NCBI RefSeq assembly: GCF_009389715.1
Contig: NC_052399.1
Coordinates: forward strand, 22,887,146-22,951,145
DNA from: Phoenix dactylifera
Taxonomy: Eukaryota > Streptophyta > Magnoliopsida > Arecales > Arecaceae
DNA: 64,000 bases
Reading direction: 5' to 3'
The notes below the pieces were generated by a model. That model was given only the letters and a program-made list of their open reading frames with translations. It made no database searches and was not told the origin of the DNA. Positions 1 to 64,000 of the stretch are shown here, in pieces. The position numbers and the translations under genes are program-made. How positions within the stretch are numbered: the stretch's first letter is position 1; each line of letters begins with the position of its first letter.

Positions 1-1042
1 TCATGTAATCCATATCTCTCAACATTCCTCTGTTAGGTAGCCAATCTGCTGATTGGCTGCTTTCATGAAATATATGAGTAGCCTTACAAATCTGAACAAT
101 TTCTTTAATTTTTCATGTCTTTATTGAGGTACTCAATTGGATCGAGCTAGCTAACTCTTGGTTGGTTCTTTTCACCATCTTGTCATCCCACCTAGCTAGC
201 TGGAGGCACAATAGAGCACATCGCTTTCCAAAACCATCAGCCTCTTGTCACCCATCCATATATGATATAATATGGCACCAGAGATGATTAAGATAACTAC
301 GGAGTGTGACAAATTACGTAATTTACAAACGCGGAGCAAAGGCAGGCTATTTGAGTTTCTCCACCACCTTTGAAAGTTTTCCAAAATTTTTAGTCTTAGA
401 TTTAGGGGTGCAAATGAGTTGGATCAGATCGGATCATAAGTGATCCCGTTTCGATCCGATTTTTTATTCGGATTCTAATTTTGAATCCAGATTCGATTCG
501 ATTGAAGATCGGATCGGGTTGGATCGGATCGAGTTCGAGTTAGATCCGGATTGGGTTCGGATTTGGGACGGATCTTATTCGAATTCGAATCGGATCCATT
601 TTGGGAAAGAGCTTGGGTAAATCTAATATGGTCATATCATAATTACGAGGTGCTGGGTGATCCAGGACTTGAAAGACTTGCAATTGACCTTCAGTCAGAA
701 CAGATGCCCATTGACTTACTAACTAAGTCGGTCTACAAGCTAAATTTCATATCACACTATTTTTTATCTATATGACTGATTGGACGGAACTTGGTGTCTC
801 CCAGCTCCCCTCTCACGAGGACAAAAAAAATCCCAGACTTCTTCCAAAATCCAATTCCATTGCAGAAAACTGGCACATGACCCATATTCAGTTGTGTTCC
901 CTCACTTTCTCAGTTCAAAAGTTAAAAGAAACAAAAACCAAAAAACGGAAGGAAAAAAAAAAGAAAAGAAAAACTAGCTACAGACTTTTGACATATGGAT
1001 ATGGATATAAGCACATGAGCTGCACATATGAAGATTTTGAAT
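1..1042. other. Intergenic DNA with GGATC-rich degenerate repeats
   Basis: No gene is recognised. Between about 410 and 600 the sequence is a degenerate string of GGATC, GATCGG and ATTCGG words, a pattern common in plant intergenic repeats. Just after it, 590-778 is open on the + strand and faintly resembles the end of a retroelement polyprotein (residues EQMPIDLLTKSV), but the match is too weak to name. The rest shows nothing. Confidence 0.4.
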
Positions 1043-1056
1043 AGAATGATCACGTG

Positions 1057-1693
1057 CAGAGATTCTTCAGGCAGGGTTAGATTACAGACTTTAGACAGCT
1101 CGGGACATCTGGGGTGCCCACATTGCTTCGGCAGCTCCTTATACAGTTTTCTTTACTTAGGAGCTCCCACCCCCGAGTTTTTTCAAGGTCAATTTTGATG
1201 GCTCTATCATGGACGGAAGTAGGAGGGAAGGGGCCGGTTTTGTCATCAGGGGGCCGAGTTCGAGTGTGGTGGCAGTGGGGGGTGTCAGATCTTCGACACC
1301 TCGGTTCCAGAAGCAGAGTTACGGGCGGCTTGGATATGATTGCGTTATGTACGACACGTGCTTTAGGTGACTTCCATCCTCTTGGAGGGTGATAAGGCCA
1401 CAGTGATCAGCTAGGTCCGACGGGGCATGAGCAGGGATGGAAGTGTTCATCCCTGCTCTGTGATATTTGGTTGATGATCAGGGAGAGCATTACATTTCAA
1501 GCTATGTATGTATATCGTGAGGCTAACGAGGCGGCATATTGGGTGGCGGCATATGTAGCGAGCCACTCAGGAAGCATCCTGTGGGATAGAGAGGATGAGA
1601 TGCCTGTTGCATTACGGGACCTTTTGTTTGCCGATTTTATTAGGTGTGTTCATATCCATGATGTATGAAATGCCCGTTTCAGCAAAAAAAAAA
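1057..1693 (+). mobile_element. LINE 3' end (RNase H tail), copy A
   Basis: This is the 3' part of a plant non-LTR retrotransposon. Frames from about 1190 onward read like the terminal RNase H domain of plant LINEs, ending with YREANEAAYWVAAYVASHSG and then LRDLLFADFIRCVHIHDV before a stop at 1666-1668. A poly-A run begins at 1684. The 14-bp word AGAATGATCACGTG lies at 1043-1056 and again at 1694-1707, so the insertion is bounded by a target-site duplication. The copy is 5'-truncated, as usual for LINEs. The upstream half of the RNase H frame is shifted and shows no continuous reading frame, so it is dead. Confidence 0.75.
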
Positions 1694-1704
1694 AGAATGA
1701 TCAC

Positions 1705-1964
1705 GTGTCGTGGTGGGACCATTCCCTACTCCGAGATATTTGGGCTATGGGTAGAGATGGGGACGCCTTTCTGGCCAGGCATATTTATAGGGAGGCTAAT
1801 GGGGCCGCAGATTGAGTGACCTCTTACGTGGCCAGTTACTGAGGCGGCACTTTGTGGATGAAGAGGGGAGAGCTGCGCACGGCTCTCCGTGATATATTGT
1901 TTTCTGACTTTATTGGATGTCTCCATACTCGTGTACTGCGAGACACCCACCTAAGCAAAAAAGA
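1705..1964 (+). mobile_element. LINE 3' end (RNase H tail), copy B
   Basis: A second, different LINE tail. The frame reads IYREANGAAD, then a stop, then SYVASY, another stop and GGTLW, and ends LRDILFSDFIGCLHTRVL, followed by a short A-run at 1957-1962. The word AGAATGATCAC follows at 1965-1975 and also ends the target duplication of copy A at 1694-1704. Copy B therefore appears to have inserted first and copy A later landed in its left target duplication. In-frame stops show that it is dead. Confidence 0.7.
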
Positions 1965-1975
1965 AGAATGATCAC

Positions 1976-2318
1976 TAATTTGTTGGCATATGTGGAAAGC
2001 AATTTTTTTTTGAAAAAATGGTGTTATCAAATATATCGACTAAGTGGGATTGCTGATATACACATAGATACTTCGGATGTAAATTTAGTAGTTCTTGCGG
2101 CAATATCTTTTGCGGCTTTTGGCACTCCATCTAATATATCGATAATTCGATGCTATTTTTATCTATCAAAAAATTAATATTAAGCGATAATTTTAGATCT
2201 GTTGTTTACAGCTTGATGATGCTATGGGATCCACTTCGGTGCATGCTTTGCACTATAACTATACATATCTGGATAGCCACCATACCATCTATTTTAGAGA
2301 CAGACAATTATCATCCAA
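1976..2318. other. Unassigned intergenic DNA
   Basis: AT-rich sequence with no recognisable gene or repeat, lying between the LINE pair and the hAT-like element. Confidence 0.4.
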
Positions 2319-2989
2319 CACATAATCAGGGGCGGCCCAATGCATTTCGGGGCATAAGGCGAATTCACTAAGAGGGACCTTTTTTTTAAAAAAAATATTT
2401 TTTTTAAAAATAAGTACAAAATACTTTAAAATTTTATTTAAAAATAATTCATCTATCTTTTTGAGAAGCAAAATTACTAATCAAACTTGATTTCTTTTTC
2501 CTTTTTTCCATTCTTTTGTTTTTTCCTTTTTCTTCTTCTTTCCTTCCTCTCTTTTCTTTCATTTTCTTTTTTTTTTTCCCTCCCTTCTTTTCTTTCCTCT
2601 TTATTGTTCTTTCCTATGTGGGTTTCTCAGTCCCAACCCCATCCAGATTTCTATTTTCTCACAAGAACAAAATGATTTGGTCATTAAGAGACACCCCCAT
2701 CACACTATGATTTAAAACCATAGTTGCAACAGCTCCATAAGACATAAATTTGAATAAACAGTATATTGTACTTTACGGTGTGAACACATATCAAATTTAA
2801 ATTACTTGGACATACCAGCGGATTTAAAAATAGTGCCAGCATAAAATAAGATGCCATTGATTCCACTTAGCTGCTGCAATACAAGTAGACCGATTTCTAT
2901 CTGTACAATTACAAGACATGATTCCTCTTTAGAAGAAAGTTTTTGCTGTCAAAGATTGATGAATTAAACTGTAAGTGGAAAGCACACAA

Positions 2990-4262
2990 AATTACCATAA
3001 GAGGAAGCTCTGTCTTCATGAAGATCTGAAATTATCACACACTTAAGAGTTTGACATTTTTGAAAGAGCTACAATTCTACAAGCCTTGGTATATTCATCT
3101 TAGATTATATAAAACTCAAAACAGTAGTATTTAAATGATTACACACCCAGCTTAGTCCCAACCAGAATAATTGGAACATTTGGTGCAAAGTGACGAAGTT
3201 CAGGCATCCACTGGTCGACAAACAAAATAGTAAGATTGCAAGCATTTATTGAAAGCACTAGCAGATGTATAAATAACAAGGACTCTTAAGACATGAAGAA
3301 TTAAGGATTCCGTTGTCATATGAAATTAAAACATATACTTGAACATCATAGAAAAAGCATGGTAAGAACGTGTACGAGTAAAAAAAGGGAATAAAAGAGC
3401 AGGTGGTCAAAATCCGATCGAGATTTCACAATAACTGTGAGGATCCGTGCGGGCGTGTGTTTAGTCCTACATCGGTTATTCGCTGGGTAGATCTTGGGTA
3501 CTTATACAGGATCAAGAAACCCAAATAATATCTTCCGGCTAGCCATTTTGGGTGAGGTCCTGAGTTGTTACAAATAGTATCAGAGCGGACCCGGCCCATA
3601 ACCTATGTGGACTCGGAGATACTGTAGCACGGATTCATTGGGGCTGACCACGAGCCAATCGTGGTGTTTGTGATTATATTTGAATAGATATAAACTCTTA
3701 GCCTGACGAGGACGTCAGGGCTTGAACGGGGGGAGTATGTGAGGATCCGTGCAGGCGTATGTTTAGTTCCACATCGGTTATTCGCTGGATAGATTTTGGG
3801 TACTTATACAGAATTAAGGAACCCAAATAATACCTTTCGGCTAGCCATTTTGGGTGAGATCCTGGGTTGTTACAATAACACTTCAAAATTAAACTTGCAC
3901 TTTTGTTTCAAACATGGTGAAAGCATATCCAACAAAACTGTAACAATCTAAGACTTCACCCTGCTGATTAAAGGGAAAGCTAAAACAAATATGTCTGCAC
4001 TCTGCACCCCTATAACTCAGTGGTCTCAGTCTGCTATAGTCTTCTTGTCCTATAAAGGCAAACATGGAAACCGGAAAGTTAAAGCTTTATTAAATAATAG
4101 AAATCTAGCATGCAAAACCAAATCGAAAAAAATAAAAGACTTATTACCTGCAGTGTCCCACAATACCAAGTTGACAATGCTCCCATCCACAGAAACATTA
4201 GCGTTGAAGTTATCAAAGACAGTGGGATTTGGGAATATAATCCTCCCCAAAAGTCACATTCT
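2990..4262 (-). pseudogene. ROP/RAC small GTPase gene fragment, with introns, inside the hAT element
   Basis: Four exons of a plant Rho-type GTPase can be read. About 4148-4262 gives DYIP then [15 protein letters not shown] and LVLWDTAG, the switch I to switch II region. The next, ending at 4049, gives QEDYSRLRPLSYRGA. The third, 3147-3210, gives [20 protein letters not shown]. The last, from 3025 downward, gives DLHEDRASSYG. Introns with GT and AG borders are kept and codons join across them (DTAG to QEDY, TKL to DLHED), so a genomic piece was captured, not a cDNA. It is broken: there is a small insertion after DYIP and a frameshift after SYRGA. The first exon with the P-loop and the C-terminal exons are not seen. 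In life ROPs control polarity and the actin skeleton at the plasma membrane; this copy should not function. Confidence 0.75.
3436..3874 (+). mobile_element. TRIM (miniature LTR) element, structurally whole, nested in the hAT element
   Basis: Two direct terminal repeats of 137 bp (3436-3572 and 3738-3874) begin TGTGAGGATCC and end GTTGTTACA. A primer-binding site related to TGGTATCAGAGC (initiator tRNA-Met) follows the left repeat at about 3575. A purine run (ACGGGGGGAG) precedes the right repeat. The target duplication is ATAAC on both sides (3431-3435 and 3875-3879). The interior is only 165 bp and has no coding capacity, as expected for TRIMs. By eye the repeats differ at about 13 of 137 sites, so the insertion is several million years old or more. 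It sits inside what was an intron of the captured GTPase fragment. Confidence 0.85.
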
Positions 4263-4439
4263 AGTGGATGTAAGATCTAAATCACGGCCATATCGATAAT
4301 TATTTCGTCTGGAGCTTACGACAAACAAAATTCTCAGGACAAGCAAATGGCATAAAGAGATCTATGTTTGAAATTGAGAATGATTCTTTCCATCTAGGAT
4401 TCTGGTCCTTCAGAGAAAACTAAGAACTTAAGGAACTAG

Positions 4440-4905
4440 AATAGGTCAAAAGTTGGAGAGGAGATCCGGCCGGCGGAGCCGAGGATGGCGAGGAGAGCTG
4501 GAGAGGACTTTCGGACTCCGAAGCAGGGGCGGCCCAAGAGATGGAGAGTAGATCCGGCCGGCGGCTCGCCACTCGCCGGATCTTCCGTTCTTGCCTTCGT
4601 GGAGCCGGAGGAGGGGCACGGTGGACGGAAGGAGGCCGGACTCCGGAGCCCGAAGGTCAGAGGATGGGAGGAGCCGAGGACGGCGTCGTCGGTAAGGAAA
4701 GCTGGAGTCTGGAGAGGAGATCCGGACTCCGGATTACGGAGCAGGGGCGGTTCAAGAGTTGGAGAGGAGATCCGGCCGGCCGGAAAATCGGAGCCCGAAG
4801 GTCGGAGCCTTGGAGGAGTTGAGGACGGTGAGGAGAGCTGGAGCGGTGGAGCTTGGAGAGGACTCCGGAGTAGCCGAGCAGGGGCGGTCCAACTATCCAA
4901 GAACT
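4440..4905. repeat. GC-rich degenerate tandem repeat inside the hAT element
   Basis: About three degenerate units share the words GAGGATGGCGAGGAGAGCTG, GGAGAGGAGATCCGG and CAGGGGCGG. The last word occurs at 4524, 4742 and 4879, giving spacings of 218 and 137 bp, and is identical to the first nine bases of the element end. Long reading frames on both strands here come from GC-rich composition and are not genes. Confidence 0.6.
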
Positions 4906-5332
4906 GAAAGGGGGGAGACAGTGCCAGAGAACTGAAGAAACCGAGCTGCCGAGAACCGGAGAAGGTTCATCAATAAAAAAGAAAGCACCGACAGAGAAGG
5001 AGGGAGAGAACTCAGAGAAGGAGGGAGAAAATGCCAGTTGCTTGTCATTTGATTGTCGTAGCCGGTAGCCGTTGCCCAGGGCCTAACCTGTCTCAAATAT
5101 CTGTTGTCGGGGAGACACCGAAGGGGACGCACTGTAGCGGCGTAGCCCGTAGCCATCGCCCACTGCCACTGCCCAGCTAGCTTTTCGCCTTTCGCATGTG
5201 AAAGGCTGAAAGCTGTGCATTAATTAAGCAAAAAAAAAAAGCTGGGCTCCGAGCAGTGGGGGCCTTCTCTGGGCCGAGGGCCTTAGGCGACCGCCTCAAT
5301 CGCCTAAAGCTCGAGCCGGCACTGTACATAAT

Positions 5333-7339
5333 GTACCGTGTTGGACGCCAAATGTGTCGTATTTAGTTCTAGAGATGAATGACAGCTATCCATATCCAAG
5401 ACGAAAAGAGCTTATTGCCTAAAGTAGAAGATCCTTATCTTATCCAATTTGGCCACGGGCATGCGAAATCATTTTGCTAGCTATGTCTTGTATAATCCTA
5501 GCCATGAGAAAAAGCAGATGGCAAATCATCATGCTTTGACATGCAACGAAGACAAATATAGTATTTTCTTCTACATATTACAGTGCTGACGAGACTCCCT
5601 CACTTCTTTCCCCCAGTCTCACTCTAAAAATAAAGAAGGGCTTGATCAGGGAACTACCTCAAATGGTGCCACTTTTGCTGTTGTAGTCATGATGCTCTTA
5701 AGTGATCTCCAGGGGATTGTAAAGAAAAGGATTGCGAACTATTCAAACAACGCCTGCTATTAAAAGACGATTTCCTATACTATCTATTCAAAATGATGAG
5801 CTAACATGTTTGCCTGTTCCTCCTCCTAAATTCGTGCCCCTGCATTTCATAACTTTTTATCTTAGAAAGTGGTCTCTTGCCCTCGCTAGAATCCAAATCT
5901 CGCAGGCCTGGTTCCTAACTTTTTGAGGGGAAAAAAAAAAATCTTAGGACGGCGTGACAAAGCCATGCAAGATTTCCATAAAAGAAGACAGGCAAACGCC
6001 AGGCGGGGACCGGCACCACGTAATCAGACATCACGAGCCCCACCGAACTCGATGTTCTACGGCGTCGCAGGACTAGGATCCTCCCTGGCCCAACTTAGAT
6101 GATTACGGTGATCGAATAGGAACCACATGCCCGCTGTCTGTACTGTGATGGGCATCTAATCACATCAATCATGGGCATCTAATCACATCATTCCATCAAT
6201 CATGAAGGTCATGATTAGATGAAGGCATATCCTCTCAACTCGAAATCGGGCACTAAATCGCGATCCTCCATAACACAGGATCCCCAGGCCGGCCATTGAA
6301 GAAAAGCCTTCTCAAACCTATCAGTAGTTTTAGTCTTGTTCGAAGGAAAAGCCTTTTTGGTCTATTCCCAACCGAAAGTGCCTGGGTTCCTGGTATTTCG
6401 TGATCATGAGATGACCGACTCATTTGGCTTCTGCTTTTCATAAAAGCTAAGCTGGGATGCTTTGTGACATCTGGGACCTAATAGGGATGGGCCTACTTGA
6501 TGTTAAAATGGTGGTAGGCTGTTGTGGGAGGTGGATCTAAAAATTTATAGAATGATTATTTGGGTGAGTCATCTTGAGTGTTTGAGTAGTTCTTCTTCAA
6601 TTTAGTTTCAATTGCTATAGAAATATCACCCACAACGACTTTCATATATACTTTATTTCATCAAAAAAAAGAAATTGCATATATTACCAAATATATCCAT
6701 CACCACAAACTTTTACCTCTTATATAAAAGATCTCCTCTTACATTCCCATCCATGCATGTTCACACACACACAAAAAAAAAATTCGTAGAATCTCTTTAT
6801 TGCTTATAATCACGATCAACAACTTGGGATATCATTTAAATCAATACCATGATCATCCAATCAAACTTCATGGAAGTGCAAATCAACATCACCACTAGTA
6901 ACATATCTATTATCTATTCCAATCTCCTACGTGTCAATGAAACATAATGGATTGGTGTCACCAATAGCTTACTAAGTTGCGTATTTTAAAATTTTATATT
7001 TCTTAGCTTTTTTTTTTTCTTTTAGAATGCTGGATATGCAGTAGTGAGTGCACTCTTTTGTGGACAAGGAGGCTAGCCTAAGTCCTAAGCTTCACCTCCG
7101 AGACTATATTTTTATCTTAAACTTATTTATTAGCCAGGAAAGATGCCATGTTGTTTTATAACTATTGATTGGAGTGCGTGCATTACATAGGTTCGTCCGA
7201 GGAACACCAAAACCGCCGTAAAATGATCACTTGGCTCCAAGAGCCCCTTCGTGCTTTAATCGGTTCTCTGGAATAAAAAGGACTCGATCGTTTCCTTTCT
7301 TTACCCTTTTCTTTTCGTCCGACCAAATCCAAGTGTCTC
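5333..7339. other. Intergenic DNA upstream of the NPR gene
   Basis: No gene is recognised. A short near-duplicate (GGGCATCTAATCACATCA, twice) lies at about 6150-6195. The stretch just before the gene (7100-7339) should contain its promoter; no clear TATA box stands out. Confidence 0.35.
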
Positions 7340-7372
7340 CCGTCCTCCTCCTCCTCCTCCTCCTCCTCCGTC
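7340..7372 (+). repeat. (TCC)n microsatellite in the likely 5' UTR of the NPR gene
   Basis: About eight CTC/TCC trinucleotides in a row, some 70-100 bp before the start codon. CT-rich leaders are common in plant genes. Confidence 0.7.
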
Positions 7373-7439
7373 CCCAACCTCTCACCCTTTCCGTTAGCTT
7401 CCATCCCGACCAAATCCACTTCTGTATAGGCGCGGGGAC

Positions 7440-10400
7440 ATGGAAGCGAGCCAGCTCACCGTCGCGACGGCATTCTCGGACTCGGACAACGGCAGCAGCG
7501 TCTGCTTTGGCGACGCCGTCCCCGCACCGGCGGACTCCGCGGCAGCCGACTTGGAGGCCTTCCGCCGCCTCTCCGACAACCTGGGCTCCGTCTTCCAGTC
7601 GCCGGACTTTGAATTCTGCGCCGACGCCCGCATCGCCGTCGCCGGCAGCCCCCCGCGCGAGGTCGGCGCACACCGCTGCGTGCTCTCCGCCCGGAGCCCC
7701 TTCTTCCGCGAGGTGTTCGCGAAGCGGGAGAAGGGGGCGCCGGCGAAGCTGGAGCTCAGGGAGCTGGTGAGGGACTTCGAGGTCGGGTACGAGGCCCTGG
7801 TGGCGGTCGTGGGGTACCTCTACAGCGGGAGGGTGGGACCGCTCCCGAGAGTGGTCTGCACGTGCGTCGACGAGGAGTGTTCTCACGGCGGCTGCCGGCC
7901 CGCCGTTGATTTCACGCTCGAGGTGCTCTATGCTTCCTTCACCTTCCAGATCTCCGAGCTGGTCAACCTCTTCCAGGTGAGGACATGCAAGTAGTCTCAT
8001 CTTTCTCTGTTTTCGTTTTCTTGAGGTTTTGGATGGTTTTGAGCAACGGGCTGGCTTAAAGATGAGTTCTTGGTTGGGTACAGAGTATATTTGGAGGTGG
8101 GTTCTCTTGAAATCTGCTCTTTAGTTCTTGTTTTCTTTCTTGAGGTTCATGGACGGCATTAAGTAATGGATTGCTTAGAAATGAGTTCTTAATTTAACTT
8201 AGTTTTTTTTTTCTCTCGAGGTATTGCGTGGTTTTAACTTTTAAAATAATGGGTTTCCTAAATTCTAAAAGATGCTTTCTTTGTTGGCTTTGAAACGACT
8301 TTTGGAGTTTCATTCTCTAAAGTTTAATGACCTTTGGTTTTCTCTTTTCTTTAGTTCTTATTTCTTTGTGTTTTGGATGGTTCAAGTAATGATTGTTAGA
8401 GAATGAGTTCTTGTTTGGTTTTGATTCGGTATCAGTTGCTTTTGGAGGTGGGTTGTCTGGAATCTGATCTTTTGCTGGCTTGCTGTTTACTTCTCCCTTG
8501 TTTTCTTGATGTGTTAGTAGTTTTAAGCAATAGGTTGGCTTAAAAAATGAGTTCTGAAAGGTGGTTAATTGGAAAATTTTGTCCTTCTCTTGATTGGGTT
8601 TGAATAAACCGTATTTGGATTAAAGATGATCTATTTACATCTTTGAGGATAGAAAGAAGGAGGTGGACGTTGACTAAAAATCTTTATGAGGAATTGGAGA
8701 ATGAACTTTATAGGTAGTTAAATGTGTTTGATCTTTCCAATTGCTTCATCATTTATACAATCGCACGCTTAGAACTAAAGGCTTATGAAACTGGCGTTGT
8801 GGTTCTGTGAATTTTCCTGAGATATTTGCTCTGTCATGGCTAACTTCTTTACACTTTCTTACTCAAAACTTGTATTTTTCTTGGGTCTTCTCTTTCTTGA
8901 CCCTTCTATATCCGAACCCCTTATCATTCTGCTTCCTCCTCATATTAATTGATCAGTGCATTCAGTTATGAAGCTTACCACCACCTTTGCATAGCTGTTC
9001 AACATGAGAATATTGTCACTGCTGAACTTAAGCTTGCTCTCAAGGCGAGCTTTGCAAACTCCAAACGATCAAATATGTCATGCTTTAAATGGTGTCGTTG
9101 AGCTCATATAAGTGAAAATTATGCTAGGAATGCATTATGAGATATTGAAGTGAAGTTGCGATGCACTTTAAGCAATTATATGGAAACTGCAAGGTTGGTT
9201 TTGACTAATAGGTCCAAGGTCAGGAAGTCATGTGTTGGGCCACCCTGGTGGGGTTAACCCTATTCTTCGAACCTTGGTTTCTTAATTGATTCCATTATAC
9301 TAGTTAACAATGCTTCAAAGTAAATAAATTTGGCTTTTTGATTGTTGTTGAGGACTCTGTGAAGATGGTAAGCCATCATTTTTTTTTTTTGGTTTCATTG
9401 CAGCGACACCTTCTTGATATTCTTGAAAAGGTGGCTATAGATGACATACCGGCGATTCTAAATGTTGCAAAACTATGCAGCAAGTCTTGTGCCAAATTGC
9501 TTACCAAATGCATTGAAATAATAGTGAAGTCAGACCTGGACACTGTGACACTTGACAAGGCATTGCCTCCAGATATTGTCAAGCAAATAATAGATTCACG
9601 GTTAAGTTTTGGATTAGTTGGACCTGAAAGCAGGGACTTTCCTGATAAACATGCAAAGAGAATACACAGAGCTCTTGATTCAGATGATGTTGAATTAGTT
9701 AGAATGTTGCTAAAGGAGGGGCACACCTCCTTAGATGATTCATATGCACTGCATTATGCTGTAGCACATTGTGACTCAAAAATCACTACAGAGCTTCTGG
9801 ATCTTGGACTTGCAGATGTTAATCACAGAAATCCAAGGGGTTATACTGTACTTCACATAGCTGCGATGCGTAAAGAACCAAAAATTATTGTTTCCCTTCT
9901 AACAAAGGGAGCTAGACCATCTGATCTAACATTAGATGGAAGAAAAGCACTTCAAATCTCGAAGAGACTTACCAAGTCTGTGGATTACAATAGGTATACT
10001 GAAGAAGGAAAAGCCTCTCCCAAGGATCGGTTGTGCATTGAAATATTAGAGCAAGCTGAAAGAAGGTACCCACAAATAGGAGAAGCCTCTGTTTCTCTTG
10101 CAATGGCAGGTGATGACTTGCGTGGAAGATTGTTATACCTTGAGAACCGAGGTAATTTATTTCTCTTCCTACAAAAATTGTTTTTTTGCATGTTAATCTT
10201 TTCAAGAGGAGTTTTGCATTTTGATCTTATAACAACAAAGTTATGTTTGGATTGGAGTCTGTTAAACTGATATGCATAAAACCATGTAGTTAGCTTTACA
10301 TTGCATGTCATTGAGGATCTAGTATCTTTAATTTCTCATCTGTATGATTCTGCAGATTAGTTAGCCAGATATGTTAGCTCTGTTTTCAGGTTGTTTTTGC

Positions 10401-10571
10401 ATACACCGATAACTGAGGATGGTGTGCAGTCTTTAATCCTTGCAAGGTATGTGGGCAAGCCCCCACACTAAACTATACTCTAAACGAATAACAAGTTATT
10501 ATTAAATCATTTCCTGGGGTCAAATTATGAAGTCTGACTCCACTATGTATAGAAAATTGATGACTAAAACA

Positions 10572-10621
<50 letters not shown>

Positions 10622-12599
10622 ATGAATGTGAAAAAGTAGTGAAGCAGAACAATGGTTAACAAAGAAACTTATGTTGTTTTCCTGCTTTTCATTGATTAAT
10701 GAGGCATTTGATAATGTTTGTATAATTAGTTTGCTAATAAAATGCCTATGTGCTAATGATTTGTGTAGGAAATAGATGTCAAATGTGGGGGTTAAGAGTG
10801 ATAATAGACATGCTTTTATTAGGGAAAAGTGTAAAGGATCGCACCCTTAAGCTTTTGGCTTTGGTGTTTGGGCCAATGATCTTGAGTGAAACATTTTATT
10901 TCTATGAACTTTGTGCACTGCAGACTAAATCTGAGAATAACAACGAGATCATTTTCATACGCATAGTCAAAAAAATCAGATTTTGAAGAAAAAACTGGCA
11001 TGTTGTGTAATAAACATATGGTACATAGGATGGCTATGGGTTGGGCTAGTAGTCCAAGCTACATTTGAATGGAGTTGATCTCCCCTACAAATTAATCACA
11101 TGCTTAATCCAAACCTGACCCAACCCACTAGTAGGTTAACTCTTTCTGCCATGGACATCTAATTGTCCATGAAGACTTAGCTGATCCATCTGTATCGAGC
11201 AGACTTAATCCATAGTTGAAACTTTAAAGAATTAACATGATACTAAGGAGTAGAAATCTTATATTGTCCTATGATTCAGTATTATACAAACAGAAAGAAA
11301 TTTAGAACAAAACACAAAGCAGTTTATGCTTAAAATCAAGCGAACAAGCTCCTGTTTAATAATTATAGAAGAATACCTGTAATATCGAACATCTTTCTGA
11401 AGCATAATATGGGAGAAGAATGGGGGGATCCTTCACTAGATTTGTCACCAAAATGGCATCATGGAACTACATGATGTGATGTGACTAGGGGTGGAGCATT
11501 AAAGTCCACGGCAAAACGAGAAAAAGAGAAGAGTGTGGGCAATATTTAAGAGAAAAGAAATGAAAATACCAAACTTACTGCTTGAAGTAATCACCGTTGC
11601 AGAATTCCCTACGCACATAAAGAGTTCTGCTATCATCTGCTATTTTAGGAATCCAATTTTGTGATATTTTTTCATGTTTATTGCATCACTGTGCAGTTGC
11701 TCTAGCAAAGGTTTTATTCCCCACGGAGGCAAAAGTTGCCATGGACATTGCTCAAGTGGATGGGACTTTGGAGTTTACCCTAGGTTGTACTCCAAACCGT
11801 TCAACCACAAACCAGAAGACATCAGTGGATTTGAACGAAACACCTTTCAAGATCAAGGACGAGCATCTTGCTCGAATGCGAGCACTCTCTAGAACAGGTA
11901 CTCAACATCTCTTTCCTTTATTCAATATTCTTTCTGGTTTCATTCCTAGAAAGCAAATGAAATTGGCAGTTAATGAAATTGGTTCGTATTATTCTTTGAC
12001 CGTCGACCAATGAAATAGGCACAGGCAAACACAAATATGAAATGCATACGTGCATGGACACACATATATATTTATATACATTCGTATATGTGTTATAGTG
12101 TATTGTGTTTGTTTATTTCCATTACATAAATTTACACTATGCTTTTATTCCAACATTTCGGTACCCGTAGTAGATTCCTTTTGGTGGTAGGATTGCATTT
12201 GATACTGCAGTTTGTGCTTGGGGACATACTGTTCTTAATGTAAATGCAGAGAAAAAATAATTGTTCCTGGTCAAACAGTCTTTGTAGATTGCTTAAAAGT
12301 TTTAACTGAGGAATAGAAGAAGAAAAAACTCCATGGACAAACTAACACGAAGTTAAAAATGACATTTGCCAGTGGAACTCGGTAAGCGTTTCTTCCCACG
12401 GTGCTCAGAGGTCCTCAACAAGATCATGGATGATGACTATTCAGAGCTCACTTCTCTTGGGCAAGATGCCTCAGAAGAGAAGAGGAAGAGATACCTCGAG
12501 CTGCAAGATGTGCTGACGAAAGCATTTAGCGAGGACAAGGAGGAATTTGATAGGTCTACCATGTCATCCTCATCGTCAACATCGCGGTCAAGAAAATGA
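7440..12599 (+). CDS. NPR3: NPR3/NPR4-type BTB-ankyrin salicylic acid receptor
   Basis: Four exons: 7440-7976, 9404-10151, 11697-11897 and 12373-12599; all GT-AG, total 570 aa, close to the family's usual 570-600. The BTB/POZ domain is at about 56-135. The C2HC zinc motif lies at 140-152 (CTCVDEECSHGGC) and is followed by the BACK-like helices. Ankyrin repeats cover about 265-365 (ALDSDDVELVRMLL, DVNHRNPRGYTVLHIAAMRK). The NPR1-like C-terminal domain starts at about 385 (LENRVALAKVLFPTEAKVAM) and contains VDLNETP at 472-478, the EAR-like repression motif described for NPR3/NPR4. CSEVLNKIMD and LTKAFSEDKEEFD also fit the NPR3/4 clade better than Arabidopsis NPR1. Family members bind salicylic acid and act with TGA bZIP factors in the nucleus; NPR3/4 repress defence genes until salicylic acid is bound. 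Exon 1 is very GC-rich, later exons are not. The four-exon layout is the family norm. The clade call is by eye. Confidence 0.93.
10578..10618. repeat. (TA)n microsatellite in NPR intron 2
   Basis: About 20 TA dinucleotides in the intron between exons 2 and 3. Such runs mutate quickly and make convenient length markers. Confidence 0.8.
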
Positions 12600-14288
12600 A
12601 GTTCGCATCCAGTGGTGTTTTTGTTTGTTATATTTGTAGTGTTCTCCTTTCCCTGCTTTTCTTCTCTGAAGTTCTCTTTGTTCACTGGCTTGTTCTCCTA
12701 AAGCTGCACTTGGGTGGTTGACGGATGCAAGTAATTGCCTATGCTCGTGCCCCTCCACTTTGTGATTGCCTTCTCAAATTAAAAAAATCGGAGAATCAGA
12801 TTTAAGTAGGTCCTGTTTCTAGGTAGGACTGCTGAAGGAGAGATGCACAGGCCTACTTGAGATCCTCTCTCTGTGTTTTCTTCTTTTTGATGGAAGGGGA
12901 GGCTTGGTCCCCCAAAAATATGTACCATGACAGAGCTTGTGTTGAAGAGACAAAGAATGCACATAGATCTAGATTTCAGATCCAACAGGAAAGAGGAAGT
13001 GCGAAATGGCAAGAGCAACCGAACCTGAAGCAAGGAAGATGAAAACTCTGAAGGTGTTTGAAAGCAGCGGCATGAGAGATGCGAAGGAATTCGATGAAGA
13101 CTCGGCTGAACCATCTTAAGAAATTTTAGGCCCAAATAAATGGTCTGAACGTCTGACAAATTACTATATTAGTTATATATAATACTAATTTTATCATATA
13201 TTTTCAATTTCTCAACTCTGACACGTGAAATCTAACATTATTCTCAGGTGGTTGATGGATGTAAATAATCACGTACACTTTTGCACCACAAGCTTCTGAT
13301 TGTCTTCTCAAATTTCCGTGACCGAAACCAGCCCGGCCTCTTTACGGTAAAATATGAGCAACTTGCTGGATCCAAGAGAATCTACTAGTTTTTGTCATTT
13401 CACTGTAGGAAGAATTGACGACGCACAGCTATAATTAAAGCCATCTCCGATTTGGAAACTCGGTTTTCATGCTAACCGCGATCCTGATTGACCCAGACAT
13501 GCTGATGAATTCGTTGGATATGGATCCAAAATCAGACTCATCGAAAATTGTTGAGTGGATTTTAAATTTGAGGATTTTAGATATGAGTTAATGGGATAGA
13601 ACAAAAACAATCACATGTTAGAACATATTCAATTATTTACACATGATGTTAGATTAAGTTCAACCAATCCTTAATATATTAACTATCAAGTGTTTGTTGT
13701 GCTTGTCGGTCCTTATTCAATTTAAAAAGCATATTATTGAATGTTTTCTTAATTAAATTTTTGCAAAGTATGGATGCTTGTAATTTGGTTAATAGTTCAA
13801 GGTGTATAACTTGATAACTGAAAGGAACTTAGATATGATAAGTTTTATAAAATATTTGTCACTCCAACCTAGATCTAAACCCGTCCTTCGATTGGACTCC
13901 AAAACCTAATAGCCCTAAATGACAGCACCTTCACATAGCCCTAAGTTGGAGTTAATTTTGAAATTGAAAGTTGAGACCAAGCTTGATTTGTTCATCACAC
14001 TTCAAGCTAGATTGAAATTTAATTTTAAATGAAGCCAAAAATGAGCCATTATGATCAGATTGAAAATTATAAATCAAGCTAAAAATTAATTCAAGCTTGA
14101 ATCAAAGGTGGATTTTAAGTTTGCCAGCTTTTTGAATTAGCATTGAATGACTTCAGAAACCAAAAAAAAATTCAAGCTTGAGAAACAAACATAATATTAT
14201 CGGTCTTGGGATTTGGAATGCAGCAATGACTATCTAAGCATATATATACGTAAATGTATATGTGTATGTATACATATGCATACCTATA
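12600..14288. other. NPR 3' flank and intergenic DNA with a short direct repeat
   Basis: The first few hundred bases should hold the NPR 3' UTR. A degenerate direct repeat of about 70-80 bp links 12708-12780 and 13245-13313 (both start GGTGGTTGA and end CTTCTCAAATT). No other gene is recognised. The remainder is AT-rich. Confidence 0.4.
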
Positions 14289-14425
14289 TAAGCTAATTGT
14301 TCAAAGTTGGATTGAGTCGAGTTGGTTTTGAGCCTGGGATGCAAGCTCTTGTTTGGCTTGTTTAGCTCGATCCTGACTCCGAATCAAGTTTTTAGAGATG
14401 AGAAAAAGGATTTTGGAGCTATTCA
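14289..14425. repeat. Left member of a direct repeat flanking the CLE-like locus
   Basis: The sequence from GCTAATTGTTCAAAGTTGG to GGAGCTATTCAGA is recognisably related to 17355-17491, in the same orientation. The two copies bracket the CLE-like gene about 3 kb apart. They carry no coding sequence and could be an old dispersed repeat or a trace of a local duplication. Confidence 0.55.
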
Positions 14426-14826
14426 GATCATTTTCCGCCCTATCTATCACCTTGAAATATTTGCCTGACATGTTCTTTTTTCTTTACTGCAAATATTAAA
14501 ATTAAAACCAAATGTTGTTAGTTTTCAATAACTTTGCTTTTGACTCTACTACTGATCTGCAACTAGACTTTTTCAGCAAACAGAAAATAAAGAAACAAGA
14601 TAGTAAATTTCAGCCGAAATTGAGTTTATTGAGATAGGCAGATGGAGCATACATTGTTTCAAGATTTCAATTTGTTACTAATTCTGCTTAAACATAGCAA
14701 AACTTGGATATTTTGGGTTAAGGCTCCTAAGAACATTCAGATCAATTTTTTTTTGTATCAATCCACTTTTCTCGGAGAAGGTGATGAGATTATTTGACCT
14801 AGGCCTCTAGGATCCTTGGGGATGAT

Positions 14827-15663
14827 TCAAAATCCATTTGCAGCCCATGGTGATGGTGGTGACACAAACGGGTTGGGGCCTGTAGGAACCTTGCGATTAA
14901 TTTCGTATCCATGGGTGTATCCAACTCCATTTTCTGCCTCCGGTGTTCCTGGTGATGTAATTGGATTGGGGCCTGTAGGAACCTTGCGATTAATTTCGTA
15001 TCCATGGGTGTATCCAACTCCATTTTCTGCCTCCGGTGTTCCTGGTGATGTAATTGGGTTGGGGCCTGTAGGAACCTTGCGATTAATTTCATATCCATGG
15101 GTGTATCCAACTCCATTTTCTGCCTCCGGTGTTCCTGGTGATGTAATTGGGTTGGGGCCTGTAGGAACCTTGCGATTAATTTCGTATCCATGGGTGTATC
15201 CAACTCTATTTTCTGCCTCCGGTGTTCCTGGTGATGTAATTGGGTTGGGGCCTGTAGGAACCTTGCGATTAATTTCGTATCCATGGGTGTATCCAACTCC
15301 ATTTTCTGCCTCCGGTGTTCCTGGTGATGTAATTGGGTTGGGGCCTGTAGGAACCTTGCGATTAATTTCGTATCCATGGGTGTATCCAACTCCATTTTCT
15401 GCCTCCGGTGTTCCTGGTGATGTAATTGGATTGGGGCCTGTAGGAACCTTGCGATTAATTTCGTATCCATGGGTATCTCCAACTCCATTGCTAGCCCATG
15501 GTGATGGTGGTGACACAATTGGGTTGGGGCCTTTCGGAACCTGGCGATCGATTTCGTATCTATTTTCAAATATAGTTGAAAACCCTCCAATTCTTGCTCC
15601 AAAAGCTTTGTCTAGAGATGACACGAGCAACACCACAACAAAAAGAGCTACTTTTTGAGCCAT
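14827..15663 (-). CDS. Secreted precursor with eight CLE-like peptide repeats
   Basis: A single-exon gene of 278 aa. The start is the ATG at 15663 because it opens a clear signal peptide (MAQKVALFVVVLLVSS, to about residue 22). Eight 31-aa repeats follow. Each holds R-K/Q-V-P-T/K-G-P-N-P-I/F, with the arginine at residues 40, 71, 102, 133, 164, 195, 226 and 257. This matches the 12-aa CLE signature R-x-V-P-x-G-P-N/D-P-L-H-N through position 9. Positions 10-12 are I-T-S or I/F-V-S, closer to the TDIF ending I-S-N than to L-H-N. Spacers are acidic (SPGTPEAENGVGYTHG) in inner repeats and SPPSPWA.NG in the first and last. Known CLE peptides are cut from secreted precursors, proline-hydroxylated and perceived by leucine-rich receptor kinases; multi-CLE precursors are known in a few plants and in cyst nematodes. 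Function here is inference. An AATAAA lies 197 bp past the stop. Confidence 0.8.
   Translation of the reverse strand: MAQKVALFVVVLLVSSLDKAFGARIGGFSTIFENRYEIDRQVPKGPNPIVSPPSPWASNGVGDTHGYEINRKVPTGPNPITSPGTPEAENGVGYTHGYEINRKVPTGPNPITSPGTPEAENGVGYTHGYEINRKVPTGPNPITSPGTPEAENRVGYTHGYEINRKVPTGPNPITSPGTPEAENGVGYTHGYEINRKVPTGPNPITSPGTPEAENGVGYTHGYEINRKVPTGPNPITSPGTPEAENGVGYTHGYEINRKVPTGPNPFVSPPSPWAANGF
14830..15546 (-). repeat. 93-bp coding tandem repeat of the CLE-like gene
   Basis: Eight units with an exact 93-bp period (for example GCCTGTAGGA at 14878 and 14971). The six inner units are nearly identical at the DNA level, while the outer two differ in spacer. The period keeps the reading frame, so the array is a coding repeat. 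Because 93 is a multiple of three, all three long open frames here come from the same repeat. Confidence 0.95.
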
Positions 15664-15715
15664 TTGTCTTGTAGCTCAGGTGAAGGTTGAATTTTTAGAT
15701 TGGGAATTATACAAA

Positions 15716-15722
15716 TTTATAG
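15716..15722 (-). promoter_or_regulatory. TATA box of the CLE-like gene
   Basis: On the - strand this reads CTATAAA, 53-59 bp before the ATG. A start of transcription about 30 bp downstream would leave a short leader of about 25 nt. Confidence 0.6.
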
Positions 15723-15742
15723 AATTGGGTTTCCCCAAGGAT

Positions 15743-16714
15743 ATGGAGAAAGGCCAACCATTTAAAACAAAATCATCATTCTCTGCAAAGATCTAATGGA
15801 TTAAATAGCTACCATTTTCTAAGAAAGAGAATGTAATAGCTTTGAATTGCAATAATGTGAATTTAATGACTTACATATATAATGGGATTTTCTTTTCTTT
15901 CATTTTTGGTATGGATTGGATTCCACCAAGGATATATACCAAATACATCCATTTAAGATATACTCTTGATTGTCTGCAACGTTCTGATGGATTAAATGAC
16001 TTTCATATTCTAGGAAAGGGAATATAATTACTTCCAATTTTGTGATCTGCTGAGGTAATGTGAATTTAATGACTTTCATATATGAGACAAAAGACAACCA
16101 TTTAAAACAAAATCATGATTCTCTACAAAGATCTAATGAATCAAATAGCTGCCATTTTCTAAGAAAGAGTCTGCAATAGCTTTGAATTGCAATAATGTGA
16201 ATTTAATGACTTAAGATCTTTTTTATTTCCTACTCACCTGGACCTATATCCTTACTTTTCTATCAATTTCTAATTCCGATCTGCCACCTCCACCCCCGAA
16301 AAAAAAATCTAATATTATAGCACCGGTGTAGACAGAAATTAAATTCCATTATTGTCCAATTCTAAATGGTAGTAAATACCGAAAGTTTGCAATATTTGAT
16401 TGATCACAATTCTTTATATTCCATTTACTATAAAGGTTCCTAGGAAATTCATTAGAAGAATATTTTCAATAAAAATGGTTTGTTCTTGCATATCTCTACT
16501 GGTTATATATGGGATTTTCTTTTCTTTCATTTTTGGTATGGATTGGATTCCACCAAGGATATATACTAAATGCATCCATTTAAGATATACTCTTGATTGT
16601 CCCCAAAGACCCGATGGATTAAATGACTTTCACATTCTAAGAAAGAGAATTTAATTACTTCCAATTTTATGATCTGCTGAGATAATGTGAATTTAATGAA
16701 TTTCATTTATGAGA
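15743..16714. repeat. Interleaved local duplications upstream of the CLE-like gene
   Basis: Two segments are each present twice in direct orientation. One of about 125 bp (15746-15872 and 16086-16214, offset 340 bp) includes ACCATTTAAAACAAAATCA. One of about 205 bp (15882-16092 and 16509-16714, offset 627 bp) begins GGGATTTTCTTTTCTTTC. They are similar but not identical. Since they lie directly 5' of the gene they may duplicate promoter sequence. Confidence 0.8.
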
Positions 16715-16785
16715 GATTTTCTGCTCCTTCATATGTGGAAAAGTTCACATAATTAGGGAGACACACCAACCATATCAATTGTTTG

Positions 16786-17122
16786 TTTTTTTTTTTTAAC
16801 TTCGGCGGCTCACACCTGACGACTGTGAAGACGGCCAACAAAATCAGAAAACAAAATGCTGTGCAAAGGCATAGGCATAGGCACAGCCCTGTGGTCTATC
16901 CAGAAAAAGCCTCCTGAGTGATGAGCCGCGAAGGAAGTAACCCAATCTGCAGTACCGTTTGCCTCCCGATATACGTGCGTGGCCTGGTAGAAGTCAGCCT
17001 CCCCCAAATCTCTGCGGATATCGTGGAGCAGCGGCCGGTCCTCAACTGAGCACTTCACTTTCCGGATCCACTCAATTATCGTGGTTTAGTCCTCCTCGAA
17101 AAGGATGTGACCCGCACCTGCT
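16786..17122 (-). mobile_element. LINE 3' end (RNase H tail), copy C
   Basis: On the - strand the frame reads HVYREANGTADWVTSFAAHH and ends LHSILFSDFVGRLHSRQV, stop, then a poly-A run (T-run at 16786-16797 on the + strand). It is the same family type as the two LINE tails near 1.1-2.0 kb but a different copy. It is 5'-truncated. A clear target duplication was not found. Confidence 0.7.
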
Positions 17123-17354
17123 AAACCTTTTTAATTAGAGTGCAGCTAAAGCTTTTTATGTTGCAATTGAAGAGTGACATAGGTAATTAGTATATAAATT
17201 TTTACACTTTTATGGTGTATATTTTACATACATAACAAATATTTTTTAATATAATACAAAAGCTGGTTAGTTCAATGATTGAGACCGTTTGATGTCCTTT
17301 CCTATTTTGATAGATCTAAAAGGAACTAATCTAATATGCAATGTGCACATGTAT

Positions 17355-17491
17355 TGAGGCTAATTGATCAAAGTTTGATTGTGTTGAGTCTGTTTTGAGC
17401 CTAAGATGCAAAGACATATTTGGTTTGTTTAACTTGAAGCTGACTCAGCATCGAGTTTTTGGAGCGGAGCAGAAGGTTGCTTGAGCTATTC
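17355..17491. repeat. Right member of the direct repeat flanking the CLE-like locus
   Basis: Related to 14289-14425, with the same order of words (GCTAATTG.TCAAAGTT, TTTTGAGCCT, GGTTTGTTTA, GAGCTATTC). It lies between LINE copy C and a foldback element. Confidence 0.55.
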
Positions 17492-17499
17492 GATTTTTT

Positions 17500-17793
17500 T
17501 ACATGCATACCCTCCAAAATATATAAAATTACATAAATATCCATGTAAAATTGTTATTTGTATGTATACCCTTATTAAATACTTATTTTACTTGTATACC
17601 TTTATATATATACACACACATACCCATATCATCTAACATCATTAAAAAATAAACTATTTAAATTTAAAATGATTGAAATATCCAGACAGATAGACGCACA
17701 AAAAGAAAAGTTTATAAGAATACATATACAAAAAGCAACTTTGCAAAGGTATTCATACAATTACGCATATTTAAAAAAGTATACACTAAAAAA
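17500..17793. mobile_element. Foldback MITE-like element 1
   Basis: The left arm (ATGCATACCCTCCAAAATAT) and the right arm (ATATTTAAAAAAGTATAC) are imperfect inverted repeats around a short AT-rich centre. The same family is seen at 18250-18550. The ends are approximate and no target duplication was identified. Confidence 0.5.
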
Positions 17794-18249
17794 AATCTAA
17801 ATCTAATAAAAATGATCAAAATTCAGTTATTCTTAATAAAAAAAGGGCAAAAAATATTATCATGTCACATAATCTCATATTAATATCAATTTTTATAGAA
17901 TATATCATGTTGAATTTACGAAATTCTCGCCTCAAAAACAGGCAATAACTCAATATTTATAAATCACTAAAAAATATTTTACTAATCTAAGCTTCTATAA
18001 TTAATTTAAAATTGATATACTTCAATCTTTTAAAAATAATGAAAAATATATAGATGTCAAAGATTCAATAATGATAATTATATCAAAATTAAATAGAGAA
18101 TAGTATTACCAAAATGATCACCTATACTTGACTGAGTTATGATCCTAAAAAAAAAATGACAATGCGGCTCAATCTTTTTTTGACTTGTCAATTCAATTTA
18201 ATCATAAAAGACTTAAAAAAAAATTAGCTAAGTTTTGATCTTTTTTTAA

Positions 18250-18423
18250 TAAATTTTTTGAATGTATACCCTTCTAAATATGAGAAATTGCATGAATACC
18301 CTCATAAAGTTGCTAGTTGCGTATATATCCTTATAATTTTTTTTTTAATATCTACCTATAAAGCTATTTCGGTCATTTTAGTTTTAAGATGTTTATTTTT
18401 TAACGATGTTATGGATACATATG

Positions 18424-18484
<61 letters not shown>

Positions 18485-18550
18485 ATAGTAATTTTATGAG
18501 AGTATTTATATAATTCTACATATTTAGAAAGCTATGTATGCAAAAAAAAT
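18250..18550. mobile_element. Foldback MITE-like element 2 with (AT)n centre
   Basis: The left arm from 18255 (GTATACCCTTCTAAATATGA) pairs with the right arm ending near 18545 (CTACATATTTAGAAAGCTAT). A (TA)n run of about 50 bp (18427-18478) lies in the middle. It is related to 17500-17793. Confidence 0.55.
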
Positions 18551-21142
18551 TCTATAAAATATATTGAGCTGATGCTCCGGGCCATATTGTCATCTCTTGT
18601 CCATTTGTTGGATGCTTTTGGGCAGCTTTTGGACGCTTTTGGACTTTTGAAGACAGAATTGGTCGAGGAGAGCAGCCACCACCACCACCAAGAGTTTTCA
18701 TAATTTCTTTTTATTTTTCAAACTTATATAAGGAATCGGGAGTTTTTCATGTGCCCTTGAGATTTTGTGGAGAAGAACTTTACAAAGATCGAAAAAAAGT
18801 CCAAGCGAAAGATTTTTTATCTGGTACGGCAGATTTTAGTTTCAAGAATTTTTTTTCAAAAAAATTCTTCAGAGCCTGTAATTATGTTTTTGCGTTCTAT
18901 TTCTTATAATGTTCATTATTAATGAATTCTAAGGTGGAAAGGTTTAGTTCCAATGATTATTTTTTTAAAACAATATATTTTATTAGAAAGAAAAAAAATG
19001 TCTAAACTTTTATCAGAGGTTCTATGCCATAAAAATCAGTTAATAAATAATTCAGAGAACCCTGATATTTTTGATGGATCAGGACGGGATAGAACCAATT
19101 CATGTTGTTCAATCTTATCAAATAATAGACAAAAAGTAATTTTGATTTAGACAAATGTCTTGCTGGATAATTGATTGGCTTTGCTAAATGATTGCTAGTT
19201 ATAAGCTTCATCAAAATTAACTGTTACAGATTTGCCAATTCGTTAATATAATCTCCGGTTTCACGCAATAAAAGGATTTAGATCTACAAGGTGATACAAC
19301 TAGTCCAGAGTAGCCAGCAGGCCATTTTGGTGAACTACCCCAATCTGGCCTTGATGAACACCAGGCTTAAAGGTCATTTAGGAACACTTCAAAACGCTGA
19401 GATTATACAGAAGGCCGCCATTCCGGTGAACTAGCTTGCTGCAAATTTTATGGAGACCATTACTGGCTCAATCGTTTTATCTATGGCTTCTAGTAACTCC
19501 AGTACCATTTCTTTGCCTTCAGTTTTTCCGCACTACTCGCTGCAAAAACTTCAAAGAAAGAACCCGAACAGAGTTGAATAACCCGAGTCTACTTGCTCAC
19601 AAAAAGCCGAGCTTTAGTGACCAACAAGCAAATGGAGTTAAAGAACCCAAATTTACAACAGAAAATACCCAGTCTTCCCTGAATTAATCATTCTGAATGC
19701 TTGCAGATTTTGCTTTGGAACAGTCCGTAGGAAGTATGTAACCACAACTCCGGATATCTTATTTGAGACATTAAAGGACGACGAAGGCAAACTTCAGAAG
19801 AGCTGTCGATGACTGCACAGACACAAGGAGGATAGAAGTGTCGCTTCACGCAAGGAGGCCGAGACAATGACATCAAGTTTGATTGGATTACATCATGCAA
19901 GGAATGATTGCATGTTCCCTTCTTCTGTTTCAATCTGCATTTCTGATGCACAGAGCTTTACAGCGCCATGCATGCACAAAATAGCTCAAGATCTGCTGCA
20001 CCAAAGCTGGAGTGGAACACTAGTACACCACTAAGAAAAATTGACCATCATGCATCTGCATCAATGGATCAATTTTGCCAACCCAAACTGATACATGCTT
20101 CAGCCTGAACACTACTACCAAAAATTGTAGCAGAAACCTAAATGACAGCTGCCCTTCCCTGCCCTAGCCAGTCACAGCAGCAGTTGATATAGGTGCTCAA
20201 TAACTCTAGCCGACCAACAAAAGTCTCTTGCAATACTCTCCAAACTGATGTCAAATTCCGATGCCTTCTCTTGGCATCAGTCGTTCACTTGTCTTCCTCC
20301 CATTCTCTTTCATGTATGCTGTGAATTTGGCATGTCAAGATTCACTGATGCTTCTTCAAAATCAAATTTAGTAGTTGAACGTAGAAAAACACCACCATAC
20401 ATCAGTTTTACACAATGATAAAGCGATACACAGTACAATGATAGTTGTTATATGGCTTATCGTGATGCTTGGTCAAAGAAGTTGAAATTGGAGGTGCCGG
20501 AAGCAAGTGCTGAAGCAGCAAAAGCAGAATAAGCGATCAGTAGGCCATCACAGGTAGAACATTCCAACAAGTAGGTTAAAATAAGCTAATTTTGATGAAA
20601 AGGTGATCGACCTTCTCTTGGAGGCATTTTGGTAATCCTAACTGAGAACCATCATAAGCTAGAAAAGGATTGCTCGAATTCTCTTTTATCTTGGCCAGCC
20701 ATTCACTGGCATATCTTTATCAGCTTCATCTAATTCAAGAACACCTAAAGTTTTTGACACCTGCGGGCCTGCGGCTCCTCGAGCATTGCAAAAAGTTCCC
20801 CAAAGTTTTGAAATCCATTAACTATTCTGTACCATTAACCCCTCCATTTTTTTACCTCCCTTGACACTCCTAAGCACTCAAACTCAGTCCTGCACCTGCA
20901 CCCAAAGCAGATAAGAAACTCTGCTTTGTTTACTTGCAAGAGTAGTCTCCTCTGCAGACTCTTGAAATGTCTTCATCAATCAAACCATGACTGCAATTTT
21001 CAATCAACCTACAAAATAGGGAAAACAAAGAAGAGGAACGGCAAAAAATACAGAAAAGAGAACACTAATCAGCTTCGATAAAAGATAAACTCGAACACAA
21101 CAACAACTAGTAAAAGGGCCAAGAGGAAAAAAAAAAAAGAAA
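18551..21142. other. Gene-poor interval downstream of the heat stress factor
   Basis: No protein is recognised. The stretch 18580-19150 has a TATA-like word (CTTATATAAGG at about 18723) followed by a 50-aa frame starting at 18998 that resembles nothing known; it may be an old LTR leader. From 20160 to 21140 on the - strand the sequence could be 3' UTR of the heat stress factor, but no proof is visible. Confidence 0.35.
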
Positions 21143-21165
21143 GGGGGGGGGGGGGGGGGGGGGGG
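21143..21165 (+). repeat. G23 homopolymer
   Basis: Twenty-three G in a row following an A-rich run. It lies about 280 bp past the stop codon of the heat stress factor, whose transcript (from the - strand) would carry C23 there. Exact length may be uncertain because such runs are hard to sequence. Confidence 0.8.
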
Positions 21166-21440
21166 CAACGAGACACAGGAAACCAGACGTACATAGAAGA
21201 CCCATGTGGAAGACATCTCTCCTGGATTGCTTCTTCCTTTCTTCAACTACTGCCTGCAGGTCAAGAGATGCCATTATTCAGCAACACTTCGCGCGAAGCA
21301 CTAAGACACGTTTACTGCAACAAAGAACCTACGCTAAGTGCGGACACAAGGATACCCACTGGACAATGATGGCGGAGGTGGCAGACTCGGACCGGACCAA
21401 CCAAGAACTAACAAAGCACCGACACAAATCTAAATACAAT

Positions 21441-22948
21441 CTAAGGCTCTGGAGATGAAGCCAAGTAGCCCATCTGATCCACCAAGTCCTGCACCTCGTC
21501 GCCCCACTCAATTTGCTCTGCCGCCAGTTCCTCCGGCGCGACTTCCATCCCCGGCTGCTCTCCTTGCGCTGCCTCATTCCCTACAAGCAGACTCTCGTTC
21601 AGCAGCAGATCCTCCCATATCAGATCGGTGATCGCGCCCGAGCTCTGATCCATAGCGTCGAACGTCTGTTCATTCTTCCGGCCGATGCTCGAGCCGCCCA
21701 CGCCGCTGTCCAGGGCAGACAGCAGACTCTCCATCTCCGATTGGATGGCCGATTCGTCTTCTTCACCTGCTCGCAGATTCTCCGAGCTCGGAGTCGCCGG
21801 GAGTCTCCGCTTCCTGCCTGCTCCTGGCAGTTGTTTCATCTGCTGGCTTCGAACCAGAAGCTGCCGGATGAACAGCGGGTTCTTGAGAGCTCGAGCCAGG
21901 AACGCCATGGTCCGCTGCTGCTTCCGCTCGGTGCCCTGCATTCGCCGTTCCATTTCGAGGAGCAGGGACCGGGAGCTCTGCTGCTGCTGCCTGAGCTTCA
22001 CAATCTCCAGCATCAGAACGTTCCGGTCTCTTCTCAGTCGATCCACTTCAGCTTCGAGCCCGAATTTCCCCAATTCCACGCACGCGCCGCCACCCTGCTG
22101 CTGCTGCTGATTGGAGCTCTGGCCGACGTTACGCCGCCTCTTGATGTTCCTGAGGAGCTGCTTCTGGCCTCCCAGGAAGCCCCCGTTCGCGAATTCCCAT
22201 CGGTCCGGATCCACTTTTCGAAAGCCCTGCATCCATGGTCGTCACTGTCAGACATCAGGTCCATCGACCCCACATCCACCTTATTTCTTTTTTTTTTTTT
22301 TAATTGTTCTCAAAGCGTAAGGGTTGCTCTAGATGCTTCCAGCGCTGTCTCGGTGTCCCGATTGCTCTAGATGCTTCCAGTAGTGTCTCGGTGTTACGAT
22401 TGATCTAGACGCTTCCGGTACCCTCTCGGTCGGTGGTCAGTTTCCATCCGCTTTAGAATATAATAATTTAAAAAACTTCAGGATGCTTCAACTAGTTTTG
22501 GCGGAATCAAACTTTAATCTCAACATATCATATTATAACACAAAACAAATATTAAAATTTCATACCTCAACACAGACTATCCACAAGTAAAAACAGCCGG
22601 GAAGAACTGGAAAACGCTAAGAAAAAAAAGGGGGGGAATGAAACGGTTAACGAGTTAGCCATGGAAGAATTGCCGAGTACTTACGTAAGTGTTAAGCTGG
22701 CGAATGAAGCTGGAGAAGTTGTTGTGCTTGAAGTACCTGGGGAGGAGAGTGGTGGCGAACCTATGCGAGTCCCAAACAACGAAGCTATTCCGAGCTCTAC
22801 TCCACGACACCACCGCGTCCGTCTCCGGGTCCTCCACCATCTCGAACGTCTTCGTCAGGAATGGCGGCGGCCCGATCTCGTGCAGCCCCGGCATCGGCTG
22901 AGGGACCTCCATCTCCTCCTCGTCCTTCACCACCACGACGCGCTCCAT
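21441..22948 (-). CDS. HSFA2: Class A2-type heat stress transcription factor
   Basis: Two exons: 22685-22948 and 21441-22226, giving 349 aa, typical for HsfA2. The single GT-AG intron falls after RQLNTY, the invariant position within the HSF DNA-binding domain. That domain covers about 27-120 ([53 protein letters not shown]). The HR-A/B coiled coil is at about 146-210 with the extra heptads of class A. A basic nuclear signal lies near 225-229 (GRKRRL), an AHA activation motif at 289-299 ([11 protein letters not shown]) and a leucine-type export signal at 334-343 ([10 protein letters not shown]). The start is the ATG at 22948; it lies in frame just after a GTG. HsfA2 trimers bind heat-shock elements and sustain heat acclimation. 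Perfect heat-shock elements lie in its own upstream region. HsfA6 or A7 types are less likely alternatives. Confidence 0.93.
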
Positions 22949-23079
22949 GAGCACCCAACTGGATTGCTCACTGTGAAAAGACTAAATTAATTGAGAGCTA
23001 TGGTGAGCTTGGCGTTGGGGCGGGGTTTTGCTGTTATCGGATATGGGCAAGGAGCCGAAGCGGGCCGAGCGGAGTGGGG

Positions 23080-23087
23080 TATTTATG
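23080..23087 (-). promoter_or_regulatory. TATA-like box of the heat stress factor gene
   Basis: The - strand reads CATAAATA about 130 bp before the ATG and 11 bp downstream of a perfect heat-shock element. The spacing suits a heat-inducible core promoter. Confidence 0.5.
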
Positions 23088-23097
23088 AACTACGTAC

Positions 23098-23112
23098 AGA
23101 AGTTTCTGGAAG
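23098..23112. promoter_or_regulatory. Perfect three-unit heat-shock element, proximal
   Basis: GAAgtTTCtgGAA: three inverted nGAAn units at exact 5-bp spacing, directly upstream of the TATA-like box. This is the consensus binding site for HSF trimers. Confidence 0.8.
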
Positions 23113-23180
23113 GGGAAACAGAGAGCGGTGCTTCGGCGGATATCTTGAGCAAAGCTTTCTACCGAGTTTCTCGCTCGCAC

Positions 23181-23632
23181 TGAGGACGAAGGGGAACACA
23201 GGGGGGTCCACGTGTCACTGGGAGGGCACGGATAGAGATGGGTCCTACAAGTATTTATCTAATTCCCGGAAGCCTGATTTCTAGAAAGTTCTCCGAGTAT
23301 GAAATATTGATATTCATATATAAAACAATTACGTTGGCGAGGTGGAGGATGATCTGGCGCACATGGTGCCCATGTGTCAACTCCACATGGATTTATAAAT
23401 AAATAAATAACTCGACTGTCCGTACCTTCCCACTTGGCTCTTACCTTCCGGAAACTTCTAAACGGTGTAACTCGCCCACCATTCTTGAAGCATGAGAACA
23501 TTCTCGAAGCATTACGGCATGCGCATTAAGAAACCCGCAAATATAAATTTTATATTATATTATTTTATTGCAGGGAGGAGGTCACCTTATCCATCAAGTT
23601 GACGATATCCATGTAGCGGATATATCTGAGTA
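23181..23632. repeat. Promoter segment P1, duplicated at 26383-26882
   Basis: About 450 bp of the heat stress factor upstream region occurs again about 3.2 kb away, in the same orientation. Shared landmarks in order are GGGAGGGCACGGATA, GATTTCTAGAAAGTTCTC, GGCGAGGTGGAGGATGATCT, GGATTTATAAATAAATAAAT, TTCCGGAAACTTCTAAACGG and GAGAACATTCTCGAAGCATT. The homology resumes beyond the Harbinger-type insertion (about 25220-25285). Confidence 0.9.
23279..23508. promoter_or_regulatory. Distal heat-shock element cluster
   Basis: Three further perfect three-unit sites: TTCtaGAAagTTC at 23279-23291, TTCcgGAAacTTC at 23446-23458 and GAAcaTTCtcGAA at 23496-23508. A two-unit site TTCttGAA lies at 23482-23489. 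A G-box/ABRE word CCACGTGTC sits nearby at 23208-23216. Confidence 0.8.
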
Positions 23633-23633
23633 A

Positions 23634-25216
23634 GGCCCTGTTTGGGGGAGCTTTTGGAGGGCCAAAAAGCACTTTCTGGCCCTCCAAAAGTACTTTTAGG
23701 TAAAAAACGGTGTTTGGTAAAATTTTGGAAAAGTTGTTTCAGCTTTTGCGGGAAGCTGAAAACAGCTTTTTGGCAGAAGCTCCATTTTGGAGCTTTCCGA
23801 AAACGCTGTTTTCAGCTTTGTCGGGAAGCTGTATTTTTTACCAAAATACCCCCATTCAAAAAAAAAATTCCTCCCAAAAACCTCTCTCTCGCTGCCTGTT
23901 CCTCTTCCACCGAACCCCACTCCCTCTCCCCCGCCGCCGCACCCTCTCCTTCTCCCCCGCCGCCGCACCCCCTCCCTCTCCCACGGTGCGGAGGTGCCGA
24001 AGAAGAGGAAGACGGGTGGTCTTCCCCTTCCCACGGCGGCTGCCGGCCACGATTTCTCCGTCATGGAAAGGGGAGGCGCCGAACAAGGAGGTCCCACGGT
24101 GGGGAGGTGCCGAAGAAGAGGAAGAAGAAGGGGGCGCCCTCCCCCTTCCTACGGCCGCCGCTGGTTACGACCCACCCCCTCCCGCATCCGCCACGGCCCG
24201 GCCTCTTTCCGGCGCCGTCGGCCTCGCGGGAGGAGAGCTCTTCCCAGGGGGCCAGCCGTGGCCACCGAGACTGCCGCAGCCGCCGCCGGCCATGGCCCGG
24301 CCGCCTCCCGCGGCCGCCGCGGCATGGCCCCCTTCCGGCACTGCCGGCCGTGCGGGAGGAGAAGAAAGGAGAACGGGGTAGAGGAAGGAAGGAGAAGAAG
24401 AGAAGAAAAAAATAAAAGGAAAAGAAAAGGAAAAAAAGAAGAAGAAAAGGAAAGAAAAAAAAGAGAAAAAAAGAAAAGAAAAGAAAAGAAAAAAAGAATA
24501 AATAAATGCATAAATAAATATTTATATAAATGAATGAATGAATGAATAAATAAATAAGATAAAAAATTTACATTATTAATTATTTACACTAATAATTATA
24601 ATATTTTATATCTTTATTATTATATTATACCATAAATATAATATTATAATATATTATATCATAATACATTAATATGTTATGTTAAATAATTTAATATTAT
24701 GTTATATTATGAGAAATTAATTTATACTAATAATTATATTATTTTATATCTTTATTATTGTATTATACTATAAATATAATATATATTACATTATATCATA
24801 ATACATTAATATGTTATATTAAATAATTTAATATTATGTTATATTATGGAAAATTAATTTACTCTAATAATTATATTACTATTATGCTAGCTATGCAATG
24901 TCATATTACTCTATTATAATAATATTATTTTACATTACAGTAATATTATACTATATCGTGTATTATGTATTAATATATGTTATATTTTATTAGGCTCTGT
25001 TGTATAATACCATGCAATGTCCTTTATGGTAATTTTGTCATACAAAAGTACTTTCTCAGTTTATTTACCAAACACATGTTAAAGTACCACAGCACTTTAG
25101 AATTATAGTTACCAAACAGCAAACAGCTTTTCATAAAAGCTCTACTTCAGACAGCTCTACTTCCAACAGCTCTACTTCCAACAGCTCTACCGCCAACAGC
25201 TCCCCCAAACAGGGCC
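23634..25216. mobile_element. Harbinger-type non-autonomous DNA transposon
   Basis: The left end GGCCCTGTTTGGGGGAGCT is matched by the inverse right end ...AGCTCCCCCAAACAGGGCC, a 19-bp perfect terminal repeat. The 3-bp flanks are TAA on both sides (23631-23633, 25217-25219), as for PIF/Harbinger elements. The 1.58-kb inside has a GC-rich block (23880-24380), a purine run (24340-24500) and an AT-rich half. Long open frames in the GC-rich block have no known domain and look like composition. No transposase is seen. It interrupts the duplicated promoter segment; the second copy at 26882 lacks it and shows the empty site. Confidence 0.85.
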
Positions 25217-25789
25217 TAAGAATAGGCTCCCACATCCACGTAATGTGGCCATATATTTAGACATGCATACATATACATATACACGTATATTTTAGAATTT
25301 AGACTCGATACATTTGTTACTTTTATTTTACAAAAATTATTAATTTAAATTGTCGAATTATATGACCTTCAAAATTTTGGACCCTGTGTTACTATTATTT
25401 TTTAATTGATTTGATTAAAATATATTAAAATATTTATAGAAGAAAAGAAAAATGAGAAAAAAAAGAGTGGTAAAAAATTTTATTTTTCTATTTTATCATT
25501 TTCGGTGCGTCTCAAAAATTATATATATTTGTATACATAATTCATATAAAAAAATATAAGCTGATATATAACCAGGCCAACAAAAAAAAGATATATATTG
25601 TTATGTGATCCCCATAATCATTCTAACAACATTATGCTAAAAAAAATAATATTGGTTGATATAGGATTACGCTAATAAAAAAAATATTATGGGTGATGCA
25701 GGCTTTACATGATGTCTAAAATTATGCGAACATCCCTTCTCAAACTTAAAATGATATTATAAGTGTCAGCTTGAATTTGGAAACTGAAC

Positions 25790-26090
25790 CATAAAAGTAC
25801 CGAAAAACTGATGTACTAGATCAAGAATTGAACTAGCAACTCAGAAGCTGACATGATAGACTAGAAGCTAACACAGCAGCTTAGAGATTGATGTGGCAGA
25901 ATACGAGCTATTATAACAACTCAGAAATTGATGTAACAAATTACAAGTTAACATAGCAACTCAGAAGCTGATATGATAACGTAGAATGCATAATAGAAGC
26001 TCACATAACAATTTAGAAACTGATGCAGCAAATCAGAAAACTAACGTAGCAAATTGACTAATATGGTAGACTGACAAGGTAGACAATGTG
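25790..26090. repeat. Degenerate minisatellite in the LTR element
   Basis: Loose repeats of about 20 bp built on the words CTCAGAAGCTGA, TGTGGCAGA and TAACATAGCAA, about a dozen units, all diverged. Confidence 0.6.
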
Positions 26091-26382
26091 CCCACCAATA
26101 TTACTAACTAACGTAGCAAACTGGTATCTGTCAAAGTATCTAACTAACGTGACAGACTTATGTATCTTCCGATGTCGCTGATTGACTTGTCTGATGATGT
26201 GGCAGTGAGAAGATACATAGAAAATAACAGTTGCAACGATGACAGAACTCAAAGAGAAAGCAACCAAAGGTCGATAATTCTCGTAGACAAATACATCGTG
26301 AATGCAAGAATCCTCGAAGTGGATGATGAAAGGGTTAGAGGTAACAAATAAAAATGAAAAAGGAGAGAAAGAGACCGAGCGG

Positions 26383-26882
26383 AAGTGAGGAGGGACGAAG
26401 GGAGTCCATGTGTTCGTGGGAGGGCACGGATACAGATGGTCCTACAAGTGCTTAGCTAATTTCGTATATTCTAATAGGGAAGCATGATTTCTAGAAAGTT
26501 CTCTAAGTATTTTTAAACCGCTTATTATTCTCGAAGCTTTGAGAATGTCGACGTTCGTATATAACACAATTATATTGGCGAGGTGGAGGATGATCTAGCG
26601 CACATGGTGCCCATGTGTAACTCTAGGTGGATTTATAAATAAATAAATAAATAACTCGACTGTCCGTACTTTCCCACTTGGCCCTTGATCTTCCGGAAAC
26701 TTCTAAACGGTGTAAGTCGCCTTCCATTCTCGAAACATGAGAACATTCTCGAAGCATTACAACATACACATGGAGAGAACTTGCGAATATAAATTTTATC
26801 TTATATTATTATGCTTGCAGGGAGGATGTCACCATATCCATCTAGTTGACCATATCGATATAGTGGATATAACTGAGAATCA
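26383..26882. promoter_or_regulatory. Promoter segment copy P2 with conserved heat-shock elements
   Basis: This is the second copy of the HSF upstream segment. The distal heat-shock elements are kept: TTCtaGAAagTTC at 26489-26501, TTCcgGAAacTTC at 26691-26703 and GAAcaTTCtcGAA at 26741-26753. There is an extra TTCtcGAA at 26727-26734 and another near 26538. The G-box of the first copy is lost. Whether it acts as an enhancer or a promoter is unknown. Confidence 0.75.
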
Positions 26883-27870
26883 GGCTCTGGTATTCACGTA
26901 ATGTGGTAGGATACTTAAGAAATGCATACATATTCAAGTAACATGACTAACTATTGTAATAAACTAGTAATATGTTTGAGTGACGTGGCAGACTAACATA
27001 TCTACCAATGTAGTTTATTGACTTACCTGATGATGTGGCAGTGAAAAAATATGTAAAAAATAGCAGTTGCACTGAGAATAGAGCTTAAAAAGAAAAACAT
27101 AATCAAAGGTCGTCAATTCTTACAGATGGAGGCATCATGAAAGAAGAGTAAGAGATCTCGAACTGGATGGTGAAGAAGCTGGAGGCAGCAAATAAAACTA
27201 AAGTTGGAAAGAAAAGGGTCTGGGCGACGGTGAAGAGAAACGACCTGAAGGTGAAGAAAATATGGTAGAAAAGAGCTGTGGATGCATAAAAAACAAAGGT
27301 ATTAATATATTAGAAATAGAGAATATGTTGATTCACTAGAAAATAAAAAATTTGTGGGGAAATAGGGAATGTATGGATCCACTGAAAAATTGAGGAACTT
27401 TGGGTGTTGATTCATCCGAGAACAGATATCGATAGATCGGCAATGGAGGTTTTCAAAACTTCTAAACGTGGCCATCACGGCCACAATAATGACGCAAGAG
27501 ATAATGGCGGTAGATTAGGTGATCGGTAGCTCTGATACCATATTAAAATATTTGCAGAAGAAGAGAAAAACAAAAGAAAAAGAAAGAGATAAAGAATTTT
27601 ATTTTTCTATTCCATCACATTCAGTAAATCTTAAGAGTTATATGTACTTGTGTACAGATTTTATATAAAAAAAATAATATATGTTAATATATGATCATAC
27701 TACCAAAAAAATTATTATGGATGATACATGTTATTACGTGATACCTAGAATTACTCTAATAAGATCATACTAACAAATGATAATTATATAGGTTGATACA
27801 AGATAATGCTAATAAAAAAAAATATTATGGATGATATAATTTGTATGTGATCCCTAAAATTATGCCAACA

Positions 27871-28394
27871 AAATATAAATAATTTTTTTTCTCATAATTT
27901 TTTTATTGTCAATCAACTTAGACATTGCACAACTAATTGGTAGTACATTTTTCAGTTTAAAGGGCATATCATGGGTTTGTTTGAAAAGCAATTGAAGTAA
28001 AGTGCTTTAGAAAGCAACTGAGCTTTTATCTCATACTCTACATAAAAATATACACTTTGAGCTTCCATTTGGATCCATAAATCTCCATCTAGTCGGCGAG
28101 TACCTCTAATATATGCAGAGTGCAAACTAGAAGAAGTCGGACTCACCTTTTCCGTCCCCACCTTTGGCTCACATATTAATTTCCAAGATGGATCTTGCAA
28201 CCGTTTACTTTGTCTTCTACCTTTATTCTATACAAGGTATATTTACTACTTTTTATATTTTTAATATCTTTTTATAAAACAGGAGTATACGAGAGCAACC
28301 AAAGAGTCCTAAGAATAAAAATGTCCCTCTACTCTGATTAAGCTGTAGACATTCTTTGAAGGTGAGCCCATACCTGGCTCATAAAATTTAAACA
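27871..28394. other. Intergenic DNA
   Basis: AT-rich, no recognisable gene or repeat beyond short A/T runs. Confidence 0.35.
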
Positions 28395-29225
28395 GACAAA
28401 AATATTTAATATTAGGTCTAAGTGTTTTTGAAAAAGGCATTGTGCTATGGTACTTTTTTTTTGTATGGAATGATCGTCCTAAGATCAAATAACTATATTT
28501 GATTGTACCACGGTGATTTATGACAGTGATCTCAAATCACCAACACTCCTCAAATCACCACTCAACCCAATGATGGAATATCCATCCTTGAAGTCGGGTA
28601 TCCAAAATCACTCTATAACAGCGATTTTGGGATAAAATTTGAGGACAAAAATACCACTCAATTCAGCAGAAAAATTTATATATCAATATACCATAAATAT
28701 ATTATATCAATATTATATGTATTATATATATTATATATTTAAGATATATATCATGTTATTGATATTATTAATCATATTATTGTCATCTTATTATTCAAGA
28801 AGAATTTTAAATTATAGTCGAAATATGTATTGTACTCCATATTTATATAATAAAATTATTTAATACATTGCTTTTATTTATCTTATTTTCCTCATCCAAA
28901 TAAATATTAGTATTAAAAATATTTAACTATAAATAAAAATATTAATTCCATAACAACAATCAATGTATCTTTATAGGATTAATAATTTATAGAACTAATA
29001 AATGTATTTTAATAAAATATATCAATAATTCATATATTAATATTTTATTAGGAGTAGTTTTGGTATTATATGGTAAGTAATTTTAAATTTTCTTATAATA
29101 CTGAATAGGTTATTCGTGGATATCCGAAAATATTTAATCACCATAATACAATATGCTAAATATGATGATCTTCCATTATCAAAAATTAAATTATTTCTTA
29201 ATTTAAGATCAACTCGATGCGATCC
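28395..29225 (+). mobile_element. Long AT-rich MITE-like element, copy A
   Basis: It shares, in inverse orientation, sequence with 37698-38437. Examples are the ATAACTATATTTGATTGTAC region near 28485 and the word AGTAGTTTTGGTATTATATGG at about 29052. The centre is very AT-rich. The ends are approximate and no target duplication was fixed. Confidence 0.45.
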
Positions 29226-30494
29226 TATTTGGATCATCAAATGTCAATCTTAAGATCCCTCGGCAAAACTAATCCCACATCAATGTATGTGGGTGTGAGT
29301 GCATGTGGTAGGATGGCGAATTCTGGATCCGTTATACTGGCGACGTGATCCCGGGCTCGCCCTCCCGTGAAATAATATATCCTGGCGAATCCACTGCCTG
29401 GGGGTGCGAAACACGTATAACAATGGAGCCTGTAGACGTTTCCAGCAGGATTGGACGTGGAAAAACTATCCAATCCAATCCGTGAAGTCCACATTTATCA
29501 AATTCTATTCCATCATAATTTCTTCAGCATCATTTTAGACATTATTTCCAAAGTTTACAGGATTATTTTGTTCAGACTTTATTCATACTTATATATTATT
29601 TTTGTCGTGATGTTATTTTCATATTAAAAATTTTTGGATAAAAACAAGTAGGAACCAAAAAGCGCATAAAACATCTCTCTCTCTCTCTCTCTACTTCTAC
29701 TTAATGGCAGTGGGAGTAGCCACTATTTTGAGTTCTAGTTTCTCAAATAAAAAGATGAATAATGAGTATTGGAAAGTACCAAAAAACTGAGCTCGTTACA
29801 CAAAATACATTAATTCAAATTCAATGTTCATCATGAAATGAGTTTTTCTTAGTGATTGCGCATCTCCAGTTATTTTAGATTCGATTCTTAGATGATGCAC
29901 CGTCAAAGATCAGAACTCGAGCGGCTAAAATGCTCGCGGTCTCCCTCCTTTCTTTCTTTTTTTTTAAATTTCCTTAACAATCATATTTCACTAAGTGATA
30001 TGCTACTGTAAATTAGTAATGATGGAGGATGTATAGCGGTGTTATATCAGAGTCGAGCAAATGAGTTCCAATGTATAGATTATTAGCATCAAATAGAATA
30101 TAACTCATTATTTGGAAACTCCTTAACAATTAGCTTGTAAAGGTGTTAACTAGCAGGCAGGATGGTTGTATTAGAGATTGGGGTATGACCTGCCACTTCC
30201 CCAAGTTCATCAAACCGAAACAAAAGAAGCAAAGAAAAGTTGTGAGAAGGAAAGGTTGCCGCCAGGCCCAAGAAGTTACTGCAGCTGGCCCAGCCATCAA
30301 TAGAAGGCCAGAAAGGGGCAGCCCATGGGCTGCTGGTTAGACCACCTCTGGCCTCCTTTCATAATTTTGTTAAGAGTTTGGGCTGGGACCAGTACTAGTG
30401 GCCATGCGATTAGCCCTGGACATTCCTTAACTCGTGGTTTAATTTAACAGCCATATTTCGATCTGAAAGGTATTATTATCTCCTCATCGCATAC
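29226..30494. other. Intergenic DNA with a (CT)n run
   Basis: A short (TC)n microsatellite lies at about 29672-29692. The 86-codon frame on the - strand at 29237-29494 resembles nothing known. No gene is recognised. Confidence 0.35.
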
Positions 30495-30672
30495 TCCCTC
30501 TATGGCTATGGGTTGACTTCGCTCTAATATCATCTGTAACATTGCAGGACCTTACCTAAAATAGCTAGTCAGAAAGTTATTTTTTGGATTCCTTAATTCT
30601 GTATAAGTACTCAAAATCTCCTCAGCGAATAACCGATGTGGAATTAAACACACGCTCGCACGGGTCCTCACA
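30495..30672 (-). mobile_element. TRIM fragment: one terminal repeat plus primer-binding site region
   Basis: On the - strand this is the terminal repeat of the same TRIM family as 3436-3874 (30535-30672, ends TGTGAGGACCC and GTTACA in reverse), with about 40 bp of interior including the primer-binding site next to it. The other terminal repeat is absent. Confidence 0.75.
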
Positions 30673-32558
30673 TAAGATATGCTCGGCATTGCTCGAAAAA
30701 AAAGAGTTGCGTTTATGTCTTTTAACACAAAACTTCAAGAACGAAAAAAAGAAAAAAAAACTTTGACAAACATTATACAATTTTTTTAGAAATATAATTT
30801 TAGGAAAAGCTAGAAAAAACCAGCTTCTAGTTTCTCCATAATAGTAAGTCCTATTTTCTCTTATTCATATCATCCGATTAAACCAGTATATTTAAATTCA
30901 AATCTTTATATTGAATGAAAATAAATTTTATTCTTCAAAATGTTATATAGTCGGACAGAGAAAATATTATTTATGGGGTGACTAAGTAGTTTATTCGTCG
31001 TGGCATAAGAAATTTGAGTTGATTTGTTGTCGCTTATTTTATGATATCCTTTTCCTATCCTATTTGCTGAAACCACTTGCTCAAAGCTCCATATAAATAG
31101 ATACACTCTCCTCACATTCTATGGGGGTGCAAGAATATATTCCCAAACTAGTACAATGTATTTATTGAAGAAGTTAAAATTTTATATCTAAAATTTATTT
31201 ATTAAACAGATCGAATCAAATTAAATAGATTTTTAACCGATTAAACATATTTAGCAGACTAGGTTAAACAGGTCCAAAACAGATTAAGCAGGTTTTAAAT
31301 ATGTTAAAGAGGTTAAATAGGCTGAATAATAATTCGATCCAATTATTAAACATATTAGAACAAATTAAATGGATTAAAGGCCTAAATCCATAAGTTTAAA
31401 TAGGGGTGATCCATTTATGATTGAAATTGATTTATTTCAAACTCAAATATATTAGTAGGTTGGATTAATAGATCGGATCACACATTATTATTTTCAGCAG
31501 TAATTTGTTTGTAAAATTTATTATTATTGTCTGGTTTAATTTGCTGTGGTTGCATGAAACGCCACCGTTGCCTGGCCGCACCACCAACACCACGCGCAGC
31601 AGGCGGTGCATCATCTTTCCAGGGCGAGTCATGGGATATCGTGATTTGTTTATCAGAAAAAAAAAAACAGAGGCTTTCATGGTGCCATTTTTCCCTCCTT
31701 CCGTCGCCTCTCGAGTCGCCAATACTAAGCTGGGTTCTTATTTCCATCTGCAGGGCATCTTTCAGCGGGCTTCGTCTGCATCAGGCTCAGCACTTTGGCT
31801 GGTGTGCACTTGGCTCGGTCATATCTCCCCGAGATATCATGCTCCTCGCCGGTTGCTGATGCGAGCCCTCCCTCGCAACGTGGAGCATCCATCCATCCAT
31901 CCATCCATCCAAAGAGAATGCCTGAGCAGAGATTTAACCGGATGGTAAGTACAAGGCCTCTTCAGTAGAATTGAAATGGTTGGACCCTGGACTCGACTGC
32001 TTGAAGTGAATGGAAGACTGTGCATTCTTGAACCTTGGGACAAATTTATATTGGTATTTGGAATCACCATCAAGAAGAATGGACTTGCTGGTTAAGAATG
32101 CTTCCTGGACTGCAATGTGGCCCCACTTCTTCTTTTTTTTCTTTTTGAGAGTTTGGAAGACAAGACCTAGAGATGTTAAAGATTGAGAGGCACTACGAGA
32201 AGGGAGAGAGTTTTATGAGGGAGGATCAATATTGTGAAATTTCTGTATCACATCACGGTTTCTGTGAGGCTGTTCACCATCACCAAACAAAAAGAGAAAT
32301 AAAAGAAAAAGGACCGAGGTGACCGAAGTTCATCTCTTAAGCATTAAATATTGTAGGATCTTATCCCCACTTTGACGTGGGCTATTTTCGGGTACCGGAT
32401 TGCTGCTGCTGGAGAGGTCTCTCAGGCTCTGCAGTCAAGGGAGCCTAGGAGTACCATCTCTTAAGTTCCCTAAAGCCTAGGATTGCATAGGCTAGGAACC
32501 ATTCTTCGATGGCGAGCTTTGTCTTGGTGCCCTCGAGGGAGGACCACCTGAAAGTGGT
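30673..32558. other. Intergenic DNA upstream of the EPFL gene
   Basis: Degenerate TTAAACAGGT-like words occur at 31200-31400 and a (CATC)n run at 31888-31910. No gene is recognised. The last few hundred bases should contain the EPFL promoter. Confidence 0.35.
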
Positions 32559-32565
32559 ATAAATT
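32559..32565 (+). promoter_or_regulatory. Possible TATA box of the EPFL gene
   Basis: TATAAAT about 290 bp before the start codon. It would give a leader of about 260 nt. It is the only good match nearby, but other starts are possible. Confidence 0.35.
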
Positions 32566-32856
32566 ACGGATGATGTGTTGAGACTGGTGACAACTCAGAG
32601 GGAAACAGGGAGAAGGAAAAGGCCTTTGCCTGCGACAGCAGGAGGGGAAGAAAGGGGCAGAAGAAATAGACTTTATCATATGGGTTTTTGATGGAAGGTG
32701 CTGGAAATCCTTGGAGAGAAATAAGAGTTCAGGAAAGAGGGAGCAGGATAGTTGAGAGGGATTGGATGAGAAATATTGTGGAGGTCTGTTGCAGTGCCTG
32801 AAATCACCTTTTCTTTTTGCTATCATTTCTTCTTCAGTCTCTTCTGTCATAACACC

Positions 32857-33807
32857 ATGATGTTGGGTGGGCAACACAAGAGAGTGTGGGTTATTCTACT
32901 ACTTAGCATTGCGCATATCATGAGCAAGGCAGCAGCAGCAGGAAGACCTTTTCCACATGAGGCTCAAGGTAATTTTTTCTTGGGTCTTCCATCTTGTCCT
33001 CTTGTTTCTTCGAGCAATGACTCGAAAATGTCACGCAGCTCTCTTGCACCATCCACCTTGCTTCGTTATATGAAACAATTCGCAGTGCTAATTCAAATGG
33101 GGCAACGAGAACATAACACACCAGCTGATGGAGAGTTGCAAATTTGATTTACTAAAGCTTTTTCTTCTTCTTTTTTTTTTTCGTAGACCTGTGTTTTTTC
33201 TGATTTAATCGTGCTTCTTCTCCAGTAGAACGCAGCAAGAATCTTTGGTTACTTCGTGTGCTAATACTTTCCTTGCCTGTCAATGTTCTTGAACCCTGCT
33301 AAAATCCTTCTGTTTGCTCGCGCAGGCCAAGTTGCAAGCCATTTCCGGGTGGAGTGGGAAGCCACAAAGGTCCCCCTCTCTCTCTCTCTCTCTCTCTCCC
33401 GTTTAGTCCCATATTAGCTTATGCATTTAGATAGATTTTAGTTATTTTTTTGGCTTTTTTTTTTGATGAGATGCTGATTGTGGCAGTGTGTGAGGTGCAA
33501 ACTATTTCTTTTAAGGGTAGAAGTAGAACTATCGTTATTGATTCGCTCTTATTTGTTAATGATTTGATTTATTTAGGGAGTACGTAAAGAAGAAGGGAGA
33601 GGTGAAGGCATGGTACGTGAAGATGGGCTCAAAGGGGCGAGCCCGCTGGGATCGAGGCCGCCGAGCTGCGAGCACAAGTGCGGGGGCTGCGAGCCGTGCG
33701 CGGCCATCCAGGTGCCGACCACCACGGACCATTTCAGGACTCAATTCACCAACTACGAGCCCGAGGGATGGAAGTGCAAGTGTGGCTCCTCCTTGTTTAA
33801 CCCCTAG
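32857..33807 (+). CDS. EPFL (epidermal patterning factor-like) secreted cysteine-rich peptide
   Basis: Three exons: 32857-32968, 33326-33369 and 33577-33807, giving 128 aa, in the family range. The N-terminus has a hydrophobic signal segment (VWVILLLSIAHIM). The mature region is at the C-terminus: GSRPPSCEHKCGGCEPC, then QVPTT, and NYEPEGWKCKCGSSLFNP. Six cysteines lie at 83, 87, 90, 93, 119 and 121, the core pattern of EPFL peptides, which fold with disulfides and signal through ERECTA-family receptor kinases and TMM to control stomatal patterning, growth or organ shape. The sequence looks nearest to the EPFL1-EPFL3 group, but this is by eye. Exon 2 is only 44 nt; both borders are GT-AG and keep frame. 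Two ATGs stand in tandem at the start; the first was chosen. Confidence 0.85.
33369..33400 (+). repeat. (CT)n microsatellite at the EPFL intron 2 donor
   Basis: About 13 CT units begin within a few bases of the 5' splice site of intron 2. Confidence 0.75.
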
Positions 33808-34810
33808 TTTTGACGTCCCACGATGCTTTGATATCACGATATGGCTGATGACCGTTCCGTGTACCAAATTCCAGATGCTGAAATCCTCCGATCGAACGAT
33901 GAAAGATCGTCTTATCATGTCAAGTTTCATGAACTAGATCTCAGCTCTGAAGGCCTAATTGCAACAATGAAAGGTAGCAGTTGACATCAGCGGTCGTCTC
34001 TTGACATATTTTTTCCTTTTGACTGGGTTGAGACATTTTTATATTGCTTCTTTAAAAGAAAGGTTTTGATATGGTCAAGAGGCCGTAAACAAAAAGGGCC
34101 CAGAAAAAACCGGGCCGCCCAACTGGAGCAGCAGAGGCCCAACATCCCATGTCAATGGAATGAGGACTAATCTATAGGGAAAATTCTCCCAAACTTAATT
34201 TCCATGAGAAGATTCAACCTTGATTATGTTGGTATTTACATAATATTTTTTTTTGAACTTAAAGAAAAACTTAAACTCTCCTTTTGTTATAGAAAAAGAA
34301 ATATTATTGCAATTGAATTGAATGCTGAATAATGGATGTGGTAAGCAACGGTCAAAATTTTGATTATTGTGGATTTATACATCAAAATATCGTGAATATT
34401 CTTGAAATAATTAATACCATGAACTGTCAAAGATCAACAATATAGTCCACCCAAGTGTGAACATGGTACAATTACGCGCCTGCATGTGGTGGACTCAAAG
34501 AAACTTGGGTCGTACTCAATCCTGCAAGCACTCTCACAAGTTCATGTTTGTTGACTTGTGGTCAAAATGGAAACTTGTTCCTAATTACTTATTACCCAGC
34601 CGGGCAAAGTCTAAACCGCGTTTGAGCGTGACCGGCTCTCACTCACTCTCTCTCTCTCTCTCGATTCACCAAACCAAACTTGTTGCAGAAGAAAGTGTTC
34701 GTCTTGGCTCGTGGCACGAGCACCGTTGCCGCGGTCCCAACTAACACCCATTCGTATCGCAGGAGTCCACCGAAAGCAGTCACAAAACCAATCCAATAAA
34801 GTTTTTTTTT
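33808..34810. other. EPFL 3' flank and intergenic DNA
   Basis: The first part should be the EPFL 3' UTR. No other gene is recognised; a short (CT)n lies at 34643-34662. Confidence 0.35.
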
Positions 34811-35004
34811 TCTTTCTTGACGTAATTTTATTAATAATAGAAGGTTAGAAGAAAGTTACATCTACGTGGAGGAACTTGTTCTCGTACTTATTCTCCAAAA
34901 GAATTAAACCATTCGAGAGCTACGTTTCTCTCGTTACATGTACACGTTCTCTCATACGACTCCCATGAAGAAAAACAACTTAAAAATATTTACGTCAAGA
35001 AAGA
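34811..35004. mobile_element. Small MITE-like element with 15-bp perfect terminal inverted repeats
   Basis: TCTTTCTTGACGTAA at 34811-34825 and its exact reverse complement at 34990-35004. The interior is 164 bp and non-coding. No clear target duplication was found, so the family is open. Confidence 0.55.
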
Positions 35005-37697
35005 CTGCTATCACAACTTGACTAACCAATGGCTACCAACAAGACAGAGACAAAACTGCATGCTATTTTCATAGTACGTACCACATGCGAACGTACGTAG
35101 CTCTCTCATATATCCATTGCATGAATAAAAGGGCATGACAAAAGAGAGTAGGTTTATTGCAAATTTGAAATCAAGTTCCCATTGCTCCAAGGTGATGTCT
35201 TTTGCTTGGTTGGTAGTTTGTACTACTATATATATACCGTGTCGACATGGTCATTTAGGTTTGATTTTTTTTTTAGCTGGCCCCTTTTTTTTTCAAGGAA
35301 TTCGGCAAGCTTCTTTGTCCTTGCCTTGGTGGCAGTATTTGACAACGAATCGAATAAATTATACAACGGAGATTTGTTTTCGGAGGGATAAGTTTCCAGT
35401 TAGCACAATTTCTAATTCATTGCAGCTACTTTTGAGGAGGGAAACGGCAATATATGCTGTGGTGTTTGGTACATGCAAATGCATGCATTATTGACTTATT
35501 CATAGCTGTGAGATTTCTCTAAGCTCATGAACACTTCAACATTTCATGTGAATTGCTTTTAGGTGTAGACTTTGAACCAGCCCCATGTTGAATCACTAGG
35601 GTGTTCCAAATGGGTAAGGTTAGCATTTCAGTTTGACATCTTAGAATTCTTTTGTAATGCAAACTGAGTCTTGTATAGGGCTTGCCAGATAGTTTTCTAA
35701 CCAGCTGAATGGATCAAATTATGAAAAACAAAAGGTTTATGTGCAACCAATTATTCACAACCTTAATTGAAACCCACTCTACTTTTCTGGAAAGTTGTGG
35801 GGAAAATAAAAATGGAACAAGAGCACCCTCCTATTACAAAATGGGGGGAGCTAAATTACTATGGGTTTGCTTATAACTGTTAATTGTATTAGCATTCAAA
35901 AGCATAATCATGTTTGTAATATAAATTTTAGGAGGAGTTAATGGAAAACTGGAAAGTCCAATATATGGTTGGATCTGAGCAACTCTTTTTTATCAAATGG
36001 AAAGATAAGGTTATTATCTAAAACTAATAATTATGGAGTAACGTGAAAATTACTATGCATTATTTACATATCCACTACTGAAGCCGCCCACATCAAGTGG
36101 TTAGTTATTAATACAAATTTATTATATTTGCATTATCTAATAATATTGTTACAATTTTTGAATCAATGTAGTGCTTTTCAAAAAAACATCTATGTGCGGC
36201 AAATAATAACATGAGAATACATGTGAAGATCAGATATGGTATATGAACAGCTAAGATCAAATACATTGATATTTAAAAGAGGCATAAATAAAGTATGCCC
36301 TGCAAAGTATCGATGCACCTATCAGATATGGTCATACGATGCTCGATTGAGATGATATTTAAAAAAAAAATGATTTTTTTTCGAGATCTACAACTTTGGG
36401 CCAACCTGCTAGGAGGTTGGATCGGGCCAAAATTCTATCATTTAGGCTCCAAAATGAATTGGTCAAATTAAAACTTTCCTCTTTAAGTAAAATTTTGACT
36501 GAGCTTAGCTCTCCATTCGAAAATAATTAGGCGGAGTGATAGAAGGCAGAGTCGATTTAGAAGTTGAGATCTACCTCCTTAAAAATTTTAACTTTTTCTA
36601 GAATATTTTTATTAATCATATTTATTTTAGGATATCTAGTACTATTCAAACTAGAAGCGAAAACCAACCCAAATTATAAAAGAGGGGACCTCACTAGTAT
36701 TATAAATAGTGAGATGTAAAGGATTAATTAAAAAAAAAGGAGACTTCAAGTCCGAAATTTTTCCAACTTCTTCTAGTTTTATTTTAAGATATTCAAGTAG
36801 AGCAAATTGAAGAAAATCTTCCTTCTTTCTGATCTGATCGCACATTCAACAAAATATGATATATATTTGCTATAGAGGGGTACAAATTAATATGTTCCTT
36901 TTAGTTAATACGTTATCTATGCTAGAATTCTTATCCAAAAAAAGCTATTTGCATTCATGTGGTATGTTTTATTATGTGTACAGACGGATATTATAGTTGA
37001 CACAATGTCGACACGATCCCTTTCTCCACAACTTTGATAATTAGTTATGTATATGTTTGGATCATCTAGCCTAGTCTGTTTCATGCGATCTTTAATTATT
37101 TTTTACAATGCTTCATGCCTCCTAATTCGGGGAGACGCCCACACATGAGCCTCGATAATATCCATGATACCTACGTGTTTATTGAACCTTATATGATTTG
37201 AATGGCTGCCAGGTTAATGCGTACCGTATAAGATGAAAAAGTCGCTTTAAGAGACCTTTTCTTTCCCTGTTCAATGGAGTGGTGATCTCATTCCGATGTC
37301 TCAAGTTCACAGAAGCAGGGAGCGAAGCTCAAGAATTTGTATGCTTCCAACCTGATCGACGAGAACAAAATCAAGCAATTATCAGGACATTCCCAAATCA
37401 CCCTCCCTTTTTCCAGAATTATCTAGAGGGTCCACCTCGTAGCCTTTTTCTTGCTCCACACCCTCACCTAAAGTTCTTCCTTGAATAAAATATTGATCTC
37501 TGTTCTCCCGCACCTTAAGCTGGTATATTCGAAAATCCTAGGAATAAGCTGACGTGGCATCTTGTTATTGGTCATAACACCGCAAAATGGATTGAAGTCT
37601 AAGTCAAACCAAGGCTGCTAGTTTACCTAATATCATATTATAATAAAGCATTATAACACCTATGCAGCATAGATGCTAGATTTTGCTCAAAATTTTG
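35005..37697. other. Gene-poor AT-rich DNA
   Basis: Scattered short frames, none recognisable. No repeat structure stands out. Confidence 0.35.
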
Positions 37698-38437
37698 AGG
37701 CGGCATTTGGTGGCCTACCTAGTATCATTAAGATGATCTTAGATCATTGATGATTTTTATTCTAAATAAAATAAATTGAAGATCACTGTTTTTGAATATA
37801 TTATATTTCAGTGATTAAATTTTCTTCATTGGGAATTCAATATCAGTGACCATATAATACCAAAACTACTTTCGATATATTCCATATATATATATATATA
37901 TATTAATCATATATAATATATCTATAATAAAATATTAATATATTTCATAAAAATATATTTATTATTATTATAGAATTAATATTTTTATTTATACTTATAA
38001 CACATTATTTCTTTAATACTAATATTTATTTTATAGGGAAAAAAAGTAAATAGAAGCAATATATTAAACAATTTCATCATATAAATATAAAGTATAATAA
38101 TATATTTTTGTTATAATTTATATATATTAAAATATAATATTATGTATATTATTGATGTGATTTATTAATGGTATATTGATATATCTTTTTTTTTTTGTTA
38201 AACTGAAGGTTATTTTTATCCACAAAGTTCAACTCTACATCACTGCTTCAGGATGATCTTGAATTCCTGACCTCAGGAATGAGTATTCCATCGCCGGGCT
38301 GAATAGTGATTTGAAAAATGAAGGTAATTTAGGATCCTACGAAGGATCATTGTAGTACAACCAAATACAGTAATCTGATGACATATGCCTATATCATCCT
38401 TGATTTTGGGATGCACATCCCATACCAAAAGCCCTCC
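37698..38437 (-). mobile_element. Long AT-rich MITE-like element, copy B
   Basis: It is the inverse of 28395-29225 over several hundred bases. The left edge (GGCATTTGGTGGCC) and right edge (ACCAAAAGCC) suggest terminal inverted repeats. The boundaries are approximate. Confidence 0.45.
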
Positions 38438-41512
<3,075 letters not shown>

Positions 41513-41520
41513 TATATATA
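41513..41520 (+). promoter_or_regulatory. TATA box of the IQM gene
   Basis: TATATATA, with a likely 5' UTR exon from about 41545 to 41632 (donor AG|GTACG) spliced to an acceptor near 42694 (TTTGGCAG). This would place a 1.06-kb intron in the leader, a common feature of well-expressed plant genes. Inference from splice signals only. Confidence 0.45.
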
Positions 41521-42874
41521 GGAAGGGTCTGCCGCCTGGCGGAGCATCCTGTTTCCTTCATCTTTGGTGCGCTTCTTTGATAACGCTCTCTCTTCCTCCC
41601 CGATTGCTAGGTTTCTCTTTTGGGAGTGCCAGGTACGAAGAAAGGAACTCTTTTTCCTCCAAAAGATCCGATTTTTGTCCCTTTTTCATCCAAAAGATTG
41701 GCTTTTTGTGGCTTTCTGTTTTGTTTCCTTGGGTTCTTTCGTTGATATCACTCGTTCTGGAGTTCTTGTTTCGGTTATGTTTGGTGGTTGCCTCTTCTCT
41801 TGCTGTTTGTAGGTTAATGATTTTGGTTGTGGATGTTAGATATGTTCCCATTTTTGTTTTCCTCTGTGGTGTTTGGTTTTGAAACGATTATATCTGGCAC
41901 CATTGATCTCCGAGTCCTTGATATGGAAAATTCAAACTTACGATCTTTGAAAATGTCCATAGTTTGGGTAAAAATTTGGTTATCTCGATTGCTTTAGAAT
42001 GGATTGCGGTGAAAAGATTCATGATTTTATGGGTTGGATGAGAAGTGGTCTTTGTTTTAGAATTAATCATAGATTCCATCAAACCAAATCCATATCTGCT
42101 TATGAACTAAATGTTTCAGATGTTCTAATTACTCTTCGAGAAAGAAATGCTGTATGTGTTTATCAATGCCTATTACGACCGTTATCTGCCACCTAATGTC
42201 TTCTATAGAAAAAGGTTGAGATCAGTATTGTTTGAGATGTAAAAAATACCGATGCTGATTAGGTTCAATTCCATGCTGTATGTCCATGAATGCCTTATAA
42301 AAACAGCAATCCAGCCATAACATAGGATCACCATCTCGGTGGTTGATGCCAGGTTTATAGAGCTGTGTCTCTAATAGGTACTATCGTCAGCTAATATGGA
42401 ATGCTTCTCGATGATGTTTAATTGTTGCTGAACTTGCATGATATGAATTGGGAGTTTATAAATTAATGGGGATTACTGTCATGATAATCATCTACTTAAT
42501 TCTGCTTGACTGTTTCTTATCTTATTTTTTGGTCTGTTGCCTGAAAACTTCAAACTTCTTTACAGAATTTTGTTACTCTCTGGGGAGAGGATTAAGCTGT
42601 TCTTTTGAAAACTCATATACACTCGAGGCATTAATTTAAATTTATGTTGGAGTTATTAAAACTTGGTGATTTGACATGATGGCTATATTTGGCAGGATAT
42701 ATCTTTTGATTTCAATTCAAGAATCTAAGAGCAGGGGTCACTTCTATTGGTATATCTCTCTCGTTGCTTTCTTGGGCATGAGTTGAGGTCGTGAGGAGCA
42801 AGTTTGTGGGTTTGACAAGAGAATCAGAAGATATTTTGGTGAGATCTTTTATCATTGTTGAGAAGGATATCAAG

Positions 42875-45825
42875 ATGACTTTGAGATCAGTCGGTTTCAA
42901 GAGAAGTTATTCAGGAACCAAGACGACCTGTAATGGTTCCAGTAAACCAGTCTTAAAAGGGTCGTTAAGCTTTAAAAATTGGGAATATAAGAAAATTAAG
43001 CTGGAAATCACTGCTACTTCCGAGGTTCAGGGCTCTGAAAATTGTAAGATGGAACCTAGTTCTATGAAGAGCACAGGGGTTGGTAAAGTTGCTGGACTGA
43101 ACCCACCCATGTCCTCGCCGAGGCCTAAGTGTGAGCTTGATGCCGCAGCTGTTAAGCTTCAAAAAGTGTATAAGAGTTACCGAACTCGAAGAAATCTGGC
43201 AGATTGTGCGGTTGTTGTTGAGGAATTATGGTTAGTCTCTGGATTTCTGTTTCCTGATTACAAGTATGATACAGATTTATCATCAAATACCAAATTATCA
43301 ACAATTCTTTGGTCTTATTTCAACTGCAGGTGGAAGGCATTGGATTTTGCATCCCTCAAGCACAGCTCAATTTCTTTTTTCAATGTAGAAAAACCGGAGA
43401 CAGCTGTTTCACGCTGGGCAAGGGCACGAACAAGAGCAGCCAAGGTAATATTAACAGGTTAAAATTTTGATAACTCTGAATGAGTTACAATGAGCTTGAC
43501 AGATGTTTAAAGTTTGTAGTTTCGTAATTGCTCAACTGTTGATTTTCTTCTTTTGTGCAGGTTGGCAAGGGTTTGTCCAAAAACAGTAAGGCTCGGAAGC
43601 TGGCATTGCAACACTGGCTTGAAGCAGTATGTCATCTTCTCTATTGTAATGAATTTGCATGTTATTTCTGTCAAAATATCAAGTCCCCAACCACCATCAT
43701 AGCATGCAGAACCTCCCAACTATTACTTCTATGTATGCATAGGATAGAGGATTTATCTTTATAGATGCATTAAGACATAAACCAAATGCGAGAAAAGGAA
43801 AATAGTGGAACATGGAGGATCTTCTCTCACTAGATCAAATAGATAGTATAGATAAGATGCTGTAAATTGTAGGACTACATTGTGAGATATACCTGATGGT
43901 TAATCATCTGTCCTCATTATTTTTTCTCTATCATGGTGTACAGATTGATCCACGCCATAGATATGGGCATAATCTACATTTCTACTATGTTGTCTGGTTT
44001 AAGAGTGAGAGTACACAGCCATTCTTCTACTGGTAAGTGTATCTCATTTGCACCTGCTTTCTCTTGTTGTTATTGTTGTAGTTGTAGTAGTAGTAGTTGT
44101 TTCGAAATCAGGGAATCTTACATATGCAACAATGTTCTTTGTGGGTGAAAATGAAGGTTGGATGTTGGTGAAGGCAAGGAAGTGAATCTTGAGAAGTGCC
44201 CAAGAAATAAACTTCAACAGCAATGCATCAAATACCTTGGACCGGTATAATCCTTAATTCTTAACCAGTTGAAAATTTAAATTAGGACCTCAACTATTCA
44301 GAAATTAAGCTCTGTGCATTTTAGTTCAATATATTATATGCTATCGAAATGTTGACTCATTCATATCTTCTTATTTCTCTTGCAGAAGGAGAGGGAGGCG
44401 TATGAAACCATTGTCGAGGACGGCAAGTTCGTCTATAAGCAAAGCGGAGTGCTTGTGAACACTGTTGGAGGTTCTAAGTGGATATTTGTTCTCAGCACGT
44501 CAAGGGCCTTATATGTGGGACAGGTGAATATCCTAACCCAAGTTCTAAAGTTCTATCTTATAAAGCAACCATGCTTCATGCTGATTGTATGCAAGTTGCA
44601 CGTATGTGCGTGCTTGCATGTCTGGCTTGGACAAGTGCCTCATTTCTTGTATCCTGTTAATTATGTATTTGATCATAACAGGAGCGCAGGTTAAAAGCCT
44701 TTTGTTATATTGCATCATGTTTCAATTTATCACATCTCTTATTTTTTGTTTTTTCTCATGAGCAGAAGAAGAAAGGCTCATTTCAACACTCAAGTTTTCT
44801 GGCTGGAGGAGCTACAACAGCTGCTGGGAGATTGGTTGTGACAGAGGGGATCTTGAAGGTACAATATATCTAATATTCTCTAAGACGAAACTATTGCTAA
44901 TTCAACAAAATGTTTTACTTTCCTTGATAAGTACGATGCCATTACAAATATTTAGCATACTTCTCATGGCGAAAGACGCTTTTGCCTCTTTTTTTCTTTC
45001 TGTTTTTAACGAATTACATGTATATTTTTCAGGCTATATGGCCATACAGTGGTCATTACCTCCCAACTGAAGAGAACTTTAAGGAGTTCATCAACTTTCT
45101 TCAAGAAAACAATGTAGACCTCACTGATGTCAAGGTATAATTGTCAGTCTTCTTCTACTGCTGACTCATATACGATACTAGAATCTGGCAGCAGCATGCA
45201 TTAGTCTAACCACAAAAATAGCTGGTAGGACTCACCAATAAGCATAAAAGAACTTCTCTAGATGTACAGATGTCATAACTAATAGAGGGCAATTTCCTCT
45301 TCCTCGCTGAGATACAAAGTGTACTGATGTACATTTAATGTTCTTCAGAGATACTCAATTGATGAAGATGATGGATATCTGTCATCCGAGAAGCCCAACG
45401 ATGTGCCATCAACGGAGGTGGCAAAGATGCCCGAGGTGGCGGAGCTTCCTACGACATCTGAGGAAGGAGACTTGAGCGACGCTGAGGAGGAAGAGCCTCC
45501 TACTGAGCCTCCAAAGGCAGAGTTCAAGGGCAACAGCCGGCAGAAACCAACGATGATTGAATTGAGCAAGAGCTTGTCATGCAAATGGACAACCGGCGCC
45601 GGGCCTCGCATTGGGTGTGTCCGAGAATACCCCTCAGATCTCCAGTTCAAGGCACTTGAGCAAGTTAATCTTTCGCCAAGGATCACCCCTTCGCCAGTGG
45701 GAAACAAGAGTCCCATCCCTTCTCCACGCCCCAGCCCCGGGATGAGGCTTTCCCCCAGGCTTGCAAACGTGGGCCTTTCTTCCCCCACCATCTCTCTTAC
45801 TCTTCCTGAGTCCAGAAGGAGATGA
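42875..45825 (+). CDS. IQM-family calmodulin-binding protein
   Basis: Nine coding exons: 42875-43230, 43330-43444, 43561-43626, 43944-44032, 44157-44244, 44386-44523, 44766-44858, 45033-45134 and 45349-45825. All keep frame and give 507 aa. An IQ motif is at about 91-107 ([16 protein letters not shown]), the expected Ca2+-independent calmodulin site. The family core follows: [69 protein letters not shown] and [20 protein letters not shown]. The C-terminus is acidic, then serine/proline-rich ([13 protein letters not shown]). IQM proteins take part in calmodulin signalling in stomata, growth and defence; the precise member cannot be told. The first ATG of the frame was used. The exon 5 acceptor (AATGAAG|G) is weak but required by the protein. 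An IQD gene follows in tandem 2.4 kb downstream. Confidence 0.9.
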
Positions 45826-47009
45826 AGGCATTCCTCATGCCAATCCACTGAGACATTGTAGCTGACAGAGCTTCTAACAGAACATCGGTGCGCATGACAA
45901 ACCGGTGAGGAAAATAAGGAGCAAGTTTGCTGCATCCAGCCTGCCAATAGTCGCATTTTCACCAATTCTTTTTGACATTGTTTGTATATATTTTTATTTG
46001 ATCTGATTCATGTTTCTTTTTTTCTTTTCTTTCTTGATCTGAAGCCTTCCATGAAATAATGTAACTTCTGTAAGTAGCTCATTCTTTTTTCTAGATGAGG
46101 ACATACATGTAACACGGAGAAATTCTTTGGAGAGAAAATATAGTTCAGTCTTCTTATCTTCCAATTTTTGTTTTTCGTTTTTCTGCTAATATTGCACAGG
46201 AGGCAGTTTACTCATCCCTTTTTTTCCCCCAGAATTAAAATTCCTATTGCTTCCTTGTAAACTGAAAAAATTGAACCTAAACTTGAGAAGCATCCATAGA
46301 ATATACTGGGGTGTGTTGAAACAAATAGTTTGGAACAGAAAGTTAAAGTGGTATAAATAATTCATTATTTTGGAGGTTCTATACAACATTACTGTTTCCA
46401 TCTCCCTGTTTATAGGAATATACGAATTGTTTAAGCTTACTCTAACACCTAATTTGATAAATCACATACGTATGCTTTCAAAAGCATCTACGTGCCTTTG
46501 TTCTTATCTTTAATAAAATGGGTGGCCTAGCCTCCTTTTCCTGGGGAAAAAAAAACTGCAGACACTGAAGAAGGACCGCTGACAAAAAATGGCAGTTCAT
46601 ATCCAAAACGAGTCGCAAAGATAATCTTGTGCGAAAAAAATCAAATTAAAGTTTGTTGTACTAGTCAATATCGAGACGGCAAATTCTGCTTCTGACCTAA
46701 TGATTCATCCATCCATCCAATGCCTATTCAAACAGGCTATTATTTGGATTTCATATTGTTTTGCTCCATGCTATTTGGAAAATGTAAGAGAAATATTCAA
46801 ATGCTGCATCCAGCTGGTTGTTTGACCGGATGACCCTTCCTACTTGGAATTCAGTTCAGCTGCTCAAGTCTTCGTTTGATTCCGAGATCAAGATAACAGA
46901 AACCTCGATCATTCCTACCTTTGGAAAAACCAAAAAAGTGCCCAGAAACCTTGATCATTCCTACCCTTGGAAAGCAAAAAAGTCTCTACCAAAAGAAAAA
47001 GTCAAAAAT
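45826..47009. other. IQM 3' flank and intergenic DNA
   Basis: The first 250 bp should be 3' UTR (GTAACTTCTG near 46062, AT-rich beyond). No gene is recognised. Confidence 0.35.
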
Positions 47010-47340
47010 ACCACCTAGTGGTAAGGAAGCTTGGACTCTATCCGAATTGTCCGAGTTCGAAATATACGGACGTTGATTAAATCAGGAGACCGCATGCCTC
47101 ACACTCGGATGGCTCTGTGTGGATATGCTTTCCTTCCATCAGTATTGAGGTGGCGCTGGGTGACGTACTCACACGTGGATGGTCCAGTAAAATTTTTTAC
47201 AGGTTGGAGAGGGCATGCGGAAACTTGCGACCCGTATCAAATATTTTCTGGTAGAAGGGAGGACCAGTGGGGACTGCTATACGGTAACGTGGGTGGGATT
47301 CTGCCCCTCCCCCTCCCCCTTCAATTTTTTTACCAAAAAA
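47010..47340 (+). mobile_element. SINE copy 1 (tRNA-related)
   Basis: About 330 bp flanked by the direct repeat AAAAAGTCAAAAAT (46996-47009 and 47341 onward). The head has an A-box-like word (TAGTGGTAAGG) and a B-box-like word (GAGTTCGAAAT at 47053-47063), as expected for RNA polymerase III promoters of tRNA-derived SINEs. The tail is pyrimidine-rich then A-rich. It is related to 59653-59993. Confidence 0.75.
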
Positions 47341-47352
47341 AAAAAGTCAAAA

Positions 47353-47976
47353 ATTATGATGCGTCCACAAAACATTACACCATAACATGTTTATCATGCT
47401 AGAAGTATGTGGGTTAGGCATGGTCGCAGCCATCAACAGGGCCGTGATTGCACGATGATCGCTAGGCTGCCGCTCGTTACCCCTGACCTGTGGTTAATTA
47501 AAAAAAGCTAAAATCAAAGACTGCAGTCTTTTGACCCTTTTTACCATCTCTGACAGTGAAAGCCGTGCCAGGCACGGTAACAATTAAAACAGGCAGGTAG
47601 AAAACCGGAAACTGGGAATCAAACCGGGTTTTTGTGTGCCGGTTGTATACTTGTATGTTTGGCGCGAAAGAATGATTTATCTCTTTCGCCACGCGAACCG
47701 TTGGATCATGTTCCGCACAGATTTTCAAACACTATAAATGATTTCCTTCATCATCTGCGCAGATCTCGATGTGATTATTGTACGACCAACGGTTGATTCG
47801 GGCGAAGAAAGGTGAATGCTTCTTTCGCGCTTGCACTTGCGGATTTCTTGTCGCGTTGCCATCCCGACCAAAAATTATGAAATGGACAAGGTCCAGTGGA
47901 CCAGACCAATAATGACTCGCCACGTTAGCAGTCTTGTGTTTAAACTAGAGATGACAATTCATCCCGTTATCCACCG
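47353..47976. other. Intergenic DNA upstream of the IQD gene
   Basis: No gene is recognised; it presumably includes the distal IQD promoter. Confidence 0.35.
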
Positions 47977-47984
47977 TATATATA
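47977..47984 (+). promoter_or_regulatory. TATA box of the IQD gene
   Basis: TATATATA about 205 bp before the start codon, giving a leader of roughly 170 nt. Confidence 0.5.
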
Positions 47985-48185
47985 CCTCGGGATTTGGACT
48001 GGGCTACTGAATCTGGTCCATGTCATAATTTCCGTCCTCTCCTCCCCCCTCTCGGGCTCAAATTTCAAATTCCAAACGGCTACAAACTCCGAGGCCAGAC
48101 CTTGGCTTACTCTCTCTCTGCTGCTAGTAGGCATTCCGAAGGCTACAAGCCAAGATTTTTCTACGGAAGGAGAAGGATCCAAGAG

Positions 48186-50867
48186 ATGGGCGGCTCAGGG
48201 AAGTGGGTTAAATTATTGATAGGACTCAAGAACAGAGAGGACGAAGGCCATGTAATCATCTTAACACCGTATCTTTCCTTCATTTTTTTTCTGTTTTTCT
48301 TTCATGATTTATTTACCGGACAATCTCTGAAGGGGGTTTTGTTTCCCTTCCAGGAGAAGAGTGGCGGCGGCGGCGGTAAGAAGAAGAAGTGGAAGAAGCT
48401 GTGGAGGAGTTCCTCGGGAGACCATTTATCACTGTGGAGGGGATCGAGGGGCAGCAGCCACAGGTCGGCAACGTCGGAGGCGTCCGATGTCTCGTCGGTG
48501 ACCGATGCTTTCAGCGCCGCCGTGGCCGCGGTGGTCCGGGCTCCTCCGAAGGATTTCGTGCTAGTGAGGAAGAAGTGGGCCGCCATTCGGATACAGACCG
48601 CCTTCCGGGGCTTCCTGGTAACCAAAAAACAAAGGCCTTTTTTTTTTTGCTGTTGGTGTTGGTGTCATTCTAGCCTTCGGTGTTCTTTCTTCCAGTATGT
48701 GTACCTGGGTACATACTAAATGCGATGATATGAAGATTCTCTGTTCTCCTTGCTCTGTTCTTGGTTCTGGGGCTGGGTTTTTCCGTTATAAGTGTAGATG
48801 ACCTCTTTCCAGTGGTCTGTGAGATGAGCTCCTTTTCGTTGATTATAACTGTAGGCCAGGAGAGCACTGAGGGCTTTGAAAGGATTGGTGAGGCTTCAGG
48901 CGATAGTCCGTGGCCGCCAGGTGAGGAAGCAGGCTGCGGTGACGCTACGGTGCATGCAAGCCCTTGTTCGAGTCCAGGCGCGTGTCCGCGCACGGCGTGT
49001 TCGTATGTCCACTGAAGGACGAGCTGTGCAAAAGACGCTAGAATCCCATAGAAACAAAATGGATCCCTTAAAAGAAGCAGAGGTATCATTTAAACTTGAT
49101 CACAGATTTTTCATAGTCTACCTGCAAGTCTAGTTCGCTTTCCTTCTTGTTCTTTTAGTGAAATTGCTTCCGGTGCTCAAAACTTTTCCATCTTTTTGCA
49201 CTTAAACGTTGCTTCATCATCGCATTGTTTAGATTTCCTGTTAAATCGATGTGGGGGAGAGATGCAGCTGATACACTTTGGGTGTAATTTGGTGAGTGGT
49301 TGAAGGTAAAATTAAAAAAATTTGAATAATATAGATCTGGAATCAGAAACTCGCATATAAGAGTGGAGAATTTTACTATTTTTACGGAAAATTGAACTGA
49401 CCTGCAAAGTGATGGTATATGTTGTACCAGCGATTGCGTCTGATTTCTAGTGATATAAGGAAAATAGCGAGTGGGTAAATACTAGACTGTATGTTTTTCT
49501 TTTTCAGTAAGCAGAGAAATTTTTGATCCCCGGTTGGATCGAATAGATTGTATTAGCATGTGTAGTACTTTTAAATGCTCTTGGCACACATGGACAAGCT
49601 AATGTATGCCATTCTCCTATCATCAACAGCATTCAAACCAATGTGATGTTTGGGCTTTGTAATGGTAATTGCATTGTTTGGACATTGAATTGAGGGACTC
49701 AAACAAGGATGTGGAATCACATCGCCGAACTCTTTTTATTTATTTATTTATTTATTTTATAACGAGGTGAATTACCTATTTAAAGTGATAAACCCTTTGG
49801 GTATTCTCATGTCTGAATTACCTATTATTGTTTTTGTTTCCTTAAAATTTGCCTTCAAGTTAGATTGCAAAACATGGTTGATGAATTTAGATGATGTTGG
49901 GCAACTGTTCTTGGGGAACCTTTGCTTTTTCAGGAAGGATGGTGTGACAGTCGGTGCACACTGGAAGAAGTAAGAGCAAAGTTACAGATGAGGCAGGAAG
50001 GAGCTATTAAGAGAGAGAGAGCCCTTTCTTATGCTCTTTCTCAACAGGTGCTTATAGCTGGCTAAAAGTTTAGCTCATAGTGCTTCAACATTAATTTCCC
50101 TCTTGTTGCTCTACTAATCACTAGCATTTGGTCTTTCATTGAGTGACTGAAATTCATCTTTTGTTCCCATTCAGCAAGCTAGACCAACATTGAATGGAGG
50201 GTCAACACAAACTGTGCTGAATCTTAAACATCATGATTCCGATAAGAAGAATGGAAGTTGGAGTTGGTTAGAAAGATGGATGGCTGCAAAACCTTGGGAA
50301 AGTAGATTAATGGAGCAACAAGCCCGGACCGACCATTCTGAGGTCCAGTCCTCTAAAACCTGTGAAGATCCTTATTGTACTGGTTCCAAGTATTCTGAAC
50401 CTGGTTTGGTGCAAATTAAAAGGAACCATGTCACTACCCGGGTTTCAGCAAAACCTCCACCTGTGCTTTATGACCATCGCAGCAGGGCTCGTTCTACTTC
50501 ATCTCCAAGTGCTGAATTACATTATGACGAGAGTTCTCCATCATCATCCTCTATCCGTGCATCGACGCCAATATCTGGCACGACCATCCTAACATCAGAA
50601 AGGACTGAGGATAGGAATAGAAGTAAGCCAAGTTACATGAACCTAACCGAATCTACAAAGGCAAAACAGAGAGCTTGCAACATTCATAGACCAACAACTC
50701 AGAGACTGTCATCAGGGGACGTTCCCTATCATAGTAGGAAGACTTTATCTAATATTGACTCAAAGAGCAGTATAGCTTCACATACTTCAGTTTTTTCCTC
50801 CAAATTGCTGAATGCGACGTCACAAGGGAATGAAAAGGCGATCAGATGCATGGAGGAGAACTACTGA
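48186..50867 (+). CDS. IQD (IQ67-domain) calmodulin-binding scaffold protein
   Basis: Five exons: 48186-48251, 48354-48617, 48855-49082, 49934-50047 and 50175-50867; all introns are phase 0, total 454 aa. The N-terminus [15 protein letters not shown] is the usual IQD start. The IQ67 domain spans about 97-163 with three IQ motifs ([46 protein letters not shown]) and is cut by an intron after GFL, the conserved phase-0 position. EGWCDSR and [20 protein letters not shown] follow, then a serine-rich tail with a DUF4005-like block ([16 protein letters not shown]). IQD proteins are basic, bind calmodulin and link it to microtubules, kinesin light chains and membranes, affecting cell shape and organ form. 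The member cannot be named. Confidence 0.92.
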
Positions 50868-52868
50868 TTTGATGAGCAACCAGCTTGAGTTCTAGTGTGT
50901 ACTATGGCATATTAACTTGTTCTAGTGTTCAGTGTGCATGAGTTCTTTGTATGTGCTTTTGTTATTCAACATCTTGTTGTCACGTGTGAGGAGGTGCATG
51001 TTCCTATTCAAGAGAACTGCATTGCTTTCCACTGATTCGTTCTTTCTAACATAGAAGTTTTTCAAATGGAAGAATCTGCTTGTCAAATGCCGAAGTTTTT
51101 TTTTTTCTTACTTTCCTCATTTCAAAAAAGCTTGTTGAATTGATATATGCAGTTTTACTATTTCTAATCTAGCAGTAGTAGAAATACAAGTCCACAGAAA
51201 GTATAGGAAGTTAAAAGAATTCAAATTGCTCTTTGGATGCTTTTATATTCCTAATCATTGTCTTTCCCTGCTGAGCTTTAGGATCCCAAATAACTCATAT
51301 AGGAATAGTCCATGACATGGTTACATATGATAACAGTTGCAAAAATGTGAGTGTTTCACCTTGACTTGCATACAACTCCGACGTGGCGCAAATAAAGAGA
51401 AATACTGCTTTGTTGCTCATAGACCAATCAGTTCTTTCAATGCAAATTTGATGGAAGGGCTCACTCAACTTGTCTGGTTTGTCATTTTAAAAAGATTAGA
51501 TTTATGTATGATAATTAAACGACACTGACATCAAAAAACTTAGAAAGATTAATTGTTTTTTTTTTTAATGTCTGAGTCATGTACATCACTTATAATTTTG
51601 ATCAGTGTTGCATTTGATTCATTTTTGTGAGCAAAAAAAGAAAAATTTCTGTTACCATAGACATCCTCTGCTTGTTTGTTGTTAAGTACCTTGTTACTAA
51701 TGTTCGATTCACTTATTCTTTATTTGTTTTACATGCTGAAGATTCTTTTCATGCAATGTTTGTAGAAAATTGAAGAATCTTGCATTATGATAGGCTTGCA
51801 TGCTAGAAACATTGAGGCGAATGTCAGCCTTTTTACCTGAGAAATTCAGTTCCTTTCGTCGTCGATTTTCTTATTATTGTAGATGAATTGATCTTATCTA
51901 GCTTACAAGTATGTTGGTTCTTGCTACCTTCTGGATCCAGATTCCAATGAAAATGCCAACAAGCAACTAATTTTAATGTGCTCGATACTGTAGTCAGGTT
52001 TTCTTTCATGTAAAAGAGGTATACAAATTAAACGAAAGCCAGCTTTATTTGGCCATGGAAATGTACCCTGTTTTAAGAAGCGAGTTGATTTTTTTCAGAG
52101 TCTCCCCCTTTAATTAATAATGCAGATCCATAGTTCATTTCAAATCTTCTGATTGTAGTATTAGTGCAGCTGATTTTAAGTTCTTCAATAGCATAAGAAG
52201 TATATATAGGAATCATTTAGATCTCTTTATCTACTTTTTTTTTCAAGGAAGAAAGTATTGGCATCTCTCTGGCGCTTAATTTGACCAAAAAAGGAAAAAA
52301 AAACATGCTACCTTCAAGAAAAAGTGAATCATAGTCTCATTAAAATTATCAGTCTGAAAGAATACATGCGTTTCAGATGTGGGGTTATCTCCTTATGTAC
52401 ATCAGTACATGGGAGAGTGGAACCCTAGATTGAAAGGGTAGATGAATTTAGACCGGTAAATGATTTAACTGATAGAAGGATTGAAATAGATCAATAAGAA
52501 AACAATAAAAAAAAGGATATGATTTAATCAGATGACTGATCAACAATGTCATATTATCAGAACAACTTTGCTACTTGTTCAAATCCTCATAAGTCCATTG
52601 TATGTTTGATCAATGATCACATCTACTTGTAGAGGTTATCTAATCTATAAAAATCAATATAAATTGGGTGACTATGCCTCCGGCACAAAAAAAAAGGGGG
52701 ACTTATTCCATGCATTGCACTCAACAGAAGAGATCTAATTCGCATTCAAACTTGATCACTTCAATACTTGGATAACATTAATTTCACCATACAATTGTTC
52801 TTTATAACACACTAAACAGTATGCTTATATTATCTACCAAAAACACAACATGCTTATATTACATCGAT
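50868..52868. other. Interval between the convergent IQD and CYP711A genes
   Basis: It should contain the 3' UTRs of both genes. No further gene or clear repeat is recognised. Confidence 0.4.
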
Positions 52869-55800
52869 TTAGCGCTGTCTCTTAATTGCCCGTAGCTTAA
52901 CTCCTCGTCTGAATCCAAGAACCAAGCCATACTCAAGCTCCAGAGGGAATTCCATCTTTGGAGAGTGCCTAAAAATATAACGTCGATAGATATGGATGAG
53001 AGCTAGCTTGATTTCTTGCATGGCGAATCTCTGCCCGATGCATGCGCGTGGGCCAATTCCAAATGGAATGTGTGCATATGGGTGCCTTCGTTTCTCTTCG
53101 TCGCAAGCTGGGTCGAACCTCTCCGGCCGGAACACGTCAGGCTCCGGGAACTGCTTGGGATCTTTGGCCAAAACCCCGAGTGCAAGCCAAACCCACGTAC
53201 CCTGCATCAACAACTCAAAATTGTTGAACTCTTCTAGAGCTTGTAGAATGGCTCCAGCCTAGTTCACAAGAATAGTTTCTAATTGATGACAGTAGTGTGA
53301 GCATGGTCTGCGTACCTTGGGGAGGACATAGCCTCCAATTTCAACTTGCTGAGATGTTTCTCTTGCAACCAATGGGGAGACTGTATAGAATCTCATTGCC
53401 TCTTTCACTATCTGCATGAATAGATTCATTGTCGTTAAGCTGTGCAGTATTGGAAGAGTATTGAGCTTTATAACGTCATTTTTTTTCGGACTCAGCTATA
53501 GGAAGTTACTTCCCTGCTGGAATCCAACCACGATTACTTGTTTTGAAAGTAGTCGTGGATCATATTTCTTAGACAGCACTGAAATTATTCAAGGCTATAT
53601 AAAGATGCACCTGCTAGCATCATTATCAAACATAAAATTATTAGCTTCCAGTGGACCCAAGCACCGTAAATTTCGTATTTGAGATGTACAAATCTAGCTG
53701 GTATCTGATACATGTTAATTAACTGTGATTCAGGGGAAAGTTCAGAGGGGGATTCTCGTGGATGGCCTACTTAGTTCTTTTACAATCACACACACACACA
53801 CACACACACATTGAAGGTCCCCTCGAGAAAGCCTTATCCATATAACAATGATGTATTAGTACGTGCCGTGCAAGGATATATATGATGAACAAGTATGGCG
53901 ACACACTTGTCATGAAGGTATAATCCGGTTGAGCTATGAACCTAAACTGCTCTGGCACGCAATTAATTTATAAGAGTTGCATTTACCTGATCAAGATAGG
54001 GGAACTTGTCTTGCAGGTCTTCGGCAGTCGGAATTACCTCATGAGGGCCAAAGCTATCGATCTCCTCGAGCAGCTTCTTCTCAACCTCAGGATGTTTGGA
54101 GACTAAATAAACGGTAGATGCCACCGTGAAAGCTGTGGTCTTGGTCCCGGCAAGAAGGTGCTCATACGTGAGCGCCCGGATATAGTTATGGCTGAAGAGC
54201 TTCTCGCCCACACCTGAGTCCCTGGCATTCAGTACTGCAGCTAGGAAATCCTTCGGATCATGTGTCCTTTCCTTCGATCTTTTTGCAATGATCGCATCGA
54301 TTCTCTCGCATAGTTTCTGGTTATTGTGGTAAATCTTGTAGTCAGCAGTACCAGGGATCCGTTTGAGGAGTTCTCTGCATGGCTTTTGTAGGACCGGGGC
54401 TATCAAGCCCAAGCTCGTGGAGAGAGAGCTGGAGAGGTCCATCTTAAGGGATCCGATCGAGTACATGTGCTGCTTGAGGAAGCCAGAGACTTCGTCATCA
54501 TCGTCATTATTACAGACATCGCTGTAGCGATTTTGGAGTGTCTTTTGGGAAGAGGCAGCGTGTTTGGAGAGGTCGAATTCCACACCGAAAGCTGTTTTTC
54601 CAATGACATCGATCGCCATTCTTAAGGCGAGCTCGGAGAAGTCAATATCTTCTTCTTCTTCTTGGACATTGGAGACGTTGAGAGAAAGGGAGACTGCGTA
54701 AGATTGCATGGTGGGAATGAGGCTTGCGAGGTGGGAGGGTTGGTAGAGGGAAATGATGGTGTTTCGCATGGCTGACCACCTTGCATCCCTGGAAATTGAT
54801 GCATCACTTAATAAAACAGCAGTTGATGTATCACCTAATAAAACACATCGGCAGAAAAAATTCAATTCAATCTATACAAGGATTCAGAATTTTTTCTGTA
54901 AGAATCTGCTCATGTCGGTTATGTGCTGAAAAGATCTTGAGTAACCATACAAAACTAAAAAATTCAAAAAATATTATTTGATTAATATTTTTAGGTGATG
55001 GGGTTCTGGATTGTGGCACTTTTTGATCTAGGTATGATTTGGAGAAAACTAACTAGTCTTCTAATTACATGATTATCCATGTACTATATGGGTCTAATTC
55101 AACCATGATCATCATGCATGGCTTCAATCTTTAGTGATCTATGTGGCAATGAAGAACTGGTGTGGTCATGTGTCCCATGTAAGTTGAGCCAACTGTCGGG
55201 CACCATCTCAGGAGAGAAAAATGGGAAGGAGAATAGAGATGATGCTATTTTGGCCTTGGTGCGTTGTTATAGGCCGTCATTGTGATTTGACGTGCTACCA
55301 TGTAGCAGCCCTTCATCGAATGTGCTTTGTCCTGTTTTGCATTAGATGTTTTTCTGGGTGCACTTTTAGCATCTCTTTTCTTTGAGTGCAAATGGAGGTT
55401 TTATGGCCAATTATATTTGTAAAATTTTGAAGACCATTAGATGCACGTAAAGATATGTACGTACCTCGTAAGAAAAAGACCTTCCTGGTGGAGAGGCGAT
55501 CCAGAGGCGGGAGTAGGGCTGCTCCGGTTCTTTATATCTTTGAATTTCTTTAGTCCCACCTCCCTGCAGAGTTCTGGATCTGCTACTATTACGAGTGGTT
55601 GTCTCCCCAGGTGAAATCTGTGCATCAGAAACACCGTGATGAGTAGTTAAACATGGCGACTTCATATGCCAAGTTCCTGAAGAAACTATTCTATCTACCA
55701 ACTCTTTTTATTATGTTAATGTTAACGACAGGTTGCAGCTTGCTAGCTCCTGATGAAGAGGGGTTCCAATGGCACCACGTTTATACCTGCGCTATATTTC

Positions 55801-56651
55801 ATCGATTTCCTTTTCCTATGACCAGCTTTCAGTGCAGTCAAACTTTTATTAAAAAAAACTGGAGAAGAAAGTCATCTTTGAACGTTGGACTTGGCAGTTG
55901 GAAACAAATTGCTTATAGTTTTAGCTCATGGTGGAATCCCATGTTTGAGTCGTCGAGGAGACTCGGGAATGTTCCTCTCCTAGATATGCCCATGGATTGA
56001 GAAAAGCTTCCGATTCGAACATGAAAGGTGGCATTCCTACAATATTAATAGTTCTGGTATTGTGGCGCTGCACAAAACCGAAGCGTACTCTAGGCTCATT
56101 AGTTCTAGGGAAATATTTGAAGGCCTTTTTTTTTTTTTTTTTTTACATTAGCAGCTCACATCAATCTTGTATGGGCACTGTCATAAGAGTTTAGAGAAAG
56201 AATGCACCCTAGAGGTGCGGAAACAGATACATGGCGGTTTAGAGAATTTCAGCGGAGTAGGGAGCAGCAAAGGAGGCGACCACTTTCTGCTCATTTAATT
56301 TTATGCTGTTGCACTTTGTAATAAGAAATTGCAAGAAACTACGCAAATACATATGTTTTGGAGTAATCATATAACAAAGGATCGCATGCAGTGTTACCTG
56401 AAGACTGGTCCATAGTTCTTTGCGAAGACTCTCAGAACATCTGGCCCGTACTTGGCGAGAAAAGGAAGGTGGCCGACGAGGAATGTGGCCGGAGGCCCGG
56501 GCACCTTCCTCACCCTCCAATACGGTGCATAGAAGTAAACTAGGAACCCAATAAGCAAAGCAACTCCAGTATGGAGGCTAGGTGCACATACCCTGAAAAG
56601 AAAGCTTCCCACCTCCGCCAAGCCTTTGAAGTTGTCCCCCACAAAGTCCAT
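52869..56651 (-). CDS. MAX1: CYP711A (MAX1-type) cytochrome P450, strigolactone biosynthesis
   Basis: Five exons in order: 56398-56651, 55465-55617, 53987-54788, 53316-53411 and 52869-53201, giving 545 aa, in the CYP711A range. An N-terminal membrane anchor (about 27-44) is followed by the hinge KVPGPP (49-54). [16 protein letters not shown] and [19 protein letters not shown] are close to Arabidopsis MAX1. The I-helix AGTKTT is at 349-354, the K-helix ExxR is E407-AM-R410, and the haem loop [10 protein letters not shown] (482-491) has Cys489. The end, GVKLRAIKR, is also MAX1-like. MAX1 enzymes sit in the ER membrane and oxidise carlactone to carlactonoic acid (some monocot paralogues act on to orobanchol-type products). 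Which reactions this copy does cannot be read from sequence. The gene looks intact. A (CT)n/(GT)n stretch lies in its leader. Confidence 0.92.
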
Positions 56652-56664
56652 CGAGCCCCCCCTC

Positions 56665-56706
56665 CCACACACACACACACACAGAGACAGAGAGAGAGAG
56701 AGAGAG
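56665..56706. repeat. (AC)n(AG)n compound microsatellite in the MAX1 leader
   Basis: About nine AC then about ten AG dinucleotides, directly between the TATA box and the start codon, so most or all would be transcribed (as CT then GT) in the MAX1 5' UTR. Confidence 0.85.
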
Positions 56707-56750
56707 GAGTGTATGGATTGCGTGACAATGTGAGAGTTGGATTTCACATA

Positions 56751-56757
56751 TTTATAG
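56751..56757 (-). promoter_or_regulatory. TATA box of the MAX1-type gene
   Basis: The - strand reads CTATAAA about 100 bp before the start codon. Confidence 0.6.
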
Positions 56758-56932
56758 GGTAGGAGGGCTTGGTTAGCTAGGGTGGCAAGGAGAAGTGGAA
56801 TATTAATTTGGTTGTCTGTGGGCCAAGCATGAATGGATTCTACGACGCAAAACACTAATTCAAATCCCTTTGTGGCCTGGACATAAGATTCTTGTGTGTT
56901 TTTTTGCCGCTTCACATATATACACATAAATA

Positions 56933-57856
56933 TATAAACTCGAATTTGCATATTTATCCCTGTCAAAATACTTTTTGCGAAATGAGCCGTTTGGCTACCA
57001 GAAGTTGGAAATATCCTTTTTACAGAAAAACTCTTGGATTTTTTCTCTTTTTTTTTTCAATCAAAAAACGCTTATCCCCCTCCTCGACATTGCTCACCAC
57101 CTCTCCGCCCGCTTTGCCGGCATCGGCACCCTCGCCTGGGCTAACCTCTCCCTCCTTGACTTCGATCCTTTCCACCGTCCCCTCCACCTCCCTTGTCTAC
57201 TCTTGCGATCATCGGCTCTAATAAGATGGGCGGAGCCACGCATGGATCAGGGGATCGAGCACACCAGGAGGTGGCTCGGCGGTAGAACGATGTCGGCTAG
57301 GGCGTGGACAATCTTGGGGGATGGGCGGCTGGGGAAGGTACTCAAATTAGAGCTATATAAATTGCCGCATTTACCCAAAAAAAAAAAAAAAAAGGTACGT
57401 TGCACCCCTCTCGGCCGCCGATGGGGCCGGCGGATGAGGAGGAGGCGGGCGGCGATAGCGAGGTTGGATTGAAGGAGAGCGTGCGGCAAGGAGCAGGTAG
57501 GATCGGGGAGTAAAGAGGAAGCCGCAGCGGGCCCTGGCGGCGGCGTGATGCGGTTCGCCTGGGGCACCAGTGGGGCGTGCCGGAGGGATTCGAGGGGTGG
57601 CGGCGGGGGACCGAAGGACAGGTCACTGGATTGGAGTTTACGTGGTGGTGAGGGTACTAGTGCCCAATTGCACCACCTTCATCATTTTAGATAAAATATT
57701 ATTTAAATCACCTTTTTAATATCGATGTACCATGGTAGGGTTATGGTCGCGTGATGGATCGTAACAGATAGGGTGTCTCTGCAAAAGTAAAACTTGTTAG
57801 GGATATATATGCAAATTACGTTTGACAGGGACAAATATGCAAAATTGAGTTTTTAT
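56933..57856. mobile_element. TIR element with GC-rich interior upstream of MAX1
   Basis: The left arm (AAACTCGAATTTGCATATTT, then ATCCCTGTCAAA, 56937-56967) and the inverse right arm (57821-57852) are near-perfect inverted repeats of about 32 bp. The interior, 57060-57640, is GC-rich and has long frames without a known domain, so it may be captured genomic sequence. The outer ends and target duplication are not fixed. Confidence 0.5.
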
Positions 57857-58060
57857 AAGGACATATATATTTTTTTAAAAAAAAGGAGTCTAGCATTGAA
57901 ATTTGGACATCAATGAGTGGAATCTTGACAAATTATTTAGTATTCTCCCACCATGATGCTGTCACAAAACCGACAATGGTGAAATGGGTTCATTGATTCA
58001 AAGGTAGCCTGAAGTCAGTGAGCTCATAGTGACATCTAATCTAGTAAAGCTGCAAGCGTA

Positions 58061-58284
58061 GGCCAAGTTAAAGTTGACACATTGTTCACCATCAATGGAA
58101 TGGTTATGATAGCAGGATCCACTATCATGATCCATGGAATCTTGAATCTTCCTTACTCTCTTTACCGTACGTTCACAATCTAAGGCAACCAAGTTGCAGT
58201 TGACATATTGCTCACCATCAATGGAATGGTTATGATAGCAGCATCTGCTATCATGATTCATGGAATCTTGAATCTTCCTACTCT
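58061..58284. repeat. Two-unit 126-bp tandem duplication
   Basis: The word CACCATCAATGG recurs exactly 126 bp apart (58087 and 58213). Each unit contains GGAATGGTTATGATAGCAG, CTATCATGAT and CATGGAATCTTGAATCTTCC. The - strand is open through both (42 codons per unit, YHNHSIDGEQ), but no protein is recognised. Confidence 0.8.
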
Positions 58285-58498
58285 ATGGTAAACCATGTTC
58301 TCATCATAATGTACAGAGAAAGAGCCTTGTATCAGAATCAACACCTCTTCTTCATGTACAGTACTTCTAACTATGTACACAAGACAACCAAAGAGAAACG
58401 CATCGACTGAAATGATATGCTTGTTATTTTAACTTATTATATTCATATTGGTTTTCTTGGGCAAATAGTTAGAATCCTACATGGAGGAGAGGTTTTTC

Positions 58499-58735
58499 TA
58501 TAACAATCTAGGACCTCATCCAAAATGGCTAGCCGGAAGGTATTATTTGGATTCCTTGATTCTGTATAAATACCTAAGATCTGCCCAGTGAATAACAAAT
58601 ATAGGAATAAACGTACGCTCATATGCATTCTCACATATTTCTTTCGTTTAAGCCCTCACGTCCTCGTCGGACTAAAGGTTCAAATTTCAAATCTAATCAC
58701 AAACACTACGATCGATCCATGGTCAGCCCTAATTT
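58499..58735 (-). mobile_element. TRIM fragment: terminal repeat plus part of the interior
   Basis: The terminal repeat at 58499-58634 and about 100 bp of interior (AAGCCCTCACGTCCTCGTCGG, CAAACACTACGATCGATCC) match the TRIM at 3436-3874 in reverse. The other end is missing. Confidence 0.7.
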
Positions 58736-59652
58736 TATCATGCTGTGGACACGCCCTTCATCCTCCCCCAGTTCCATTTTAAGATGTCCCCTATTCTTCT
58801 TTTATATATTTCGAAACCAATCCCCCGACACAGGAAACAACTAGTTGGGAAGCATGGAATAAAAAAAAAGATATTCTTTTCGAACATTTCTAAGGCATAT
58901 TTGGCTAGACTTTAGAATAAAAACATAAGTGAATAACTTTCATTCCAACTATTTAGTTAGAAGAAATTCGATTTTCATTCCCATTCGATTCCCAAAAAGA
59001 ATAAAAATATTCTAATCCTTCAAAGTCCCATTTCTACTCTTTCATAATATTCAGATTCTATTTCCATTCCTATTATAAGTCAAACATATCCGGGAATATG
59101 ATTATTTTAATTTTCAATCCAATATATTTTGATCCTGATTTTAAAAATTTTGATTCTGATTGCGATTGCGTATCCTCGTGCTCGACATTTTCCTCTTTCA
59201 TCGATCACAGGCATGAGCCTTTGTCATTGGGTATAGCCAGTAGCATGGCCATCTTTTTTTTTTTGACTAGAGAAACGCGCGCCGAGGCAAATCTTACAAA
59301 GAGATTATGATTATGACCCAAGGTCCACGAGAATTTGTCCAACGAGCATCTTTATAGAACAAATGATGCGCCCTAAAACTGGTTCGTAGCATCTCCTGGC
59401 ACGTGCTAGCGCTGTATCCCACAAGTGATTGATGAGGTGACGGGTGGCGCATTTAGAAAGCACAGAGGCAAACAATAGTGACACTGTTCCTTATAGTCTG
59501 ATTTATTAAATTGCACGAGATCTTTACACGTGTGCCCACCACCACCGTAGAAGGTGGGCCGGACACACTATTTGAGAAAGTAGTATTCAAGAATCATTTG
59601 GTTCGCGGGAATAAAAAGGGTGGAACCCGGCAGGTGAAAAAAAGAGGGAGAT
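58736..59652. other. Intergenic DNA
   Basis: The part at 58880-59110 is rich in ATTCCCATT-like words and may be an old MITE. No gene is recognised. Confidence 0.35.
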
Positions 59653-59993
59653 GCCTCAAGGTGGGAGCACATATGGAACATAGCTTTGGCTTCCATCGAA
59701 ATGGTTCAGCTTCAAGACACGCAAGCGTCGATTAAATTTAGAGGCCAAATACTTTACACCTGGACACTGCCGGTGGAAGCGCTTCTGATCCGCTGGTACC
59801 GAGATGGTGCTGGGTTGACGTACTCACACGTGGATGTTGATTCCTGTGGGAGAAGCCCACGGATCGGAGAGGGTACGCAGAAAATTGCGGTCTGTATCGA
59901 ACTTTCTCTAGTAGAAGAGGAGTCTAGTGGGGGCTGCTACGCGGGTGAGGCTTTTCTCTCCCCTCCCTTCTATTTTTCAGCAAAAAAAAAAAT
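59653..59993 (+). mobile_element. SINE copy 2 (same family as 47010-47340)
   Basis: Shared words with copy 1 include GACGTACTCACACGTGGATG, GCAGAAAATTGCGG/GCGGAAACTTGCGA and GTGGGG.CTGCTA. The flanks AGAGGGAGAT (59643-59652) and AGAGAGAGAT (59994-60003) match at 9 of 10 bases. The tail is C/T-rich then an A-run. Confidence 0.7.
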
Positions 59994-60003
59994 AGAGAGA
60001 GAT

Positions 60004-62117
60004 CGCATATTGAGTTAAAGCTTACAATGAAGAGACAAAAAATCTCATTCTCATTCATGAGAAAAAAAAATCTATGTGAAATATAAAAAAATCGATTCCC
60101 AATGACTAAAAATTGGTATAATTTTTTCCAAATATGTTTCTTAAGTTTTTAGATAAAATGGAGCAAGATCAGTCCCTTCATTAAGAGCATAACAAGTATG
60201 TTATATAACTTTTTTATTAAAATAGATGCTTGACAAAATATAAACCATTTTCGAATGTGTCACTTTTCTATGGTCAACCAAAAATACAAATATTATTTTT
60301 TAATGCATTATATTTTTTTTAAAAATATTTTACTGAGAAAAAATTTTTTCTACAAACTAAATTAGCCTATAATCTCATTTTTCCAGAAGTAAATTTGGAA
60401 TCGTCTGGTAGGATGCAATGTCAAACTAACTCCTATCTATCCAAGCTGAGGATTAGCACGTAGAAAGGATATGCCTAGAAAGGATATCCAAGCTGTGAGT
60501 TTTTCGTATGGGTATTTTAGAGGTGTTTAATGGTCAAGTACGTTGACGAGGAGAGTATTGCATGAGAAATTAATATTAGTCATAGGATTAGCTTAGTTTC
60601 AATAGTAGTGATGAAAGTGGATCGGATAATGTCTATTTGAATCTATCTTCGTATTTGAATCTATTTGAATATGAACAGAATTTTGAGTATCTGATCAATA
60701 TTTGTATTCATATCTATATCCATCAAAGTAAAATGGATATAGATATCGATGGGCAATTATCCAATTCAAATCGAAATATTCGATTTCATTTGTAATGCTA
60801 CTTAATTTTATATAATACTAATAAATTTTTAAGAAAAATAAAAAATCATATTAACATACTATTAACTTGATTTATCATCCACTTAGTAATATTTTTAATT
60901 TTATGGTTATATATTTAATTATTCAACTTATTTTGGTATTTATATCTATATTTTTAGTATCCAATTTGTATTTGTATGCATTTAAAATAAATATGAATAT
61001 AAATTTTTACATCTAATCAATATTCATATCCGTATTTGTATTCATTAAACAAAATAAATATGAATATGTATATACTAGTATCCGATTCGATTTCAATCTT
61101 AATTAGTAGTATTTGTTTTCTCAAAAAAGTTGGGACGCCAAATCAAATTATGTCAAGTTTGGCCTGGTTTAGTTGAATCAGACTTGGTGGTTCAGTTTTG
61201 TATGGATGCAATTAGCTGAATTGTGGTCCAAACTGTTTCGAGTTGGGTTAAGCCCTGTCTCGTTTAGTCCAACCCAATTAGGCCAGACGTGGCTGTTGTC
61301 AGACTTGTTGGGCCTGGTTTTGGGCCGCAGGCCTATCATGCTGCCGTGCTCGTATTTTGGGCCTTGTTGTCAAGGAACTGCGGCTTGTCGGGCCAAGCTT
61401 CAAACAGCTGCTCAACCCATTGAGCCGAGACGGGCCCATACCTTGTACTGATTGGCCATTTGAGCAACTCTCTCCTTTACAAAAAGAATTGGAAATATAG
61501 GCCTTATTTCTAACGTACAAATTTGCGAAGCCTGGAATAACAGAGGAATCTGAAATAACTTCCAAGTCACTATTCCTAGAATACCGCCGCCTTCTTTTTT
61601 TTTTTTTTCGCGGACAAGGTTACCCCAGCGGGAGTGTTATTCCAGGTGGGAATAAGAGATTTGGTCCGAACAACAAACAACAACTACTATTTCAAGAGGA
61701 ACCAAACCGAGCCTTAAGTTGTTCTTTTCTGGAAAACTAAAAAACATTACCTCACCTTATGGGTTTACGTCTATAAGACAAACTTTGATTTGAATATTAA
61801 CGCTGCTACAACCAAGAAAACCCAACTTATTATTACACTGATCATGGGTCCAAGAACAACATATACCGGCCAAGTTGTATAAGCATGCCAATCCATGTGA
61901 AGCGTTGACACAGACCACATGCATATTGTTGCCTCGGAACATGCTACAAACTTACGGATTATAGGACTATAAAGCAACAGATTTTATAGATAAAGGATAA
62001 ATCCAAGTATGCTGATAAAATCATCAACAGATATTTCGGTTCCTTGCCTCTGTACATGGATATAAGATCTACATGGTGCATAGCCATTGTGGAACTAACT
62101 ATATATTTCAGGATCCA
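60004..62117. other. Intergenic DNA with degenerate repeats
   Basis: The part at 60600-61100 is built from degenerate GGATAT/ATTTGAAT words, and 61140-61440 from GGGCC/TTGGGC words, both typical low-order plant repeats. No gene is recognised. Confidence 0.35.
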
Positions 62118-62357
62118 AATCTAATTACAGGCACTGTGATCAACCCTAAAAGAGCTCATATTGTAGGATCCTCTCGTCACACATGACCTACAAGGAGGAA
62201 TGATTGCGATACCATTTGTAACGATCTAAAAACTCATCTAAAAAAAAACTGGCCAGAAGATATTCTTTGGAATTTTTTTGGTAAAGTTTATGCATCTAAG
62301 ATCTACTCATGCACGATGGATATGAAACTAATACATGTCCACACGAGTCCTCTCACA
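62118..62357 (-). mobile_element. TRIM fragment: interior plus terminal repeat
   Basis: Diverged interior (62118-62217, with the primer-binding site GATACCA in reverse) next to a terminal repeat at 62218-62357. The other repeat is absent. It is the most diverged of the four family members in the window. Confidence 0.65.
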
Positions 62358-62582
62358 AGGCATATTTTATTGGCATTCACAAAATCTGAAATTTACAAGT
62401 CTTTGTTGCATTTTAGAGTGGGAAGAACTCTTGCAGATGGATGTCCTTCGTGTTGGTGCCGATAAAATTATGTAGAGATCGCCCATGAGCAGTCCCTTCC
62501 GCAGCAACATTCCCATTTAGAGATCCAAAAACCCCATGGAAAGAATTTGATAGAACAATTATTATCTCGGGTCAGTTTAGAG

Positions 62583-62854
62583 CATGGTATGCTAAATCGG
62601 CCGGTTTAGTCCGTACTATACCGGTTCGGTCTTTGACCGGTACGGTACAACGGTAGAAATGGTTCCGGTCCCATAGGAGCCGGAAACGAGCAGTACGGAG
62701 GCGACCGATTCGCACCAATACCGTTGTGGGCAGTGCGCCTGCCCATGCTTTATTATGGAGACTGGTTTGGCACCGTTATGAACCAGTCCAGACCGATCTC
62801 AAACTGGTCCGATAAGTAACTGGTATGCCTATCAGTACCAGTTCAGCGTACCCT
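62583..62854. mobile_element. MITE with 9-bp target duplication (Mutator-like size)
   Basis: The flanks AGTTTAGAG (62574-62582 and 62855-62863) match perfectly over 9 bp. The ends are loosely inverted (GGTATGCTAAA and GGTACGCTGAA). The interior is rich in ACCGGT and GGTACGG words. Nine-base duplications are the hallmark of Mutator-like elements. It is non-coding. Confidence 0.65.
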
Positions 62855-62863
62855 AGTTTAGAG

Positions 62864-64000
62864 ATAGATAACAAGTTCTTAAAGAACTTAGGAACCACAT
62901 TATTCAATGCTGAATCAGTGGCAGAGGTGGATATCCTAGCAGAACCAATATGTAAAATGGATAAGCTCTTACCATCTCCCACATATGCCCAAGGATGCTT
63001 TGGGTTGAGATATATTAAAGTGAACTCCACCAAAAAACTTGATTAAGATGATTGACATTGCTATTGTGGCCGGATGAGTAGTGAAAGAAACGATTGCTCG
63101 CTAGATATCCATCCTTGTGGCAAATTTAACGTTTGATTGGTGGTCCACCTCGAGAAGACATGCAGGCGAGAGTTGAGATAGAGGGCTCGAAAAATAATCA
63201 AAAATACCATGTTGATTGAATCCTTGTTGAGGAGCATGAAAAATAATCGAAACTTTCGAAAATTAATCTTCTTTTATGTAACTTATTATAACTATGACAC
63301 ATCGAGCATCATTTCATAGTGTAGACATCTATTTTTTTTATAAAAGAAAACAAGGTCATTGATTAAACGTAGCTTCTTCTTCTTCTTTTTTTTGCTTCTA
63401 AGGATAAAACGTAGCTTCTAGGAAACGAGTGGTGCACAAACGACATGTATGTCCACGGCCCATTAATTGAGAAACAGCAAGTTCAAACGTGACCCATTTG
63501 CTGGACGAGGCATAGGTTTCGGCCCATGCCGGTGGCCCAATGTAGTTGGACTAAGCCCTGTTCAAAGTTTAATGGGTTGGGCTACCGTGTGCCGGCACTA
63601 GTTATACATATGTTCTATACTTCTATAGGAGAACTTAATTACGGGTCCCTAAATTTTGACTATATATATATAATATATATTATATATGAGACTAATGGAG
63701 GATTAGCTTTATGTTATGCACTTCCACGGATCTAGAACTGATCAGGAGCCGGTCCTCAAGCCTAAACTCTATTCATTTTTAGTCCAACTTCAGGCCAGAT
63801 CTATTTAAAATTTTATATTTTCTGTGCTCAAAGTCGATCCATGATCAGCTCTACACTGGTCTCAACAAGCAGCGCGCTTGGACCAGTTCATATATTATAC
63901 AGAAAAATTAATTTCACATCCCTGCTTCCCAGGTTTTAGCAATAGTTTGCATCTAACGCTTTGGCATCATTGGAAAACTAGCTTGGTGTCACATTTTGAG
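62864..64000. other. Intergenic DNA at the right edge
   Basis: No gene or named repeat is recognised. A short palindromic AT run lies at 63661-63688. Confidence 0.35.

Follow-up and report, generated by a model that had tools for sequence, protein, structure and literature searches.

Within the window, a 64,000-nucleotide stretch of the date palm (Phoenix dactylifera) genome, the minus strand carries a reading frame that runs from an ATG at 15663 to a stop at 14827-14829. The sequence-only reading had described an intact, intronless gene at this position, and the frame bears this out, as its 278 codons form one uninterrupted exon; the strand had been left unstated in that reading. The features of the gene, its flanks and its multi-unit relatives are collected in Table 1.

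Table 1. Features of the palm precursor gene, its flanking DNA and its multi-unit relatives (positions in the window)
Feature	Position	Strand	Remarks
Multi-CLE-type precursor gene, including stop codon	14827..15663	-	278 aa, single exon; homologues in own genome
Signal-peptide-like start, residues 1-23, MAQKVALFVVVLLVSSLDKAFGA	15595..15663	-	Hydropathy; paralogues on C14 and C7 start alike
93-nt tandem array	14870..15560	-	TRF, 7.4 copies; units 2-7 mutually differ by 0-2/93 nt
CLE-like 12-mer 1, RQVPKGPNPIVS	15511..15546	-	
CLE-like 12-mer 2, RKVPTGPNPITS	15418..15453	-	
CLE-like 12-mer 3, RKVPTGPNPITS	15325..15360	-	
CLE-like 12-mer 4, RKVPTGPNPITS	15232..15267	-	
CLE-like 12-mer 5, RKVPTGPNPITS	15139..15174	-	
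CLE-like 12-mer 6, RKVPTGPNPITS	15046..15081	-	
CLE-like 12-mer 7, RKVPTGPNPITS	14953..14988	-	
CLE-like 12-mer 8, RKVPTGPNPFVS	14860..14895	-	
Upstream block common to the gene and relic B	15669..15896	-	~72% identity, ~230 nt
Partial recurrences of the upstream block, further upstream	15918-16083, 16098-16166, 16545-16722		Multiplied promoter-side sequence
TATAAAT, possible TATA box	15715..15721	-	By eye, may be chance; 52-58 nt before ATG
AATAAA, possible poly(A) signal	14625..14630	-	By eye, may be chance; ~200 nt past stop
C14 frame A			Nine units by eye, seven by script pattern
C14 frame C			Eight units by eye, seven by script pattern
C14 frame D			Two units; lacks the ATG present in C and E
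C14 frame E			Five units
C7 frame			Five units, then stop inside repeats

The length of the frame was dropped as proof of coding. Three of the six frames lack a stop throughout the 93-nt array and the repeat period is divisible by three, so that a frame is kept open for free and openness counts as weak coding evidence here. The relatives of the gene appear to offer better support for the coding frame than its length does. When the 52 N-terminal codons are compared with relic B, a paralogue on contig C14, the coding frame gives a pN of 0.205 and a pS of 0.44; in the two shifted frames of the same strand, with stop-containing codons skipped, the contrast is weaker or reversed (pN/pS 0.238/0.343 and 0.255/0.213). 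Because relic B is decayed, part of the divergence between the two sequences is neutral.

The product begins in a signal-like manner by hydropathy. Its most hydrophobic 11-residue stretch, VALFVVVLLVS, occupies residues 5-15 (mean 3.29), and the best stretch of that length beyond residue 30 reaches 0.15. Cleavage presumably follows G22 or A23, according to the small-residue rule. The earlier interpretation is upheld as far as a secreted-looking, intronless, multi-copy CLE-type precursor is concerned. Pfam and PDB sequence searches with the protein returned no match, nor did an Rfam search of the window at gathering scores. CLE genes are usually selected by a basic pI, a length of 60-120 aa and a single C-terminal motif, as against a pI of ~6.2, 278 aa and eight motifs in the palm precursor. 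Published multi-CLE proteins, at 175-250 aa, likewise exceed the usual limits on length and motif number.

Some 230 nt of upstream DNA is held in common with relic B, on which ground a retrocopy origin was rejected; copying probably took place at the DNA level and included the promoter region, rather than passing through reverse transcription. The window from 8.6 to 59 kb is colinear, in reverse, with C9:20505001-20535000, an old duplicate that includes an NPR1-like gene. To test whether the gene arose when the whole region was duplicated, the C9 stretch was searched with the protein by tblastn, and no match appeared at E <= 10. The CLE gene sits in a part of the window (12.7-34.5 kb) that has shrunk to ~3.5 kb on C9, which fits either loss there or later arrival here. 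Among the neighbours, the NPR1-like gene (window 7440-10123, plus strand) has BTB, ankyrin and NPR1_like_C domains and further copies on C9 (87% identical over one exon) and C11 (70%), and part of a cytochrome P450 gene lies at 53963-54871 on the minus strand.

Eight CLE-like units

Cores of the form R-x-V-P-x-G-P-N-P start at residues 40, 71, 102, 133, 164, 195, 226 and 257, and all seven spacings are 31 aa, confirming the strict periodicity first proposed. The description of these as eight copies holds for the cores but not for the 12-mers, which comprise six identical peptides, RKVPTGPNPITS, and two variants, RQVPKGPNPIVS and RKVPTGPNPFVS. The CLE motif residues R/H1, P4, G6, P7 and P9 are present in every unit. 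R1, V3, P4, G6, P7, N8, P9 and S12 are constant, and amino-acid changes are confined to positions 2, 5, 10 and 11. Position 11 is T in six of the eight units, V in two and H in none; positions 12 and 13 are S and Pro throughout, and the residue before R1 is N or D, never basic. Six units fit RxVPxGP[ND]PITS exactly and the remaining two end in IVS and FVS. The CLE core first recognized covers positions 1-9; beyond it, positions 11-12 read T/V-S in place of the usual H-N/H. The motif is no chance product of composition: when one unit, treated as circular, was shuffled 2,000,000 times, [RH].VP.GP[ND]P appeared in 19 of the shuffled sequences.

Unit 1 differs from units 2-7 at 20 or 21 nucleotides, and the near identity of units 2-7 among themselves points to recent amplification, that is, to young repeats. 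Motif identity among units 2-7 was accordingly rejected as a sign of selection; it says nothing on the matter, because the DNA itself is almost identical. Between older units, comparison of unit 1 or unit 8 with the middle units gave pN/pS of 0.20/0.26 and 0.174/0.195, and with pN so near pS the units as wholes give little indication of selection. When five genes were compared, the 12-mer columns were more alike than the flanks (0.47 versus 0.24, column permutation 0.015), in units chosen and aligned on the core, a procedure that favours core likeness. The unit number is taken from one assembly of near-identical repeats, and may vary between plants.

Relatives in the date palm genome

Genome-wide, 33 places match R/S-x-V-P-x-G-P-[ND]-P, eight of them within the gene; the reversed pattern, used as a control, matches six. 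No second copy of the gene is among the 33. Loci were extracted for 30 of these places, leaving 22 outside the gene, and at 17 of the 22 the 12-mer ends in H-N or H-H. These 17, taken as single-CLE loci and containing 11 distinct 12-mers, were used to build a matrix; L036, L043, L044, L048 and L050 were left out because a stop interrupted the motif or the ending was unrelated. The occurrence of H11 in all 17 was discarded as a count, as the loci had been kept partly for that ending. Judged instead by the extracted loci with a frame of at least 95 aa around the motif, H at 11 with N/H at 12 is found in 15 of 16, the exception being L043, which has S at position 1 and its motif close to the frame start. 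In 13 of the 15 a K precedes R1, a residue absent there from the palm units. In two of the 17, L037 and L047, the frame spans just 47 and 48 aa, respectively; either locus may be a relic or a partial exon. L024 (C7) and L035 (C9) are ordinary CLE loci with similar precursors, RVVPTGPNPLHN and RAVPTGPNPLHN, by eye a likely duplicate pair. Three pairs of small contigs, C129/C593, C290/C718 and C400/C1132, have the same motif DNA and are perhaps unmerged haplotypes.

On the matrix, whose scores at positions 1-9 are partly circular because the training loci were picked by the same core pattern, the palm 12-mers reach 21.8-24.2 bits, as against a training range of 30.8-37.2. The best score in other frames of the window (784 frames of at least 40 aa) is 14.5; 2,000 shuffles of the protein yield 19.4 at most. 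The published units of rice CLE76 score 22.6 and 22.9, near the palm units.

Multi-unit relatives emerged when the genome (773,078,369 bases in 2391 contigs) was searched with the whole protein, which found four further places. Paralogue frames were read by eye and with a script pattern over 90 kb on C14 and 18 kb on C7. The interval C14:4795975-4843658 contains multi-unit frames A, C, D and E together with relic B, which is the closest paralogue of the palm gene and is decayed. With frame E as the query the palm gene is recovered at E = 2.7e-13, and a short piece at C14:4829113 (E = 0.028) is a possible extra relic; the family may be larger than these frames. Between frames C and E, 52 codons give a pN of 0.051 and a pS of 0.13.

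The C14 cluster has the same layout as the palm gene, with a similar signal-like start and a spacing of 29-31 aa, but differs from it in its units, such as HEVPSGPNPIQN, HKVPTGPNPLHN and RIVPGGPNSQSH, in having mostly L before position 1, and in the greater divergence of the units from one another. Frame E carries HKVPTGPNPLHN, a complete CLE 12-mer, and RKVPPSPDPIHN, also among the C14 units, is one off at position 6. In frames C and E there occurs HEVPSGPNPIQN, which lies one residue from TDIF, given as HEVPSGPNPISN (PMC7552357).

Function and alternatives

In light of the array, the signal-like start and the relatives, the gene is read, with a probability of roughly 0.72, as encoding a secreted multi-CLE precursor of plant hormone peptides, the peptide itself appearing closest to published rice CLE76. 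By analogy with CLE hormones we infer its expression, secretion, hydroxylation, cutting and receptor binding. Led by its signal peptide, the precursor would enter the secretory pathway and be hydroxylated at Pro4 and Pro7 of every unit, and proteases would cut around each core to yield up to eight CLE-like peptides, which would then bind a CLE-type LRR receptor kinase. "One message, eight hormones" is put forward as a hypothesis. Because the units end in T/V-S followed by Pro and have no basic residue before R1, their sequence suggests that they are processed differently from ordinary CLE peptides or perceived by a different receptor. The Pro at position 13, in particular, would be expected to hinder ordinary carboxypeptidase trimming to the 12-mer.

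The two differing C-terminal residues also raise the question of what the peptides would do once released. That they are antagonists of CLE signalling, or ligands of another receptor branch, seems unlikely on the sequences at hand, although S occupies position 12 in all eight units and a change from N to H at position 12 is reported to accompany inhibition by a switchgrass TDIF-like peptide (PMC8496505). The PITS ending is common to rice CLE76 and so may be old. TDIF itself has S at position 11, however, so that the end of the peptide tolerates some change.

Distinctly unlikely is a decaying or never-functional duplicate, whose middle unit was recently multiplied by unequal crossing-over and stayed open since the unit is stop-free. 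The near identity of units 2-7 (0-2 of 93 nt), the closeness of pN to pS between older units and the three frames of six open over the array would all be expected of such a sequence, and the family has its casualties, in that relic B is decayed, frame D lacks an ATG and the C7 copy has a stop in its repeats; the duplicated C9 region, moreover, contains no match to the gene. Yet the palm frame is intact from ATG to stop, and its N-terminal pN/pS against relic B is ~0.47 in the coding frame, a contrast that weakens or reverses when the frame is shifted. In addition, the amplified peptide is identical at 11 of 12 positions to a rice multi-CLE unit, which drift would hardly retain.

Far less probable still is a proline-rich cell-wall or arabinogalactan-like glycoprotein that works intact and resembles CLE incidentally: P, A, S and T together make up 35% of residues 24-278, below the share of about 50% or more that is usual in AGPs, SPPPP runs are absent by eye, the core fits the CLE positions and paralogues bear whole CLE 12-mers. 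This holds even though the protein has Pro-rich repeats with SP, TP and GP pairs behind its signal-like start and the Pro at 13 might impede trimming to the 12-mer. The two kinds of protein can be mistaken for each other, one radish multi-CLE gene having been entered in a public record as a proline-rich receptor-like kinase (PMC11172632).

Comparison with published multi-CLE genes

The multi-CLE precursor favoured here joins a class described by Oelkers et al. in 2008 from five proteins of 175-250 aa with two to six motifs, for which signal amplification by multiple motifs was already proposed at that time (PMC2254619). A multi-CLE protein has at least two motifs at a regular spacing of ~30 aa, and the palm gene has eight at 31 aa. 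The H at position 11, almost invariant according to that account (PMC2254619), is usual rather than defining, as the accepted members rice CLE76 and TDIF (S at 11; PMC7552357) lack it.

The sequence-only reading held that such precursors are known in only a few plants, a view that is out of date: 59 multi-CLE proteins in 27 species are attributed to Goad et al. 2017 as cited in PMC8496505, and radish has eight-domain genes (PMC11172632). Eight units are no record, and multi-CLE precursors have previously been described from rice, wheat, legumes and radish. No paper on palm multi-CLE genes was among the matches listed, the coverage of Goad et al. 2017 aside. The palm gene is mildly unusual for its peptide ending, its recent repeat growth and its cluster history. 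It adds a palm to the multi-CLE precursors, with a small family on C8, C14 and C7 that has differing units and decayed copies, and offers a test case for a question named in the cited papers, namely how multi-motif CLE precursors are processed and whether a higher copy number strengthens the signal.

The monocot switchgrass gene PvTDIFL3 has two or three TDIF-like motifs and has been tested in plants, and precursors with two or three motifs are reported to be no more active in Arabidopsis than a one-motif precursor (PMC8496505). Wheat TaCLE26 has four domains, of which its authors suspected that only the first is functional (PMC6747155). Among legumes, MtCLE14 has seven CLE domains, four of them identical, and GmCLE37a/b have six; these genes are reported to group separately from those of rice (PMC4526924). 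Similar in layout are RsCLEm1 and RsCLEm2 of radish and BnCLEm of B. napus, which have a signal peptide and, like the palm gene, eight tandem CLE domains with short spacers; BnCLEm3 has five domains to the palm's eight. The likeness is one of layout; these genes form a brassica group, for which the passages of PMC11172632 state no link to monocot genes.

The most interesting point of the palm gene is the PITS ending that it shares with rice, which points to a peptide subtype; no test of it was found in the literature searched. In that literature the strings GPNPITS and RKVPTGPNP were not found, and GPDPITS and RKVPTGPDP occurred in PMC2254619 only. A wider reading of the shared ending, based so far on a single palm genome and a single published rice gene, would posit a multi-CLE lineage of palms and grasses with PITS-ended units, whose peptides are antagonistic or act on a separate receptor branch and whose dosage is set by rapid change in unit number; this is a long shot. 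Rice CLE76, as tabulated in PMC2254619 (Table 2), has two units each of RKVPTGPDPITS and REVPSGPDPITS, spaced at 25-29 aa. It resembles the palm gene in its single exon, regular spacing and PITS ending, and in that RKVPTGPDPITS matches the palm unit at 11 of 12 positions, but differs from it in having four units rather than eight at 31 aa, D instead of N at position 8, and different flanks.
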